From Verrucomicrobiales bacterium (GTDB lineage Bacteria > Verrucomicrobiota > Verrucomicrobiia > Verrucomicrobiales > DEV007): a stretch of 64,000 nucleotides of DNA. Numbering within the stretch: position 1 is the first letter of the stretch; each line of letters starts with the position of its first letter. The translations under genes and the position numbers were made by a program. The stretch is taken from the NCBI GenBank assembly GCA_002698785.1, contig PAAG01000016.1:1-64000 (forward strand). The letters are read 5' to 3'. Of this stretch, positions 1 to 64,000 are shown piece after piece. The notes beneath the pieces were generated by a model. The model had not been told where the DNA came from, did not search any database, and saw nothing but the letters and a program-made list of their open reading frames with translations.

Positions 1-80
1 ACCGATTACCGATTACCGATTACCGATTACCGATTACCGATTACCGATTACCGATTACCGATTACCGATTACCGATTACC
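1..80. repeat. Heptanucleotide tandem repeat (ACCGATT)n
   Basis: At least eleven perfect head-to-tail copies of the 7-bp unit ACCGATT fill the window from its left edge to the base before the GTG at 81, so the true array is longer. The unit is not a multiple of three and contains no stop codon in any frame; read through, it encodes a repeating T-D-Y-R-L-P-I heptad. It occupies the place where a ribosome binding site for the downstream gene should be. Confidence 0.97.
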
Positions 81-1364
81 GTGACCTCCCCCTCCCAACT
101 CCTCCAGACCCTCGACCTCACCCATCGCAGGACGATGGCTCTCATCGACGACCTGTCCGACGAACAACTCGACGTCCCCTACGAACGCGGCATCAATCCC
201 CCCATCTGGGAACTCGGCCACGCCGCCTTCTTCTACGAATTCTTCCTCCTCCGCAATCTCTACGGTATCGATCCCATCATGCCTGGATTCGATCCCGTCT
301 GGGACTCCTTCGACATCCCCCACAAAGAACGTTGGTCTCCCGGAGTCGTTCCTGACAAAAAGACAACGCTCGAATACTACAACCGCGTCGTCAACGAAAC
401 CCGCGACCGACTCGCTTCCCGAAACTACCTCTCCGACGAAGAACTCTATCTTGGCCAATACGTCATCGCCCACCAGTGCATGCACCTAGAGTCACTCATC
501 TGGTGTCGCCAGACCCTCGGCTACCAACCGCCGCCTTACTCCGAATTACTCCCCTCTACTAAAGACGCCCCCGTCATTCCGCGAGACATCACCATTCCCG
601 GAGGCACCTACTTCATCGGAGTCCCCACCCCTGATCCTGACAACAAGGCCAAAAACTTCTCCTTCGACAACGAGCGCCCCGGATTTGGAAAGCACATCGA
701 CACCTTTTCCATTTCCCCCACCCTCGTCACCCACGGCGAATTCCTGGCCTTCGTCGAAGACGGCGGCTACAAAAACAAAAACCACTGGAGCTTCGGCGGC
801 CAATACTGGCTCCGCCAACAAGACCGCACCCATCCCAGATACTGGGAAAAACGCGATGGCGAATGGACCGTCCGCCGATTCGATTGTATCGAAAATCTCG
901 ATCCTGCCACGCCCCTGCTCCACATCAGCTTCTGGGAGGCCGAAGCCTACTGCCACTGGGCCGGACGCCGACTCCCTACCGAATTCGAATGGGAAGCCGC
1001 CGCACGAGGACTCGATGCCCACAAATACCCATGGGGCTTCGATCCCAAAGAATCCCCCGGCGACCTTGATGCCAGACACCTCGGCACCGCCCCCGCCACT
1101 GCCTTTCCCGAACATGCCTGCCCCAACGGATGCCTCCAGATGATCGGCACCGCATGGGAGTGGACGACAAGCCAATACCTCCCCTACGACGGCTTCTCCG
1201 TCGACATGTATGCCTACATGTCCACCCTCCAATTCGGCGATCACAAAACCACACGAGGCGGCAGCTGCGCCACCTCCTCCTACATCATCCGCAACACCTA
1301 CCGCCAAGCCTATCACCCCGATCGGTGTGATGTGTTTACCGGGTTTCGGACGTGTGGGATCTAA
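81..1364 (+). CDS. EgtB/SenA-like non-heme iron sulfoxide/selenoxide synthase (DinB + FGE-sulfatase domains)
   Basis: A 427-residue protein with an N-terminal DinB-like helical bundle (about residues 5-150) and a C-terminal formylglycine-generating-enzyme-like domain (about 170-427, ending in RGGSC...GFRTC). The iron ligands of the EgtB family are visible as an HxxxHxE motif, H131-H135-E137, with an earlier histidine in WELGH (H47). Family members join a thiol or selenosugar to trimethylhistidine, making ergothioneine or selenoneine intermediates. The WELGH motif, rather than the WHLAH usual in EgtB, makes me lean towards the selenoneine-synthase (SenA) branch, but no SenB or SenC partner is in view. 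The GTG start directly abuts the tandem repeat and has no visible Shine-Dalgarno. The frame stays open upstream through the repeat, so the real start may lie outside the window. Confidence 0.75.
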   Translation: MTSPSQLLQTLDLTHRRTMALIDDLSDEQLDVPYERGINPPIWELGHAAFFYEFFLLRNLYGIDPIMPGFDPVWDSFDIPHKERWSPGVVPDKKTTLEYYNRVVNETRDRLASRNYLSDEELYLGQYVIAHQCMHLESLIWCRQTLGYQPPPYSELLPSTKDAPVIPRDITIPGGTYFIGVPTPDPDNKAKNFSFDNERPGFGKHIDTFSISPTLVTHGEFLAFVEDGGYKNKNHWSFGGQYWLRQQDRTHPRYWEKRDGEWTVRRFDCIENLDPATPLLHISFWEAEAYCHWAGRRLPTEFEWEAAARGLDAHKYPWGFDPKESPGDLDARHLGTAPATAFPEHACPNGCLQMIGTAWEWTTSQYLPYDGFSVDMYAYMSTLQFGDHKTTRGGSCATSSYIIRNTYRQAYHPDRCDVFTGFRTCGI

Positions 1365-1393
1365 TTAACGGACGCCCGAATGAGTTTCGATAT

Positions 1394-3067
1394 TTAAGAA
1401 ATTACAGCTGCCTCGCCAAAAAGCTCATCGATTTTCTCCGGAACAGCCTCGCTTAAATCCGCGACGATCAATTTATCGATTGCTCGGGAGCAACATACGT
1501 AAAAGAGGTTTCGCGATCGCTTGATTCGGCTCTCACTGGTATCTGTCTGAGCCAAAAGTTTACTGAACGAATATTGGTTCCAATTTGCCCCGGCATCATC
1601 GAGAACTACCAACACGTTCTGAAATTGATCACCCTTTACACCATGCTTAGTCGAATACGGAAGATTATTCCGAATCACGTCGCAGTAGTTGCTAATTTCG
1701 ATGTATGGGATGGCTAAAAGACTTGCCATGAAATCTTGGTGCTTTTCCTCGGGAGTTCCGACCTGTCCATCGACCATATTACCCAAAATCCCCATTTCAA
1801 GATCATCAAGTAGAGGGAGCAGTTCAGAATTTTTTATATGTTTGAGGACTTCCTCAACAGTTCCCTCGCTATCGATCAAGACGACCAACTCATCAAGTGC
1901 ACTCTTCACCCGGGATTTTTCATCATTTGCTGCGATTGGTTTTGCACGATTGCTAAGCAAACTGATAGTACGACCAACTTTTCCTTCCCTCCAAGATTCA
2001 ATCACTGACTCAATCTTCTCGATAAAGAACTTTGCAATAGAATCTTCGCCACTCTGAAACCGGTCACGCGCGAAGCCACCAAGATCGTTGTACACATTCC
2101 AGAGAGCCTCATACCCTGCCTTGCGCGCGATAAGACGATGTGTCAGAAAAAGAACCTTCAACTCGCCCTCCAACTCCACCCCCAATGACTCACGCACCTT
2201 TTGCTGCGCCACTATAGAGAGGTCGCCATTTGGGTCAATCCCCCCTAAATTAACATAAATCGCGGCGCCTTGGAGATTGTTCCCTGCAGGCACCTGTTCA
2301 ATGTCAGTTCGCACATTGTTAAGGAGACTGATCACAGCCTTTGAACAACGATAATTTTCTTCCTTTTTAATTGGCACCAACAAATCACTATGTTCCGAAG
2401 AAAGCTCCCCTACTCCGCTTGAATAGATGCTTTGCATCTTATCGCCAAAAAAACCAAGTAACGGAGGAGAATTTGCTTTCGCCAAGTAGTCGAGTAAAAC
2501 TGAAACCACTAACGGATCAGTGTCTTGATATTCGTCCACAAAAATGACAGGAAACCGTGCAGCAACCAATTTTGACAACATCGGGTAATCGCGAAACATA
2601 ACATGCGCAACACCAAGAAGATCGTCGTGAAACAAGCGACCTTCCAGGAAATTCGCACCACGATCAGAATAGGTAACACCAATGCTGCCCAACGAATCTT
2701 CTAACTCTTTTTGATCCTGTCTTCGGCGGCTTCTAACGGGAAGATTTTCATTGAAGATTTTTAGTGCAACTTTCAACTCCTTCTGAAACGGCTTGATCGC
2801 GGCCCAAAGAAAATCGTGGATTGTAGAAACAACAAAAAGCGGATCATACTCCGTCCTCTCGATGATTTCTTCCTTTGCAACATTAGTGAAAGTGACGCAT
2901 GCAACCCGCTGACTATCTGTCACGACCGCACCGCGACCTTCACCGCGAATGTAGTCAAGAGCACGAATAAGAGATGATGTTTTGCCTGATCCCGCACCAG
3001 CATCCACGAGAAAGCTCCTTCGCGCCTTCAGACACTTAAGTATTTTTGTGTCCGCCTTCGTAGTCAT
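1394..3067 (-). CDS. gajB: Gabija anti-phage protein GajB, UvrD/Rep-like helicase
   Basis: A 557-residue superfamily 1 helicase: Walker A AGAGSGKT (residues 23-30), Walker B DEYQDTD (178-184), a motif IV-like NYRCS, a motif V region around TKHGVKGDQF, and motif VI NLFYVCCSRA near the C-terminus. It is shorter than housekeeping UvrD (about 700 aa) and close in size to GajB proteins. The chosen ATG at 3067 overlaps the stop of the upstream OLD nuclease gene as ATGA, implying translational coupling; an alternative start 8 codons upstream would give a larger overlap. In Gabija systems GajB joins GajA in a complex and is thought to sense nucleotides or DNA ends during infection. The pair is more AT-rich than its surroundings, consistent with horizontal acquisition. 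Confidence 0.88.
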   Translation of the reverse strand: MTTKADTKILKCLKARRSFLVDAGAGSGKTSSLIRALDYIRGEGRGAVVTDSQRVACVTFTNVAKEEIIERTEYDPLFVVSTIHDFLWAAIKPFQKELKVALKIFNENLPVRSRRRQDQKELEDSLGSIGVTYSDRGANFLEGRLFHDDLLGVAHVMFRDYPMLSKLVAARFPVIFVDEYQDTDPLVVSVLLDYLAKANSPPLLGFFGDKMQSIYSSGVGELSSEHSDLLVPIKKEENYRCSKAVISLLNNVRTDIEQVPAGNNLQGAAIYVNLGGIDPNGDLSIVAQQKVRESLGVELEGELKVLFLTHRLIARKAGYEALWNVYNDLGGFARDRFQSGEDSIAKFFIEKIESVIESWREGKVGRTISLLSNRAKPIAANDEKSRVKSALDELVVLIDSEGTVEEVLKHIKNSELLPLLDDLEMGILGNMVDGQVGTPEEKHQDFMASLLAIPYIEISNYCDVIRNNLPYSTKHGVKGDQFQNVLVVLDDAGANWNQYSFSKLLAQTDTSESRIKRSRNLFYVCCSRAIDKLIVADLSEAVPEKIDELFGEAAVIS

Positions 3068-5061
3068 TCCACCTGATGCTGCGCGAGCCAAGAAAGCCCC
3101 TCTTTAATGTAAAGTGGAATATTCCAGCCTGGCATAACCATAAGGTCGAGGGCGAAATCTACCTTTCCTAGTTTACCGCTCAATCCCCACGCCTGATCAG
3201 TGAGCCCACCATCAATCGCCTTCTTAACAGCAGCCTTTGTTGTGCTCAGCTTCTCATAATTGTCTTCTAGCCATGCCAAATTCGAGTAGATAAATGACTC
3301 TTCGAACGATCGCCCACAATGACCGTCTTGCGTAACTTGGTAAGCAACTCGAATGCAACCTCGAATTTTGGCACCAGCGTCACACGCCATCAACTCCGCG
3401 ATTGATCCCTTCTTCGGAATCCAATTGCGCAAACAGGCGTTGCTCGTCCCCTTACCTTTAGCGACAGGGCATTTCTTCCCATTTCCATCAACGGAATCCA
3501 AATCGGTGATAATCAGGGTGGGAATGCCTAGAAAATCTATTATCGGCTTAAACTTGTGTGCGTGGCCGCCCCCAACCTCTGAGATGCTGACATACTGACT
3601 CGTCAAGGTTTCGCAACCCTCAACCTTAGCGAGTTCTTCGATCATCATAGGCAACAGCAGTCGCTCGACTTGCCCTTCAACGAAAATGGCTTTGTCTGCG
3701 AAAAACAGATCGCAATGCGTTAAGCGTACGTAACGGCGCAGGAATCCGAGAAGTTCGGGTTCGTCAACGGGCAACGGAAGCTTCGACAAATCACGTATTG
3801 ATACTTCTCGACCATGACGACGGAAATATCGAATCGGTTCAAACCCAGAATGAGCGATCATGTGCGAGGAGTGAGTAGAAAGCAGAACCTGTGCTCTCGT
3901 GCCGCCATCACTCTCTAGGGCTTTAGAAATCTCGCCAATGAACACCGCTTGCATTTGCGGGTGCAAATGAGCCTCAGGTTCCTCAATCGCAATGATATGA
4001 ACTCGAGGTCTCTCCCCTACAATTGTCTCAACACACGCCCTAAAAGACTCAAGTTGTAACACAATATAAATGAGGTTTTTGTATCCAAGCCCGTTATACT
4101 TTTCCGGTAGTTCAAATTCCTCGGTGACTCCTTCCTTATCGATTTGCTCGCTTGCGTAGTAAATGCGTGCATTATCCTGATAAATCGTTTCAGCATTAAT
4201 TTCTGCACGAACACGGAGGTCGGGCGCGGTCTGGCCTGCCGGATAGCCAAAGCTTTGAAGGCGCTTCGTAAGACGACTGAACGCAAGGCTGTATCGCTTT
4301 GTCAATTCGCTCGAACTTTCCGTCAGCATATCTTCGATTGCCCGGTGTCCCTCCCCATTATCAACTCTATAAAACCGTTCGTAGTGATCGTACAAAAGAT
4401 TCGAGAGCTTTGCCGACCTACTGCCCTCGTCATCATCGACATGACGCTGTGCAGGCACAATATCGATACGCAATAAAGTATTCAGGAGACCCACTTCATC
4501 CACTGTTTCTACCTCCCGACCATCGTGCGAGACCTTAAAAAAGACGCGCTTAAAGTAATCACCGAAACTGTTGTGGAGAAACTCGCAAAGGCTTTGCTCT
4601 TCTCGCGGCCTCTCTTCGAAATCATCGAGTAACTTTTTCGAACTCTCAAGTGCAATCTCGATACGAAGCCGAACTCTGTTCGTACGTTCGTTGAGATCCA
4701 TCAATAATCGAGTGGCAGCTATCAAATCTTCGGGACTCTGGTCGTACGAAAATGTCAGATCTAGCCGCATACGTGGCGAAAATCGCTTCAAGTACCCAAG
4801 CTTCTCCTCAACATTAGAACTGCTGCTAAGCAAATTTTGGATTCGTCGAAAGTCGCGATGCCGAATTTGGGAAAGATCGAAGAATGAAATTCTCGGTGTC
4901 TTCCCTGCTCGACCGACAAAGAGGCGAAGAGCGTCCATTACCGATGTCTTTCCGCTGTTGTTTGGACCAACGAGAACGGTAGTTGTCGTATCGCTAGCGA
5001 GGTCAACCTCAAGTCGGCGCAATAGTCTAAAATTTCTTATTTCTATTGTTTCAAGGCGCAT
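3064..5061 (-). CDS. gajA: Gabija anti-phage protein GajA, OLD-family ATPase/TOPRIM nuclease
   Basis: A 665-residue OLD-family protein. It starts with an SMC/RecF-like fold (IEIRNFRLL) and Walker A GPNNSGKT (residues 32-39), has a long helical middle, then an ABC-type Walker B IAIEEPEAHLHP near residue 355 followed by LLSTHSSHMI. A TOPRIM domain follows, with the acidic glutamate in FVEGQVERLL (about 457) and DLDSVDG (about 517). Class 2 OLD nucleases paired with a UvrD-like helicase define Gabija, which nicks phage DNA when nucleotide pools fall. It is somewhat longer than typical GajA (about 580 aa). A GGAG sequence lies 13 nt upstream of the ATG, a little far for a ribosome binding site. 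No third defence gene is adjacent. Confidence 0.88.
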   Translation of the reverse strand: MRLETIEIRNFRLLRRLEVDLASDTTTTVLVGPNNSGKTSVMDALRLFVGRAGKTPRISFFDLSQIRHRDFRRIQNLLSSSSNVEEKLGYLKRFSPRMRLDLTFSYDQSPEDLIAATRLLMDLNERTNRVRLRIEIALESSKKLLDDFEERPREEQSLCEFLHNSFGDYFKRVFFKVSHDGREVETVDEVGLLNTLLRIDIVPAQRHVDDDEGSRSAKLSNLLYDHYERFYRVDNGEGHRAIEDMLTESSSELTKRYSLAFSRLTKRLQSFGYPAGQTAPDLRVRAEINAETIYQDNARIYYASEQIDKEGVTEEFELPEKYNGLGYKNLIYIVLQLESFRACVETIVGERPRVHIIAIEEPEAHLHPQMQAVFIGEISKALESDGGTRAQVLLSTHSSHMIAHSGFEPIRYFRRHGREVSIRDLSKLPLPVDEPELLGFLRRYVRLTHCDLFFADKAIFVEGQVERLLLPMMIEELAKVEGCETLTSQYVSISEVGGGHAHKFKPIIDFLGIPTLIITDLDSVDGNGKKCPVAKGKGTSNACLRNWIPKKGSIAELMACDAGAKIRGCIRVAYQVTQDGHCGRSFEESFIYSNLAWLEDNYEKLSTTKAAVKKAIDGGLTDQAWGLSGKLGKVDFALDLMVMPGWNIPLYIKEGLSWLAQHQVE

Positions 5062-5380
5062 ATGAAAGATGGGGACTCCAAAAGGAAAAAGCTCAACTAG
5101 AATGACAGAGGACAGGCCGACTCTACTAGTGGAAAATTTCCCTTATAGCCCCATGGAAACAAAAAAACGTAACTAACTCCAATGTTATATATTCTGCTAG
5201 CATCGATTTTCCAAGAAAAGGTGTCGTTTGTCTCTTTTCAATTTTTCAGCGAGATTTTGACCAGACCGCAGTGTCAAAAAGGCGCCCTGGAGAATTCCCA
5301 CATCGGCATCACCTACTTTCTCGCCATCCCCGCATTCGTTTCGACACCTTCAAGCATTCCGAGATCAATCCTCATTCGCA

Positions 5381-5409
5381 TCGATAAATTCATGTTGTTC
5401 TGTTAGAAT
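5381..5409 (+). promoter_or_regulatory. Promoter-like TCGATA-N17-TAGAAT
   Basis: A TCGATA hexamer (5381-5386) is separated by 17 bases from an extended -10-like TGT-TAGAAT (TAGAAT at 5404-5409). It closely resembles the element at 8874-8902. The next plus-strand gene is more than 900 bases away, so its target is unclear. Confidence 0.3.
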
Positions 5410-5454
5410 CCCTAAGAACAACCTCTACAGCGCAACTGTCAACCGAACGACCAC

Positions 5455-5485
5455 TTGAACGTTCAAAGTTGAGCGTTGAACGTTC
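5455..5485. repeat. Short direct and palindromic repeat (TTGAACGTTC x2)
   Basis: Two copies of TTGAACGTTC (5455-5464 and 5476-5485), each containing the palindrome GAACGTTC, flank AAAGTTGAGCG, itself similar to the unit. This is a small intergenic repeat of unknown role. Confidence 0.6.
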
Positions 5486-5597
5486 TCCTCCCATCACTTC
5501 CCACCTAGGTACTTCGCAGCCTTGGTGAAGATCGGATCATTTTGATATATCACCATCATCCGAAAACAGCTCCGATCTCTGACTTCAGCCGATACCC

Positions 5598-6182
5598 CTA
5601 CGACTTCCCCGCCCTCTCGTGCAGAGCACGCATCATCGCCTCTACCTCTTTCGGCTTCTCCACACTCATAAAACCAAACTCGTGAATATACGGGCGCCCC
5701 TTGGTGTTGTATTTCTCTTCCTTTCCGAGAATCACATCACCGGTTCCATCCTTCTTTTCACGACGGTAAATCTCTCCAAGCTCATCGGGCCGAAAGCTTC
5801 GGATCGTCTTTGAAAATCCCGACTTGATCATGATCCCCCGCTTCTCCGTGATCGCATACACCGTCTTCTTGGCGCTGCGATAGGAGAAGACCGGAGACAG
5901 GAACATTCCGATTCCAATCAGCACAAACGGAACCCCGAACAGCGGGAATGGATCAATCCCTTCCGAAAAATCCGGAATCTTGAATCCCGACGCCCCATAG
6001 ATCCAGAACAAGGCAAAAGCCGTCCAGGGAATCGAGAACAGAAACGGAACGATTGAGGCAACCGTGAACATCCGGGGAATAGGGCTTTCCATCCACTGCA
6101 CACGCTCCCCCGGTTCAAGTTCCTGATCCACGAGGTTTCGCAACTCCCTCGGAACCATTTTGTCTCTAAGAATCCTGATCAT
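5598..6182 (-). CDS. Membrane protein with PH-like domain
   Basis: A protein of about 194 residues. A short N-terminal cytosolic part (containing LEPGERVQWMESPIP) is followed by two hydrophobic segments, roughly residues 45-75 and 90-115, and then a soluble domain with YAITEKRGIMI and an RSFRPDELGEI stretch. This layout, LxxGE..WxG-like start, two membrane helices and a beta-rich YxxTxxR domain, matches bacterial PH (bPH2) membrane proteins of unknown function. The ATG at 6182 is chosen over a longer frame that would overlap the divergent neighbour; an ATG at 6158 is also possible. Confidence 0.65.
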   Translation of the reverse strand: MIRILRDKMVPRELRNLVDQELEPGERVQWMESPIPRMFTVASIVPFLFSIPWTAFALFWIYGASGFKIPDFSEGIDPFPLFGVPFVLIGIGMFLSPVFSYRSAKKTVYAITEKRGIMIKSGFSKTIRSFRPDELGEIYRREKKDGTGDVILGKEEKYNTKGRPYIHEFGFMSVEKPKEVEAMMRALHERAGKS

Positions 6183-6336
6183 TGTTTCGCTTCGCGAACC
6201 TATACAGCGACAAACACCAAAGACAACCTCACCTTTCCTCGGCCGAAGTTTTCCGCAACTCGGGGGACTCAGCAGAGTTAACTCCCTTTGTCGACAAACC
6301 CACAAAAGAACAACGGAAAGCCAATTCCAGCACCCA

Positions 6337-7794
6337 ATGAAGCTCGCCCAAACTCCCCTCTTCATTCTCACACTTCTTGTCTTGCCAGTCCTCACCCTGA
6401 AAGCAGAGGAGTCGATCACTTTCTCCATTTCCCCGGATACCCTCACCGATCTACCATCTCGCTGGGCCGACTACTTCGGAACACACTACACCAGCTCGAC
6501 AGAAGATGCCGGCACCGTATGGAATACAGTGAGGAGCTTCGGCGGTCCTCACATTGGCATATCCATCGATGCCAACGAAAACGCCCCTGTCAGAACCGGC
6601 CCTTTTACGGGAAAGGAAATCCAGTTCGATCTCAGCGACTTTCACCCACCACGAGGACAACCGACTGCAGAAACGCTCGTTCCCGACCTCATCGAGAAGA
6701 ATTTCACCGCCATCTACCTTACCACGAGCATCGTTCGTCCGAGCCACGAACCGTTCGACAAAGACCGCCTCTACTGGGCCGTCCGCATGATCCACGAAAA
6801 GCATCCCTCCGCCTCCGAGCACATCGTCTGGCAAATCGGAAACGAAGTTGTCAGCGGTCACTTCGACCCCAAAGGAGTCTGGAAGAAGAGGTCTCGCGAA
6901 GACCGCCAGCCGAACCAAATCAAAGAAGACAACTTCTTCGGCTACGACCTCGCATGGAAAGAAGACTACTACATCAATGACTACCTCGCCCCCGCCCTCG
7001 AAGCCATTCAGCGAGCATCAAACGACGTCTACAACGATCCCAAAAGAATTCAGACGGCCCTAGGTTCCATGAACCCCTACAACAAGCCCAATCTCGTCTT
7101 CCTGAAAAACGTGATGAATGCAGAATTCGACGGGCGCCAGGCCCCCACCCTTCAGGGCAAAAAGATCGCCGACCAGATCGACTACCTCACGGTTCACTAC
7201 ATGACCGGCGCGCCCCGATCCATCTCCACCCTGCAGGGCTACTACGAGGACTACATCACCACCGGAAAGGTCAAAGGAGTCTGGATCACCGAGGATCACG
7301 GTAAAGGCGGTCGCGGACCAGTCACCATTCTCGACCGCAGCATGCGGTATCTGAGCTGGGTTGCATCGAATACCATGAACGCCACCCAGACCCGCCTCTG
7401 CTGGTGGGGCGAAAACGACAGAGACCCCGGTGGCCCGGGGCGGGAGGCAGCCACCTTGATGGGAGAATTCTTCCAAGGTTCCGATATTCACTTCGGCCAC
7501 GTACCCATTGGAGATGGCTCCGCCTACCTGGTGAGCGACGGCGTAGATCACAAGCTCACAAGGATGGTCGTGGTATTGAGCAACAGTAGAGAGATCTCTC
7601 ATGATCCTCTCAAGCTGGACATGGCCCTTCCCTCACAGGCACCTACGGATTGGACCATTCGTGGCATTCAATATTCATCAACCGAACCGGGCAAAGAGTT
7701 CGAACCGGCTTCGACAGTCTCCGACCAGACAATTCACATAGAAATGCAGAGAGAAAACCCAGAACCCCTCATTCTCCTCATCGAAGCCAAGTAG
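6337..7794 (+). CDS. Secreted glycoside hydrolase-like protein (clan GH-A type)
   Basis: A 485-residue protein with a clear signal peptide (MKLAQ..., cleavage near LKAEE). The body looks like a TIM-barrel glycosidase: IVWQIGNEV carries the Asn-Glu typical of a clan GH-A acid/base (E170), and VWITEDHG supplies a plausible nucleophile glutamate (E319) at the usual distance, followed by a beta-rich C-terminal domain. The exact family and substrate cannot be assigned from sequence alone. The ATG at 6337 starts the signal peptide; a longer frame from 6160 would add a non-signal leader overlapping the divergent gene. It is followed after 11 bases by another secreted hydrolase gene, probably in one transcript. 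Confidence 0.65.
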   Translation: MKLAQTPLFILTLLVLPVLTLKAEESITFSISPDTLTDLPSRWADYFGTHYTSSTEDAGTVWNTVRSFGGPHIGISIDANENAPVRTGPFTGKEIQFDLSDFHPPRGQPTAETLVPDLIEKNFTAIYLTTSIVRPSHEPFDKDRLYWAVRMIHEKHPSASEHIVWQIGNEVVSGHFDPKGVWKKRSREDRQPNQIKEDNFFGYDLAWKEDYYINDYLAPALEAIQRASNDVYNDPKRIQTALGSMNPYNKPNLVFLKNVMNAEFDGRQAPTLQGKKIADQIDYLTVHYMTGAPRSISTLQGYYEDYITTGKVKGVWITEDHGKGGRGPVTILDRSMRYLSWVASNTMNATQTRLCWWGENDRDPGGPGREAATLMGEFFQGSDIHFGHVPIGDGSAYLVSDGVDHKLTRMVVVLSNSREISHDPLKLDMALPSQAPTDWTIRGIQYSSTEPGKEFEPASTVSDQTIHIEMQRENPEPLILLIEAK

Positions 7795-7805
7795 CCCGCC
7801 ACGCC

Positions 7806-8828
7806 ATGAAACACTTCACCCTTACGGTATTCCTTTCCTTCATCCTATCCCAAGTCCTCATCGCCCAAACCCCGCAGCAGATTGCGGACTATTTCGACAA
7901 ACACCCCGAGGCCGACACAAACAATGACGGCACCCTGACAAGGGAAGAAGCCCGCGCCCATCGCAGAATGAGCCGGGATCCCAGTAGCGGCGACAACGCC
8001 CCTTCCAGATCCGCTATTAGAGGTGCTCAAATCTCCCTGACCGAGTCCCCTATCGAAGAAGTCGCCCTCCAATCCGAAGACGATGTCGACCTCACCTTCG
8101 TCTACCGTAAACCAGTTGGAGAAGGTCCATTCCCCACCATCATCTTTTTTCACGGTGGAGGCTCCACCACCGACCAAAGGACGCTCCAGAACAACCTCCG
8201 TTCCGGCGCCATCCAGACTCGCTTTCTGGAAAAGGATTACCTCACAGTAGCATCCACCCGCCGCCCATACTGGGCTTCCCGACAGAAAGAACGCCCCCAC
8301 GGATTCTACGACGCCGTCAAAGACACCAAAGCCATCATCAAGAAAGTATCCACCCTCCCCGGCGTCGATCCCGAAAACATCATTCTTTACGGAGGTAGCG
8401 GAGGCGGCATCCTCGCCATCGTATCAGCCGCTGGCTCAGATATCGCCGCCGTTATCGCTGGCGAACCCGCCACCGTGATCCCCCTCGATCCCAAGACCGG
8501 ACAAACGGCCACCCCTCGGGACTATGAATCCATAATGGAAGATCCCTTATCCAAATACACCGCGGAAAGAAAAGCAGAGATGCAATCCTGGATGAAAGAG
8601 ATCACCTGCCCCATTCTCCTCCTTCAGGGAAACCACGTCGACCTCTACAAGAGCAACTTCGAACTCCTTATTCCCGAGATGCAAAAGCTCGGCAAAGACA
8701 TCACCGCCATCGAATACCCTGGTCTCTCCCACGGCTTCTACTGGGGCACTCCCCGAACCGGTGCCACCGAAGAAACCGTCGAAAAGGTCATCACCGACTC
8801 ACTCGAGTTTTTGCGAAAAGCGCAGTAA
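7806..8828 (+). CDS. Secreted alpha/beta hydrolase with EF-hand
   Basis: A 340-residue protein. The signal peptide (residues 1-20) is followed by an EF-hand-like calcium loop DTNNDGTLTREE (37-48) and an alpha/beta hydrolase domain. The oxyanion strand reads FFHGGGS, the nucleophile elbow is GGSGG (S198), and a late histidine sits in LSHGFYWG (about 310). These are the features of a dienelactone-hydrolase or esterase-like serine hydrolase; the substrate is unknown. It lies 11 bases after the glycosidase-like gene, suggesting joint expression for polysaccharide or ester degradation. Confidence 0.75.
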   Translation: MKHFTLTVFLSFILSQVLIAQTPQQIADYFDKHPEADTNNDGTLTREEARAHRRMSRDPSSGDNAPSRSAIRGAQISLTESPIEEVALQSEDDVDLTFVYRKPVGEGPFPTIIFFHGGGSTTDQRTLQNNLRSGAIQTRFLEKDYLTVASTRRPYWASRQKERPHGFYDAVKDTKAIIKKVSTLPGVDPENIILYGGSGGGILAIVSAAGSDIAAVIAGEPATVIPLDPKTGQTATPRDYESIMEDPLSKYTAERKAEMQSWMKEITCPILLLQGNHVDLYKSNFELLIPEMQKLGKDITAIEYPGLSHGFYWGTPRTGATEETVEKVITDSLEFLRKAQ

Positions 8829-8873
8829 AAGAAACCGACCTTTCTCGTACTGTCCCACGTTTGGTCGATTGCC

Positions 8874-8902
8874 TCGACATTCCAATGTGTTTCTGTTAGA
8901 AT
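8874..8902 (+). promoter_or_regulatory. Sigma-70-like promoter for the SGNH hydrolase gene
   Basis: TCGACA (8874-8879), a 17-base spacer, then TAGAAT (8897-8902) with an extended -10 TG (TGT-TAGAAT). It lies about 180 bases upstream of the ATG at 9085 in the gap after the alpha/beta hydrolase gene. Confidence 0.5.
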
Positions 8903-9084
8903 GATCTCTAATCTGAGTTATCACATGGTCTTAAATCCCCCCTATGCCTAACCGAGCGATCCCGGTGTAACTCCCCGACAACCGAAAAAACCTATCATTT
9001 CCCCTCATTTTCCAAAATTCCTCCCCGGAAGACTTGGATTTATGGACAGTTCGGTCTAAAAATCCCCTTTCAGCCCGACAACTC

Positions 9085-10446
9085 ATGAAACACCTTTCCC
9101 CCGTTTTCGTATCACTCATCTTGGCATTCACCTGCCTGTATACCACTCCCGCCCAGACGGCCCCCTTTCAGGACGGAGAGACGGTCGTTTTCCTCGGAGA
9201 CAGCATCACTCACGGTCGCCAGTATCACAGCTTCATCTACGACTACTACCTCACCCGCTACCCGGATCGAAAGATCCATTTCGTAAATGCAGGGATCTCT
9301 GGTGACAGCGCAGGTGGTGCGATGCGACGCCTCGAAGATGATGTCATCTCAAAATCCCCCACCACCGTCGTCGTCATGCTGGGAATGAATGACGTGGGTC
9401 GCAGCAACTACGTCGCCGATCCTACCGAAAAACAACTCGAAGCACAGGCCGGATCACTCGAGCGATATGAAGCCAATATGGATGCCCTTCTCGACAGGAT
9501 ATCCAAAGAGACGGAGGCAAAATTCATTCTCCTCACGCCTACTCCATTCGACCAAACCGCGGAGATCGAGCGAGAAAACCAGCCAGGCTGCAACGACGGC
9601 CTCGCTAAATGCGCCGAACTGGTTCGCAAGCTCGCAACAAAATACGACGCCCAAGTCATCGACCTTCATGGTCCCATGACCTCTTTCAATCTTGAGCAGC
9701 AGAAAGACGACCCAACCTACACCATCGTCGGTTTCGACCGGGTCCACCCCGGCATTCCCGGAAATGTGATGATGGCCTGGCTATTTCTGAAAGGACAGGA
9801 CGCACCAGCCACCGTTTCTCACATCGAATTCGACGCGGAAGCGAACAAATTCCCGGGCACGAAAAACGCATCCGTCTCCAACCTGCAGATCACGGAAGAT
9901 TCCCGAACATTTTCCGTCGAGGAAGATGCCCTCCCATGGCCTATACACGCCGAAGGCAGCGAACTACTCACAAAACTCCCGATCATCGAAGACCTGAACC
10001 AGCAGATCATCCAGATCAAAAATCTCAAGAGCGGTAACTACACCCTGACCATCGACGGAGAAACTGCCGCCACCCATTCAGCCGAAGAATGGGCAGAAGG
10101 GATCAATCTCGCTACCATCCCCACAACACCCCAATCGATTCAGGCTACCGAAGTCGCAAAGATCAACGAAAAGCGCCGCAGTGCAGAAACTCGTCTGAGA
10201 GGTTACGCTTGTGTCCGCTGGTTTCTCGGCCGCTACATCGACCCCGACGATTTCGAGGCGATCAACGAATTCATGAAATCAAAAGAAGGCGAGACAGGCT
10301 ACTATCTCTCCAAAGTCCCCACCTACCTCGCCGAGTGGGAAAATCGAGGCGAAGTCGAGGCAATGGTCCTGAAACTGGAGAAAGATGCCCAGGAAGCCGC
10401 AAAGCCGGTCCCCCGCATCTACAAACTCACCAAGTCCCAGAATTAG
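9085..10446 (+). CDS. Secreted SGNH/GDSL hydrolase
   Basis: A 453-residue protein with a signal peptide ending near TPAQTAP. Block I is FLGDSITHG (catalytic S40), followed by the block II glycine region VNAGISGDSAGG, block III GMND, and block V DRVHPG (D218, H221), all in order within the first 225 residues. The remaining 230 residues form an extra helical/beta domain often found in PVC esterases. The family removes acetyl or other acyl groups, frequently from polysaccharides. The ATG at 9085 begins the signal peptide. The gene ends a few bases before the tRNA-Sec on the other strand. Confidence 0.82.
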   Translation: MKHLSPVFVSLILAFTCLYTTPAQTAPFQDGETVVFLGDSITHGRQYHSFIYDYYLTRYPDRKIHFVNAGISGDSAGGAMRRLEDDVISKSPTTVVVMLGMNDVGRSNYVADPTEKQLEAQAGSLERYEANMDALLDRISKETEAKFILLTPTPFDQTAEIERENQPGCNDGLAKCAELVRKLATKYDAQVIDLHGPMTSFNLEQQKDDPTYTIVGFDRVHPGIPGNVMMAWLFLKGQDAPATVSHIEFDAEANKFPGTKNASVSNLQITEDSRTFSVEEDALPWPIHAEGSELLTKLPIIEDLNQQIIQIKNLKSGNYTLTIDGETAATHSAEEWAEGINLATIPTTPQSIQATEVAKINEKRRSAETRLRGYACVRWFLGRYIDPDDFEAINEFMKSKEGETGYYLSKVPTYLAEWENRGEVEAMVLKLEKDAQEAAKPVPRIYKLTKSQN

Positions 10447-10452
10447 AGAAAA

Positions 10453-10549
10453 TGGCGGAGAGGGAAGGAATCGAACCAACCATGGCAAGGATCACTTACC
10501 AACAACGGTTTTGAAGACCGCGGGGCCCACCAGGTGCCCATCTCTCTCC
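10453..10549 (-). tRNA. selC: tRNA-Sec (anticodon UCA)
   Basis: Read on the minus strand, the gene starts GGAGAGAG and ends CCTCTCC-G-CCA with an encoded CCA. The anticodon arm GCGGT-CTTCAAA-ACCGT presents UCA and is nearly identical to known bacterial tRNA-Sec arms. The long variable arm pairs TGGTAAG with CTTGCCA over seven base pairs, and a TTCGATT T-loop is present. The long acceptor stem has one A-C mismatch, and the T-stem (GTTGG/CCTTC) contains two tandem U-U mismatches, which is unusual. It lies downstream of the desulfurase and mnmH genes on the same strand. A UGA-containing gene 2.5 kb away supports its function. Confidence 0.85.
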
Positions 10550-10640
10550 TTTTTGGGAGCGAAGCGGAACCATAGACGGTTTACCTCACTCGGGTCAATG
10601 CCCTTTGACGCCATACTCGGCGGAAAATTTCCAGATCTTC

Positions 10641-11786
10641 TCAATTCCCCCGCACATCCCTAACCACCCAGGCAAGCACCTCCACAGCCCGGTCGATTTC
10701 TTCTTCCGTAGTAAAAATTGAAAGAGACAATCTCAGACTGCTAAACGCACGTTCATCAGAAAAGCCCATCGCTTTCTGCACGTGGCTGGGCTGATTCTTC
10801 CCCGTCATGCAGGCACTGCCAGCGGAACACTGAACTCCCGCTTCATCGAGCAGTGGGAGCATCTGCGAAGCCACACATCCATCGAAAGAAACATGAGCCA
10901 CATTCGCAGTGCGATGTTCTCGGGAACCATTCAACTGCACTCCCTTGATTTTCGCCGCCAGGCTCTCCTCCAACAAATCCCGCAGTTCCCCAACCCTCTT
11001 CATGCCTCCGTTCTCCATTTCATCCTTCATGATCTCGGCCGCTTTTCCGAGTCCCATGATGTAGGGCACATTTTCCGTTCCACTTCTTCGCCCGCTCTCC
11101 TGCCCACCTCCCCGAATCATCGGCTCAAACGGGCTACCCTCTCGGATATAAAGACAGCCCACTCCCTTGGGAGCGTGAAACTTATGCCCGCTGATGGAGA
11201 GAAAATCTACCGGCACCTCATCTACCCTTACGGGCACCTTCCCGGCAGCTTGAATCGCATCTGTATGAACCCACCAACCGGCCTCCTTCGCTAGAGCAGT
11301 AGCTTCTGAAATGGGTTGCACTACACCCGTCTCATTATTCGCCCACATGATGGAAATAAATCCCGGCACCGACGAATCGAGACGATTTTGGAAATCCTCC
11401 AGATCCAGCCGCCCCTCTGTGTCTACTCCTACTCTCTCCACATCAAAACCGACAGCCGCCATCGCGTCAGTCGGCCGCAGCACAGCACTGTGCTCAATTT
11501 CACTAACCAATACCTTGCTCGCTTTCCGTCCGATCTCACGGGCCAGCGACTTAATCGCCATATTGTTAGACTCCGTGCCGCAGCCAGTGAACACAATCTC
11601 TGACGGTTTTGCTCCGATCAATTCAGCGACTTGTTCTCTTGCCCTACCCACTGCAGCTTTCACATCTCTCCCGGCCCTATACCCTGAAGAAGGATTATGC
11701 CACGCCTCCTTGAGGTATGGCATCATAGCCTCCACCACCTCAGGATGAACCTGTGAAGTCGCATTCGAATCGAGATACACCGACAT
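10641..11786 (-). CDS. Cysteine desulfurase, NifS/IscS family
   Basis: A 381-residue fold-type I PLP enzyme. The Schiff-base lysine is in SISGHKFHAPKG (K202), the PLP-stacking histidine in EIEHSAV (H99), and the catalytic cysteine in CSAGSAC (C326). GRRSGTENVP is the usual NifS-group signature. It converts cysteine to alanine, leaving an enzyme persulfide; members can also act on selenocysteine and deliver selenium to selenophosphate synthetase. It lies 28 bases after mnmH and upstream of tRNA-Sec on the same strand, so a role in selenium supply is a reasonable inference, although Fe-S or tRNA thiolation roles are equally possible. Confidence 0.9.
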   Translation of the reverse strand: MSVYLDSNATSQVHPEVVEAMMPYLKEAWHNPSSGYRAGRDVKAAVGRAREQVAELIGAKPSEIVFTGCGTESNNMAIKSLAREIGRKASKVLVSEIEHSAVLRPTDAMAAVGFDVERVGVDTEGRLDLEDFQNRLDSSVPGFISIMWANNETGVVQPISEATALAKEAGWWVHTDAIQAAGKVPVRVDEVPVDFLSISGHKFHAPKGVGCLYIREGSPFEPMIRGGGQESGRRSGTENVPYIMGLGKAAEIMKDEMENGGMKRVGELRDLLEESLAAKIKGVQLNGSREHRTANVAHVSFDGCVASQMLPLLDEAGVQCSAGSACMTGKNQPSHVQKAMGFSDERAFSSLRLSLSIFTTEEEIDRAVEVLAWVVRDVRGN

Positions 11787-11814
11787 GTATCGAGAATACG
11801 TATGCCCTTCTCAA

Positions 11815-12891
11815 TTAGCAAGGAAGAGGCTCACCGAAGGAAAGAGCCATTCCCTTTTCGATGACTTCTTCCGCACACCTCGCCACGCTAGCTGAGTCGT
11901 GCCGATCGAGCTTCACCTTCCCCGAAGGAACCTGAAAATGCCCCGTCCCACCGACCTTGTAGCGCCGATCATAGTGCTCCTCAAGAAGCTCGAGCACCAG
12001 TGCATTCCACTCTCCTCGTTCTGTTCGCTCTTTCCACTCCGCCAGTCTTTGATGAGAATGAAATCCCCTCAACCGATCGAGCGTCGCCTGCACTCGCTCG
12101 ATATCCCCAAGCCACTCCTCATAGTCTTTTGTAAGGTAGTCAGCTCTCGCCTGCCTGGGTGAATCGATCTCGATCACTGGTGCTGACTTCATTTTCTGCC
12201 AGAGCGTATTGGGTAAATTCAATCGTCCTATCTTGGCACTTTCAGCTTCAAGAAAGATAGGCCGGGACAAATCGAAATCAGAGAGGGAATCAAACAACAG
12301 AGACTCAAATCGCTTCTGCTGAGGCTGAGGATTCTCCGGATCCCCTCCAAAGACCGATCCCTTATGACAGGCCAGTCCTTCGAGGTCCAGCATTTGCCCG
12401 CCTTGCGCTTCGATCGCCTGCAAAACGAGCGTCTTACCTGCGCCCGTATAGCCATTCAAAACAACAAAGGCAGCATTCGCTACCTGCTCCTCCAACCGCT
12501 CAACCACATGTCGCCGATAGGCACGGTAGCCGTCCTCAATCACGAAAACTTTCCACCCAATGCTACTGAGCACCGTTGCCATGCTCCCCGACCGTTGACC
12601 GCCTCTCCAGCAATACAGCAAGACCGAATACTCTTTCGACTTGTCTGAAAAGTGCTCCTCCAAGTGTTGGGAGATATTCTTCGAAACCAGCGCCGCCCCC
12701 ACCTTCCGGGCATTAAAAGCGGACTCCTGCTTGTATATCCACCCCACTTTCTGGCGCTCCTCGTCTGTGAGGACAGGCAGGTTGATTGCCCCTGTCACAT
12801 GATCCTCAGCATATTCCACGGGCGCACGAACATCCACGATCTCGTCAAAAACGACATCATCAGAAAGTGGAAGGGTCACTCTTCGGATCAT
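11815..12891 (-). CDS. mnmH: tRNA 2-selenouridine synthase
   Basis: A 358-residue protein with an N-terminal rhodanese domain carrying the active-site cysteine in LLYCWRGGQRS (C94), followed by a P-loop domain with GYTGAGKT (147-154). This exact domain order and the CWRGGQRS loop are diagnostic of MnmH/SelU (YbbB). The enzyme replaces sulfur by selenium at the wobble uridine of tRNAs via geranylated intermediates, using selenophosphate. Its presence means the cell should also have SelD, which is not in this window. First gene of a probable mnmH-nifS(-selC) unit, divergent from the selenoprotein gene. Confidence 0.95.
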   Translation of the reverse strand: MIRRVTLPLSDDVVFDEIVDVRAPVEYAEDHVTGAINLPVLTDEERQKVGWIYKQESAFNARKVGAALVSKNISQHLEEHFSDKSKEYSVLLYCWRGGQRSGSMATVLSSIGWKVFVIEDGYRAYRRHVVERLEEQVANAAFVVLNGYTGAGKTLVLQAIEAQGGQMLDLEGLACHKGSVFGGDPENPQPQQKRFESLLFDSLSDFDLSRPIFLEAESAKIGRLNLPNTLWQKMKSAPVIEIDSPRQARADYLTKDYEEWLGDIERVQATLDRLRGFHSHQRLAEWKERTERGEWNALVLELLEEHYDRRYKVGGTGHFQVPSGKVKLDRHDSASVARCAEEVIEKGMALSFGEPLPC

Positions 12892-12927
12892 TTGGAGTCG
12901 ACAATCAGGGGAAACTTACAGTAAAAA

Positions 12928-12957
12928 CGTGACGAATTTGCGGAGATTTCTGTCACG
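12928..12957. promoter_or_regulatory. Inverted repeat CGTGAC-N18-GTCACG between mnmH and the selenoprotein gene
   Basis: CGTGAC (12928-12933) and GTCACG (12952-12957) form a perfect 6-bp inverted repeat in the 135-bp divergent spacer. The right half with its flank reads TGTCACG, followed after 15 more bases by CCGTAT (12973-12978), which resembles an ECF41-type promoter. It could serve as a dual promoter or operator. Confidence 0.35.
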
Positions 12958-13026
12958 ACAACACCTGTTAATCCGTATACAGAAGGTAACAGGGAGACAG
13001 AAAGTCGCCCAAACACAACTAAATCC

Positions 13027-13374
13027 ATGAAAAAACTACTCGCAACTCTTGCAGTGGCGGTCCTGGCTCTCGCTTCTACAGCGATGGCTGAGGAGGTCGT
13101 ATACGTGGCCGGGATGACCGGCGTCACGTGAGGCGGATGTAAAAGGGACGTCAGTTCGGCGTTCTCCAGCCTGCCGGGGTATATCGAAGAATCGATTACC
13201 ATTGAAAACGGAGAAGAACCAGGTACCCAGGTCGTAACGTTCAAGACCGACGGTTCCGAAGATCTCACAAAAGAGAAGGCTGTAGAGTCTCTCGGTGAGA
13301 AAGCGGAGCGCTACGTCGTCGAGACATTCGGCAAAGAAGGCGAAGAGCCTGAGGGTGAAGAAAAAGAAAGCTGA
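13027..13374 (+). CDS. Predicted selenoprotein: secreted HMA/MerP-like domain with UxxC (in-frame UGA)
   Basis: A 115-codon gene read through a UGA at 13129-13131 (residue 35). Residues 1-21 are a signal peptide (LASTAMA). Next come VVYVAGMTGVT, Sec35, Gly-Gly, Cys38, then KRDVSSAFSSLPGY, which follows the heavy-metal-associated (HMA/MerP) pattern GMTCxxC...ALxxLPGV with the first cysteine replaced by selenocysteine. The C-terminus is acidic (EGEEPEGEEKES). Downstream of the UGA a hairpin (13145-13167) is placed like a bacterial SECIS. A tRNA-Sec gene lies 2.5 kb away, and a strong terminator follows at 13404. The frame holds on both sides of the UGA. It likely acts in the periplasm as a metal-binding or thiol/selenol redox protein. 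A pseudogene with a nonsense mutation is the alternative. Confidence 0.82.
13145..13167 (+). promoter_or_regulatory. Candidate bacterial SECIS hairpin
   Basis: GGGACG (13145-13150) can pair with CGTTCTCC (13160-13167), with two single-U bulges, around a 9-base apical loop TCAGTTCGG. The loop begins 19 bases after the UGA, within the 16-37 nt window usual for bSECIS, and contains G residues as SelB recognition requires. Confidence 0.5.
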
Positions 13375-13403
13375 TCCTTTCTGTTCTTATCCTAAGTAAT
13401 TTA

Positions 13404-13438
13404 AAAAGCCCCGGCGCTTCTGTGCCGGGGCTTTTTTT
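13404..13438 (+). terminator. Rho-independent terminator after the selenoprotein gene
   Basis: A perfect stem of twelve pairs (13404-13415 with 13424-13435, core GCCCCGGC/GCCGGGGC) around an 8-base loop, followed by a run of seven T. It lies 30 bases after the stop codon at 13374 and isolates the gene from the large operon that follows. Confidence 0.95.
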
Positions 13439-13539
13439 CGGCCCGAATCCTGCGACGGAGTTAGGGCGGATACGCGCTCCCAAGCAGTAAAATGGACGCT
13501 GGCACTCCCTCTAGGAGTATGGTTTATTGACAGTTAAAG

Positions 13540-16500
13540 ATGGCGGATTCCTCACAGATCGAATCGTCCGCCCGTCAGACAGACGGCGACCTGTCGATTC
13601 CTTCCCGATTGCAGCACAACTTGGAGACCTTCCAGGAGCGGCTGTGGTCTGTCAAAATGGCTGAAGGAGCGCTCGCCGGTATCGTGGGTTTGGGGTTTTC
13701 CTATCTGATCGTTTTCATTCTCGATCGTTTCGTTGATACCCCCTCCCTGGTTCGCCTCTTGATTCTGCTGTCAGGCTTCCTTGTTCCCGCACTCGGCTTA
13801 CCACTGCGCTGGAAACAATGGGTCTGGAGACAGCGTAGCCTCGAACAATTATCTCGCCTTCTGCGCCGACGGTTTCCGCGTCTCGGTGATGAACTGCTCG
13901 GTATCGTAGAGCTCGCTCGCAGACCGGGATCGGGTGCCAGCCAGACACTCGTAGCTGCGGCGATGAAGCAAGTCGACGAACGCCTCCAAACGCGAAACTT
14001 CTGCGAAGCTGTTCCGGCACGACATTACGGTACCTGGCTCGCTGCCGCCGTTGCTCTACTAGCTCTGTCCACACTGCTTGCATGCCTGGTGAATGAGGCA
14101 TCCCGCAATGCGCTGGTGCGATGGGTATCACCGTGGAAACAGGTAGACCGGTATACATTCACGAAAATCGAAGACCTCCCACAGAAAGTCTTCGTTCCCT
14201 ACGCCGAGAACTTCGATCTCGCCCCCACTCTTGCCGAAGATTCCGAATGGAGACCAGATATCGCCACTATCAGACTTCCGGGAAAATCGCGTATTGCCAG
14301 CGAGCGGGATGGCGAAGTTTACGATTTCAACATTCCTCCCCAGAAGGAGAACGGTTCTCTTTCCCTGCGCATTGGCGATGTGAAAGAAACTATCGAAGTA
14401 AAACCACTTCCCCGCCCCGAACTCACCGAACTTTCTGCTGTTCTACGGCTGCCAGACTATCTCCGATATGAATCCGATCCTGTCGTTCCCATTCGAGGCA
14501 ATTCGATTACACTGGTGGAAGGTGCGGTAGCCAGATTTCGAGGTACAGCTTCAAGGGATCTCGCCGATGCCTCGGCAAACGGGATCGCAGCTTCCATAGA
14601 CGGACCCAATTTTGAAACCGATCCGCAACAAGTCGACGAAGCTTTCACATCTAAACTGACATGGAGCGATGTTCATGGTCTCAAAGCCAAGTCTGATCTC
14701 GAGATCCAGGTCGTACCTACCGAAGATACTCCACCTGACATTTTCGCAAAAATGCTGACCGACGAGCGCGTCATCCTCGAAGACGAAGTAGTTTCTTTTG
14801 ACGTGTCTGCGCTGGACGATTTCGGAATCAAAAAGGTTGGCATCGAATGGCGTCCCGCACAGCCTCTTGAAACGCCGGAAGCTTCCCAGGGAGAGAAACC
14901 AGTCGCTGCGGGAGGTCCGGAATCGAAAGAGATCCAGGCCCGAGCCACTTTTTCAGCAGCCAGGGAAGGCGTCTCCCCTCAGACGCTCCATGTCCGAGCT
15001 TTCGCTGAAGATTTTCTCCCGGACCGGCAGCGAAGCTTTTCCCCTACCTTTGTCTTGCACGTCCTGGCCCCGACTGAACACGCCAAATGGCTGACCGAAG
15101 AATTCGGAAAATGGTTTCGCCACGCGAGAGAAGTCTACGAACAGGAACGCCAACTCTACGAAACAAACAAGTCATTACGGTCTCTCACCGCTGAAGAACT
15201 GGATCGACCAGAGAATCGACGTCGGCTTGAAGAACAAGCATCCGCAGAAACGGGAAATGCCCGGCGCCTTGATGCGCTCACAGATTCTGGCCGCGACCTT
15301 GTCCAACAGGCCACGAAAAACAATGAATTCGATGCCAACCGTCTTGAAACGTGGGCGGAGATGATGCGTGCTTTGGATGACATCGCCGAAAACCGCATGC
15401 CTTCCGTCTCTGACTTACTAAAGAAATCGTCCCATGCCGCAGGAGGCACGATGAAAAAGCCCGAAGAACAGTCGGGAAAACAGAATAGCGAACAGTCAGA
15501 ATCGACTTCTGCAACGTCCCCTTCCGTGAGTGACCGGGAAAAGGCTTTGGTCGAAGATGAGTCCTCTAACAACTCTCCGGAAAAAGCCGGCAAAAACTCT
15601 TCCGCATTGGGCCTGCCTCAAACCATGCTCGATAGTGTCGCGGAGGAAGATACCAAGGAAGCAACAGAGCCCCAGTCCGAAGCCCAACAAAAATTGGACG
15701 AAGCCCTCGATGAACAAGACGACCTCATCAATGAGTTTGCGAAAGTTGCGGATGAACTGCAGCAAATTCTTTCCAGCCTCGAAGCCAGCACATTCGTGAA
15801 ACGCTTCAAGGCTGCATCGCGCAAACAGACTGAGATTGCCAAGCGTCTCAACGGAACCTTAGGGAGCAGTTTCGGCCTGGCAAAACATCGGATCGAACAG
15901 CAACTTCGAGACGTAGCTGAAGAGACCGCAGTGGAACAGGAGGAACAAAGCCGTTTCATCTACGACATTCAATCCGATCTGGAAGCCTACTTCCAAAGAA
16001 AGCAGGAATCTCTCTTCGAAAACGTTCTCCTCCAGATGAAGGATGCGTCCGTAGTATCCAATATAAAGTCCATAGGAGAGAGCACCCGGACCAATCTGAA
16101 CGGACGCTCAATTGCAGCCTCTGAATTCTGGGCTGATACCCTAGACCGGTGGGCAGAAGAATTGGTAGCCGCTGCGGAAGAAAGCGGAAAAGGAGATCAG
16201 AAAGAGGGCCAGGAGAAAGACGGTCTCCCTCCAGAGATCGTTCTCCAGATCATGAAAGTCTTGCACGAGGAAATGCAACTTCGGGACGAGACTCGAGAGA
16301 TGGAATCAGCCCGTCCAGGGCTCTCTCCTGATGTCTACGAAGAAAAGACGCAATCCCTGGAATACACGCAGCAAGAGCTCCGCGAGAGAACGGACGAGGT
16401 GGTCACTTCGATTTCTGAACTACCAGACGCATCGAGGCAGTTTGGCAAAGAGCTTCAGTTGCTCTCGCTCGTTTCCGATATCATGAGAGAATCGCGTGCA

Positions 16501-16815
16501 GTCCTGGCCCGACCAGATACAGGAGACGAAGCAGTTGCGGCCCAGACAGAAGCAATTGAACTTCTCCTCCAGTCAAAGCGTCAAAAGAAACCTCAGGGTG
16601 GTGGTGGAAGCGGCTCCAGCCCGGGTGGTGGTGCGTCGGCGACTGGAAACGGATCCGCTCTCTCCGACATTGGCCCGGGAGGAACGGCAAACGGCTCACC
16701 CGCAATACAACAAGAACGCGAAGTGGAGCAGACAACCGGTAAAGCTGGGCGCCAATTGCCTGAAGAATTTCGCAACGGCCTCGACAACTATTTCAACACT
16801 CTGGAATCCGAATGA
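13540..16815 (+). CDS. Large membrane-anchored coiled-coil protein (DUF4175-like)
   Basis: 1091 residues, function unknown. Two adjacent hydrophobic segments (about residues 45-65 and 72-92) and a third near 165-185 anchor it. Then comes a beta-rich region of immunoglobulin-like stretches (about 230-490) and a long charged helical region (about 510-1000) with many E/K/Q-rich heptads. The tail is glycine/serine-rich, with runs of GGG near 1030. The architecture recalls DUF4175 envelope proteins found next to MoxR/VWA operons, but I cannot confirm that. First gene of a four-gene operon with ATGA or 2-bp junctions. Confidence 0.8.
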   Translation: MADSSQIESSARQTDGDLSIPSRLQHNLETFQERLWSVKMAEGALAGIVGLGFSYLIVFILDRFVDTPSLVRLLILLSGFLVPALGLPLRWKQWVWRQRSLEQLSRLLRRRFPRLGDELLGIVELARRPGSGASQTLVAAAMKQVDERLQTRNFCEAVPARHYGTWLAAAVALLALSTLLACLVNEASRNALVRWVSPWKQVDRYTFTKIEDLPQKVFVPYAENFDLAPTLAEDSEWRPDIATIRLPGKSRIASERDGEVYDFNIPPQKENGSLSLRIGDVKETIEVKPLPRPELTELSAVLRLPDYLRYESDPVVPIRGNSITLVEGAVARFRGTASRDLADASANGIAASIDGPNFETDPQQVDEAFTSKLTWSDVHGLKAKSDLEIQVVPTEDTPPDIFAKMLTDERVILEDEVVSFDVSALDDFGIKKVGIEWRPAQPLETPEASQGEKPVAAGGPESKEIQARATFSAAREGVSPQTLHVRAFAEDFLPDRQRSFSPTFVLHVLAPTEHAKWLTEEFGKWFRHAREVYEQERQLYETNKSLRSLTAEELDRPENRRRLEEQASAETGNARRLDALTDSGRDLVQQATKNNEFDANRLETWAEMMRALDDIAENRMPSVSDLLKKSSHAAGGTMKKPEEQSGKQNSEQSESTSATSPSVSDREKALVEDESSNNSPEKAGKNSSALGLPQTMLDSVAEEDTKEATEPQSEAQQKLDEALDEQDDLINEFAKVADELQQILSSLEASTFVKRFKAASRKQTEIAKRLNGTLGSSFGLAKHRIEQQLRDVAEETAVEQEEQSRFIYDIQSDLEAYFQRKQESLFENVLLQMKDASVVSNIKSIGESTRTNLNGRSIAASEFWADTLDRWAEELVAAAEESGKGDQKEGQEKDGLPPEIVLQIMKVLHEEMQLRDETREMESARPGLSPDVYEEKTQSLEYTQQELRERTDEVVTSISELPDASRQFGKELQLLSLVSDIMRESRAVLARPDTGDEAVAAQTEAIELLLQSKRQKKPQGGGGSGSSPGGGASATGNGSALSDIGPGGTANGSPAIQQEREVEQTTGKAGRQLPEEFRNGLDNYFNTLESE

Positions 16816-17777
16816 TGCATTTCAAGAACATCGAGACAAACCCACTCTTCGTTTCTGCTTTGCTGATTCTCTTTGCTCCCCTGTTGAGCATGAGTCAGCT
16901 TCAGAATGCACCAGATCCATTTGGTGGTGAGGGAAACAAGATCGAAGCCGACGATGAGGAAGTGAAGCCATTTGAGCCTGCAGCACCTTTGAGCGCCCAG
17001 ATCTCTCAACACATCCTCAAACTCGCTCAGGATGAACGGGAAAAACGCCTCAAGTTTATGCAGGTCGTTATCGAAGATGTTGTTCGCCTCTGCGACCTCG
17101 ATGCGGAACAGCGCCAGCAACTTGAAATGGCTGCAAAAGGGGCTTCCGAACGCTCAATGAAAGAGTGGCACGAACAGGCCGAACGCTATTTTCGAACGCG
17201 CCTCGACGGTGCCGATCCTGACTCTGCCAAGGAAATGCTGGAGGGAATGGGCAGCGTAAACTTCGGAAGTAATCGCGCAGAGGAAGAAGGCGAATCCCTC
17301 GAACTCTGGAAAGACACTTTGAAGGTCGTCCTGACTGACCAGCAGATCGAACGCTACGAATCCATACTCGAACAGCGAGAACAGGACCGGATTGATGCAT
17401 TCGCTCGCATGGCCCTTACCACGATTGATGGTCATCTTAGACTGACCCCGAACCAGAAGGAGAAGATGGGAGAACTTGTCCACGAAGCTTCCACGAATTA
17501 TCTGGCCGACGTACAGAGATACTGGGGTGATTACTTTGAAAGAGGGATGCTTATGTCCCTGGCCAATGCCGCCGACGACGAAGATCTTAGAGAAATCCTG
17601 ACAGAGCAACAGTTCGATAGATTGAAAGAAGCGACCACAAATTTTGATCATTTCTGGGATACCAAGCGTCGAAATCGAAGAGCTGCGGAAAAAGCAGCCC
17701 TCCGCAGGAACGCCAACAAATCTGAGGACGAAAAAGAAGAAGCTCAGGATAACGAAAAAACTGCTGAGGAATCGTAA
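16812..17777 (+). CDS. Secreted protein of unknown function
   Basis: 321 residues. A hydrophobic signal segment (about 15-32) is followed by an almost fully helical, strongly charged protein with repeated E/R/Q-rich stretches, and the C-terminus is a basic/acidic low-complexity tail. The start overlaps the previous stop as ATGA, so it should be translated with the 1091-residue membrane protein and may be its periplasmic partner. I recognise no family. Confidence 0.75.
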   Translation: MMHFKNIETNPLFVSALLILFAPLLSMSQLQNAPDPFGGEGNKIEADDEEVKPFEPAAPLSAQISQHILKLAQDEREKRLKFMQVVIEDVVRLCDLDAEQRQQLEMAAKGASERSMKEWHEQAERYFRTRLDGADPDSAKEMLEGMGSVNFGSNRAEEEGESLELWKDTLKVVLTDQQIERYESILEQREQDRIDAFARMALTTIDGHLRLTPNQKEKMGELVHEASTNYLADVQRYWGDYFERGMLMSLANAADDEDLREILTEQQFDRLKEATTNFDHFWDTKRRNRRAAEKAALRRNANKSEDEKEEAQDNEKTAEES

Positions 17778-17779
17778 GA

Positions 17780-18823
17780 ATGTCCCGACTCTTCCTATGC
17801 CTAACGACTTGTCTTGCACTAGTTTTGCTGACAGATAGTGCCCCGGCACAGACAAGTGACATTCGTTTGGGCAGTGAAATTCCCTCCGAAGTTGAGTCCA
17901 TCTATGAGCGAGGATTGGATTACCTGAGCACTTCGCAGAATGACGACGGCACCTGGCGCAGCCGTTCGGAACACGGCATAACAGGCCTCTGCTTGATGGC
18001 GTTTCTCGCAAGCGGCGAAGACCCGAACTTCGGCCAGTATCGCCAGAATGTGAAGCGGGCCATTCGCGCCATCATCATGGGGCAGGACCGCAGCACGGGT
18101 TTCATCCCCAATAGTATGTATCACCATGGTTTTGCCATGCTCGCCCTCGCGGAAGCATACGGAGCCGTGGACGAAGAAACTCTCTGGGATGGTACTGAAC
18201 CAGAAAATTCCCGGCGTTCCATTGCGGAAACTCTTGAGAAAGCCATTGAACTGGCCGTGAAAGCCCAGCAAACGAATCGCTGGGGAGGCTGGAGATATTC
18301 CCCTACCTCAACTGATGCAGATACCTCCGTTACCGGTTGCGTCCTCATGGGACTCCTCGCCTGCCGAAACGCGGGCTTGGCTGTTCCCGACGAAGTGCTG
18401 GAAACGGGTCTGGGATACATGCAGAGAAACTCCGCCTCTTCCGGCTTTGTGGCTTACAGCGGCGGTATCGGTGGCGGTGGCGAGTCCATGGCGCGCTCGG
18501 CAGTCGCCACGCTTGTCTATGCAGTGGGACAAAAGCGAGAATGGACCGAGTATGACGCGACCCTTGGCCACATTACCGAGCGCCTCGATCACCGCGAGAC
18601 GGCTCACACACATTATTTTTTCTATTACATGGCACAGGCCCTGTTTCAGGGAGATGTGGATGCGTGGATGATTTGGAACCGAAAGATGGCCCAACAACTG
18701 GCAGACCAGCAGGCAGAAGACGGAAGCTTCGTGGGTAGCTACGGCGAAGCCTATGGTACGGCAATGTCACTTCTTGCGATGGCTCTCAACTACCGATTCC
18801 TCCCTATCTACGAAAGATTCTGA
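17780..18823 (+). CDS. Secreted prenyltransferase/squalene-oxidase-repeat protein
   Basis: 347 residues with a signal peptide (cleavage near APAQT). The body is an alpha/alpha toroid typical of the prenyltransferase and squalene cyclase repeat family. Repeats contain the hallmark QNDDGTW, GRWGGWRY-like and QQAEDGSF turns, and helices with GITGLCLMAFLA, HGFAMLALAEAYG and YGTAMSLLAMAL. Terpene-cyclase DXDD-type catalysis is not evident, and such secreted PVC proteins have no assigned function. It starts two bases after the preceding stop. Confidence 0.8.
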   Translation: MSRLFLCLTTCLALVLLTDSAPAQTSDIRLGSEIPSEVESIYERGLDYLSTSQNDDGTWRSRSEHGITGLCLMAFLASGEDPNFGQYRQNVKRAIRAIIMGQDRSTGFIPNSMYHHGFAMLALAEAYGAVDEETLWDGTEPENSRRSIAETLEKAIELAVKAQQTNRWGGWRYSPTSTDADTSVTGCVLMGLLACRNAGLAVPDEVLETGLGYMQRNSASSGFVAYSGGIGGGGESMARSAVATLVYAVGQKREWTEYDATLGHITERLDHRETAHTHYFFYYMAQALFQGDVDAWMIWNRKMAQQLADQQAEDGSFVGSYGEAYGTAMSLLAMALNYRFLPIYERF

Positions 18824-18825
18824 AA

Positions 18826-21800
18826 ATGTCGATTTCCGTATCCAGATTGATCGCTTCACTAACACTGCTACTCACCGTCGCTGTGTTTGGACAGTGGTCG
18901 CTGCATGGCGAAGATGATCACTATGCATGGCTGAGTTGGAGAAACGGAGATGAGTTGAAAGGAAGGATTCTCCAGAGCGAAGAAGAGAAAATCCGATGGG
19001 GCAGCTTTGCATTCGCCTCTCCCCTTTCCGTAAGTGTGAACCAACTGAAAGGGGTGCGATTCTCATCTACTAAAGTGGAAAGTAGCCAGAATGACGAAAA
19101 CTTTCGAATCATTCTAAACAATGGAGACCGACTTCACGGAAACCTTCTCGCGATAGACGAGAATACAATCACCATCTCCTGCGGGTCGTTCACAGAACCG
19201 CTGCAAATCAACAAGCCCTCAATACGTCGCATCATTCATATCCGTAGCAATCACCTCCGGTTTTCAGGTCCTGGAGAACTGGACGGATGGACTTCGAACG
19301 GGCGGGATCGAAAACCAACCGACTGGTTTACCGATCTGAGAGGAGAATTCGCAACCCATCAGTGGTCTGGAAATCTGTTTCGAGAGATAGAATTTCCCGA
19401 AAGTGTCGAAGTTGAGTTCCGCGCTCGCTTTCCGCTGGGCAACCCAAGTCTCGAAGTCGGATTTCTTCGCGAGCCAGGCCAAGGACCGATGCTGGAAACT
19501 TGGGACGACCACCTGGTCCTCACATTCGGAACACAATTTGTTCCCGTGATGCAACTCACGTCGGACACTCGGAAGCTCGAATTTCGAGTCTTCTGGAACC
19601 AGTTGACGGGAGAAGTGCAGGTTTGTTCCCTGTCAGGCAAACAGCTTGCCTCACTTTCTGGACCATCCGTTGATCGCATTAGTGGTTCAGAAAAACATTC
19701 CCGCTCCAACGCCCCTCTGCAAAGAGGATTTTCCATCCTGAGCCGCACGCCAGAACTCAAATTATCGTCCCTGACAGTACGCGAATGGAATGGAAAAGCG
19801 GTGCCTGAGGTTGATCTCAGCCAGCCCCGCCTTTCACTTCATGATCGCCCTGCACGCTTTCGCATCGACGATGTTTTCTTGGAACCGGGTTCGGCGAAGC
19901 TCAGAATAGGAAATTCCAGCGTCCCGTTGAATCAGCTCGAAGAAATGGTGGTATCACCAGACCGGGAAATCGATATCGAGACAGCGCAGGCAAATTCGAC
20001 TCGTATCGCCTGGCACAATGGATCATCTGTTGGAGGAAAGTTTGTTCGGCTTGATAATTCCCGGCTCACAGTCCAGCCAGAGTGGTCCTCTGCAGAAGTG
20101 GCAGCCACTCTTTCTAATGCAAAAGAGATTCGATTCCCTGAAGAGGCAGAACCAATTGAAACCTCTTCCGATCAGCTCTCAAGCAACGGGCTGTTTCTAC
20201 ATGGAACAGTTCGCATCCTGCAATCCACCCAACCAAATAGTGACGCCCCCAGTATTATTGGTTGGCAGGCAGCTGGTGCCGATCAAGCCGTTCCCCTGGC
20301 GGAAGATCTCAAGGCCACCATTGTTCGAGATTCTTTTCCCTCTTCAAGCCCCGAAGCACTTGCAACAGTAGGCCAGGCAAGACTCTATCTCACGAATGAT
20401 GAAATTCTCGTTGGAACGCTTAAGGCGGCCGACAATGAGTCAGTTCAATTTCGGAGTCGTATTACAGGGCCGCTGACCATTCCCGCCGAACAGATTCGAG
20501 CGATCGACATTGGTAATGCAGGGCGGGTTCTCGAAGGGTTTGGCGACACAGAATGGGAAGCCACCGAAGAAGTCGAAGGCGAAGTCATCGTTGAAAACGA
20601 AACGGTCCTTCTCAAAGGAGGAAGCTACGGAAACCCTTCCATTCTCATTGGCGATCGCGTCCACTTCGACCTTGAATGGAAACAATCCTACGGGGCAATT
20701 ACTCTTCGCCTATTTGCCTCCGGGCCAGATCCCAATACTCCTTCAACGGACATTATTGTTGCGGCACAGGGGAATCGCCTTTTCATCGGAAAGTTGAAGG
20801 ACAACGGAGCGTTTTCATTTTCCGGTGATCAGATCCCCCTCTCTGGAAGCAAAGCCAGTTTCGAAGTCATCGCCCTCCACGATAAGCTTGAGATTGTAGT
20901 AAACAATAAGTCGACCTTATCTATCCCTATTGAAAAGGACCGCGTCTCTGGAAACGGTATCTACTTTAAGATGGGCGGTGGTTGGCAGGGATGGAATCAG
21001 GTCGACAACCAGGTCGAGATCACAAACTTCCTCATCGAATGCTCACCCGGTAGCCTTCCGCCCCATATCATTGCATCCGATGCTAGGGAACGGCTACTCA
21101 AGATTCCCCGGTCACTCCGTGAGAACATCCCAACACATCTTCTCATCGCACCAAATGGAGACCTTCTTCGCGGGAAACTCGTTTCCGTGAACGGCAATTC
21201 GATCCAGTTCGATTCTGGTGAAGAGTCGCTGAAACTCCCCCTGAACAGAGTCTCTGCAATCGTGTGGCTACGCGAAGAACCAACTCCTCCCGAAGAGAAA
21301 GACACAACAGGAGATACCCTGTTCAATCCTTTCGAAGACCCCTACTACCAGGAGATTCAAAAGTTCAATTTCAAGGTAACCCACCAGTTAGTCCTTAGCG
21401 ATGGCTCACGCCTGCGTCTTGCCGCCGATCAGGCGCAGGACAACCAGTTGATAGGAGAGTCCTCTGTTCTCGGTACCTGCCGAGTCTCTTTGGAAAACGT
21501 TCAGAAAATCGACCGGAGTCCCGCGACCCCCATCCACAAGCTCGGCAAGATGGATGTCGTGGCGTTCGAAGGATGGCACATCAGCTTCACACCAGAGCCT
21601 GACATCCCGGAAGAAGGTGAGCCACAGACCTCGCCACTGATTGGAAAGCCTGCCCCCGATTTCAAGCTGACCATGATGGATGATTCGACTTTCGAGTTGA
21701 GCGAGCAAAAAGGGAAAGTGGTGGTGCTCGACTTCTGGGCCACCTGGTGTGGTCCCTGCATCAAGGCAATGCCCGACGTCCAGGCTGCTGTCGAAGCATT

Positions 21801-22065
21801 CCCTCCCGAACTCGTTTCTTTCTGCGCTATCAACCAGGCGGAAACAACCCCCATAGTCACTGGTTTCCTGGAAAAACGCGAGTGGGATCACCTACCTGTA
21901 GCCCTCGATTTCAACATGAAAACGAGCCGGGACTACGAAGTTGATGCGATTCCACACACAGTCGTAATCGACACGGCCGGAAAAGTTTCTTGGATACACA
22001 CCGGTTACGACGAGAACCTCAAGCGGAAGCTCTTCGACGCCATCAGGAAGGCTGCCTCACCTTAA
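18826..22065 (+). CDS. Multi-repeat secreted protein with C-terminal TlpA/thioredoxin domain
   Basis: 1079 residues with a signal peptide (about 1-28). A short beta repeat with the pattern NGDxLxGxL...I.F......L.I..I..I recurs around residues 40, 99, 395, 522, 773 and 855, interspersed with two longer jelly-roll-like segments. The last 140 residues are a thioredoxin/TlpA-type domain with VVLDFWATWCGPC (C975, C978) and a cis-proline-like DAIPHTVVID. The protein probably reduces or relays disulfides in the periplasm, with the repeats acting as binding modules; this is inference. Last gene of the operon. Confidence 0.82.
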   Translation: MSISVSRLIASLTLLLTVAVFGQWSLHGEDDHYAWLSWRNGDELKGRILQSEEEKIRWGSFAFASPLSVSVNQLKGVRFSSTKVESSQNDENFRIILNNGDRLHGNLLAIDENTITISCGSFTEPLQINKPSIRRIIHIRSNHLRFSGPGELDGWTSNGRDRKPTDWFTDLRGEFATHQWSGNLFREIEFPESVEVEFRARFPLGNPSLEVGFLREPGQGPMLETWDDHLVLTFGTQFVPVMQLTSDTRKLEFRVFWNQLTGEVQVCSLSGKQLASLSGPSVDRISGSEKHSRSNAPLQRGFSILSRTPELKLSSLTVREWNGKAVPEVDLSQPRLSLHDRPARFRIDDVFLEPGSAKLRIGNSSVPLNQLEEMVVSPDREIDIETAQANSTRIAWHNGSSVGGKFVRLDNSRLTVQPEWSSAEVAATLSNAKEIRFPEEAEPIETSSDQLSSNGLFLHGTVRILQSTQPNSDAPSIIGWQAAGADQAVPLAEDLKATIVRDSFPSSSPEALATVGQARLYLTNDEILVGTLKAADNESVQFRSRITGPLTIPAEQIRAIDIGNAGRVLEGFGDTEWEATEEVEGEVIVENETVLLKGGSYGNPSILIGDRVHFDLEWKQSYGAITLRLFASGPDPNTPSTDIIVAAQGNRLFIGKLKDNGAFSFSGDQIPLSGSKASFEVIALHDKLEIVVNNKSTLSIPIEKDRVSGNGIYFKMGGGWQGWNQVDNQVEITNFLIECSPGSLPPHIIASDARERLLKIPRSLRENIPTHLLIAPNGDLLRGKLVSVNGNSIQFDSGEESLKLPLNRVSAIVWLREEPTPPEEKDTTGDTLFNPFEDPYYQEIQKFNFKVTHQLVLSDGSRLRLAADQAQDNQLIGESSVLGTCRVSLENVQKIDRSPATPIHKLGKMDVVAFEGWHISFTPEPDIPEEGEPQTSPLIGKPAPDFKLTMMDDSTFELSEQKGKVVVLDFWATWCGPCIKAMPDVQAAVEAFPPELVSFCAINQAETTPIVTGFLEKREWDHLPVALDFNMKTSRDYEVDAIPHTVVIDTAGKVSWIHTGYDENLKRKLFDAIRKAASP

Positions 22066-22136
22066 AATTACTATAATTATTAGGCTGGACAAATTTACAG
22101 GCTCAACTTACCTTTTGGAAACACACACGAACCGAC

Positions 22137-22523
22137 ATGAAAACAACCTGCTTATCTCTCGCCCTCGTTGCCGGAGCTACTCTTTTCTTCACAGGTTCCC
22201 TCCAGGCAGGAGGAACCGGATACGGCTTTTCCCGCGCATGTTCTTCAGGATGCGCCGAAAGCAAATGGGAAACCCCTCGCCTCGATCAGCGTCTACCTTT
22301 CCGTCATTTCGAAGACCGTCGACGTTACAACGCAGCACCTTGCGAAGGTGAAATCGTTTACGCGCAGCCATACGTTGTCAAAACTGTTGTCGTGCGTAAG
22401 TCCTACGTGCCTCACTACTACTACGACGGTTCCGGACGTCGCCATTGCCGCAAAGTCTACACCGTTGTCTACAAAGACATTTACTCCGACGGCAGCTGCC
22501 ACGTTTGGTATTGCAAGGCGTAG
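22137..22523 (+). CDS. Small secreted cysteine-containing protein
   Basis: 128 residues with a signal peptide ending near SLQAGG. The mature part has six cysteines, including ACSSGC, and a tyrosine-rich C-terminal half (VPHYYYDG, YTVVYKDIYSDG). The cysteines suggest a disulfide-stabilised exported protein. No family recognised. It has its own spacer after the TlpA gene and ends in a convergent hairpin region. Confidence 0.7.
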   Translation: MKTTCLSLALVAGATLFFTGSLQAGGTGYGFSRACSSGCAESKWETPRLDQRLPFRHFEDRRRYNAAPCEGEIVYAQPYVVKTVVVRKSYVPHYYYDGSGRRHCRKVYTVVYKDIYSDGSCHVWYCKA

Positions 22524-22535
22524 TCGCCTCTTCTC

Positions 22536-22554
22536 GAATCCTCGATCAGGATTC
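22536..22554. terminator. Hairpin between convergent genes
   Basis: GAATCCT-CGATC-AGGATTC forms a perfect 7-bp stem with a 5-base loop between the ends of the convergent genes at 22523 and 22546. There is no strong T-run, so it may be a weak or factor-assisted bidirectional terminator. Confidence 0.4.
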
Positions 22555-23070
22555 CACCGGAACTTCGGGAGAATGACTGTACTCTCCCCCACCCAAAGCC
22601 TTCGCTGTAAAGACAGCGAAGGTGACAATTCCATACGCTAGGCCTAGAACCACTCCGGTATCTACCAGCCCCCTCCATGGGTTTGGGAGAAAACGAACGA
22701 TCACCACCAGCAGAATAATGCCCAAAGTGAGGCAAATCGAAGTGATCTGAGTCTTCTTCTTCGCGAAAAAATACCCCATACAGAAAAGTGGCGCGAGAAT
22801 CACTCGAACCGGATGGGGATGGTCACGCAGGTATTTCACCCGCGCAGCCGTACGCGGAGAGAACTTCTTTTGAAAACCGCGATATCCCTCCGCGACGAGC
22901 ATGAACAGGGTAAACCCGATCAGAAAGATCCACTGCACCGTGGAAAGTGGTTCCGAAAGCGCCTCCCAGGCCCGCGGAGCCAGCCGAAAAATGGCAAACC
23001 CCAGCAAGGACACCACTCCAACAAATCCCCATACTGCACCGATTATTCCCATAGGGCGCACAACCTTCAT
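22546..23070 (-). CDS. Integral membrane protein of unknown function
   Basis: 174 residues with five likely membrane helices: about 8-30, 45-62, 90-105, 110-130 and 138-155. A basic loop (RGFQKKFSPRTAARVKY) lies between the second and third. No motif identifies a family. A perfect 10-bp inverted repeat (22599-22622) sits inside its C-terminal coding part. Confidence 0.65.
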   Translation of the reverse strand: MKVVRPMGIIGAVWGFVGVVSLLGFAIFRLAPRAWEALSEPLSTVQWIFLIGFTLFMLVAEGYRGFQKKFSPRTAARVKYLRDHPHPVRVILAPLFCMGYFFAKKKTQITSICLTLGIILLVVIVRFLPNPWRGLVDTGVVLGLAYGIVTFAVFTAKALGGGEYSHSPEVPVES

Positions 23071-23140
23071 GCTGGAGGGCGAAAAGTAAAGGACGCGGAA
23101 CCGTATCCGCTGATAATACGAAGAATCGACTTCAAACTAC

Positions 23141-23899
23141 TCAAGCCGCCTCGGCTTCGAAAGAGATATCCTCCCAATCATCTTCCACCGGCTCAAGTCG
23201 AGCCAAGCTGGATTCGAGACCTACCACCAAATCCTCCAACGCGTTCAATCCATCGTCGATCAAGTCAAACTGCCCACTGATCTCTTCGCCCAATATTTCA
23301 GATAGAGTCGTTTCACTCGCCTCTTCTGTCTCGACGAGTTCTTCCTCCTCGACTTTTGGGACTTCCTCAGAAACAACTACCTCGACCTCCTGAGCTTCAA
23401 CATCACCATCAACTGGTGTTTCGAGAACCTCTTCAGAAATCTCTCCCTGAACCTCTGCAATCCCAAACTCCTGGTTCTCCACATCTTCCTCTTCAGGAGC
23501 AAAAACGACAGGTTGAGTCCGCGACACAGGGGATGATCGCATCAGGGCAGCCAATCCTGCAGCGGCTTCCTGCAGTTCATCGATGTAATCGCTCTCCTCC
23601 TTACGGGAAGGATCAGCCTTTTTCTCGCACACGGGAGTGGCTATCACCTCCACTTCGCGTGGGGAGGCATCTTCAGTCTGAACGGCGTCGTCGATGACAG
23701 CCTCCTCTTCAGCAGGAGGTTCAGTCTCAGCAGCACGAATATCGGGCATATTTTCATCAGCCACCGTTGAAATTTGGGACACGACCGGCGTATGATGCAG
23801 CGACTTTTCTTTCGCCCGCATGCGTAACCTTACATACACCATAAAGCCCGCCAGCAAAGCCAGCGCGGCAATCAAGACAATATATCCCCACGTATTCAT
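23141..23899 (-). CDS. Membrane-anchored acidic protein
   Basis: 252 residues. An N-terminal membrane helix (about 5-23, IVLIAALALLAGFMVYVRL) is followed by a basic stop-transfer and a long, very acidic E/V-rich low-complexity region. Two more ordered stretches stand out: DYIDELQEAAAGLAALM near 105 and a C-terminal FDLIDDGLNALEDLVVGLESSLARL helix. It resembles cytoplasmic-facing scaffold proteins, but no family is recognised. Confidence 0.6.
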   Translation of the reverse strand: MNTWGYIVLIAALALLAGFMVYVRLRMRAKEKSLHHTPVVSQISTVADENMPDIRAAETEPPAEEEAVIDDAVQTEDASPREVEVIATPVCEKKADPSRKEESDYIDELQEAAAGLAALMRSSPVSRTQPVVFAPEEEDVENQEFGIAEVQGEISEEVLETPVDGDVEAQEVEVVVSEEVPKVEEEELVETEEASETTLSEILGEEISGQFDLIDDGLNALEDLVVGLESSLARLEPVEDDWEDISFEAEAA

Positions 23900-24045
23900 A
23901 TCCGATTCTCAAATCATCAAGTTTTCTTAGATACTTTCAACTCTAAATTATCAGAATATTTCTTTTTTTTCGTTGCCATCCCCCATTGCCCTTCCCCGTC
24001 TTTTCGACGAACTTTCTGATTTCAAACCCGTCCCTCCCCCAGAGA

Positions 24046-24978
24046 ATGAGCATTTACAGCCGTGACTACATGCGAGAAAAACGCCCCGGTGGTGGCGTCC
24101 CCGGACCGGGTAGCTGGAGCCCCGTCACTTGGCTCATCGTCATCAATGCCACGATCTTCGTAATCGGCCTCTTTATGGGCAATGGCGGCCGAGCACTTCT
24201 CAACAATTACTTTGCCTTGTCCCTCGAGAGCTTGGCGCAGTTTAAAGTCTGGACCATCCTCACCCACGAATTCCTGCATGGCAGCGCGGCACACCTCTTT
24301 TTCAACATGTTGGGGCTATTCTTCTTGGGGCGTGTTCTTCTCCAATTAATAGGAAAAAAATACTTCCTCACCGTCTACCTCGTGGGAGGAATGGTCGGCG
24401 GCGTTTTCCAAGTATTGTACAATGCCATCTTCGGCGATGCCTATTGCCTCGGCGCATCAGGGAGTGTCTACGCCACCATCCTTGCCGTCGGCACACTCAT
24501 CCCCCACCAGCGATTTCAGATCTTTCCTTTCCCCATCACCATTACCATTCGGCAGTTCGTGATCTTCCTCATTATTGTCACCGGTATCAGTCTTGTCATT
24601 GACATGGTGCAGCCTCAATCCAGCGACGGAATCGCCACCATGGCCCACATCGGCGGCATGGTTTTTGGGTGGGCCTATATAAAATTCTGGCTCCCCAGCG
24701 CCAACGAACGAATGAGGCAGCAGGTAAAACCCAAGAAGAAAAGCAGCCTCAAAGAGAAATTTGGCATCCGCATCATCCGCGATGCCGAGGTAGTCGACAC
24801 CAAAAAGCCGAAGCGCGAAAAGAAAGAGAAGAAGCAGAAACCCTTCGTCACCCAGGATGTCGACGCCATTCTCGACAAGATCAACGCCGAGGGCTTCCAT
24901 AGTCTCACAGACGAAGAAAAACGCGTTCTTGAGAAGAGCAGCCAGCGACTCTCCAAACGCATCGACCGCGATAACTGA
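24046..24978 (+). CDS. Rhomboid-family intramembrane serine protease
   Basis: About 310 residues with six membrane helices. The catalytic serine is in GASGSVYAT (S138) and the catalytic histidine in MAHIGGMVFG (H201); the L1-loop region HEFLHGSAAHLFFNML is typical. Rhomboids cleave membrane proteins within the bilayer. The C-terminal 90 residues form a basic cytoplasmic tail (KKSSLKEKFG, KKPKREKKEK). The ATG at 24046 is chosen because upstream codons encode no membrane or rhomboid sequence; a start 20 codons earlier is possible. It is followed 5 bases later by a small anchored protein. Confidence 0.9.
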   Translation: MSIYSRDYMREKRPGGGVPGPGSWSPVTWLIVINATIFVIGLFMGNGGRALLNNYFALSLESLAQFKVWTILTHEFLHGSAAHLFFNMLGLFFLGRVLLQLIGKKYFLTVYLVGGMVGGVFQVLYNAIFGDAYCLGASGSVYATILAVGTLIPHQRFQIFPFPITITIRQFVIFLIIVTGISLVIDMVQPQSSDGIATMAHIGGMVFGWAYIKFWLPSANERMRQQVKPKKKSSLKEKFGIRIIRDAEVVDTKKPKREKKEKKQKPFVTQDVDAILDKINAEGFHSLTDEEKRVLEKSSQRLSKRIDRDN

Positions 24979-24983
24979 CAGCC

Positions 24984-25481
24984 GTGAGCACAGCTACCCA
25001 GACCGCACAGGAGCGAAAAGCCCAGGAACGCTACCAGAGCGGTCGCTCCATTCTCCTTCGCCTCGTAGTTACTCTCACTTTTATCGGAGCGATCTACCTA
25101 TCTGGAAAACTCGGCATCTCGGCTGCCATCAAACGCTTTCCCGGAAAATCCGAAGCCACAGCAACCATCCCTGCAGACGCCCCCGTTACTCTCGGAGAAT
25201 CCGGCGATCCCATTTACCTTGCTGAGTCCCCCGACTCACTCCGGACATTTTTCTCACGGTTCCCCACCGAACAGGAGCGCACCAGCGCCAACCTCAGCGG
25301 CCTGGGGATCCGTCGCCTCGGCGGCACCCTCGACCTCACCACCATCCAGGCCGACGCCGATGCCGTTCAGGTTCGGGTCTCCTCAGGTCCCATGGCCGGG
25401 GCCATCTACTGGCTCCACCACTCCCAGATGCCAGGCCCATCCGCCTTCGACCCCATCATCTCCCCCATCCCGGAGAACTGA
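24984..25481 (+). CDS. Small membrane-anchored protein
   Basis: 165 residues from a GTG start 5 bases after the rhomboid stop. One membrane helix (about 24-42) follows a basic, glutamine-rich cytoplasmic N-terminus; the periplasmic part has no recognisable domain. The tight spacing suggests co-translation with the rhomboid, of which it could be a partner or substrate (inference). Confidence 0.6.
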   Translation: MSTATQTAQERKAQERYQSGRSILLRLVVTLTFIGAIYLSGKLGISAAIKRFPGKSEATATIPADAPVTLGESGDPIYLAESPDSLRTFFSRFPTEQERTSANLSGLGIRRLGGTLDLTTIQADADAVQVRVSSGPMAGAIYWLHHSQMPGPSAFDPIISPIPEN

Positions 25482-25657
25482 AAACTCATCCTCCTAATCT
25501 TTATCTTTATCCTACTCCTTATCTTTTTCTCCAGAGCCCCTGCTTCCCGCTTTCCGCGTAGCGATTCTATCTTCTAACTCCCAGCTTCTAGCTCCTGACT
25601 CCCAAAAAATCACACTTTTCGTTTGTTCAGGCGACTTAACTAACTATCCTGAAACCT
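25482..25657. other. Pyrimidine-rich spacer
   Basis: About 175 bases with short degenerate repeats of ATCTTTATC / CTTATCTTTTTC and CTTCTAACTCCCAG / CTTCTAGCTCCTGACTCCCA. No gene is visible. The promoter of the next gene is presumably at the right end. Confidence 0.5.
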
Positions 25658-26620
25658 ATGCTCGAATTGGCGGTCCTCGGCAGCGGAAGTTCAGGAAACA
25701 GTGCCCTCGTCCGTCTTGGCGAGACCACCGTTCTGATTGACGCAGGCCTTTCCGCCCGCCAACTCTGCGTCCGTATGCAGTCCCTCGGCGTCGAGCCAGA
25801 TGACCTCACCGCCATCGTCCTCACTCACGAGCACGGCGACCACACCTGCGGGATCGACGTCTTTTGTCGCAAACGCGAGATTCCCATCTACGCCACCACC
25901 CACACCTGCGCCATCGTTCGCGAGCAAGTGAAGTCAAAGGTCAAATGGCACCACTTCGAAGCCGGCGCCGACTTCCGAATCAACGACATCCACATCGAAT
26001 CCTTTTCCGTCCCCCACGACGCCGTCGACCCCGTCGGCTTCGTCTTTCGATGTGATCACAGCAGACTTGGCGTCCTCAGCGACGTCGGCCACGTAACCCG
26101 CCTCATCGTCGACCGACTCCAGGGAGTCGACACCCTCTTTACCGAGGCAAACTACGACGAAGTCATGCTCCAGAACGATACCCATCGTCCCTGGTCCACC
26201 AAGCAGCGCATCTCTAATCGCCACGGCCACCTCTCCAACGACCAGACCGCCGACCTCGTCAGTCAGATCGCATCCGAGCGCCTCACCCGAGTCGTCCTTG
26301 GACACCTCAGCAGCGACTGCAACACTTCCGACCTCGCTACCTCCGTCATTTCTCGAAAGCTCGAAGAACTCGGCCATCACGGCATCGACGTCGTGTGCGC
26401 CCAGCGCAAAGATCCCCTTCCCCTGCGACCCGTCGCAAAAAAGCCACCTGAAGCCCCGGCGGCAAAATCAGACACACCTGAGCAGCCCACTTCATACGTC
26501 GAAGAAAAAGCTGCGAAAAGCGCCCGCGTGTGCGAACCTAGCGCCGCCGAAACCCGGCCTGCGGCAAAACCCCGTTCCAATGACTCCGACGAATGGAGCC
26601 AGATGGAATGGGCGTTCTAA
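25658..26620 (+). CDS. Metallo-beta-lactamase-fold hydrolase, WalJ/YycJ-like
   Basis: 320 residues. The N-terminus LELAVLGSGSSGNS and the metal motif HEHGDH (H57, H59, D61, H62) match the WalJ/YycJ group of MBL-fold proteins; further ligands occur in FSVPHDAVDPVG and LSDVGH and in LGHLSSDCN. Relatives are suspected nucleic-acid hydrolases linked to DNA replication or cell-wall control. The last 60 residues are a low-complexity A/P/E/K tail absent from typical members. The very strong C bias at third codon positions produces long false frames here. Confidence 0.85.
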   Translation: MLELAVLGSGSSGNSALVRLGETTVLIDAGLSARQLCVRMQSLGVEPDDLTAIVLTHEHGDHTCGIDVFCRKREIPIYATTHTCAIVREQVKSKVKWHHFEAGADFRINDIHIESFSVPHDAVDPVGFVFRCDHSRLGVLSDVGHVTRLIVDRLQGVDTLFTEANYDEVMLQNDTHRPWSTKQRISNRHGHLSNDQTADLVSQIASERLTRVVLGHLSSDCNTSDLATSVISRKLEELGHHGIDVVCAQRKDPLPLRPVAKKPPEAPAAKSDTPEQPTSYVEEKAAKSARVCEPSAAETRPAAKPRSNDSDEWSQMEWAF

Positions 26621-26677
26621 GAGAAGCCCCCTTCTCCCACGAACACCGCCCCACCCACGCTTACCCAGCGAAAAGCG

Positions 26678-28210
26678 ATGAACGCGAACGTACTCAAACC
26701 GTCTCTCGAAGAATTTACCGAACTTGCCAAAACCGGGAACCTCATCCCCGTCTGGACCGAGCTCGCCGCCGATTACGAAACGCCCATCTCCGCCTTCGAG
26801 AAACTCTCCACTGGCCACACCACTCCCTCCTTTCTCCTCGAGTCCGCCGAGAACAGCGAGCAGATCGGTCGCTTCTCCTTCATGGGCACCGACCCACGAC
26901 TCGAAATCCGCGCCCACGGCCGCGAAATCACCATTCGCGAAAAAGGCGAAGGCGCCTTCCAGACACGCATCCTCAGCGAAGAAGAAGGCGATCCCCTCCA
27001 CGAAGTCGAGCGCCTCATGTCCGCTTTCACACCCGTCGAGGTCGAAGGCCTCCCCCCCTTCACCGGCGGAGCCGTCGGCTTCATCGGCTACGACATGGTC
27101 CGCTTCTTCGAGCCCACAGTGCCCGATCCAGTCGACGAAGGCCTCGGACTCCCCGACATGGCCTTCGTCATCACCGACACCCTCCTCGTCTTCGACCACC
27201 GCTTTCGCAAAATGCAGGTCGTCGCCAACATCTGCACCGACGACTACGAAGACCTTCCCACCGCCTACGCAGCTGCCGGGCACCGCATCGCCGAGACCAT
27301 CCGCGCCCTCTCCAAAACCATCCCCGTCGCCCCCTTCTCCCTCATGGAAGAACCTGCCGACCGGCCCGACGCACAGGAGATCGTATCCAACACCACCAAA
27401 GAAGAATACGAAGGCATGGTCGAAAAAGCCAAAGAGTACATCCTCGCTGGCGACATCTTCCAGGTAGTGCCATCACAACGCTTCGAGATCGACTACACCG
27501 GACGCCCCCTCGACCTCTACCGAGCCCTCCGGCACGTCAATCCCTCCCCCTACATGTTCTGCCTCCAGTTCGGCAACGAATTTGCCCTCGTCGGCTCCTC
27601 CCCCGAAGTCCACGTCCAAGCCATCGACGGCAACATAAAGATCCGCCCCATCGCCGGCACCCGCTGGAGAGGCAAAACGCCCGAAGAAGACCAGGCCCTC
27701 GCCGACGACCTCCTATCCGATCCCAAAGAACTCGCCGAACACGTCATGCTCGTCGACCTCGCCCGCAACGACGTCGGGCGCGTCGCCGAATACACCAGCG
27801 TCGAAGTCACCGAATTCGAGATCATCGAGCGCTACAGCCACGTCATGCACATCGTCTCCAACGTCCGCGGAAAACTCCGCCAGGGCCAGAGCGCCTACGA
27901 CGTCCTGCGAGCCACCTTCCCTGCCGGCACCGTCAGCGGCAGCCCCAAGGTGAGAGCCATGCAGATCATCAACGAGATGGAGAAGTCGAAGCGCGGTGCC
28001 TACGCCGGAGCCGTCGGCTACTTCGGCTACGACGGCAACCACGACTCCTGCATCGCGTTACGCACCGTCGTCCTCAAAGACGAAAAAGCCTACATCCAGG
28101 CCGGCGCCGGAGTAGTAGCCGACTCCATCCCCGAAAACGAATACTTCGAAACCGTCAACAAAGCCAAAGGCATGATGCGCGCGATCGAGCGAGCGAAGTT
28201 GTTGGGGTGA
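26678..28210 (+). CDS. trpE: Anthranilate synthase component I
   Basis: 510 residues in full alignment with TrpE: the N-terminal regulatory domain with LLES (tryptophan-binding region), and a chorismate-binding domain with IVSNTTKEEYEGMVEKAK, GDIFQVVPSQR, IKIRPIAGTRWRG, DLARNDVGRVA, and FPAGTVSGSPKVRAMQII. It converts chorismate and glutamine (with TrpG) to anthranilate, the first step of tryptophan synthesis. No leader peptide or attenuator is evident in the 57-bp spacer. A degenerate copy of its last 125 bases occurs 1.2 kb downstream. Confidence 0.97.
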   Translation: MNANVLKPSLEEFTELAKTGNLIPVWTELAADYETPISAFEKLSTGHTTPSFLLESAENSEQIGRFSFMGTDPRLEIRAHGREITIREKGEGAFQTRILSEEEGDPLHEVERLMSAFTPVEVEGLPPFTGGAVGFIGYDMVRFFEPTVPDPVDEGLGLPDMAFVITDTLLVFDHRFRKMQVVANICTDDYEDLPTAYAAAGHRIAETIRALSKTIPVAPFSLMEEPADRPDAQEIVSNTTKEEYEGMVEKAKEYILAGDIFQVVPSQRFEIDYTGRPLDLYRALRHVNPSPYMFCLQFGNEFALVGSSPEVHVQAIDGNIKIRPIAGTRWRGKTPEEDQALADDLLSDPKELAEHVMLVDLARNDVGRVAEYTSVEVTEFEIIERYSHVMHIVSNVRGKLRQGQSAYDVLRATFPAGTVSGSPKVRAMQIINEMEKSKRGAYAGAVGYFGYDGNHDSCIALRTVVLKDEKAYIQAGAGVVADSIPENEYFETVNKAKGMMRAIERAKLLG

Positions 28211-28334
28211 TTTTTCGCTAACCTCGTTAAAGCACGGTATCGCCTACGACTCCATAAATTTACCGACTATGAAAAGGCGAGGGCTCGGAACTCTTTGACG
28301 ACTTGTAGTCACATCGTTAACCTCCGAGGAGCGC

Positions 28335-28847
28335 ATGGCAATTTACTACCATCTCAGCACCTCAGGAGAAGACACGAATCTCCAGCTCTATTCATATCGA
28401 GAAGCAAAACGAGGCTGGGATAGCCTCTACAGGGAATACGAAAAATACGGAGACGAAGCAGACGACCTCAAAGAAAGATGCGTTTTTGTATTGGCAACTT
28501 TGGGTCTGAGCATTTCGCAACTTCTTGGACAGAATAACCCTGACGTCGGAGAAAGAGTCCCCTATCCCCGTAACATCTTCTTCAACCTAGTTGACACCCA
28601 CCAACTCGATCCCCGGTTGAAGGAGAAATATAATCGATTCAATTATTTCTATAATGGCTGCCGCCATTTCGGCGTAACCCTCAACGACAGCGCTCACAAT
28701 AAAATCGACGAGCTCACGTTTAAAGTTGCTTCTGAATGCTTTGAATTTGGATTGGAGATTTGGCGCATCGTAATAAACATCTACGCAGCGGACCCCGAAA
28801 ACGATTTATCGGAGCTTTTTACCTTCGATACGCTTTCAGACTATTGA
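28335..28847 (+). CDS. Orphan gene of unknown function after trpE
   Basis: 170 residues, mostly helical and soluble, preceded by an excellent ribosome binding site (GAGGAG, 5 bases before the ATG). A conserved-looking RFNYFYNGCRHFG stretch near residue 97 has an Arg-His arrangement reminiscent of HEPN-type helical proteins, but I cannot assign it. Base composition is more AT-rich than trpE, and it is surrounded by gene remnants, consistent with an acquired accessory gene. Confidence 0.65.
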   Translation: MAIYYHLSTSGEDTNLQLYSYREAKRGWDSLYREYEKYGDEADDLKERCVFVLATLGLSISQLLGQNNPDVGERVPYPRNIFFNLVDTHQLDPRLKEKYNRFNYFYNGCRHFGVTLNDSAHNKIDELTFKVASECFEFGLEIWRIVINIYAADPENDLSELFTFDTLSDY

Positions 28848-28991
28848 TAGCCCCAACATACGACGAACGATGGGCAAGCATATAATTATGAGTATGAAGA
28901 ATTATCCACACCTTTTCAAATCAACTCCCCGTCGCTACCCGTAGCAGCACAATATTTCAGCCCCCCTCAAAAAACACAAGTGCCCGCGGAA

Positions 28992-29369
28992 ATGCCAAAT
29001 GAAACACTACCGCTCCCAGGATCGGCACCTGCGGACATCCAGACCTTGATCACAAAGCGCGCTCGCCAGGCATGGCTGATACCCGTTATCATATGGATAG
29101 GCGCCTCTGGAATCGCATGAATTCCCGGAATACGGTTCCTCCCAGGAATTGTTTTCGCATTAATCGGACTAGGCAGAATTGTCGTCCTCTTCTGGGGACT
29201 ATTTCGCGCCTTCAGCGTATGGCAATATCGTCGACAAATCCCATCAGTGAAACCACATGCCATCACCGCATTTTGCCTCTGCGGAATCCCACTCGTTTTG
29301 GGATCTGCGCTGTTTCTCTACCTCCTTTTCCTTCCTACTGGAAAACCGCCGTTCTGGATTATCGATTAG
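28992..29369 (+). pseudogene. Membrane-protein gene interrupted by in-frame TGA
   Basis: From the ATG at 28992 the frame runs through a TGA at 29118-29120 (codon 43) to TAG at 29367. Both sides read as one coherent membrane protein: a soluble start (MPNETLPLPGSAPADIQTL), AWLIPVIIWIGASGIA before the TGA, and after it a glycine/phenylalanine-rich helix, QYRRQIPSVKPH, and a last helix LVLGSALFLYLLFLP. The frame is also open upstream without a stop to about 28853. The simplest reading is a nonsense-mutated gene; recoding as selenocysteine in a membrane helix seems unlikely. Confidence 0.55.
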
Positions 29370-29421
29370 CGGCTTTACAAAAGGAACCTCCAGAATGGCC
29401 CGCTGGCATTCAGCACCTCTC

Positions 29422-29550
29422 ACAAAGCCTACATACAGGCCGACACCGAAGTAGTCGCCGACCCGTCCCCGAAAAGAATACATCGAACCTCTAAACAAGG
29501 CTAAGGGTATGAAGTAGGTGATCGTACGGGCGAATGAGCTGTTAAGGTAA
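29422..29550 (+). pseudogene. Degenerate second copy of the trpE 3' end
   Basis: The stretch aligns base by base with the last 125 bases of trpE (about 28086-28210): AAAGCCTACAT.CAGGCCG, GTAGT.GCCGAC, CCCGAAAA.GAATAC, AA.AA.GC.AA.GG.ATGA, ending GTTAAGGTAA against GTTGGGGTGA. A 1-bp deletion and several substitutions, including a stop, break the frame. It marks either the scar of a duplication or insertion at the end of trpE or the relic of a paralog. Confidence 0.75.
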
Positions 29551-29744
29551 TTTCACCAACAGTGGAATGAAGTAGGAAACAGGGACCCAAAGGAGGATCC
29601 AAACGTTTTAACTAGAAGCCATCTCATCAATTTCTGAAGAGTATAGTGGCACATCCCAGATAGAGGAAAACGACGAAGTCTTCGTGATAGTATTCCCAGC
29701 AAACAACGAGTCTCCAGAAGTTGTGCAGCCAAGAGAAAAGACGC

Positions 29745-30390
29745 TCAACTTTTCATCGTCTGACGTAGCGCCGTAGCGGACTTCGGTCTTGAGCTTTGTG
29801 AATGCGGTTTGACCGGTTGGGTGCGATCATTTTGGTCTCGTAGAACTCGGTCGAGCGGATCACTGTCGTAGGCTTTGTCACCAATGAGAACCTTCGGATA
29901 TTCAGGGATCCAAAGCCATTCCAGAGTTGGTTCCACCAACCTCACTTCAGCCGGCGAAGCGCCTTCTATCCTTCCGATGATAGGAAGACCATTCCCGTCG
30001 AGGATAGCCATGAACTTTGTTCCCCTGCCCCGCTTGGTCTTCCCGACTTGGCGCACCTTTTGTCGCCGAAACAAAAGTCCCGTCGATAAACCATTCTTCC
30101 AAGGCCAGCTCGCAGCGATTCCGAAGATCTTCGGCCAATGCGACCACGAGATCTTCGAAGATTCCTATCTCTCACAATCGTAGAAATCGCCGATAAACTG
30201 TCTTGTAATTTCCATATCTCTCCGGCCGATCGGCCCACTGCGTTCCGGTGTGAAGAATCCAAAGAACTCCGCTCAAGACCTCGCGACAATCCTTCCACTG
30301 TCGACCTTCCCCACCCTTCCTAACAGGGTCTTCTGGAAGGATGCTTTTGACGATGTTCCATTGCTGTCGGCAAGTTCCATCGATTATCAT
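29745..30390 (-). mobile_element. IS5-family transposase remnant (broken)
   Basis: Read on the minus strand, fragments line up in order with IS5-type DDE transposases: QQWNIVKSILPEDP, REVLSGVLWILHTGTQWADRPERYGNYKTVYRRF (N-terminal DUF4096-like domain), [13 protein letters not shown], then [30 protein letters not shown] and [16 protein letters not shown]. An in-frame TGA (near 30170) and a frameshift (near 30060) inactivate it, and the C-terminal third is missing. I could not define terminal inverted repeats. Confidence 0.85.
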
Positions 30391-30685
30391 TATACACACT
30401 AAAATAGTATAAGCGGCATTTATGAGATTGCTTCTAGACGCCTTGGGCACTCGACTATCAAACATTCTCATGCTTCCCAATCCCCAAGAAATCCACCAGC
30501 GGTTTCGCCGCCCCAAGAACATGAATGACATTTCCCTGCATTAGATTCTTGACAAACATATCTATTATTTCCTATTTACACTGACAACGTCGATACATAC
30601 CCATTCAAATGATAAGTCACTACAAATGGATCAACTTAACCATTCCAGCAAAGGTCCACCTATAGCCCAGAAAACACGATCAGAC

Positions 30686-31180
30686 ATGAAACTTAAACGC
30701 GCGATACTATCGGCAAGCATTCTTCTGTGGACTCTTGCGCATCCGGCCCATCTCGTCACAGCACAAGAAACTGCCGCCGCAACTGGCGACATAACAAAAA
30801 ACCCGGTTGATCCCATAATCATTAAGGAACTGGTAGGAGATTGGAAAAACGAGCTCAATTCCACGCTCTCCATCAAAAGAATCGATCCGAACTCCGGCTT
30901 GATTACCGGTTCCTACGCCTCTCCTTCGGGCACCCCCGGCCAAGCCTTCCCCTTGACGGGGTGGGTAAACACTGCTCCAGCAACGACAAAGGGTGACCAT
31001 GTAGTAGTGGTCAGCTTTTCTGTTCGATGGGGAAAAATCGGTAGCGTGACCGCGTGGAACGGTTTTTACCGACTTCAAAGCAATACCCCCACAATCATCG
31101 GACAGTGGCACCTTGCGCGACCGAATACAGATTTCCCGTGGGATCATATCCTCACCGGCCAAGATCGGTTTACCAAGTAA
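30686..31180 (+). CDS. Secreted avidin/streptavidin-family biotin-binding protein
   Basis: 164 residues: a signal peptide (about 1-26, cleavage near VTAQE), a short linker, then an avidin domain from about residue 48. Ligand residues of streptavidin are matched: GDWKNELNST (W53, N55, S59), GSYAS (Y77), SVRWG (W115), TAWNGFY (W124), IGQWHL (W141), FPWDH (W152) and GQDRFTK (D160). A complete tryptophan set and the terminal D indicate real high-affinity biotin binding outside the cell. The ATG at 30686 begins the signal peptide. A second avidin-like gene follows 44 bases later. Located beside an IS5 remnant, so possibly acquired. Confidence 0.9.
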   Translation: MKLKRAILSASILLWTLAHPAHLVTAQETAAATGDITKNPVDPIIIKELVGDWKNELNSTLSIKRIDPNSGLITGSYASPSGTPGQAFPLTGWVNTAPATTKGDHVVVVSFSVRWGKIGSVTAWNGFYRLQSNTPTIIGQWHLARPNTDFPWDHILTGQDRFTK

Positions 31181-31224
31181 AAAAACGTACAAGTGAAAAA
31201 CGCAAATTTCACCAAAACTTCCCC

Positions 31225-31716
31225 ATGAACGAACTTGCAAAACTGAAACCGGTCTGGGTCGGACTTTGGATAAACCGCAAATCGTCTCTACTTCGCATCT
31301 TCGACTTGAAGGCTGTCACTGAGGGAACGAACCGCACTCATTACCGCATCAAAGGTGCCTATCAAACAGGCGTGGGCCGCCCGGATTCCACCACTCGTTT
31401 CCCAGTAACAGGTTTCGTTACGGGTGATCAAATTGTCTTCACAGTAAGTTTCCGGGTCGCCGATAACAATCGTGAAGACGACGAACCCAAGGATGCTATG
31501 ACCGCTTGGGCCGGTCAAATCATGCCGGACCAGGAGAATTGCGAGATTCAAACGCTCCAGACACTCTGGCATCTCACCCGTAATGTTGTGGAAGGAGAGG
31601 ATGATACCGATCCAAACCCGGAGAAGGACCATGGCTGGGCGAGCTTGCTCGCTGGCGCTGATACTTTTAGAAAGATTTCTGACGATCCAAACGCATCACC
31701 TCCAACCCTCGAGTAG
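31225..31716 (+). CDS. Avidin-family protein without signal peptide
   Basis: 163 residues, a divergent paralog of the preceding gene. It keeps GLWINRKSS (W15, N17, S21), KGAYQT (Y46), TAWAGQ (W95), TLWHLTR (W115), HGWASLL (W138) and GADTFRK (D146), but has phenylalanine (F76) where the streptavidin W79 equivalent sits, and a longer loop (NNREDDEPKD) before strand 7. No signal peptide is visible from the ATG at 31225, so it is probably cytoplasmic unless an upstream start is used. Biotin binding is likely but perhaps weaker; that is inference. Confidence 0.8.
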   Translation: MNELAKLKPVWVGLWINRKSSLLRIFDLKAVTEGTNRTHYRIKGAYQTGVGRPDSTTRFPVTGFVTGDQIVFTVSFRVADNNREDDEPKDAMTAWAGQIMPDQENCEIQTLQTLWHLTRNVVEGEDDTDPNPEKDHGWASLLAGADTFRKISDDPNASPPTLE

Positions 31717-31783
31717 TTAGTTTGAGCCCGTTTTAAAAGCCCGGTGAGCGATCACTGACCGCCATCAGTGTTGACCACCAGCC

Positions 31784-32197
31784 ATGAATGACTACAACTT
31801 AACTCCAAAACTACTCGACCGTATTGCGAGAGAGCATCTGAGGGGCACACCTCCAGATGTAATTAAGCACGACATGGAGAAAGAAGGAATCCCTCAAGCA
31901 TTGACTCAGACCCTAATAGAAGCGATAGACGCCGAAATCGACAAAGCTCGACGATCACATAATCTCAAATCCTTTGGAGCCAAAATCGGGCTACATTTCT
32001 GCTGCGTTTTGGTTCTTTGTTTATGCTGGATCGCTGGAATGGGTTGGGAAGCAATACAACCCGAAAGAGGGAACCTGATTCCGCTAAACATTTTTGGGAT
32101 CAACGTAGTTGATTCAATCGTTGCAACTGTCCTGGTATCACTTGCCCTAACATCAATAGCAACGTTCTTTTACATGTTCAAAATCTATTTTCAGTAA
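31784..32197 (+). CDS. Small membrane protein
   Basis: 137 residues. The soluble helical N-terminus (about 1-62) resembles a short helix-turn-helix-like repeat (LTPKLLDRIAREHLRGTPPDVIKHDM); two membrane helices follow at about 66-88 and 108-133. Function unknown. It lies 67 bases after the avidin pair. Confidence 0.6.
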   Translation: MNDYNLTPKLLDRIAREHLRGTPPDVIKHDMEKEGIPQALTQTLIEAIDAEIDKARRSHNLKSFGAKIGLHFCCVLVLCLCWIAGMGWEAIQPERGNLIPLNIFGINVVDSIVATVLVSLALTSIATFFYMFKIYFQ

Positions 32198-32308
32198 AAT
32201 ATAAATAGAAAATAGAATTACAGTAAATAGAGAATGAGTAAGGTCGAAGATGGAGGTCATAGGGAGCTGCAGTGCCAGTCTGCGTCGTTCGATCATCACA
32301 GAGCAATA

Positions 32309-32824
32309 TCATTTCCTTTCAGCCCACCTCACCGGCAACATCCTCCCCACATCCACCGGATGACTATCATACTTCTCATACAGCCGCAGATACTTCTCGG
32401 GATCGATGGGCGTCTCTGACAGGATCTGCATCAATCCTCGGAAAAACCCTTCCCTCTTCTGCGCCGGAGCAAACAAGAGCAGGCATTGCGCCTCCTCATC
32501 CGTATCGTTGCGAAAGGAGTGTGGCGTGAACCTCGGAAAGTGCGCAACCGATCCAGGGCCCACTTGCCGCACCTCTTCCGCAGTCTGGAGAGTCAATGTC
32601 CCCTTCGTCACGAAGAACGACTCATCCATGAATCGATGGTAGTGCAAGTTCGCCCCAATCACCCGAGGTGCCAGCGTGATCTCATACAGCCCAGTATGGT
32701 CGCCAGACATTTCGCTGGTAATGACAAATCGGACTGATACGCCGTTCGCCTCCAACAACTCGCCGTCTTTTGGTCCTAGGATAGTTGCTCTGTTTTCGAG
32801 AGCATCAGAAAGCAGGTCGTTCAT
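32309..32824 (-). CDS. Cupin-domain protein
   Basis: 171 residues with one cupin barrel: motif 1 around LHYHRFMDESFFVTKGTLTL (metal ligands H, H, E) and motif 2 around VAHFPRFTPHSFRN (H). Such single-domain cupins include quercetinase-like and ECF-associated proteins. It is the last gene of the ECF41 sigma-azoR-cupin unit, 10 bases after azoR, so likely induced by the same sigma factor. Confidence 0.85.
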   Translation of the reverse strand: MNDLLSDALENRATILGPKDGELLEANGVSVRFVITSEMSGDHTGLYEITLAPRVIGANLHYHRFMDESFFVTKGTLTLQTAEEVRQVGPGSVAHFPRFTPHSFRNDTDEEAQCLLLFAPAQKREGFFRGLMQILSETPIDPEKYLRLYEKYDSHPVDVGRMLPVRWAERK

Positions 32825-32834
32825 AAATAGATGC

Positions 32835-33452
32835 TCAGGAATGGAGTTTAGAGTGTGTAGTAGGCATTAAAGAATCACGCATGCGTTCACGGAGCTCATC
32901 GATCTTCTCCCCCACAAGGGCTTCGTTCACCGTTTCATCTAGACTGAACACGGTCGTATCTTCGATGCCTATAAATCGCAGAATCCCCGCTAAGTAGCTC
33001 CCGACCGGATCGATCCCATTCGGGCTGCCGACCTCCCCACCTCGCGCGACGATTACGTAGGCTCGTTTTCCCGCCAACAGTCCCGTTCGGTTACCCGAAT
33101 CGTCGAGAAAAAATGTCTCTCCCTCTCTCACCACCAGGTCGATCCAGGCTTTCAGCGTCGACGGGACATGGAAGTTATATACCGGACACGTCACCAGAAT
33201 GGCATCGCAGGCCATCAGCTCATCTACCAATTCATTGGAAACTCCAAGCGCAGGCGTGTCCCTCTCTCCCCTAAAAAAGCCCGAAAGCACCTCCCCACTT
33301 AAATGGGGCGGCGGATTCACCGCAAGATCCCGTCGCACGACCACTGCGTCCGGATGGCGCTCCCGCCATGTTGATTCAAAGGTATCGCCCAAACGGCGGC
33401 TGTGGGAGTCGCTCAAGCGAGCGCTGGCATCGATTCTGAGTAACGTCTTCAT
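32835..33452 (-). CDS. azoR: FMN-dependent NADH-azoreductase
   Basis: 205 residues of flavodoxin fold in the AzoR/AcpD family: LLRIDASARLSDSHSRRL at the phosphate-binding N-terminus, VTCPVYNFHVPSTLKAWIDLVVREGETF in the middle, and VARGGEVG before the C-terminal helices. It reduces quinones or azo compounds using NADH via FMN. An ECF-type promoter TGTCAC-N16-TTGTCC (33467-33494) lies just upstream, identical in layout to that of the sigma gene. Confidence 0.9.
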   Translation of the reverse strand: MKTLLRIDASARLSDSHSRRLGDTFESTWRERHPDAVVVRRDLAVNPPPHLSGEVLSGFFRGERDTPALGVSNELVDELMACDAILVTCPVYNFHVPSTLKAWIDLVVREGETFFLDDSGNRTGLLAGKRAYVIVARGGEVGSPNGIDPVGSYLAGILRFIGIEDTTVFSLDETVNEALVGEKIDELRERMRDSLMPTTHSKLHS

Positions 33453-33466
33453 ATCTTCATCAACAA

Positions 33467-33494
33467 GGACAAAGACCGAAGAAAAAACGTGACA
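33467..33494 (-). promoter_or_regulatory. ECF41-type promoter of azoR
   Basis: On the minus strand TGTCAC (33489-33494), 16 bases, then TTGTCC (33467-33472), 15 bases before the azoR ATG at 33452. The same two boxes with the same spacing occur before the ECF sigma gene. ECF41 promoters are known to have a TGTCACA -35 box and a GTC-containing -10. Confidence 0.8.
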
Positions 33495-33503
33495 GAAACC
33501 GGC

Positions 33504-34352
33504 TCAAAAAGAGAGATTCTTCAACTTCGCCGGATCGACGATAGAATGAATGTTCGTAATCCGCCCCGCTTCATCGAAACGAAATACCTGGCAGTTGTAT
33601 AGCGTCCCGCCCTCAAAGAAACAGATTGCTGGCTCATGATTGATCGCGACAAACCGGTGCTCCTTCCCATCGAGAAACAGCGCGAAAACGGATTGCAGCA
33701 AACGGGCCACCTCCTCGCGACCGCTTACCTCGTCCCGAACCACCTTCACATTCCGTCCGCCATCGGCCATCACGCGGACGTCCTTTACCAACAGACTTTC
33801 CAGCGACTCCATGTCCGCATTCGCCAGCGCCGCGAGATAAGGCTCAAGCTGCTCCTCCAATCCCTTTCCAGTTTCCGGTTCGACCGATGAATCACAAAAG
33901 GTAACCGCCCCTACCTTCTTCCTCGCCCGGCTCAGCAGTTGTCGCGAGTTCTCCACCGACATCTCCAGCACTTCGGCAATCTCCTCGTGAGAGTAGTCGA
34001 ATCCCTCCTTCAGGATAAACACCGCCCGCTCCTTTGCATTCAACTGCTCCAGCAAAACCAGCAGCGAATACCGAGCCACCAGCTTACGGTCCAGCGTGGA
34101 CTCAGGAGTTTCCGTCGAGACCGGCTCCGGCAGCCAGACGCCATACCCCGAAAATCGATCCTGCCGCTTCTTAAAATTGATCGAGAGATTCACAACCGTC
34201 CTGACAAGATAGCCATCTTCGTTCTCGATCCCCGAACGATTGGCAGAAAGAAACTTCTCCATGGCATCCTGCACGAGATCCCGGGCATCCTCATATGACC
34301 CCACAATATTGTAGGAACAGGCCAGCAGTTTGCGATAAATCGACGGCATCAT
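33504..34352 (-). CDS. ECF41-type RNA polymerase sigma factor with SnoaL-like C-terminal domain
   Basis: 282 residues from the ATG at 34352. Sigma region 2 (about 1-65) contains SYEDARDLVQDAMEKF and region 4 (about 90-150) contains LNAKERAVFILKEGFDYSHEEIAEVL. The C-terminal 120 residues are SnoaL/NTF2-like. ECF41 hallmarks are present: WLPEP (73-77), DGGR (197-200) and DPAKL (273-277), the counterparts of WLPEP, DGGGR and NPDKL. In this group the C-terminal extension controls activity in place of an anti-sigma factor. The longer frame to 34457 is rejected because an ECF41-like promoter lies inside it; transcription from that promoter would be leaderless or nearly so. Confidence 0.9.
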   Translation of the reverse strand: MMPSIYRKLLACSYNIVGSYEDARDLVQDAMEKFLSANRSGIENEDGYLVRTVVNLSINFKKRQDRFSGYGVWLPEPVSTETPESTLDRKLVARYSLLVLLEQLNAKERAVFILKEGFDYSHEEIAEVLEMSVENSRQLLSRARKKVGAVTFCDSSVEPETGKGLEEQLEPYLAALANADMESLESLLVKDVRVMADGGRNVKVVRDEVSGREEVARLLQSVFALFLDGKEHRFVAINHEPAICFFEGGTLYNCQVFRFDEAGRITNIHSIVDPAKLKNLSF

Positions 34353-34360
34353 ACAAGAGA

Positions 34361-34388
34361 GGACAATCGAACCCGAGCAAGCGTGACA
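34361..34388 (-). promoter_or_regulatory. ECF41-type autoregulatory promoter of the sigma gene
   Basis: Minus-strand TGTCAC (34383-34388), 16-base spacer, TTGTCC (34361-34366), ending 8 bases before the ATG at 34352. It is the exact counterpart of the azoR promoter, implying that the sigma factor drives its own gene. Confidence 0.8.
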
Positions 34389-34457
34389 GTTCACCTCAAT
34401 TTTCCCAATAAAAAATTCAAGCCGCTCACGCCTCGTTCCCACAATCGGATCTTCCAT

Positions 34458-34976
34458 TTTTATTGTGTTTATGTTAGAATAAAGTTCCTCGATCTTCTTT
34501 CAATACCTACCACCACCTGCTCAACAATCCGCCCTGACTCGTTCCTAGCCTCCTAAGAATTGAAATGATGAGAATCGCCGATAAATGTGGAGAAATGCAT
34601 CAGCCTCAATTCACGCATACCCACCTCACCAACAGAGACCTAACTCTTACCCAAACCCAAAAACTCGCCAAAAATGATGAAAAACGAAACCCCCATCATT
34701 TCCCATCATTTTGAAATCTACGCCCGGTAAACCCCCGCCCCCCACACCAAAGACCAGAATCCTGATTCTGATATCTGACTTCCGCCATCTGACCTCAGCC
34801 CCCCCATCATTCTCCACACACTGCCATATTCCGGCGAATTCTTGGTCATCGCCAATTCTAATCGGCGCACCGCCCTTCCTCCCTGTGCCCGCGCTTGCAT
34901 GCCCAGGCTCTCCATCTATCCTGAATACACCCCCGGGTCCCATTCCATCCATGACCCGCATCCTTCCCACCGAAAT
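34458..34976. other. Non-coding spacer
   Basis: About 520 bases. It contains a promoter-like TGTGTTTATGTTAGAAT (34464-34480, plus strand), AT-rich sequence with repeated ATCATTTT, and a C-rich stretch with degenerate CTGATATCTGACTTCC / ATCTGACCTC repeats. No gene with convincing features is visible. Confidence 0.5.
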
Positions 34977-36095
34977 ATGCCGGAACAGCGAAAAACTTCG
35001 CAATCTCTCCTTCCTCCCCTTCCAAGATGGTGGAAATGGAACATGGCTCATTTCTACCAGGGTAATACCCTGGCCGAAGAACCCAACTCCTCGCAGTTCT
35101 CCGTTCCCAAACCGCATCCAAAATTCCAGTTTCCGAAAGACGACGGATCACATCCCGACTTTCGAATCGAATGGTGGTATATATCCAGTCACCTCTTCGG
35201 AACTTCAGGAAGACGATTCAGCTTGCAGGCGACTTTCTTTCGCCTCGCTCACGAAAAGGAAAACTACTTCCTCTCCCACATGGCACTCGGAGACATCAAA
35301 AATAAATCCTTTCACTACGACGAACGCCTCAGCCCCGAAAGCCGTTCCGTATATTCCCGCAGTGAGCGTCTCGACCTCCAAGTGAGAGACTGGACACTAA
35401 CAGAGACAGACGACTTTGGAACCATGCATCTCAACGCTAGTGCTGGCAGAGACCATCGACTCTCCCTTGCCTTCCATCCTTCAAAATCCCGAGTCCTCTT
35501 CGGAGAAGAAGGCCTCACTCAAAAAGACACCGATCCATCCGTCTCCAGCTACTACATCACATGGCCACGCCTTACAGTCGAGGGAACATTGCAGCAGAGT
35601 GAAACCAAAGTCTCTGTGACAGGCGAAGCCTGGATGGATCACGAAATCGCCAGCCGCCAACTCGGTGACCGGCAAATAGGCTGGGACTGGCTCCAGATGC
35701 AATTCTTCGATAGCTGGGAAATGACAGCATATCGCATTCGATACGAAGACAATCGTCGCCCCGTTTGCGCAATGACGTGGATCGACCCTCACGGCAAACT
35801 CTTCCATGTCTCGCCCGACAAGTTCCAATGGAATCCGGGTCATTCCTGGATCAGCCCGGAAACGAACGCTAACTATCCGATATCACCGTCTCTGGAAACC
35901 GACGACCCACGTACCGGCCAACTTACCCGATTCGAATTTCACCCCCTCATCGAGAAACAGGAACTTTGTGGCGCGCGAGGAGTTATCTACTGGGAAGGTG
36001 CCGGAAACGTTGTAAACGAGCAGAGACAAATCATCGCTCATTCCTTCCTGGAACTGACTGGTTACGCCGGTCGACTTTCCGAGATTGTACGGTAG
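34977..36095 (+). CDS. AttH/CrtC-like lipocalin-fold protein
   Basis: About 372 residues. The hallmark RIEWWYISSHL (near residue 63) and DHEIASRQLG, GWDWLQMQFFDSWEMTAYRIR identify the AttH/hydroxyneurosporene-synthase-like (CrtC) lipocalin pair family. Many such proteins are secreted partners of ABC-transporter operons; no transporter is adjacent here. No clear signal peptide is seen. The start is uncertain: ATGs at 34842, 34977 and 35043 are in frame; 34977 is a compromise. Confidence 0.75.
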   Translation: MPEQRKTSQSLLPPLPRWWKWNMAHFYQGNTLAEEPNSSQFSVPKPHPKFQFPKDDGSHPDFRIEWWYISSHLFGTSGRRFSLQATFFRLAHEKENYFLSHMALGDIKNKSFHYDERLSPESRSVYSRSERLDLQVRDWTLTETDDFGTMHLNASAGRDHRLSLAFHPSKSRVLFGEEGLTQKDTDPSVSSYYITWPRLTVEGTLQQSETKVSVTGEAWMDHEIASRQLGDRQIGWDWLQMQFFDSWEMTAYRIRYEDNRRPVCAMTWIDPHGKLFHVSPDKFQWNPGHSWISPETNANYPISPSLETDDPRTGQLTRFEFHPLIEKQELCGARGVIYWEGAGNVVNEQRQIIAHSFLELTGYAGRLSEIVR

Positions 36096-36222
36096 CTCCA
36101 TATCCAGTGATCCAAATCACCCCCAAACAACATTTCAATCCCTCACCTGGCAAACCACACCAATCTTTGACCCATGCCTCAACAGATCCAATTATCAGAG
36201 AAATCACACACTATCCAGAGGT

Positions 36223-36990
36223 CTATTGCTTTCCCACTGCACGATCCAACAGCCCATTGTAAATTTGCCTGCGTTCCCCCATTCCCAATCCGCGATTCCT
36301 GTATTCAAACATCTTCACGTTGATCGATTCCCGCTGCTGGACCGACAACTTCGAAATCTTGGAAACCACCTCGGGCGGAATCGTCGAGTTATTCGGATAC
36401 CCGTCCGCTTGGAAACCGGCCTGAATATTCCTAGCGGCATTGCGAGCATCCGCCATTTGATCGGGAGTCAAAACCCGAGGATCCGGTCCACCATGAGGCC
36501 CCGTCCCTCCTCCTCGAGTTCCATCGCCGATCCGATTCGACACCCTCACCCCTTTGGCACCGTTGGAAACCACTGGCGCCTTTTCGTAACGGATCGAAAC
36601 CACCTCAGCACCCGCAACCTTGATCCGGGCCGTAAGGCTCTCCAGATCCGACTCATCCCCTTTCACCTCCACCAACTGCCAGCCCTCGTTGTTCGTTTCG
36701 CCCGAAACCAGGTAAGAAGTGTTCGAGTTCAAATCGAACACCGTAGCCACTGTCTCCTCCTCGATACGTGCCATTCCTGTCAGTATCAATGACTCCGACA
36801 AATTCAACGTGCGCAGGAAAGGCGAATGTTCCCGAAGCGCCGAAAAGTTATCCTCCTCCACCGAATCCGGAAGAAATTCCTGTGCCGCCCCCGTCGCCGG
36901 ACAAAAGGCGATCCCACCGGCCAAAGCACAAAACAAGCAGCGATACTGACGAAGCAAATTCACAGCATCCCCATGTTCTTCAATTTTCAA
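36223..36990 (-). CDS. Secreted protein of unknown function
   Basis: 255 residues. A hydrophobic signal-like segment (about 17-36, CLFCALAGGIAFCPATGAAQ) is followed by a beta-rich domain (about 55-150), a glycine-rich linker (RGGGTGPHGGPDPR) and a helical C-terminus with PPEVVSKISKLSVQQRESINVKMF. No family recognised. Confidence 0.65.
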   Translation of the reverse strand: MKIEEHGDAVNLLRQYRCLFCALAGGIAFCPATGAAQEFLPDSVEEDNFSALREHSPFLRTLNLSESLILTGMARIEEETVATVFDLNSNTSYLVSGETNNEGWQLVEVKGDESDLESLTARIKVAGAEVVSIRYEKAPVVSNGAKGVRVSNRIGDGTRGGGTGPHGGPDPRVLTPDQMADARNAARNIQAGFQADGYPNNSTIPPEVVSKISKLSVQQRESINVKMFEYRNRGLGMGERRQIYNGLLDRAVGKQ

Positions 36991-37111
36991 GCGAGCCGCG
37001 AGCCCAGTGTTCGCGTGATCGCGGCGTAGAGGGCGGAGGCTAGTGGCGCAAAAAATCCCCTATCACGAAGAGAAACTGAGAGTAAATTATTCTTGCCCAT
37101 CCCTTTCCACA

Positions 37112-38086
37112 ATGTTGCCAGAATCCAGTTCCCTTCCCTTCAACCGTCGCCAGTTCCTGAGCGGCATCGGCGCATCAGGCGCCGGACTTTTCCTGACGCA
37201 GTGCCGTACGCTGGAGACCGATTCCACGACTACGGCTGTTACCTTGCGTGAACCACGCCTCCCGTGGCCCGTAGTCTTCAAAGGGGAGCAGAAGTTCACC
37301 AATCTCTGTGGCGAAGCTCGCAGGAAGAACTGGGCGAGCCTTCCCCTTCCCACACGCACAGTCACGGTTGGGAAGGCAATCTGCGGCACGCCATATGGCA
37401 ACTACACCCTCGAGATCGACGATAAGATCGAAAACCCATCGGTGAATTTCGAGACGCTCGACTGCTGGACGTTCTACGAAACGTCTCTAGCCTTTTCGCG
37501 GATGATTCGCAATTCGCCCTCACTGTGGTCGAAAAAAGCACTCCTCCATTATATCGAACTCGAACGTTATCGCGACGGCCAGTGCAACGGTTCCTACATC
37601 AGCCGCATGCACCATTTGGAGGAAGTCTTCGCCAACAATGAGAAGCGCGGGCTCGGCACAAACATCACTAAGTCACTAGGCGGCGTTCCCGTTCGCCGGA
37701 ATGTGAAAGAGATGCAGGGAGCCTGGAAATACTATCGCTATCTTCGCAACGACCGTTCCCTTATCCCCGAGATCGCAAAGGTCGAAGCCCACGTCTCCGC
37801 CCTGCCCGTCACTTACATCCCAAACGCACGCGTGGCTTCCATCGAATCAAAATTGCAGGACGGTGATGTCATCGCCATCGCAACGAAGCATCACTCCAGC
37901 TATTCCTCTCACGTGGGACTGGCGTACCGCAAAGGACCTTACTGCCACTACATGCACGCAACTTCGGTGAGAAGCAAAGGCCGCTGTTGCATTGTGGACT
38001 CACGCATCTCTGAATACCTCAAACAGAAAAGCACGAATATGGGTATCATGGTCTTCCGACCATCCGAAGCACCACTGATAGGATAA
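37112..38086 (+). CDS. DUF1460 NlpC/P60-like amidase, Tat lipoprotein
   Basis: 324 residues. A twin-arginine signal (NRRQFLSGIGASG) ends in a lipobox-like LTQC (C31), suggesting Tat export and lipid attachment. The catalytic cysteine of DUF1460 is in FETLDCWTF (C118) and the histidine in SSHVGLAYR (about 267), with GTPYGNYTL between. DUF1460 enzymes cleave N-acetylmuramoyl-L-alanine amide bonds in peptidoglycan. The ATG at 37112 places the Tat motif at residue 11; a start 23 codons upstream is less likely. Confidence 0.82.
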   Translation: MLPESSSLPFNRRQFLSGIGASGAGLFLTQCRTLETDSTTTAVTLREPRLPWPVVFKGEQKFTNLCGEARRKNWASLPLPTRTVTVGKAICGTPYGNYTLEIDDKIENPSVNFETLDCWTFYETSLAFSRMIRNSPSLWSKKALLHYIELERYRDGQCNGSYISRMHHLEEVFANNEKRGLGTNITKSLGGVPVRRNVKEMQGAWKYYRYLRNDRSLIPEIAKVEAHVSALPVTYIPNARVASIESKLQDGDVIAIATKHHSSYSSHVGLAYRKGPYCHYMHATSVRSKGRCCIVDSRISEYLKQKSTNMGIMVFRPSEAPLIG

Positions 38087-38094
38087 CGGTCCAA

Positions 38095-38577
38095 TCAGAC
38101 ACTGCCGCCGGTCGAGAAAAGCGTGATATTCAGCTCGGCAGGCGCCCCCTCGTCGATTTCCTCCCAGTGCAGGTGGAAATCGCCGTTTTGATCATATCTC
38201 TTAAAAGTATCGGTAAAACTGACATGTTCTGTCACAAAAAGGACGGCTTCGTCCCTACTAATGTGACCGTCGCTGTCTTTATCAAGATGATTGAAGTGCT
38301 GGTCACCATCGGCTGCGGACGGATGTGCTGCAGACCACTCCGAACGGGAAATATGATTGTCGTTATCCAGATCGAAATTTTGCAGATCCTCCTCATGGTG
38401 ATGAACCGCAATCTCCTGATGAGAAAGCCGACCGTCGTTGTTCATATCGGCAGAGGCAAAGATCTCTTTATGCCCGATGTGCAGCTCGTGCGAAACACTC
38501 TCCTTTGGGACCGTCTGACATCCCGAAGCAACAACCCCATAAACAAGTGCCAACAGCGGTCCAAGTCTTCTTTTCAT
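38095..38577 (-). CDS. EF-hand calcium-binding lipoprotein
   Basis: 160 residues. A lipoprotein signal (LVYGVVASGC, C20) is followed by four canonical or near-canonical EF-hand loops: D44-E55 (DMNNDGRLSHQE), D69-E80, D99-E110 (DKDSDGHISRDE) and D129-E140. Extracytoplasmic calcium binding is very likely; the partner is unknown. Histidine-rich patches (IAVHHHEEDL) lie between loops 1 and 2. Convergent with the DUF1460 gene, 8 bases apart. Confidence 0.85.
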   Translation of the reverse strand: MKRRLGPLLALVYGVVASGCQTVPKESVSHELHIGHKEIFASADMNNDGRLSHQEIAVHHHEEDLQNFDLDNDNHISRSEWSAAHPSAADGDQHFNHLDKDSDGHISRDEAVLFVTEHVSFTDTFKRYDQNGDFHLHWEEIDEGAPAELNITLFSTGGSV

Positions 38578-38800
38578 AGCAACCTCGTAAAAAGACAGAC
38601 AGGAACCGACTTTGCAAGTGCAAAGACCTTTTCAGAAAGCCCTCAACCGTATCCGAAAACGCTCAGCTTTTCTCAGATCATCCACACGATTCGAACAAAA
38701 AGGCTTGTTTCTATTTCCCATTCTATCTCATAATCCGCCCTCCCATTTCCCAAGCCTGACACTCCTCCCCTGCGTCAGCTGATAAAGTCGTTCCTCCTTC

Positions 38801-40339
38801 ATGTCTGCCATTGTTGATTCGCTCACTTCAAGCCTCAGAGCTGATCCGGATAGCTGGCGCTGTCGTCTCGCGTTGATCGAAGTTCTTCTCACAGAAGACC
38901 ACAGAGACGAAGCCAGCCAGTTGCTCGAAGAAATCGACGAACTCCCGTCAGATGTCGACTCACAAATCTTAGCAGCCCGAGCCTACGGGCTTTTTGAACC
39001 ATCCGCAGGGATTGAAATTCTGGATCAAATTCTGGAGAACCATCCGGAAAATGCGGAAGCACACTTGGAAAAAGCCCGCCTGTGCAAGAACGCCGGTGAG
39101 TATGAACAATCTCGCCACCACTACTCACAGGCCCTAAAACTCGACCCTTCGAAACAAGACAGGTCGCTGGAAGCCATTTTCGGAGGAGTCCCTCCAGAGG
39201 AATCCTCCGCTCCCGGCGACAGCTTCAGCGACGCCATTCAACAGGCTCGCGAGGCCGCTTCTGCAATACTTTCCCAAACCGAGCACAGGGCCAAAATACA
39301 GTCACTCATCATCGGGGTGGCTATGACATTGATCCTGTGCATCATGATGATCTTTGTTGTCACCTCGGGACCGGAACCGGAGCCACCAAAAATCGTAGCC
39401 TCGATCCCCCCTGAGTCGGAAGCACCTGTCGATGATCCCCTGCAAAAATTAAAAGAGAAAAATCCCACACCATCGACCCCGCCGCAGGGAGCTATGTCGA
39501 TCAATGTGGCTTCCGTCACCGCTCCCTCAACCATCTCCGTAGCACCCATGGACAGCTCGAGTTTCGGAATGAGTGACGCCACTCTTTCCATGGGATTCGG
39601 CCCGAGCATGAGCTTGGGCAACGCCGGTGGATCTTCCGCCATGTTCTTTGGAAGCCGGTCTACCGGGAAGAGATTCCTTTTCGTGCTCGACGCGTCTCGC
39701 TCCATGAAGGAAAACCAGGTCGAACTGCGAAATCAGGAACTGAACCGGGCCCTCAGGGGACTACGAGGGGTAGAATATCAGGTCATCCTCTTCGCGGGAG
39801 GGGCTTACTTCGCCGAAGAAGGCTGGGGAGTCCATCCTAAGGATAGGGCCGGAAGATACGGTCCGGAAAAATACGAGAGCCCCGATGGCGATTACGAATT
39901 TGTCGCAAAGAGCCTCTTCTCTTTTCATCTCGTAGGTGATGAGGACAAATTCCCTGCTCCCAAATGGAAGAAAGCCGACCCGATAACGATTCGAAAGTCT
40001 ATCGAGTTCGTCGAAAAATCGAAGCTTTTCTCAGGGACCGACTGGGACAACGCCCTTCGCATTGCTCACCTCATGGATCCTCCGCCTGATGTTATTTTCT
40101 TCATGTCAGACGGTTTGGACTCCGAACTCGACACCTCGTCCATCATTCGCAACAGCAATCGAAATGGTCGATCGAAAATCAATTCTATCGCGATGCAGAC
40201 AAAAGAAGGTGCAGAAAATTTCGCAGAGATCGCCGACCGGACTGGAGGAACTTACACCATCGTAGACAAAAATGGTGAGCCGATCGACGGCTTCGACTAC
40301 ATGGATAATCCGGAGAAATACAAAGGGCGGTTGAGGTAG
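38801..40339 (+). CDS. TPR and von Willebrand factor A domain membrane protein
   Basis: 512 residues. Tetratricopeptide repeats occupy about 1-125 (AEAHLEKARLCKNAGEYEQSRHHYSQALKL), one membrane helix lies at about 168-188, a proline/serine-rich linker follows, and a VWA domain spans about 290-500. The MIDAS motif is LDASRSM (D297-S299-S301) and a FMSDGLDSE loop lies later. The N-terminus is cytoplasmic and VWA periplasmic. Similar planctomycete and verrucomicrobial VWA proteins have no defined role; adhesion or complex assembly is inferred. Confidence 0.82.
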   Translation: MSAIVDSLTSSLRADPDSWRCRLALIEVLLTEDHRDEASQLLEEIDELPSDVDSQILAARAYGLFEPSAGIEILDQILENHPENAEAHLEKARLCKNAGEYEQSRHHYSQALKLDPSKQDRSLEAIFGGVPPEESSAPGDSFSDAIQQAREAASAILSQTEHRAKIQSLIIGVAMTLILCIMMIFVVTSGPEPEPPKIVASIPPESEAPVDDPLQKLKEKNPTPSTPPQGAMSINVASVTAPSTISVAPMDSSSFGMSDATLSMGFGPSMSLGNAGGSSAMFFGSRSTGKRFLFVLDASRSMKENQVELRNQELNRALRGLRGVEYQVILFAGGAYFAEEGWGVHPKDRAGRYGPEKYESPDGDYEFVAKSLFSFHLVGDEDKFPAPKWKKADPITIRKSIEFVEKSKLFSGTDWDNALRIAHLMDPPPDVIFFMSDGLDSELDTSSIIRNSNRNGRSKINSIAMQTKEGAENFAEIADRTGGTYTIVDKNGEPIDGFDYMDNPEKYKGRLR

Positions 40340-40497
40340 ATCTCGCACGGGCAGCAACTTGAGCATTGAAACATGCCTGCCTTTTGTGGTTCAGAATGGC
40401 GAACCGGACAGGCCATCAATCCAATTATACCCAAATAGTATCAATAGGGAAAAAATTGATATTTCTCCTATGTAACCTCCGGGCGGATTATAGGTGC

Positions 40498-41241
40498 ATG
40501 AGCTACACTCCGGGATATTCAGAAAATGCAGTCCGATTCATGCAACGCCGCTCCCTCAAATCGCACGGAGCTTTTATTCTCCCTTATCTGCGAGATCGGC
40601 AGACAATCCTCGATCTCGGATGTGGCCCCGGCACAATAACTGTCGATATCGCCCGCTTGAATCAAAACGGTCGAGTCGTAGCAGTAGATCGAGAATCATC
40701 GCAGATCGAAGCGGCAAAAACTCTCGCTGCCGCACGAGGTATCGAGAACATCGAATTCCAGATTCATGATGTAACGCAGATTGCCCCTGTGGAAGGTAGC
40801 TTTGACTTAATCTTCAGCCATGCCCTCTTTGAGCACCTCAGCGAACCGATAACGATACTCCGTGAAATCCGGCCGAGGCTCAGCAGGGAGGGAGTTATTG
40901 CATTGAGATGTCCAGATTGGGGAGGAATGATACTCCATCCCGACACTGGACTAATCCAAGCCGTCGTCAGGCGATACGAGGAAATCCAGCAATCCTACGG
41001 CGGCGACACACGTGCCGGGCGAAAACTGCACGCTTGGTTGAGCAAAGCAGGATATTCCGTCCAGCAAGTATCTGCAACCTGCGAGGTATATCCTTCCAGC
41101 CGGGAAATCGCAAGGTATCTCGCTCTTCAACTAACCCGCGAAGGGGAAGCACAACATGCCAGTAATCTCCTCAACTGGGCAAGCCACCCAGAGAGCTTGT
41201 TTTCTCAGCTCTGGTTCGAAGTAATCGCCAAACCGATATAA
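40498..41241 (+). CDS. Class I SAM-dependent methyltransferase
   Basis: About 247 residues. The SAM-binding motif I TILDLGCGPGT (about 37-46) is followed by VVAVDRESSQIEAA (motif post I) and FDLIFSHALFEHL (motif II). Closest in form to UbiE/Methyltransf_11 enzymes; substrate unknown. The ATG at 40498 begins the conserved SYTPGYSENAVRFM; longer starts add non-conserved residues. Confidence 0.85.
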   Translation: MSYTPGYSENAVRFMQRRSLKSHGAFILPYLRDRQTILDLGCGPGTITVDIARLNQNGRVVAVDRESSQIEAAKTLAAARGIENIEFQIHDVTQIAPVEGSFDLIFSHALFEHLSEPITILREIRPRLSREGVIALRCPDWGGMILHPDTGLIQAVVRRYEEIQQSYGGDTRAGRKLHAWLSKAGYSVQQVSATCEVYPSSREIARYLALQLTREGEAQHASNLLNWASHPESLFSQLWFEVIAKPI

Positions 41242-41334
41242 GGAAGAGGAGCGTTCGAGGTCATTTGATATCAACTGCCCACTCTTGGATTGGTTCTTTC
41301 ACCTGTGAAAACAGCGGTGTAGTCTTGCCATGCC

Positions 41335-42171
41335 ATGAGTGACAATCCGGAAGAGCCCAACAGGTCCTCTCCCCCGCCGCCTCTTCCGAAACGGGTTCCT
41401 CCACCGATGCCCGTTTCAGCAATGCCACCTCCAGTTCCTCCTGCCGACAATTGGTTTGAGGAAACGCTTCAAGACCTTGGCCTGACAAAGGCAAAACAAT
41501 CCATGTCAGGCTTGGATTATTCAGGAAAATACCGAGGTCGGGAATGGAAGATCCACCTATCGAGAAGAACACGAACCAAATATTCCGGCAGCAATGTTCG
41601 CCGACAGGTTTACATAGGACATCGCCTGGAGATCGAGGCTCGCACCTCGGTAGGCACACGCCTCACAATCGCCTGCCCCACGAACGGTTTGCAACGCTGG
41701 GTGGCAAAATTCAATGCAAAGTTTGGAGCGACATTGATTGAGAATAACATACTCGCACCTCCACTTCAGGTCTGGGCAAACGAGCCGCAATGGGCAGAGA
41801 GGTTCATTCGTATACCTGAGTTCGCCACGCTGGTCGGTAAGTTGATGGAAGCCGACCGTCTTACTTCCGGAATCGGGCTCAAATGGTGGCCGGAACGCCT
41901 CTCATTCTCTCAGCGAATTTTCATTTCGAAAGTAAACGCTGAAAACCTGAAGGAATGGATAAATGCCGTATCCAATCTTGCTGAATTGGCGGAAGCCGAC
42001 CCACCATCACAAAAAGTTGAATTGAATCGATGGGAAAAGTTCTCCCTCGATAACCCGATGGGCGCTGGATGTGCGATTCTCGGGATTCTCTTTGCAGTGC
42101 TGATGCTTGTGTCAGCACTCTTTGTCGGATTTCTATTACTTGTATCCTGGCTGATGACAAAAGGTGGATAG
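41335..42171 (+). CDS. Protein of unknown function with C-terminal membrane helix
   Basis: 278 residues. A proline-rich N-terminus (SSPPPPLPKRVPPPMPVSAM, about 11-30) precedes a soluble domain (about 50-230) and one or two membrane helices at about 240-273 (GCAILGILFAVLMLVSALFVG). No family recognised. It may be a tail-anchored cytoplasmic protein. Confidence 0.6.
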   Translation: MSDNPEEPNRSSPPPPLPKRVPPPMPVSAMPPPVPPADNWFEETLQDLGLTKAKQSMSGLDYSGKYRGREWKIHLSRRTRTKYSGSNVRRQVYIGHRLEIEARTSVGTRLTIACPTNGLQRWVAKFNAKFGATLIENNILAPPLQVWANEPQWAERFIRIPEFATLVGKLMEADRLTSGIGLKWWPERLSFSQRIFISKVNAENLKEWINAVSNLAELAEADPPSQKVELNRWEKFSLDNPMGAGCAILGILFAVLMLVSALFVGFLLLVSWLMTKGG

Positions 42172-42175
42172 CCAC

Positions 42176-43942
42176 CTAAGACGCTGGCGCCTTTTCAAAC
42201 ATTATGGCTTTGATATCAGGATACTCTTCTCCCATCTTCTCGACCCCACGAATTTGAAGGACAGTCTCCCCAGGCGACACCGAAATTTCTCCGATCTCAG
42301 TATCTTTCCACTCCCGAGAAAGATATCCATTCGGCGCTTTCGGTCCCTGCTCAGAAGCTGGATACACCGCGCTCACCCATGGCTCATCAATAGTGAAAGG
42401 TAACTTTGCATCCCCTATTCTCAGTTCCATCCGCGAGCCTACAGACTCTTGTTCGCAGGCATAGCGAACAACAACCTTATACTTCATCGGCCCGTCCACA
42501 ACGACGGGGCATTCCGCGAATGCATCGGGGTCCGTCCACTTGTCGATCCACTGATTCGCATATCCACGCGGACTGCAATATGCGATCCCCTCTCCTTCTC
42601 CTGGCCTGACGTCCAGTTCATGCGCCTTTATGCGTATGGTGTTCTGCTGATTGTGCCCGAGATGAACTGGCAACGGCATTTGCGCCGAAGGTACAGCATC
42701 GTTCTCCCATACAAGATAGGCATCGACGAGTTTCTTGTGCACGTCCGGAAGGTCATCAGCGAGATTTTTCGACTGCCCAGGATCCTCAATTAGATCGTGC
42801 AGCGTTTTCGCAGTCGCTCGGTATCGATCGGATCGAATCGACCATTTCTTCTCGTTTCGCCAAGTGTAATGATATCTGTCCGGCATCTGAAAACTCTCCT
42901 CACCAAGAAACAGTGACGAAATATCCAATCCATCCAGAGTCTTCTTTTTCGAACCAGGAATCTCCAGCCCTACAAAATGACAAAGAGTCGGGAGAAGGTC
43001 GATGTGAGCGACATTCGGTGTAATGACCGTTTTGGGAGCAATCTTCCCGGGCCATCGAACAAAGAGAGGGACCCTGACACCACCTTCCAGGACACTTGAT
43101 TTATATCCTGCCATACCTGCATTATAACGCACACCGTTAGCACCATTGTCTGTCAGGTAGAGAACGATGGTATCCTCGGCGATCCCCATTTCATCCAGCG
43201 ACGCTATCAAACGGCCCACATTTGTATCGAGATTCTCGCATAAGGCATACATCGCACGGGTGAAATTGTCTTCGATTTCAGGATGATCCGCCCACCTCTC
43301 CCAATCGTCCGGTCGAGCGCTCGCGGGAGTATGCGGAGTGTTGTATGGGATGTAGCAAAAGAAAGGCTTCGACTCTTCTCGCTTCTTTCGCATGAAGGCG
43401 ATCGCCTCTTCGGTGAGGACGTCCGCGATAAACCCTCTTGCCTGAAATTCCTCCCCGTTCCGCTCAAGGACCGGATCGTAGTAGTCATTCCAATGACCAC
43501 CGCAGAACCCGACAAACTCATCGAAGCCCTGCGCATTCGGATGATAGGGCCACTGGGCTCCGTTGTGCCATTTTCCGAAACAGCCAGTAGCGTAGCCCGC
43601 TTCATCACGAAGTAGTTCGGCAAGGGTGACTTCTTCCCCTCGCATATTCTCCCTTCCTCGGGTCACGCCGTGCACTCCCACTCTCGTCGGATACCGCCCA
43701 GACAACAAAGCGGCCCGCGTCGGCGCACATACCGGCTCAACAAAAAATCGCTCACATCGCGCGCCCTCATCCGCCAGTCGATCAAGATTTGGTGTGTGAA
43801 TCGCAGGATTTCCATGAGACTCAATGTCGCCGTATCCCTGATCATCGGTAAGGATAAAAAGAATGTTAGGGGCGGCCATCGAACTGCCCAACACAGCAAA
43901 GCCCGATATTATCGAAAGAAAGAGGGAGCGAAGAAAAACCAT
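42176..43942 (-). CDS. Secreted type I sulfatase
   Basis: 588 residues: signal peptide (about 1-23), metal-site NILFILTDDQGYGD, and the sulfatase signature CAPTRAALLSGR with the cysteine (C72) that is matured to formylglycine. Other metal and substrate features include GKWHNG and LTDNGANG. The C-terminal 120 residues are a beta-rich carbohydrate-binding-like domain. It hydrolyses sulfate esters, probably of marine polysaccharides. The ATG at 43942 is preferred to a TTG four codons upstream. A dedicated formylglycine-generating enzyme is not in this window. Confidence 0.92.
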   Translation of the reverse strand: MVFLRSLFLSIISGFAVLGSSMAAPNILFILTDDQGYGDIESHGNPAIHTPNLDRLADEGARCERFFVEPVCAPTRAALLSGRYPTRVGVHGVTRGRENMRGEEVTLAELLRDEAGYATGCFGKWHNGAQWPYHPNAQGFDEFVGFCGGHWNDYYDPVLERNGEEFQARGFIADVLTEEAIAFMRKKREESKPFFCYIPYNTPHTPASARPDDWERWADHPEIEDNFTRAMYALCENLDTNVGRLIASLDEMGIAEDTIVLYLTDNGANGVRYNAGMAGYKSSVLEGGVRVPLFVRWPGKIAPKTVITPNVAHIDLLPTLCHFVGLEIPGSKKKTLDGLDISSLFLGEESFQMPDRYHYTWRNEKKWSIRSDRYRATAKTLHDLIEDPGQSKNLADDLPDVHKKLVDAYLVWENDAVPSAQMPLPVHLGHNQQNTIRIKAHELDVRPGEGEGIAYCSPRGYANQWIDKWTDPDAFAECPVVVDGPMKYKVVVRYACEQESVGSRMELRIGDAKLPFTIDEPWVSAVYPASEQGPKAPNGYLSREWKDTEIGEISVSPGETVLQIRGVEKMGEEYPDIKAIMFEKAPAS

Positions 43943-44083
43943 TCCCCTACTCAAGCGTTGTCATCCGCACCCGGCAATTCAGAAAGTAAGGCGCATGAAC
44001 GGTTGCCTAATAGCGTGAAGGTGACAATTTCGACATGATTTTTCCTCTTATTTTTTTTAATCTATGGGCATGCTTATCGCGAT

Positions 44084-44986
44084 ATGGAAGAAGATGAGTT
44101 GATCCGCCGAATCCGGGAGGAAATTGCCGACAGTTACGACGAAGAACTTGAGACTGAGCTTCACGATTTCTCAGAAGAGAAACGTGGTGACGACGCTCTT
44201 GGCGATGAGCTTCATGAGTTTCGACGCACCTATTTTCGCGAACTCCACCGAATCCAAGTCGAGTTGGTAAAGCTTCAGGACTGGGTCGTTGCGACCAAAG
44301 AGAAAATCGTCGTGGTCTTTGAAGGACGAGATTCAGCCGGCAAAGGCGGTGCCATCAGCCGGTTCACTCAGCGTCTCAATCCACGTGTCTGCAAAGTTGC
44401 AGCACTCCCGGCTCCCAATGATCGGGAGAAAACGCAGTGGTATTTCCAGCGATATGTCTCACACCTTCCTGCTGGCGGGGAGATCGTCCTGTTCGACCGC
44501 AGCTGGTATAATCGAGCCGGTGTGGAACGCGTCATGGGCTTCTGCACCGACGAAGAGTATGAGGAGTTCTTCCGGTCCGTTCCCGAGTTTGAACGCATGC
44601 TGGTTCGCTCAGGAATTCGACTCATCAAATACTGGTTTTCTATTCAGGATGATGAACAGATCTTCCGCTTCTCTTCTCGTATCCACGACCCGCTCAAACG
44701 CTGGAAACTCAGCCCGATGGATCTGGAATCTCGTCGACGCTGGGAGGACTACACCAAGGCGAAGGAGATCATGTTGGATCGTACCCACATTCCCGAGGCT
44801 CCCTGGTGGGTTGTTCCTGCGGATAACAAGAAAAAGGCTCGACTGAATTGCCTCAACCATTTCCTGACACAAATTCCATACCACGAAGTCGAGCAGGACG
44901 AGGTGGAGTTACCACCGCGCAAGCACCACGACAACTACGACAGGCAGCCTGTCCCCGAAGATATGATCGTGCCCCAGCTCTATTGA
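44084..44986 (+). CDS. ppk2: Polyphosphate kinase 2
   Basis: 300 residues with the PPK2 Walker A EGRDSAGKGGAI (about 80-91), Walker B LFDRSWYNRAG (about 137-147) and lid-region SRIHDPLKRWKLSPMD. It transfers phosphate between polyphosphate and nucleoside phosphates (ADP/GDP to ATP/GTP or back). The acidic N-terminus (first 45 residues) is longer than in minimal forms. Its 3' end overlaps the convergent gene by 7 bases. Confidence 0.92.
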   Translation: MEEDELIRRIREEIADSYDEELETELHDFSEEKRGDDALGDELHEFRRTYFRELHRIQVELVKLQDWVVATKEKIVVVFEGRDSAGKGGAISRFTQRLNPRVCKVAALPAPNDREKTQWYFQRYVSHLPAGGEIVLFDRSWYNRAGVERVMGFCTDEEYEEFFRSVPEFERMLVRSGIRLIKYWFSIQDDEQIFRFSSRIHDPLKRWKLSPMDLESRRRWEDYTKAKEIMLDRTHIPEAPWWVVPADNKKKARLNCLNHFLTQIPYHEVEQDEVELPPRKHHDNYDRQPVPEDMIVPQLY

Positions 44987-46329
44987 GTAACGCCTCTCGC
45001 CTGCTTCACTGCGGGATGCTGAAGCTTCCAGTGTGCATCACTGAGGTCGAACCACTCAGGCCGAAACGAATCCGAAATCTTTCGGACTTGTTCACCGGAG
45101 AAAAGTTGTGTCACTGCAGCCCGGTCCGAAGGGACCGGCGGGATCGCAGGAAGAATAGAAAACTCTCCCCTCTCCGCCGCCTCGACTACTGGAATTCCTG
45201 GAGCACTATCAATTCCCTCGAGCCGTTCAACCAACGAAGGAAATGGATCTGAAGAGTCTGATCGTCTCAAAAGCGACTTCCCTAACCAGGTCTGGGCATC
45301 GAACTCGCTGTAGCTTTCTCTCATCACTTCCGCGAAGTGATCACAAGCGCTACTCCCACTTTCCGTTGGCACCTCAGAAGCAGAAAAAGTCTCCCATGCT
45401 TTATCATATTGCAATGCCACTACTTCAATTCTTGCCAAAGCAGAAGCCACCTGCTCGTCATTCTCCACACTCACCGCGAATTGGTCTGCCTTAAAAACCA
45501 ACTCTCGGCAGGCGGGATTTAGTATATCCAGCAATCGCTCACCCGCCGATCCGACCAATACTCGTAAAACAAGTGATCCAAGCGACTTTGATTTGGCGAT
45601 TCGATTCAAAAAGCGCTCCCACGTATCACGAGTTCGCCATACCCAGGCAGCGTTGGCGTCGCCCCCTCCAAAGAACAGAAAAATCTCCTGCGAAAGGGAC
45701 GCTCGAAATTCGGGGAGTGATACGGCCTGAAGAAAAGGTAGCCCGAAAACCATCTGGTTCCGGTAGCCACCCAGGATACTCCAGCGAGGAATTTGCACCA
45801 CTGCAGCGTTAAACTCTGGCACGACAGTAATCCTGTCCAAATTTGCGGTGGGTTCACCGAGTAGTTCATCGAAAGAGTCAGCTGCAGTCTCCGGTCGAAT
45901 GCGACTTGAGGATGCCTCTGCTATATCCGCAATCTTTTGTCTCTCTTCTTCTCTCAGTGGAACTCCATCAATGAATCGAGAATGGGAACGCAGTGCGTTG
46001 AGCAGTGACACAAACAAGAACACAAATGGAAGCCCTGTGGAAACAGCCAAAATCAACGAACCCGTCGTTTGGAGCAGAATCGACCGTCCGATCAGGAAGG
46101 CGGTAGCGATAAACAGAAAGAGAAGCAAAAAAATCACCATTGCCCTCGATCTGAGAACGATACGCATGGCTTTCTGTGCAACACCTTCCACGACGGCCGA
46201 ATCGTCCCCACTGTCTTTGTGCTGTCCCTCCATTGCGTCATGATAGCCGACACTTTCAGAAACCGCCATCCCGCCGTCACCTTCAAATGTTGCTGAGCGT
46301 ATTACTGGATTGATTGGATTGTCACCCAT
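44980..46329 (-). CDS. M48-like membrane protein with lost zinc site
   Basis: 449 residues. Two membrane helices (about 62-80 and 88-110) are followed by a domain ordered like M48 peptidases: VVPEFNAAVVQIPRW, GLPFLQAVSLPEFRASL, then SQEIFLF where M48 has the HExxH zinc motif, and ELVFKADQFAVSVEN where M48 has E(x)AD. Both zinc histidines are missing, so it is probably a catalytically dead homolog. The ATG at 46329 avoids overlap with the divergent methyltransferase gene. Confidence 0.6.
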   Translation of the reverse strand: MGDNPINPVIRSATFEGDGGMAVSESVGYHDAMEGQHKDSGDDSAVVEGVAQKAMRIVLRSRAMVIFLLLFLFIATAFLIGRSILLQTTGSLILAVSTGLPFVFLFVSLLNALRSHSRFIDGVPLREEERQKIADIAEASSSRIRPETAADSFDELLGEPTANLDRITVVPEFNAAVVQIPRWSILGGYRNQMVFGLPFLQAVSLPEFRASLSQEIFLFFGGGDANAAWVWRTRDTWERFLNRIAKSKSLGSLVLRVLVGSAGERLLDILNPACRELVFKADQFAVSVENDEQVASALARIEVVALQYDKAWETFSASEVPTESGSSACDHFAEVMRESYSEFDAQTWLGKSLLRRSDSSDPFPSLVERLEGIDSAPGIPVVEAAERGEFSILPAIPPVPSDRAAVTQLFSGEQVRKISDSFRPEWFDLSDAHWKLQHPAVKQARGVTQ

Positions 46330-46396
46330 GTGATTGATTAGATAGAATCTCGAGGCATTCCGTTCAAAGCCCCCCTTAAAAGACAGTCCCCTCCAA

Positions 46397-47089
46397 ATGA
46401 AAACGTCCTTCATCAGCGCAATCCTCCTTGTCGGTATCTTTTGCTGTTCTTCTCTCTGTATTGTCGCCCAGGAAGAAAGTGTGAATCCGGGCATCAACGA
46501 AAACTTCGTCAATCCCGATCCAAAGTCCTTTGTAGAACGCTTTGAGAAAGAAGGCCGCGAAGTCTATGACCAGCGTGACCAGATCGTCGAAAAGCTACAT
46601 CTGAAGCCTGGAATGACAGTCGCCGATGTAGGAGCAGGAACAGGTCTTTTCACTCGCCTCCTTGCTCCCAAAGTCGGTAAGGAAGGAAAAGTCTTCGCTG
46701 TGGATATTGCAAAAGCATTCGTGAATCACGTCATCCTCAGTTGCCACGCCCGTGGAATGACTCAGGTGGAAGGAATCGTGTGCTCGGCAGACGATGCGAA
46801 GCTTCCACAGGAATCATGTGACGTCGTTTTCATCTGTGACACGTATCACCATTTTGAGTTTCCTGCGAAAACGATGACTTCGATCAGAAAGGCGCTGAAG
46901 GCTGATGGCCAATTGGTCGTTATCGATTTCGAACGAATCGAAGGAGTGAGCTCAGACTGGATCATGGGACACGTGCGTGCGGGCAAGGAAGTCTTCCGCA
47001 GCGAGATAGAGGCGGCTGGATTTGAACTGATTGAGGAAGACGATATGTTCGAAGAGAACTATTTCCTTCGCTTCAAAAAGAAAGACTAG
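46397..47089 (+). CDS. Secreted SAM-methyltransferase-like protein
   Basis: 230 residues with a clear signal peptide (LLVGIFCCSSLCIVAQEE) followed by a class I methyltransferase fold: VADVGAGTGLFTRLLAP (motif I), VFAVDIAKAFV and CDVVFICDTYHHFEF. An exported SAM-dependent enzyme is puzzling, since SAM is cytoplasmic. Similar proteins recur in PVC genomes (family knowledge); their role is unknown. Confidence 0.8.
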   Translation: MKTSFISAILLVGIFCCSSLCIVAQEESVNPGINENFVNPDPKSFVERFEKEGREVYDQRDQIVEKLHLKPGMTVADVGAGTGLFTRLLAPKVGKEGKVFAVDIAKAFVNHVILSCHARGMTQVEGIVCSADDAKLPQESCDVVFICDTYHHFEFPAKTMTSIRKALKADGQLVVIDFERIEGVSSDWIMGHVRAGKEVFRSEIEAAGFELIEEDDMFEENYFLRFKKKD

Positions 47090-47098
47090 CCTTTCTTA

Positions 47099-48520
47099 TC
47101 ACTCTTCGACCTGCCTGAGTTGAAGAGTATCAATGATCTTCTCGTCTGCGAGAGCGTTCGTAATCACGACCAACCAGGAACCTGCTTTGACCCAGTTTTT
47201 CCGCTTCAGATAGCCAAGCGCATTCTGAATCGTCTCTTCCGGATCTTCAGAAAACTCAATCAGGAATGGTTCCACTCCCCATGGAAGCAGAAGCTGACGA
47301 AAATTGGATTCAATATCGGTGAATGCGTAAATGGGAATCCCATGGGGTCGCAAAGCCCCAAGAACGTAGGCGAGAAATCCACTACGGGTAAACACGACGA
47401 TTCCTGAGTCATCCAGGTCGTTAGCCAGAACCGCGGCAGATCGCAACATTTTCGCCTTTGGCTCTTTGAGCTTGATCGTCTTGTTCAGTGCTCGATCAAT
47501 CGTGGGCTCAATACTCTGGATAATGTTTTTGAAAACGTTGACCGACTCCAGCGGATACTGACCTGTCGTAGTTTCCCCGGAAAGCATGACAGCATCTGCC
47601 TGTTCGCGAACAGCATGAGAAACGTCTGAAACCTCTGCCCTTGTTGGCATAGGCGAAGAAATCATGGACTCCAGCATGTGCGTGGCAACGATGACTGGCT
47701 TCCCTTCTTTCTGGCTCGCTCGAATCAATTTCGTCTGAACCAGAGGCAGCTTGTGGTAATCGATTTCAATTCCCAAATCGCCCCGGGCGACCATAATTCC
47801 ATCGGCAGCCTTTACGATCTCCTTCATGTTCCGGACACCGGCCTGGTCTTCGATCTTCGCGATGATACGCGCCTTTGAGCCAAGCCCATCCAGGAATTCT
47901 CGCAAAACGCGAACGTCGTCAGCCTGACGAACGAATGAAAGTGCTACGAAGTCGATGCCGGCCTCAACGCCAGCCTTCAAATCGTTTTTGTCCTTCTCCG
48001 TAATGGCAGGAAGGTGAACTTCGATGCCAGGTAGATTGATATGTCTGCGAGAAGTCAGCGTGCCGGGGGTCAGCACCTCAAGGCGGATGCGTTCGTCATC
48101 TTTATCCAACACTTTCAGCTGTATCAATCCACTATCGACGAGGACTGTCGATGCGATCAGCAACTCTCCGGGTAACCCTTCGTAGTTTACCGAAACGGCA
48201 GGTATATCCCCTGTGGGCTCTGCACCATCAATGTAGAATTCGATTAGATCGCCTGCCTTTAAGTCAATGGGCTCTTCGACTGCACCTGTGCGAATCTCGG
48301 GGCCCTTCACGTCCATCATCACCGCTACGTGGCGTCCGACTTCATTGGAAACTTCCCGGATAAACCACATAGCATCCGCGACCCACTTGTGCGTCGCGTG
48401 GGCCATATTGAGCCGCAAAATGTCCACCCCAGCTGTAATGAGGCTGGAGAGCATTTCCTTCGATTCCGTTGCAGGGCCGAGGGTGGCTATGATTTTGGTG
48501 TGGCGGTAGTAATCAGGCAT
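47099..48520 (-). CDS. pyk: Pyruvate kinase
   Basis: 473 residues in line with full-length pyruvate kinase: the TKIIATLGPATES start, LRLNMAHATH (Arg and Asn of the active site), MMDVKGPEIRTG, the catalytic IIAKIEDQAGVRNM region, VARGDLGIE, ATHMLESMI, and a C-terminal allosteric domain. It converts phosphoenolpyruvate and ADP to pyruvate and ATP in glycolysis. Convergent with the methyltransferase gene. Confidence 0.97.
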   Translation of the reverse strand: MPDYYRHTKIIATLGPATESKEMLSSLITAGVDILRLNMAHATHKWVADAMWFIREVSNEVGRHVAVMMDVKGPEIRTGAVEEPIDLKAGDLIEFYIDGAEPTGDIPAVSVNYEGLPGELLIASTVLVDSGLIQLKVLDKDDERIRLEVLTPGTLTSRRHINLPGIEVHLPAITEKDKNDLKAGVEAGIDFVALSFVRQADDVRVLREFLDGLGSKARIIAKIEDQAGVRNMKEIVKAADGIMVARGDLGIEIDYHKLPLVQTKLIRASQKEGKPVIVATHMLESMISSPMPTRAEVSDVSHAVREQADAVMLSGETTTGQYPLESVNVFKNIIQSIEPTIDRALNKTIKLKEPKAKMLRSAAVLANDLDDSGIVVFTRSGFLAYVLGALRPHGIPIYAFTDIESNFRQLLLPWGVEPFLIEFSEDPEETIQNALGYLKRKNWVKAGSWLVVITNALADEKIIDTLQLRQVEE

Positions 48521-48656
48521 CGGAGAAATTCAACTGGGATAATGAAGAGCAGAAACAAGGCCAATTCCGGGCTTCGGTCGAGTGAAATTATAGTCGCTTT
48601 CATTTCACTCGGTCCAATTCTTGAAATCCTTTCCATTCGAGCCCACTTTATCAAAG

Positions 48657-48992
48657 ATGTCGACCAAAGACGACGAAGGAATCAGCAGAGCCATCCTGGC
48701 TACTCAGGAGCGTATTCGTGATCACCTCGCTGGACTAGGATTAGAAAATGCTGGGGTAAGCCACTTTGGTTCAGTTGATATCGATCCCCGTTACCTCGCT
48801 ATTTGCGTCCAAGTATCGAAAGACAGTGAGGCTAAAGTCGCCAACCGAGAAGAACTGCTTGGACTGGCTCGAACCTGGCTGAAAGAAGAAGGCTATCCCC
48901 CTGAAGCCGCAGATCAAATCGCTCTCCGAATCGATTCAGAAGAAACTGTTCTTCGCGATTACAATGGCAACTGGTATCACTATTATAAATGA
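48657..48992 (+). CDS. Small protein of unknown function
   Basis: 111 residues, acidic, soluble. It opens with a helix (EGISRAILATQERIRDHLAGLG), then a beta pair (VSHFGSVDIDPRYLAICVQV) and a helical end with LGLARTWLKEEGYPPEAADQIALRI. No family recognised. An ATG 12 codons upstream is in frame, but the region from 48657 looks coding. Confidence 0.6.
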   Translation: MSTKDDEGISRAILATQERIRDHLAGLGLENAGVSHFGSVDIDPRYLAICVQVSKDSEAKVANREELLGLARTWLKEEGYPPEAADQIALRIDSEETVLRDYNGNWYHYYK

Positions 48993-49007
48993 GTCGAGAT
49001 TTCGCTC

Positions 49008-50465
49008 TTATCCTGACAAAGTCATTGTCTTAGCAGACATTCCAAGGATGCGGTTTTCATTCGCATCTGTGAAGCCTGGGCAGACAAAAGTAAGCCATCC
49101 CTCTGAAACCGAGCGATCTGGAAAGCGGAATTCCAATACCATCGGATTTAAGCTTCGAATCTGCGCCCAGGAAACTTCGTCCGCAAATACCATTCGACAT
49201 TGAGTGGCATTAGGAATGTCGGTCTCCATCTCAATCAGAACCCGCTTCACCCCCATGGGAATACAAACCCGGATTCCGCAGAGAGGCTCACACCAGCTAA
49301 ACTTCGTGCCACCATTACCCGTCTCTGAGCTGTACCACCCGTATAGAGCGAGAGGACTAAACCGGTCGACAGAAAAAGGTTCATCCAAGTTCAATTTCTG
49401 GGAATGAAGCTTCTCGCTTTTGAACTTTGCTTGAAACCGCCCCAATCGAACACACGCCTCCCAGAATTCCAAAAAATCATTTCGACTACTCGAAACCACG
49501 GCTTTCATCCATGCAGAATCCGATTCTCTGATCAAACGCCTTTCATTTTTTGCCGCATTCGTGAATAAACGATCTCGCGCTCTTTTCATAACCAGCAGGA
49601 ACATTCTTCGGCTTTGAACTGTGAATGCCTGACGAATCGACCTGAGTCCGGATAACTTGAGGAAGAGAGACTTTGTCAAAATGCCTCCAACAGCAGATTG
49701 GCTGTTCCAATCCGGAATTTCAGGAAAATATCGATCGCGGAGTTCTCGATCTCCCTCCGCCCAATAGTTCCATTCTGACCGGGTAAACCTTGTGATGAAA
49801 TCGCGGAGTTCATCCCGCCCCCCCATGTAGAAATGCCTTACTTTCGCGTGTTCTACCAGCTCAATAGTCGTGCCCACCTGATGTAACCTGGCCCCCAGAA
49901 CCCAGGGTCCAAAATTCTCCCAGCGCTCCTCAAAACCACCTATTTCCTCATAAACTCGTTTCCTTATCGCAAAACAATGGATCAGCACCCTGTTCCACTC
50001 TGTCTCCTTGAGTCCACGAGAGAAGGATTCTTCAAATACAGCTTTCTCGTATTCCTCCAGCGCATCACTGGCCACTCCAATAGAAGTTCCCCTGGCCGCT
50101 TGAAGTTCGGATTTCTGAAAGGCCTCACCGAAATGCTTCAGGAAGTCGCTTTCGGCGACACAATGGGACTCGACAATGACTAGAACTTCTCCCGTTGCGA
50201 TTTCCGCCCCACGATTGAAAAGTCGATACTCATTCCGGGTAGGCTCGACCAAGAACCGATCCTGTTCACGAAGCATCTCTTGCACTCGCTTGTCGATTCC
50301 GGGCTCAGTTCCATCTGACACTACGATAATCTCGAACCTCTCGGGCGCGAAGTCCTGACCACGGGTAAACGACAGGACGCACTCTTCGGCCTTATCACGG
50401 TGGTCGACGAGAGAAATGATGACACTGAATTCCGTGGCGGTTCCTGGAGCAATCACGATCGGCAA
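49008..50465 (-). CDS. Family 2 glycosyltransferase
   Basis: 485 residues. An N-terminal GT-A domain has EFSVIISLVDHRDKAEECVLSF, FEIIVVSDGTEP and a metal-site-like GEVLVIVESHCVAE, and a later GGFEERWENFG. The C-terminal half (about 270-485) is of unknown type with a beta-rich end. It starts within the last 13 bases of the preceding gene and is clearly its paralog (both share ESHCxA and GGFE). It probably adds a sugar to an envelope glycan. Confidence 0.82.
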   Translation of the reverse strand: MPIVIAPGTATEFSVIISLVDHRDKAEECVLSFTRGQDFAPERFEIIVVSDGTEPGIDKRVQEMLREQDRFLVEPTRNEYRLFNRGAEIATGEVLVIVESHCVAESDFLKHFGEAFQKSELQAARGTSIGVASDALEEYEKAVFEESFSRGLKETEWNRVLIHCFAIRKRVYEEIGGFEERWENFGPWVLGARLHQVGTTIELVEHAKVRHFYMGGRDELRDFITRFTRSEWNYWAEGDRELRDRYFPEIPDWNSQSAVGGILTKSLFLKLSGLRSIRQAFTVQSRRMFLLVMKRARDRLFTNAAKNERRLIRESDSAWMKAVVSSSRNDFLEFWEACVRLGRFQAKFKSEKLHSQKLNLDEPFSVDRFSPLALYGWYSSETGNGGTKFSWCEPLCGIRVCIPMGVKRVLIEMETDIPNATQCRMVFADEVSWAQIRSLNPMVLEFRFPDRSVSEGWLTFVCPGFTDANENRILGMSAKTMTLSG

Positions 50466-51925
50466 TCTATTGTTTCAATGGAAATTTTCTCCACTGCTAT
50501 GCCGATCTGACGAGCGTCTCCAGAAAATTTACAAGTCTTAGCGCAAAATATCGATAGGAATACACCTCTACCCTGGCATTTCGCTCTCCCCTCCCATTGA
50601 AACTGACCTCCATCCCAGCTCCACCCCCCAGAATCTCGATTATCGGTGCGAATATTTGCTCCGGCGTCCTCAGGAGAGCGACTGTGGGAATGGAGCCTGA
50701 CCCGTACGACACACTCTTCACGCTCTTCACAAGGCAGGTCCATTACTGCAATTTCCTTCGTCCATCGAAGGCTTCCGTTGGCGAACTCTTCGGCAGGGTA
50801 GAATCCAAAGATCGGACGGTCGGCGAAATCGTCCGCACCCCAGGAACTTTTGCCGACTCTCCAACCTACCTGCGGATTTGCCAGGATTGTCTCTTGAACA
50901 GCACGACTAACCACGGCTTTCCAATACTTCTCGTAAAGTCGATATGCCCGACTTCCCGAACCCTCGCTTTGTTTCGATGCAACCGCTATCAGTCGAGCTC
51001 GTACCCAAGTAAGCCAAAGTGATAACCGAGCAGGCATACCCGCCCGAGCGAGCAGCCTGAACACAACCTGAGCGGTATCCTGATTCTCAAAAGGCTTCCT
51101 CGTCCCGAAGGAGCCAATCCACGATCGAATCGCAGCAGAAACGATTTTATATCGAAACGATAGGTCACTCCACGCCCGTTCTTCCCACGCTGGTAATTCT
51201 CCAAACTGGGCATCAGCTTCCGCAGCAGACATCGTAGTTCGATAGAGACACATCCCTTGCGCATAGTCTTCGTGATGAGGCTGCATTGCAGCAAGGGACT
51301 CGGTGTTGTAGTGATACACTACAGCATCTGAAATCCAGCCGAGTGTTTCCTCCGATCGACGCAAAGTCGCAGCAAATGCCCGCTCAGAATAATAGCCAAA
51401 CCGGTATTCGAACCCTCCAAGCTCAAAATAGGTGGCCTTTCGAATCGCAAATCCACGCTTTCGCACTTTGTGCCAGTAGAGAGCATCATCCTCAACAGAG
51501 AATCTGCCCTCAAGCATCTGCTCCATTTCCGCGAAACGCGATTCGAGAATGTTGATGTGCGTGCACTGGCCGACATTTGCATTTTCCACCTCGAAATAAC
51601 GAACCACATTCTGAATGCAATCCGGATGCGCTATGCAATGCGACTCAGTAAATAGCAAAATCTCTCCACTGGCTCGCTCTGCAGCCAAATGATCAAGTTC
51701 TAAAATTTCATCCGTGCCCTCTACCCAGCATTGATCTTGCGGACGCATTCTTGCGAGAGCTTTCTCGATCAGCGAGGAATCAGAAGGACCAGAAACAAAC
51801 AAGACTTCGTAAAGTTCTGAATCAATCGTCTGCTCGGAATACCAACTGTCTAATACCTGATCCAAATACCCCCGGTGGTCAGGTAAGGGAAACACGACTG
51901 AAACTATCGGGCTATGTCTGCTCAC
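50453..51925 (-). CDS. Family 2 glycosyltransferase
   Basis: 490 residues with a GT-A domain: VVFPLPDHRGYLDQVLDSW, LYEVLFVSGPSD, GEILLFTESHCIAHPD and GGFEYRFGYYSERAF. Domain layout and motif spacing mirror the downstream gene, which it overlaps by 13 bases; together they look like a tandem duplication that diverged. Substrates unknown. Confidence 0.82.
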   Translation of the reverse strand: MSRHSPIVSVVFPLPDHRGYLDQVLDSWYSEQTIDSELYEVLFVSGPSDSSLIEKALARMRPQDQCWVEGTDEILELDHLAAERASGEILLFTESHCIAHPDCIQNVVRYFEVENANVGQCTHINILESRFAEMEQMLEGRFSVEDDALYWHKVRKRGFAIRKATYFELGGFEYRFGYYSERAFAATLRRSEETLGWISDAVVYHYNTESLAAMQPHHEDYAQGMCLYRTTMSAAEADAQFGELPAWEERAWSDLSFRYKIVSAAIRSWIGSFGTRKPFENQDTAQVVFRLLARAGMPARLSLWLTWVRARLIAVASKQSEGSGSRAYRLYEKYWKAVVSRAVQETILANPQVGWRVGKSSWGADDFADRPIFGFYPAEEFANGSLRWTKEIAVMDLPCEEREECVVRVRLHSHSRSPEDAGANIRTDNRDSGGWSWDGGQFQWEGRAKCQGRGVFLSIFCAKTCKFSGDARQIGIAVEKISIETIDCRS

Positions 51926-52063
51926 GAGTCGGGAATGAAATGGGTAGTCTACGTGAAGTCAATCGTCATCCCAACACCACTCAAACTCTCTGACGAAAAT
52001 TTATCTTACCGAAGGAGCATTTTTCTTGTGTCCTTGTAATTCATCCGCCACGGTCCTCCGCGT

Positions 52064-52441
52064 ATGAAAATTACTGCTGCGTTTGCTGTCGCTGTTTCAC
52101 TCGTATTTTCTGCTGGCTCTCTCCGCGCCGATGAAAATCACGAGATCATCGAGAAGGTCATGAAAGAGGGCCTCAAGGGTGATGACTGTCCCCTTGCTAA
52201 AGTTCTCGATGGAAAAGCCACCGAAGAAGAAACCAAGGATCTGAACGAACTCATCAAAACGATGGAAGGTACCAAAGCTCCTGTAGGCGATCAGGACGCC
52301 TATGATGAGAAAGTAGCCGAGTTGATCGCTGCCATGGATGCCATTGCAGGAGGCGACACCAGCACGCCTGCTCTTGACCGCCTTGACGAGGCATCAAACT
52401 GCAAAGCTTGCCACAAAGATCACAAGCCGAAAAAGGACTAA
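52064..52441 (+). CDS. Secreted monoheme c-type cytochrome
   Basis: 125 residues: signal peptide (about 1-21, SLRADEN) and one haem-attachment site CKACH (C113-C116-H117) near the C-terminus. A methionine ligand is possible (M36, M67 or M91), and the helical layout resembles cytochrome c-prime or a CxxCH-bearing planctomycete cytochrome. It is likely a small periplasmic electron carrier. A strong terminator follows, within the end of the convergent sulfatase gene. Confidence 0.85.
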   Translation: MKITAAFAVAVSLVFSAGSLRADENHEIIEKVMKEGLKGDDCPLAKVLDGKATEEETKDLNELIKTMEGTKAPVGDQDAYDEKVAELIAAMDAIAGGDTSTPALDRLDEASNCKACHKDHKPKKD

Positions 52442-52469
52442 TTTCTCCCCGAAGTTAAGATCTTAGAAT

Positions 52470-53828
52470 TCACTCGGCCCGTAGAGCTTCGGCACTGCGG
52501 GCCATTTTTTTGTTCCAATCCTCCCAAGACTCTAGCAAGCGGCTAAGAATCTCTGGATTTTCCTCTGAGAGATCCTTTGTTTCTCCCGGGTCACTTTCGA
52601 GATCGTACAATTCGAGGCGTTTTCCGATTCCACACAGTTTCCATTTTCCGTCGCGAACCGCACTACGATCCCTCATGCGCCAGAATAGCATTCGGTCAGC
52701 AAGTGGAGTCTGGTTTTCCAGATGGGGAAAAAGGTCATACCCGTCAAAGTCCTCCCAAGTATTCTCCGCATTCAAGGCACCCAGTATCGTGGGAAATATG
52801 TCGTTAGAGTGAGCTGTCTCATCACTCACACCGGGCGAAATCTTTCCGGGCCATGAGATAATAGTTGGCACACGGTGACCTCCTTCATAGATCTCAGTCT
52901 TCTGTCCCCGAAACGGACCATTGCTGGAGATGTTCCGAAAATTCTTCCCGTAAGTCAGATACCCCCCATTGTCGGAAGTGAAAATCACTAACGTGTCCTC
53001 CCGCAGTCCCAACTTTTCGAGCGAGCTTACAACGGCGCCCACACTCTGGTCGAGTGACTCGATCATTCCTTTCACATGGGGACTGACATTGCCAGGATCC
53101 GGAATAACTCCCCACTTGTCCTTGGAATAGTCTTTTCCCTTTTGCCTGTGAGGTGGATCATCCGGCCCCTGCCAAGGAAAATGTATTGCGAGATGAGGAA
53201 GATAGAGGAAAAACGGACGGTCCTGATTTCTCTGAATGAAATCCAAGCTGTATTTTGTCAATAAGTCGGCGGTATATCCTTTCTCCATGGCGATGGATTC
53301 GCCGTTCCACCAATCCTCATTTCCAGAGCGATCAATCTGGGTGTGATGATCACCGTCTCCGGATGCAAGGCCCCTGAATTCATCAAAGCCATGAGACGGC
53401 GGCAGCCAGGGCGGCTCGTAGCCTAAATGCCATTTTCCGTAACAGGCTGTAGCGTAGCCTTTTTCTTTCAAGGCTTCAGCGATGGTGACTGTCCCGTGCG
53501 GCAAGCCTGTAGATCTCTGAGTTTTACCAGATAAGGCCCCATCAAACTCCGGCCCGAGACGCTGTTGATATCGCCCGGTCAACAGTGAAGCCCGTGTTGG
53601 CGTACACATTGGGCCGGAAGAATGAAAATCGGTAAAGAGCACTCCCGAATCAGCCAAGGAATCGATAGCTGGCGTCTTGTTCTCCTTATTCCCGTAGCAC
53701 CCCAAGTCCCCGTATCCCAAGTCATCGGCAACGATGAGGACAATATTAGGAGGATTGCTCTCAGCTCCTGAAGCCGGAGCCAAAAAGACAGCTACCGAGA
53801 TGATTCCGTAGATAAACAATTGCTTCAT
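52470..53828 (-). CDS. Secreted type I sulfatase
   Basis: 452 residues: signal peptide (about 1-22), PPNIVLIVADDLGYGDLG, the signature MCTPTRASLLTGR with formylglycine-precursor C75, GKWHLGYEP, FTSDNGG, and a short C-terminus. It belongs to the arylsulfatase A-like group. Its start overlaps the upstream alpha/beta hydrolase gene by four bases (ATGA), so both are co-translated; a joint role in degrading sulfated, acylated glycans is a reasonable inference. Confidence 0.94.
   Translation of the reverse strand: MKQLFIYGIISVAVFLAPASGAESNPPNIVLIVADDLGYGDLGCYGNKENKTPAIDSLADSGVLFTDFHSSGPMCTPTRASLLTGRYQQRLGPEFDGALSGKTQRSTGLPHGTVTIAEALKEKGYATACYGKWHLGYEPPWLPPSHGFDEFRGLASGDGDHHTQIDRSGNEDWWNGESIAMEKGYTADLLTKYSLDFIQRNQDRPFFLYLPHLAIHFPWQGPDDPPHRQKGKDYSKDKWGVIPDPGNVSPHVKGMIESLDQSVGAVVSSLEKLGLREDTLVIFTSDNGGYLTYGKNFRNISSNGPFRGQKTEIYEGGHRVPTIISWPGKISPGVSDETAHSNDIFPTILGALNAENTWEDFDGYDLFPHLENQTPLADRMLFWRMRDRSAVRDGKWKLCGIGKRLELYDLESDPGETKDLSEENPEILSRLLESWEDWNKKMARSAEALRAE
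52476..52511 (+). terminator. Terminator after the cytochrome gene
   Basis: GGCCCGTAG pairs with CTGCGGGCC over nine positions (one G-U) around a 10-base loop, followed by A and seven T (52505-52511). It lies within the last codons of the convergent sulfatase gene, so terminator and coding sequence overlap. Confidence 0.8.
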
Positions 53829-54778
53829 TGCTCAGAAAGATCGGCGTCAGACCTAAGAGTTGTTTCCAGCCATCGAGCACACGTCACGATATCGGCCGTC
53901 ATAGACAACCACCCATGCCCTTTTCCAGGTCTCTCCTGTATTGTGACACTTGCGCCTACCTTTTCCGATTCGTTCTGAAACCATTTTGATTGCTCCAAGG
54001 GCACAAGAGTGTCGGCATCTCCATGAAAAATCAACACAGGGGCTTGGTCCGCATGCACGTGGTCCACTGGGGAAATTTCATGGGCAATTTCCTTCCAAAC
54101 TCGGAGTTCGTCCGCCTCGGGCCCGAATGCTTTCCGATAACTCTTGGGCGGTCCTCCGTCCCCAAGGTTTTCAGTCGAAGTGCCCAAATCATACAGATTA
54201 GTGACGGGAAAGAAAATCGCAGCAGCCTGGACTTTGCCGCTCTCTTTTTCCACCGGATCGGATGACTCAGGGTTTCCCTCGCCGCCACGAGTAACAAGCA
54301 TCAGCGAGAGATGCCCACCTGAACTCGCTCCGGTAACGCCAATTCGATCAGGATCGATTCCAAACTCGTCAGCGTGGTATCGAATATACCGGATAGCCCG
54401 CCCGACATCCTCTACGGTTTCCTGAACTTTCGCCTTAGGTTGGGACACGTGATAGATCGGGAAAATGGTAAATCCCTGTCGAATCAAGGGAGCCGCAAGC
54501 CATTTCCGAAATGAATCCGGTCTCGATTTCCAACTGCCGCTCATCATCATCGCGATTCCGATGCCGTTCACATGACCTCTCGGCCTTACTACCTCAAGAG
54601 TGAGAGGTTCGCCGTCTCTTTCTCCGTAGACCACGGTCTCCCGAGGTTCAGTTGCTGGGTGCAGATACCAGTATCCGGCGCCACCAAATAATAGAAGCAA
54701 CAAGAAAACACCCGCAATTGAACGGAGAAAAATTTTCAGCCACCGACGCGCGGTATTTCTCCATTTCGTTTGATTCAT
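53825..54778 (-). CDS. Membrane-anchored alpha/beta hydrolase (esterase)
   Basis: 317 residues from the ATG at 54778 (an in-frame start 8 codons upstream is possible). An N-terminal membrane helix (about 20-42) is followed by an alpha/beta hydrolase: nucleophile elbow GVTGASSGGHLS, the acid in IFHGDADTLVP and histidine in GKGHGWLSM. It resembles BD-FAE/esterase-lipase proteins. Coupled to the sulfatase gene by ATGA. Confidence 0.85.
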   Translation of the reverse strand: MNQTKWRNTARRWLKIFLRSIAGVFLLLLLFGGAGYWYLHPATEPRETVVYGERDGEPLTLEVVRPRGHVNGIGIAMMMSGSWKSRPDSFRKWLAAPLIRQGFTIFPIYHVSQPKAKVQETVEDVGRAIRYIRYHADEFGIDPDRIGVTGASSGGHLSLMLVTRGGEGNPESSDPVEKESGKVQAAAIFFPVTNLYDLGTSTENLGDGGPPKSYRKAFGPEADELRVWKEIAHEISPVDHVHADQAPVLIFHGDADTLVPLEQSKWFQNESEKVGASVTIQERPGKGHGWLSMTADIVTCARWLETTLRSDADLSEQ

Positions 54779-54907
54779 CCAAAGGTCATTCCTATCCAGC
54801 AAAGAGAAGCAAAATCAAACTGGAAGAGCAAGACACGCATGTCTTGAGAACGAGATTCGACAGTCTTTACATCGAGCAAGAATGGAGGTATCGGTTCTGA
54901 AAATCCC

Positions 54908-56152
54908 ATGAAAAAGGCTGCTGCCTTCCCTTTACTCTTAGGAGTCTCAGCTTTTCTTACCATCCTCTGTCAAAGCCCAGAAGCTCTCGCTGAAATCCCG
55001 GTTGAGAGTCCACCGCAAACGATTGTCATCACTGGCAACCAACCTTGGCAGGACGAATCCCTCCAATCCGGTATTTGGGGAACGCTGGAGACGCGTGAAC
55101 GAATCATCGAAGCACCTACTGCCATTGCACGCGATTTTCCAATGCTCCGAAATTGGGAGAAAGGCACAGTATGGAGCTTCCGCGGTTCGCGAACCGCATT
55201 GACGCAGCTTCTGAGACGTGCCGGGCTTGAAGAAACTCTAGTCGACGAATTGACTTCCCCTCCAGTCCTGACCGACCTGAAAACTCATCTCGAAGTACGG
55301 CCCGATGAGAAGACAATTCTCGGTCTCTCCAATGATGCTCGGCTAGAGATATACTCACACATTGGATTCCCGACGATTGAAGATCCTTATTACTACACTC
55401 TTCAATTCATTCCCGGAGGAATCCCGAGAATGGGACCTCCTCCAAAACAGATCTCTCCAGAACTGATCGATTTGGCGAGGCGCTTGAGCTATTCAGACCT
55501 ATCTGGAAATATCTTTTTTTCTGATACTCATTTTCTTTTGAGAAAAACGGATACAGAAGAGCAAAAAGTTGAGCTCGCTCGATTCCTAACACGGGAACTC
55601 GCCGAACAGGCGTGGCTGAACGTCCCACGATCACGCGATCGCTACAGAGAAATCCTCCAATACTGGGAATCCGGGGGACGGAACCCGAATGTTACCGCTG
55701 TTCTTTCAGCTGCATTTGAGAACCAGAACCAAACTCGCCTCGAACTGGAATACCTTCTTCCCCCCGGTCCTCGCAAATATCTCAATACCTACCCGAGCAG
55801 AGAAGAAAGTAACGTCGACCGTTATCCAAACTGTTTCGCAACCGCATTTTCTTTCTTCTCGGAAGATATTCCACCTCGATACTTTGACAATCCAGAACCG
55901 GATCTTCGCACCAACTACATCCCTGGCAAACCACCATGGCAACTTGGTGATGTCATCGTAATTTATGATACTACCGGAGAATGGAAGCATGTTTGTAATT
56001 ACATAGCTGGAAACTTGGTATTCACAAAAAACGGGAACAGCCCAGATCGCCCCTGGGTAATCCAGAAACTCGATGACGTATTAACGGTCTACCTCATGAG
56101 TGAGAAAGTTCATGCCAAATTCTATCGGCTAAAACCTGGACTATTCGAATAG
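54908..56152 (+). CDS. Secreted protein with C-terminal NlpC/P60-like domain
   Basis: 414 residues: signal peptide (about 1-28, EALAE), a middle region of unknown fold (about 40-290), and a C-terminal papain-like fold of NlpC/P60 type with NCFATAFSFF (C309) and WKHVCNYIAG (H361), preceded by LGDVIVIYD. This suggests a cysteine peptidase or amidase acting on peptidoglycan. I cannot place it in a finer family. Confidence 0.7.
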   Translation: MKKAAAFPLLLGVSAFLTILCQSPEALAEIPVESPPQTIVITGNQPWQDESLQSGIWGTLETRERIIEAPTAIARDFPMLRNWEKGTVWSFRGSRTALTQLLRRAGLEETLVDELTSPPVLTDLKTHLEVRPDEKTILGLSNDARLEIYSHIGFPTIEDPYYYTLQFIPGGIPRMGPPPKQISPELIDLARRLSYSDLSGNIFFSDTHFLLRKTDTEEQKVELARFLTRELAEQAWLNVPRSRDRYREILQYWESGGRNPNVTAVLSAAFENQNQTRLELEYLLPPGPRKYLNTYPSREESNVDRYPNCFATAFSFFSEDIPPRYFDNPEPDLRTNYIPGKPPWQLGDVIVIYDTTGEWKHVCNYIAGNLVFTKNGNSPDRPWVIQKLDDVLTVYLMSEKVHAKFYRLKPGLFE

Positions 56153-56237
56153 GACTTTGGTCCGATCTTGCTCTGTATAGATTTTTTTACGTTTCAACAA
56201 TGGACAACATGTAATTGTCACGGAAGCTTGGATTAGG

Positions 56238-57083
56238 ATGAAAGCCAACAAAGCCATTCCATCTTGCTACCTGGTTACCATTGCGGTTTTCCTGACATCT
56301 TGTGGTGAACCTAAACTGATTCAGGATCAGGGGACGGATGAGCCCCAAGTCGAGTCTGGACAGCCATCAGACAGCGCAGCCGCCCTTCCCCGCAAGGAAC
56401 GTGACGAAATCGAGGCGATCCGCGCCGGGCTTGCCGGTCAGCGATTTCACTCTCTGACGCTCGCTGGGCACACCTACTCCACCGTTCAACTTCACGAGAT
56501 TACTGACCAAGCGATCTGTTTCGCTCACGCAGGAGGAGAAGAGGAGATCTCATGGGCCGATGTCGACACGATCGTAAAGGAGAAGTGGGGATACGATCCC
56601 GTTGCTTTCATAAAAGTCGCCTCTCAACAGACGGCACCTCCGACTCCCAAGCCGGCTCAAAAAACTGACGTTTCCAAGTCGAAAGCAGAGGAAGACTACT
56701 ATGCGATGCGCATTGAAGAGGAGAAGCGAAAGAAAGAAATCCGGGAGCAACGAGAAACCCTTTACTACCAAGCAAAGAACCTTCGAGCTGAGGTCTTGGA
56801 AGCAGAGTCAGAATTACAGGAACTCAGGGAGAGCAAATGGGAGCTCGAGGACAGCTTCCGGAAACAGGATAATAAGAAGGAAGAAATCGCCTCATCCCGT
56901 TACGATGATGACAGTCAAAATGACCGATTCGGCGGAGTTTCTACTTCCAAAGCTGACAGAAACAAGGCTCTCGAAAAGTGGGACGAGAAGATTCGTGTGG
57001 CAGAAGACAAGGTCGACACACTCAATCTGAAGTTAAAAGAAACGGAGAGGCGGTTATCTATGCTGAGCCGTCACGAAGACTAA
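56238..57083 (+). CDS. Coiled-coil lipoprotein
   Basis: 281 residues: lipoprotein signal with lipobox FLTSC (C21), a short beta domain with TYSTVQLHEITDQAICFAHAGGEEEISWADV (similar in kind to the repeats in the TlpA fusion protein), then long coiled coil (about 160-280) with E/R/K-rich heptads. It lies upstream of the type II secretion genes and may belong to their envelope module (inference). Confidence 0.75.
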   Translation: MKANKAIPSCYLVTIAVFLTSCGEPKLIQDQGTDEPQVESGQPSDSAAALPRKERDEIEAIRAGLAGQRFHSLTLAGHTYSTVQLHEITDQAICFAHAGGEEEISWADVDTIVKEKWGYDPVAFIKVASQQTAPPTPKPAQKTDVSKSKAEEDYYAMRIEEEKRKKEIREQRETLYYQAKNLRAEVLEAESELQELRESKWELEDSFRKQDNKKEEIASSRYDDDSQNDRFGGVSTSKADRNKALEKWDEKIRVAEDKVDTLNLKLKETERRLSMLSRHED

Positions 57084-57188
57084 AGTGCTCTCAAAAACAT
57101 TTCGAATCTCCCGGACACGGCCGAAGCAAAGTCGGGAACCTGAACTTGTGTGCCCCACACAATTCCCTTACCATCGGGAGATATTTCG

Positions 57189-57593
57189 ATGCGATTAAAT
57201 AAACAGAGCAATCGAGGCTTTACCCTCTTGGAACTCCTGATGGCCATGGCCCTTTTTGCCTTGGCTGCGGTCGCTCTTGCTGACGCCCTCAATATGATCA
57301 GTATGGCCGTCGGAGAAACCGTCGACGAGGCCGAAATGAGGGAGAAACTCCGTGCCGTTTTGCTCGAAACCACCCGGGATCCAAATATCCAGCAGGACAC
57401 TCGAGAAACGAATCCCGATGAGGCTGGAGTTTATTTCAAAATAAGAGTCGAGAGACTGGAGTTGGAAAACAGAGAAGGCACGCCGTTGTCGAATCTATAC
57501 GATGTTAAGGTCACAGGGTTTCGACGTGGGCCGACGGGGCGCGAGGAAGAGCTCTCTTCTGCTTCTACTTGGGTGAATCCGCAGATTTTTTAA
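57189..57593 (+). CDS. Type II secretion minor pseudopilin, GspI-like
   Basis: 134 residues with a prepilin peptidase site RGFTLLELLMAMALFALAAVALADAL near the N-terminus (cleavage before F12, E at mature +5). A ribosome binding site GGGAG lies about 9 bases before the ATG at 57189; a longer start is not needed. Its stop overlaps the next start (TAATG). First of the Gsp genes in this window. Confidence 0.85.
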   Translation: MRLNKQSNRGFTLLELLMAMALFALAAVALADALNMISMAVGETVDEAEMREKLRAVLLETTRDPNIQQDTRETNPDEAGVYFKIRVERLELENREGTPLSNLYDVKVTGFRRGPTGREEELSSASTWVNPQIF

Positions 57594-58234
57594 TGATGAA
57601 GCGGTCTGTTGCAGCAAATCGAAAGACTCGGGCTTTCACCCTGCTTGAAATGATGCTTTCCGTGGCAGTTTTCACCCTCTTGATGACGGCTGCATTTGCC
57701 CTGGTGGGCACTTCCACCGAGCTGATGACAGAGGTATCTGAGGTCCAGAATGAATCGGCGCTGCGGATGCGGTTCATCGAAACTTGCCGCAAAGCGTTCG
57801 AATCCATGACCGACAAGTCGAGCGTGGAATTCCATTATGTAGACGGAGGCAGCGGCCAGTTTAACACCTATTTGTCTCTCGTAGATACTCCCGAAGCATT
57901 TGATTTCGGGATGAACCGATTCGATGAAATCAACCGGGTTGTGATTGCGGCAGAGATTCAACGGGACGGATCCATCCGTTCGGGAGTGTATTACATGACC
58001 GAGGCAGACTTCGAGGAGGCACGTCAGACTGATTTCACCACCATTAACGCTCCCTATATCGAGTTGCTTCCAGGAATGCGACAGCTTACCTGGCGATTCT
58101 ACGATAGCCAGGCGAGGACCTGGAGACAAACCCTCGACGGCAATTTTTCCACTTCCCTGATTGAGCTCACCATCCGCACCGACGGCAGTTCCGTCCCCTT
58201 CCGGAGTGTCTTTTGGTATCTGAACAAGACTTGA
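57593..58234 (+). CDS. Type II secretion minor pseudopilin, GspJ-like
   Basis: 213 residues with a prepilin start RAFTLLEMMLSVAVFTLLMTAAFAL and a GspJ-like body (a long soluble beta domain with MRFIETCRKAFESM). GspJ and GspI-K cap the pseudopilus. It is translationally coupled both upstream (TAATG) and downstream (TGATG). Confidence 0.8.
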   Translation: MMKRSVAANRKTRAFTLLEMMLSVAVFTLLMTAAFALVGTSTELMTEVSEVQNESALRMRFIETCRKAFESMTDKSSVEFHYVDGGSGQFNTYLSLVDTPEAFDFGMNRFDEINRVVIAAEIQRDGSIRSGVYYMTEADFEEARQTDFTTINAPYIELLPGMRQLTWRFYDSQARTWRQTLDGNFSTSLIELTIRTDGSSVPFRSVFWYLNKT

Positions 58235-59187
58235 TGACAAATTTCCGTCAATCGCCCCCAGATAAGAGAGCAAGCAGCCGAGGTTCTGCTCTTATCGCGA
58301 TTTTGTGGGTAGTGGGTTTGCTGAGCATTGCGGTTTTCTCGGCGACGCAGTTCATGTTCGTAGACTTGGAAGCAGAATCGAATTCCAACTCGATGTTTCG
58401 TGCGGAACAGATGGCAGACCGTGGAATAGCGGTTGCCACTGACGTAAATGTAAAGAACGGAGACCCCGTTCTTCGCCAGAATTTTCCCAGTGCCCAGAAT
58501 TTCTTCGCTCAGATCAGTAGCGAGGGAGAACGTCTCAATTTGAATTCCCTCCTAGAAAATCCAGAAGAAGATCGGATGGTTCTGGAAGAGCTTTTTACCC
58601 GCTGGGGACTTCGTTTCGACCAAGCGACCGATGTAGTCGACAATCTGATCGACTGGGTCGACGACGACGACCTCCCAACCAACCTGGGCGCGGAGCTGCC
58701 ATACTACATTGGTATCGACCGGCCTCACCATCCTTTCAATCGACCGTTTGAGTCTCTTAGCGAAGTGGAGCTTGTTAATGGATTTGATGTCGTAATGGCC
58801 ATCAACCCGAATTGGAAAGATTCGTTCACGATTCTCAGTAGTGGCGAGCTGGATTTGAACGAGGCACCTGCTGAACTGATCGCCGTTACCTGCGAAGTGG
58901 GAATGGCTCAGGCAGAACTGCTGGTTGAGGTCCGGGACGGCCTGGATCAGATCCGGGGGACGGATGACGACCAAAAATTCGAAACTGTCGACGTTGCTCT
59001 GGAAACTTTGGGCATTCCGGAAGGTTTCCGAGACCGAATTAGTGACCGAGTAACAGTTGAAGATAACGTAAAACGCATCATATCGGTAGGAAGATCGGGG
59101 GATGTGGTTGTCGAACGAATCGCAACCATTCAATACACTGGCGAAGCAGGACAAATTCTGCAATGGTCCACCCGAAGAATTGAATGA
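58234..59187 (+). CDS. Type II secretion pseudopilin, GspK-like
   Basis: 317 residues. The N-terminal SRGSALIAILWVVGLLSIAVF is the non-canonical GspK prepilin helix, followed by the GspK domain with a D-rich DLIDWVDDDDLPTNLG (calcium-binding in known GspK) and an ELDLNEAPAELIAV helix-hairpin-helix-like motif. Starts in TGATG overlap with gspJ and ends in ATGA overlap with the next gene. Confidence 0.82.
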   Translation: MTNFRQSPPDKRASSRGSALIAILWVVGLLSIAVFSATQFMFVDLEAESNSNSMFRAEQMADRGIAVATDVNVKNGDPVLRQNFPSAQNFFAQISSEGERLNLNSLLENPEEDRMVLEELFTRWGLRFDQATDVVDNLIDWVDDDDLPTNLGAELPYYIGIDRPHHPFNRPFESLSEVELVNGFDVVMAINPNWKDSFTILSSGELDLNEAPAELIAVTCEVGMAQAELLVEVRDGLDQIRGTDDDQKFETVDVALETLGIPEGFRDRISDRVTVEDNVKRIISVGRSGDVVVERIATIQYTGEAGQILQWSTRRIE

Positions 59188-60389
59188 CGCGAACGTTTCC
59201 AGAGTGGGCCTACCTGGTGGATGAATCAGGTCGCTATTGGTATAATTTACCGAGCCGAACCCGTCAGCCTGTCGCCGGGGAGGAAGCATCACGCCCACCC
59301 GCTCGCGCCATCTACGCGATCCCCTCTCGAGATCTGATCTCTTTTGCGCAATGGGTCAGCAGCAAAGACGACGAGATTATTGATCAGGTCGTCGCTGCAG
59401 AGACTGAGAAATTTGGCTTTAAGACTCTAGAAGGCCCGGGGAAAGTCACTGATTGGCTTCCCATCGAGCACAATGGCACCCGAACTCTCGTGCAGTCCGT
59501 TTCGATTCCATGGCCATTCGAGGCGCTGACTGGTGGCCCCACGGAGTTTTCCGATTTTCTCCCCCACTACGCACTCTACCCTCCTCCAGAGAATGCCGTG
59601 ACGCTCTGGAAAGAGGGCGATACCTGGGTAGCCGGATACTCTCGCGCCGGACGATGGATTCACGTTCAATCACTTGGAGAATCCAATAGCGGCCCCTTCC
59701 TTGCTGGAGAGGTGCAGTTGACTCTGATGGAACTCTCTGCAAAGGACATATTGCCCTCTATCAGAGAAATAGTCGTGTGGGCCCCCTACGACGTTGCTCT
59801 TCATCAGGATCTGGAAACAGGGACCGGGCTTCAAGTGCGTTTTGAAGAAAAACCACCGCCACAGCCCTCTTCCTCAGCTGCTTGGGAATTCGAACCGCAT
59901 GAGATCACCCGCGAGAAATTGGCTCAGAAAAGCCGTAAGCGGGCAATGTGGGGAGTATTTATCGGGCTGCTCGTTCTGGCCCTTCTCGTTGGAGCCGGGG
60001 TACTACACCTCTGGTCTATGGAAAAGGCGAATGAGCGCTTGCGGGCAAAGATCGATGCCAACCAGCCAGAAGCCAATGTTATCGAAGCAGCCATGACCCG
60101 CTGGAATTCCGTCAGCGCAGCAGTCGATCCATCCCGTTCTCCTATCGAATTGTTTTACCGCGTTTCCAGCCTTCTCCCTGAGAAGGGATTTCGCATCACC
60201 TCCTTTGAAGTACAGGAAAACCGCCGCATCCTCCTGATTGGGGAAGCATCAAACATGCAGTCTGCCCTTGCGATGAAGGGAAAACTCGAAAAAGCTGAAA
60301 ACCTGTCGGATTTCGAATGGGAAGTCACGCCTCCCCGTCCCAAAGGCGATCTGGTCGAGTTTACCTGCACAGGCACCTACCGATATTAG
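59184..60389 (+). CDS. Type II secretion GspL-like inner-membrane protein
   Basis: 401 residues: a large cytoplasmic domain (1-250) of actin-like GspL/PilM type, one membrane helix (about 256-276, MWGVFIGLLVLALLVGAGVL) and a periplasmic part. The cytoplasmic part would recruit the secretion ATPase. Motifs are diverged; assignment rests on topology, size and its place between gspK and gspM. Confidence 0.7.
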   Translation: MTRTFPEWAYLVDESGRYWYNLPSRTRQPVAGEEASRPPARAIYAIPSRDLISFAQWVSSKDDEIIDQVVAAETEKFGFKTLEGPGKVTDWLPIEHNGTRTLVQSVSIPWPFEALTGGPTEFSDFLPHYALYPPPENAVTLWKEGDTWVAGYSRAGRWIHVQSLGESNSGPFLAGEVQLTLMELSAKDILPSIREIVVWAPYDVALHQDLETGTGLQVRFEEKPPPQPSSSAAWEFEPHEITREKLAQKSRKRAMWGVFIGLLVLALLVGAGVLHLWSMEKANERLRAKIDANQPEANVIEAAMTRWNSVSAAVDPSRSPIELFYRVSSLLPEKGFRITSFEVQENRRILLIGEASNMQSALAMKGKLEKAENLSDFEWEVTPPRPKGDLVEFTCTGTYRY

Positions 60390-60391
60390 AG

Positions 60392-60913
60392 ATGAAAGCA
60401 CGAGAAAAGAGACTTCTCTTTGCCCTCCTTGGACTTGTCGTCCTTGGGGTCGCTGTGATATGCTCCGATATCTACTTTGACAAGCGGGACGAACTCGAAG
60501 CGGAGCGTGAAAATCTCGATACAGAATGGGTGGTAATCGAGACCTTGTTTGAAGAAAGGGAAGTCTGGGAATTGAGAGCGGACTGGCTGGAGAACAATCA
60601 ACCAGCCTTTACCACGACAGAGCAAATGGAAGGTGATATATTTCAAACTTCGGAAGCAACAGAAGTTGAAGGCGTGACTACGTCGAAGAAGACGCTGCTC
60701 CCGACTCAGACCACTCAGGACTATGTCCAAGTCGGAGTGTCAGTGGTTGCCAATGGTAATTTACCGTCCGTTTTCCGCTGGCTCTACGATTTGACCCGCC
60801 CCGATTCCTTTCGCGTGATCCGGAACTTCAAGGTAGCTCCCGATAAAGAGAATGAAGGTCAGATTATTGCCCAGTTCGATCTACTGCGTTGGTACGCTCC
60901 CCCGAACAGATGA
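60392..60913 (+). CDS. Type II secretion GspM-like protein
   Basis: 173 residues: an N-terminal membrane helix (about 8-27), then a helical and small ferredoxin-like periplasmic domain. The layout matches GspM, the partner of GspL. Two bases separate it from gspL, and its stop overlaps the next start (ATGA). Confidence 0.65.
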   Translation: MKAREKRLLFALLGLVVLGVAVICSDIYFDKRDELEAERENLDTEWVVIETLFEEREVWELRADWLENNQPAFTTTEQMEGDIFQTSEATEVEGVTTSKKTLLPTQTTQDYVQVGVSVVANGNLPSVFRWLYDLTRPDSFRVIRNFKVAPDKENEGQIIAQFDLLRWYAPPNR

Positions 60914-61572
60914 AGATCTTAGCTGCCACCATCTCCCTCTTGATGATAAACGTTCTCACTGCCCAGGTCGAGGACGAGGGTTCTGTGTTGCCAGTCAGTT
61001 ATCCAGTAACACGATATACTGCCGTATGGGAGAATTCGCCTTTTGAGCGAGAGGTCGTGAAACCCGTGGTAGAGACGTTTTCCAGCACATTCGGGAAAGA
61101 TCTCGCTCTAGAAGGACTCATCAGGGATAGCCAGAAAGGCTTTGTCGCCTACATGAGGAACTTGAAAGACAACCAGCCCATCGTAGTAACAAACCAGCCC
61201 AGTGAACGCCACTCTTACCGAATTCTCTCAGCAGTCCAGGCACACAACCCCGCCGAGTCGACCGTGACCATCACAGATGGGAAAGAAAAAGCAGAGATCG
61301 GTTACGTGGCAACCATGCTGACACAAGCAATTGCAACCCCAGCGAGACGAGCCAACAACGATAATCAAGAACGTCGGAACGTACCGAATCCTAACGCCAA
61401 TCGCCAACCGGTTCCTCCTCGGCCCAACCCTGCCTCAAAAGCCGCAGCAAACACCCAACCGAATGCTGCAACCACTGAGCGTCCCAATACGGATCTCCCG
61501 GCCATCGACGATATAGACGATGAACCTCGCAGAAGGCGAATTCTGTTGCCCGGCGCCTCGCGAAACGATTAA
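60910..61572 (+). CDS. Secreted protein in the Gsp operon (possible GspC-like)
   Basis: 220 residues with a signal peptide (about 1-18, NVLTAQ), a beta domain (about 40-125) and a proline/asparagine-rich disordered tail (NPNANRQPVPPRP) ending in acidic/arginine-rich sequence. The position before gspD suggests a GspC- or secretin-partner role, but there is no homology I can name. Coupled to gspM by ATGA. Confidence 0.55.
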   Translation: MKILAATISLLMINVLTAQVEDEGSVLPVSYPVTRYTAVWENSPFEREVVKPVVETFSSTFGKDLALEGLIRDSQKGFVAYMRNLKDNQPIVVTNQPSERHSYRILSAVQAHNPAESTVTITDGKEKAEIGYVATMLTQAIATPARRANNDNQERRNVPNPNANRQPVPPRPNPASKAAANTQPNAATTERPNTDLPAIDDIDDEPRRRRILLPGASRND

Positions 61573-61595
61573 CTCTCCTCCACTGCCCCAACTCC

Positions 61596-64000
61596 ATGAG
61601 CTTTCAGAGACTTACACCCTTTCCTATCCAACTTCTGCCACTTCTCGCCCTCTGCGCGACAATGGCATTGGCTCAGGATCTTCCTACACCAGGCAACGTT
61701 GATAGCGATACCCCCACGACTACAGGCTCCAGTGTTTCCGCAGATGGCATGGTGACCGTTCAGTTTCCGAACACCCCTATCCCGATTATCCTGCTGGCCT
61801 ACGAGGAATGGACGGGAAAAACAGTCATCCGCGACACAAGCATTCAGGACAAAAGCATGATCGTGCAGACGTCCAAAGAGATGACCAAAGAGGAAGCCGC
61901 CAGGTTCATTGAAGAAAGCTTTCTTCTCAACGGCTACGCATTTGTCCCTACCGAAAAACCTGAACAGCTCAAACTCATCGCTTTCAATGCCGACAAGCGT
62001 CTCAGCAGCGAAGGCTTGCCGGTCATAACCAACGAATTTCAGCTCCCCGACTCCGAGCAAGTCGTGACCTACATCATGCCTCTCGCTTATCTTTCCTCAG
62101 AGGCGGCAGCAGAGTTGTTTACCAATATCGTCGAACTGCATCCCTACGGAAAGATCGTTCCGCTTGAGAATGCTTCGGCACTGGTGATTACGGAGAACGC
62201 CCCCGTAATTCGACGCCTCATCGAGTTGAGAAATAATCTCGACGTGAGCCCTATCAAGACGGAAACAGAGTCCTTTCAGCTTGAGCGGGCAGACTCCGAG
62301 AAGGTAGTGGAAGCGCTCATCGATATCCTCGGTCTGGATCAGCAGACAACGACCACATCTACCCAGGCTCAACCGGGACAACAGCCACGCCAGCAGAATC
62401 CGAACCCTGAAGCGGCACAATCGCCAGACAACCTGATCCCTTCTCAAAACCGCGCCAGTGCGAACTATGCAAAGGCAAACAGTCCGCAGCCTCGAGTGCG
62501 GGCAATCACTCGCGCAAACCGAGTCCTGGTAGTCGCGACTCCGACCGACATGCAGTACATCACGGACATCATCACCCATCTGGATGCTCCTGTCGAAAGA
62601 GTGAATTACATGCGTCGGAAGCTCCGTTTCATCGCGGTAAATGACTTTCTACAAATCGCGGGCAACGTCATCCAACGAGTGCACAATGGCGAAGAGGGAG
62701 ACTCTCAAACCCAGATCGCAGGTGGCCAGCAAAATCAGCAGAACCAACAGAACAACAACACCTTCGGGAATAATAACAACAACAACAATAATAATCTCGG
62801 AGGTTCGAGCTTCGGTTCGGGCGGTGCGACTGGCAATCTCGGAAATGCTGGCTCAGATCAAGCGGCGGCCCCTTCCTCCGTGGTGATCGGCAAAACGCTT
62901 CTCGTAGCTGACAATGTCCAGAACATGCTGATCGCATCTGGACCTCCAGAACATCTTATGCTCATCGAAGAAATTCTCGATGAGATGGACATCAGGCCAC
63001 AGCAAATTCAGATTTCAGCTCTGATAGCGCAATTGAATCTCGGCGACGATTTTGAGTTCGGGTTCGACCTTCTGAGGACACTAGAATCCCCCGGGACCTC
63101 TCCAGACTTCAACGGAGGAGGCTCCTTTCTCTCCCGAGCTGGTCAGTCTCAGGCACTCGCCGATTTATCCACCCTGACTGATCCAGCAAATCTAATTTCC
63201 GCCGCTGCTCAGGGATTCACTTTCTACGGACAGATCAACCCTCACCTGGATACATTCATCTCAGCTCTCAACAGCACAAACCGCTTCAAAGTTCTCTCCC
63301 GACCAACGGTATACACGGTAAACAATCGTCAGGCAGTGATTGAGACGGGTCAGCGCGTCGCGGTTCCAAGCAGCACACTTTCCTCCATCGATGTCGATAA
63401 CAACAACCCGAATCAGGTTGTCACTGCAAATATCGACTACATCAACGTCGTGTTAAGCGTCTCCGTGATCCCTCTGATCAACTCAGAAGGCGAGATCACT
63501 CTGCAGATCCAGCAGAGAAACGATGATATCGTGGGTCAGCAGCTCATCGGTAACAACTCTGTTCCCACTATTGGAACACAGACCTTGGGAACCACAATCA
63601 TCGTGGACGATGGCGGAACCGTTCTCCTTGGCGGACTGATCAGCGAAGGCGACAGCAAAGCGGAATCTGGCATTCCACTTTTCGCAAGCCTCCCTCTTGT
63701 TGGACGAGTCTTCGGCTCTACCTTGGACAATGTGAATCGCCAGGAGCTGTTGATCTTTATCCAACCGAAAATCATCAATGATAAGTGCGAGCATGAGTTC
63801 GTCGACGACGATATGATAACTCGCACTCGAGTTGGTCAATCCGCCGAGGAATTTGCCGTTAACGCAGACAATAATGTCGAGCTATTCGATTCTCAGGATT
63901 TCAACTCCCCCGAAAAGCGTATCAATTTCTTCAAGAACCTCTTCAAGAAAAAGGAAACGCCAAAGGCGATGCCAGCCGTTCGGGCCGTTCCAATCGAACC
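61596..64000 (+). CDS. gspD: Type II secretion outer-membrane secretin (3'-truncated by window)
   Basis: 801 codons are visible and the frame is open at the right edge. A signal peptide (LCATMALAQ) is followed by N-domain repeats: VTVQFPNTPIPIILLAYEEWTGKTV (N0-like), VTYIMPLAYLSSEAAAELF, ERADSEKVVEALIDIL and LRFIAVNDFLQIAGNVI. An asparagine-rich insertion (about residues 381-411, coded by AAC/AAT triplets) interrupts the third N-domain. The secretin core (about 469-728) has ISALIAQLNLGDDFEFGFD, FKVLSRPTVYTVNNRQAVIETG, GTTIIVDDGGTVLLGGLI and the C-terminal SLPLVGRVFGS...LLIFIQPKII. It forms the outer-membrane pore for export of folded hydrolases. Confidence 0.92.
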   Translation, partial: MSFQRLTPFPIQLLPLLALCATMALAQDLPTPGNVDSDTPTTTGSSVSADGMVTVQFPNTPIPIILLAYEEWTGKTVIRDTSIQDKSMIVQTSKEMTKEEAARFIEESFLLNGYAFVPTEKPEQLKLIAFNADKRLSSEGLPVITNEFQLPDSEQVVTYIMPLAYLSSEAAAELFTNIVELHPYGKIVPLENASALVITENAPVIRRLIELRNNLDVSPIKTETESFQLERADSEKVVEALIDILGLDQQTTTTSTQAQPGQQPRQQNPNPEAAQSPDNLIPSQNRASANYAKANSPQPRVRAITRANRVLVVATPTDMQYITDIITHLDAPVERVNYMRRKLRFIAVNDFLQIAGNVIQRVHNGEEGDSQTQIAGGQQNQQNQQNNNTFGNNNNNNNNNLGGSSFGSGGATGNLGNAGSDQAAAPSSVVIGKTLLVADNVQNMLIASGPPEHLMLIEEILDEMDIRPQQIQISALIAQLNLGDDFEFGFDLLRTLESPGTSPDFNGGGSFLSRAGQSQALADLSTLTDPANLISAAAQGFTFYGQINPHLDTFISALNSTNRFKVLSRPTVYTVNNRQAVIETGQRVAVPSSTLSSIDVDNNNPNQVVTANIDYINVVLSVSVIPLINSEGEITLQIQQRNDDIVGQQLIGNNSVPTIGTQTLGTTIIVDDGGTVLLGGLISEGDSKAESGIPLFASLPLVGRVFGSTLDNVNRQELLIFIQPKIINDKCEHEFVDDDMITRTRVGQSAEEFAVNADNNVELFDSQDFNSPEKRINFFKNLFKKKETPKAMPAVRAVPIE

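Follow-up and report, generated by a model that had tools for sequence, protein, structure and literature searches.

The window analyzed here is the whole stretch of 64,000 nucleotides of Verrucomicrobiales DNA, and it carries on its forward strand a reading frame that is interrupted by one TGA codon (Table 1). A preliminary description of this DNA had proposed a 115-codon gene with a signal peptide, an intact downstream frame and a terminator, split by a single UGA where the first cysteine of the CxxC motif of a heavy-metal-associated (HMA) domain belongs (Sec35-Gly-Gly-Cys38). The sequence and its translation agree with this gene structure, and the placement of the UGA is borne out by the translation, Pfam, a profile search and a structural model. 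Codon 35 is the sole in-frame TGA before the stop, and the translated frame is open from there to a second TGA (13372-13374), which ends the gene. CxxC is the metal-holding motif of HMA domains, and the TGA of the window gene replaces its first cysteine. The second one (Cys38) does not vary in either protein alignment (29 and 61 rows). The terminator that follows is built of eight G-C pairs plus A-T pairs and then a T run.

Table 1. Positions in the window of the predicted selenoprotein gene, its parts and its selenium-related neighbors.
Feature	Position	Strand	Basis or detail
Predicted selenoprotein gene	13027-13374	+	ATG 13027, 115 codons plus stop; translation, Pfam, model
Signal-peptide-like start, residues 1-21	about 13027-13089	+	judged by eye
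One HMA domain	within 13027-13374	+	Pfam
In-frame TGA, predicted Sec35, first ligand position of U-G-G-C	13129-13131	+	translation, codon-level alignments
Cys38 codon, second ligand position	13138-13140	+	protein alignments
Apical stem-loop of SECIS-like element, ACGUC AGUUC GGCGU, loop 13153-13157	13148-13162	+	covariation in alignment
Intrinsic terminator, AAAAAGCCCCGGC - loop - GCCGGGGC - T run	13403-13438	+	sequence; 13416-13431 portion also found computationally
tRNA-Sec, anticodon TCA	10453-10547 (Rfam: 10456-10550)	-	ARAGORN; Rfam RF01852
NifS/IscS-like cysteine desulfurase	10641-11786	-	NCBIfam/Pfam scan
mnmH/selU, tRNA 2-selenouridine synthase, divergent neighbor	11815-12891	-	NCBIfam, 442.9 bits vs 266

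The assignment to the HMA class depends in part on the residue entered at position 35. With C substituted for U, the protein passes the cut-off of the Pfam HMA model PF00403 (E 9e-6, 26.4 bits vs 24.8), and with X at this residue the score drops to 18.1 bits, which is under the cut-off. The same Pfam model matches 18 of the 29 members of homolog set A1 at E ≤0.01, and a profile search of the PDB finds HMA proteins, including MerP 1afi at 7.2e-7. An AlphaFold2 model computed from 61 rows with Cys in place of Sec has a mean pLDDT of 84.6 and the element order beta-alpha-beta-beta-alpha-beta, with helix 1 starting at residue 36. This is the HMA order, in which CxxC precedes helix 1. Foldseek returned no PDB match to the model at E 0.001 or better. 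Structural alignment gives Z 9.0 for the HMA domain of ZntA, 8.3 for a plant HMA7 domain and 8.1 for MerP (1osd), but ribosomal S6 permutants, which are unrelated in function, also reach Z 8.1, a warning that the arrangement is common. A thioredoxin fold was not found: HMA is the only domain that Pfam detects, and the order of elements is that of HMA.

Homologs were sought at several taxonomic depths. A read-through search matched 56 of the 74 genomes of the taxonomic family, and codon-by-codon checking of 69 of the 86 listed places yielded 50 with TGA (44 genomes) and 19 with TGC or TGT; the remaining 17 places show no TGA (15 with none, one with TAG and one with TAA). Across the order, a profile search matched 152 of 386 genomes. 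From the matches listed, 39 places were chosen non-randomly, mostly high-scoring and outside the family, and they divide into 15 with TGA (14 genomes) and 24 with Cys. Taken together, 65 aligned rows from 58 genomes of the order carry TGA at this codon (50 family rows and 15 others) and 43 rows carry TGC or TGT, as anticipated by the earlier prediction that relatives would have either Sec or Cys at position 35. In an even sample of 387 genomes from the phylum, 11 matched, of which nine belong to the same order, including the window's own genome, and two marginal matches (E about 4e-4) lie outside it. A scan of genome contigs with the single window protein as query found no relative; with the alignment as query it found 47 loci, all verrucomicrobial.

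Some of these relatives have unusual features of their own. At loci L073 (about 7982-8548, minus strand) and L066 (2735-3202, plus strand), one frame holds two HMA domains, each with its own TGA, and both appear to encode double selenoproteins, although the L066 frame is truncated at the contig end. A TGA-type homolog also lies at 3001-3378 of a contig of 196,877 bases in a viral collection (L190, IMGVR_UViG_3300030419_007641). Its neighbor resembles one found beside bacterial copies, which suggests that this may be a mis-sorted bacterial contig.

Selection on the two parts of the frame was compared over 148 pairs of TGA genes, which overlap and are non-independent, so that no error bars are given. 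The pN/pS ratio amounts to 0.24 upstream of the TGA, 0.22 over the 12 codons that follow it and 0.28 from there on. Purifying selection after the TGA is about as strong as before it.

The RNA that follows the TGA forms a stem of five base pairs, at positions 20-24 and 30-34 counted from the T of TGA. Its conservation was assessed in 61 distinct stretches out of the 65 rows, one row with N and three duplicates having been removed. Pairing is found in 98.0% of cells, vs 91.4 ± 0.5 in shuffled alignments, and two-sided changes occur in 22 cells, vs 3.4 ± 1.6 in shuffles, none of 500 of which reaches that number. The covariation of the stem is 0.280, whereas versions slid along the alignment give 0.102 at most. 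The pair 21-33 occurs as CG, UA, AU, GC and UG, and the pair 23-31 is open in 5 of the 61 sequences. One of the five covariation measures is weak: 3 pairs show a two-sided change, vs 1.8 ± 0.7, a count that 63 of 500 shuffles reach. In the 43 Cys rows the same positions do not pair as a helix. The preliminary description had pointed to a SECIS-like hairpin, and a conserved, covarying stem indeed follows the TGA.

The loop begins 21 nucleotides after the TGA. A G is present in its first two positions in all 65 rows, and GU occupies positions 2-3 in 64 of them. Both the distance and the loop G are within what the published model of bacterial SECIS elements allows, as given in the examined parts of a 2026 review and catalog of selenoproteins (PMC13188914). 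The window element folds at -16.5 kcal/mol, vs a published bSECIS limit of -7.5, and two TGA rows are above that limit (-7.3 and -5.3). However, over the same 54 nucleotides the Cys homologs range from -5.3 to -16.2 kcal/mol and the TGA rows from -5.3 to -19.5. Because the Cys homologs fold as well, folding energy was dropped as a test in favor of covariation. For a number of TGA rows, the lowest-energy fold lacks the apical stem.

The genome has the machinery for selenocysteine insertion. The tRNA-Sec gene (59 bits vs 47 in the Rfam search) lies 2.5 kb from the HMA gene, and between the two are mnmH and the NifS-like desulfurase, for which no NCBIfam equivalog scores above its cut-off among the matches listed. 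Another contig of the same assembly (C53) carries selA, selB and selD. The selB match scores 265.3 bits (290.2 when a second stretch is counted), vs a cut-off of 242.25, and selD has an in-frame TGA of its own at codon 22. The absence of this machinery would have counted against the proposal made in the preliminary description, but SelA, SelB, SelD and tRNA-Sec are all present.

Several observations concern these machinery genes themselves. In selD (L113, 16571-17644, minus strand) the stem after the TGA has the loop GGUCU, in contrast to AGUUC or CGUGN in the HMA genes, which means that a single SelB would need to recognize both kinds; a loop common to selD and the HMA genes was sought and none was found. 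An ABC transporter set lies between selA and selB in the same locus (L113, G000:C53:43000-62017, about 9427-14913, minus strand). Its substrate-binding protein passes TIGR04553, 'putative selenate ABC transporter substrate-binding protein' (265.2 vs 250), and the set further holds a PhnC-like ATPase and two PhnE-like permeases, with an ORF of 613 residues among them. SelD matches without TGA, perhaps SelD fusions, occur in long frames of 763 and 772 residues in two other genomes (G018:C77 and G025:C148), the second of which also has a TGA-type selD. At locus L055, ARAGORN reports two tRNA-Sec genes, at 10887-10979 and 11587-11681.

The distribution of the TGA gene follows that of selA. Among the 74 family genomes, 42 have both, 2 the TGA gene only, 7 selA only and 23 neither (Fisher 6e-11, with genomes that are not independent). 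The two TGA genomes without a counted selA are 59% and 53% complete (G046 and G048), and for two of the 42 (G035 and G065) selA is counted from partial matches under the curated cut-off. When the comparison is confined to the 41 family genomes that are at least 90% complete, the corresponding counts are 23, 0, 2 and 16. Outside the family, 37 ortholog genomes show the same pattern: selA is found in all 14 with the TGA form and in none of the 23 that have the Cys form alone. One genome (G117) has selA together with a TGA copy and a Cys copy.

A tree was made from 106 of the 108 rows (two with N were omitted) and 86 columns, with the Sec/Cys residue masked. It sets 18 Cys paralogs apart and joins 23 other Cys rows in a clade that lies among TGA rows (support 95/79); one further Cys row (G165) stands alone among TGA rows. 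The tree needs three changes of the Sec/Cys label, two of which are forced by well-supported branches. If the root is on the paralog side, then the simplest reading would be one gain and two returns to Cys. This reading is only suggestive because the tree has just 86 columns and the G165 row sits on a long branch next to a second one. The G165 genome has TGT at the codon and no selA, and it keeps the 5' half of the SECIS-like element while the 3' half is broken; this half-element is weak fossil evidence since the protein is conserved there too. Returns from Sec to Cys are described as rare events, known mainly from formate dehydrogenase and SelD (PMC1794560 and PMC13188914, in the parts examined).

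The neighborhood of the gene differs between genera, and therefore no operon partner fixes its function. Divergent orientation to mnmH is seen for the TGA gene in 20 of the 50 family rows, from 18 loci that all belong to two genera (g1 and g8), and tRNA-Sec is found in 12 of 48 scanned loci, as well as in the window. All seven rows of another genus (g5) have a ZnuA-type gene directly upstream of the TGA gene (Pfam check on one). Neither arrangement was seen in the other genera. Of 13 family Cys rows with context, nine have a ZnuA- or ZnuB-type gene near, or ten if an ABC ATPase alone is counted. Pfam detects ZnuA, ABC and ABC-3 in one Cys-paralog locus and ZnuA in a second. The neighbor families are single-linkage BLAST clusters, so these names rest on the few members tested.

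A palindrome, TGCAA-N5-TTGCA, is present in 15 of 19 stretches upstream of Cys-type HMA paralogs (for example L105, L106 and L109). It adjoins ZnuA-type genes and a His-rich gene that matches no Pfam model, and perhaps it is a zinc-regulator box. A search for a promoter motif common to the TGA genes and to the zinc-linked Cys paralogs did not place the palindrome among the leading dyads in the TGA groups.

We estimate a probability of roughly 95% that the window gene makes a selenoprotein, given the comparative sequence evidence: the TGA is conserved, selection continues after it, the stem covaries, the machinery matches and Cys orthologs occur in genomes without selA. Codon 35 would be read as selenocysteine by SelB and tRNA-Sec, aided by the hairpin just downstream. 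A gene caller would report an in-frame stop codon here, which could mean a pseudogene, an error in the sequence or genuine termination after a peptide of 34 residues. This reading is extremely improbable and we regard it as already refuted by comparative evidence, because the same TGA recurs in 65 rows from 58 genomes, is followed by sequence under selection and by a covarying stem, and alternates with Cys. The chance that TGA has been reassigned genome-wide, for example to Trp, is put lower still. No support for reassignment was found: the window gene and several of its homologs themselves end in TGA, other window genes read as intact frames with table 11, whether their stop is TAA, TAG or TGA, and tRNA-Sec, SelA and SelB are present.

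What the selenoprotein does is a separate question. A role as a metal carrier or scavenger is somewhat favored. The product would be exported, probably to the periplasm, and the chain would fold as a small HMA domain in which Sec takes the place of the first metal-ligand cysteine (U35-G-G-C38). U35 and C38 could then bind a soft metal ion and deliver it to a recipient. The ZnuA- and ZnuB-type genes near the Cys paralogs, and the g5 TGA genes placed just after a ZnuA-type gene, are counted in favor of metal handling. Alternatively, U35-x-x-C38 might act as a selenenylsulfide/dithiol couple on the HMA fold that reduces or oxidizes a periplasmic partner, since a redox function is presumed for most uncharacterized UxxC/CxxU selenoproteins (examined parts of PMC13188914). 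A TlpA/AhpC-TSA-type thioredoxin domain protein is encoded at 18826-22065, in a gene run kept downstream in 13-14 loci. However, this run is shared synteny and a separate terminator-bounded unit, the domain is HMA and not thioredoxin-like by profile and model, and metal-uptake genes accompany the Cys paralogs. We consider a redox role unlikely. A protein that handles selenium, for example by binding selenide or a metal selenide, would explain the place beside mnmH, the NifS-like gene and tRNA-Sec, and the counts of such loci given above speak for it. Yet all of these loci belong to g1 and g8, where the downstream genes are conserved too and the arrangement may be plain synteny, and Cys orthologs occur in genomes that lack selA. 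A role in selenium handling is thus quite improbable.

The metal-carrier reading can be carried further, although the fuller version falls a little short of even odds. The protein would be a free periplasmic carrier in which the selenol is a metal ligand and not a redox residue. Within one order, Sec and Cys would have switched in step with machinery kept or lost, with one or more returns from Sec to Cys in a family outside the few on record. The tree suggests such a return following machinery loss. As one small soluble domain is found with Sec in some orthologs and with Cys in others, the benefit of Sec in metal binding can be tested directly. The findings also add a well-supported candidate to the selenoprotein families, one that standard gene prediction would end at residue 34.

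As far as could be seen, this family is new as a named family. The 2026 review counts 119 families or subfamilies of selenoproteins, and neither its examined parts (PMC13188914) nor NCBIfam 20.0 contains a name for this one. In the open-license PMC literature, no paper was found on a secreted single-HMA UxxC family in Verrucomicrobiales. The preliminary description had called HMA domains with selenocysteine little described, which is right, yet a MerP selenoprotein and a UxxU metal-binding family are already in print. The former comes from a 2008 study of the GOS marine metagenome, the examined parts of which report two Sec sequences from one sample and no Cys homologs (PMC2398784). Its motif is not given there, and the likeness is one of description, MerP being a periplasmic HMA protein; the name is absent from the examined parts of the 2026 table (PMC13188914).

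The earlier label 'HMA/MerP-like' holds for HMA, on which Pfam, the profile search and the model agree, and for MerP in a loose sense only. The window protein shares size, predicted export and a single HMA domain with MerP, the periplasmic mercury-binding protein. It has Sec instead of Cys, scores 21.9 bits vs a TIGR02052 cut-off of 92.55, and no mer gene is among the neighbors scanned. Other near entries in the examined parts of the 2026 catalog are MerT (PF02411), (2Fe-2S) CopZ-family proteins and the cation-transporting ATPase E1-E2 selenoprotein (TIGR01525) (PMC13188914). The last is alike in metal transport and in its UxxC motif, but it is a large membrane ATPase, whereas the window protein would be a free secreted HMA domain. 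The family UxxU_metal_bind (NF041115), cataloged there as 'Metal-binding protein (putative mercuric reductase)', is also a metal-binding selenoprotein of HMA-like type, in which Sec occupies the first ligand position. The similarity is weak: the window protein scores 13.7 bits vs a cut-off of 95, and the model matches 7 of the 29 members of A1 at E ≤0.01 (best 4.4e-5). The two also differ in their motifs, as NF041115 proteins have two Sec residues (UxxU) and the window protein has one (UxxC).
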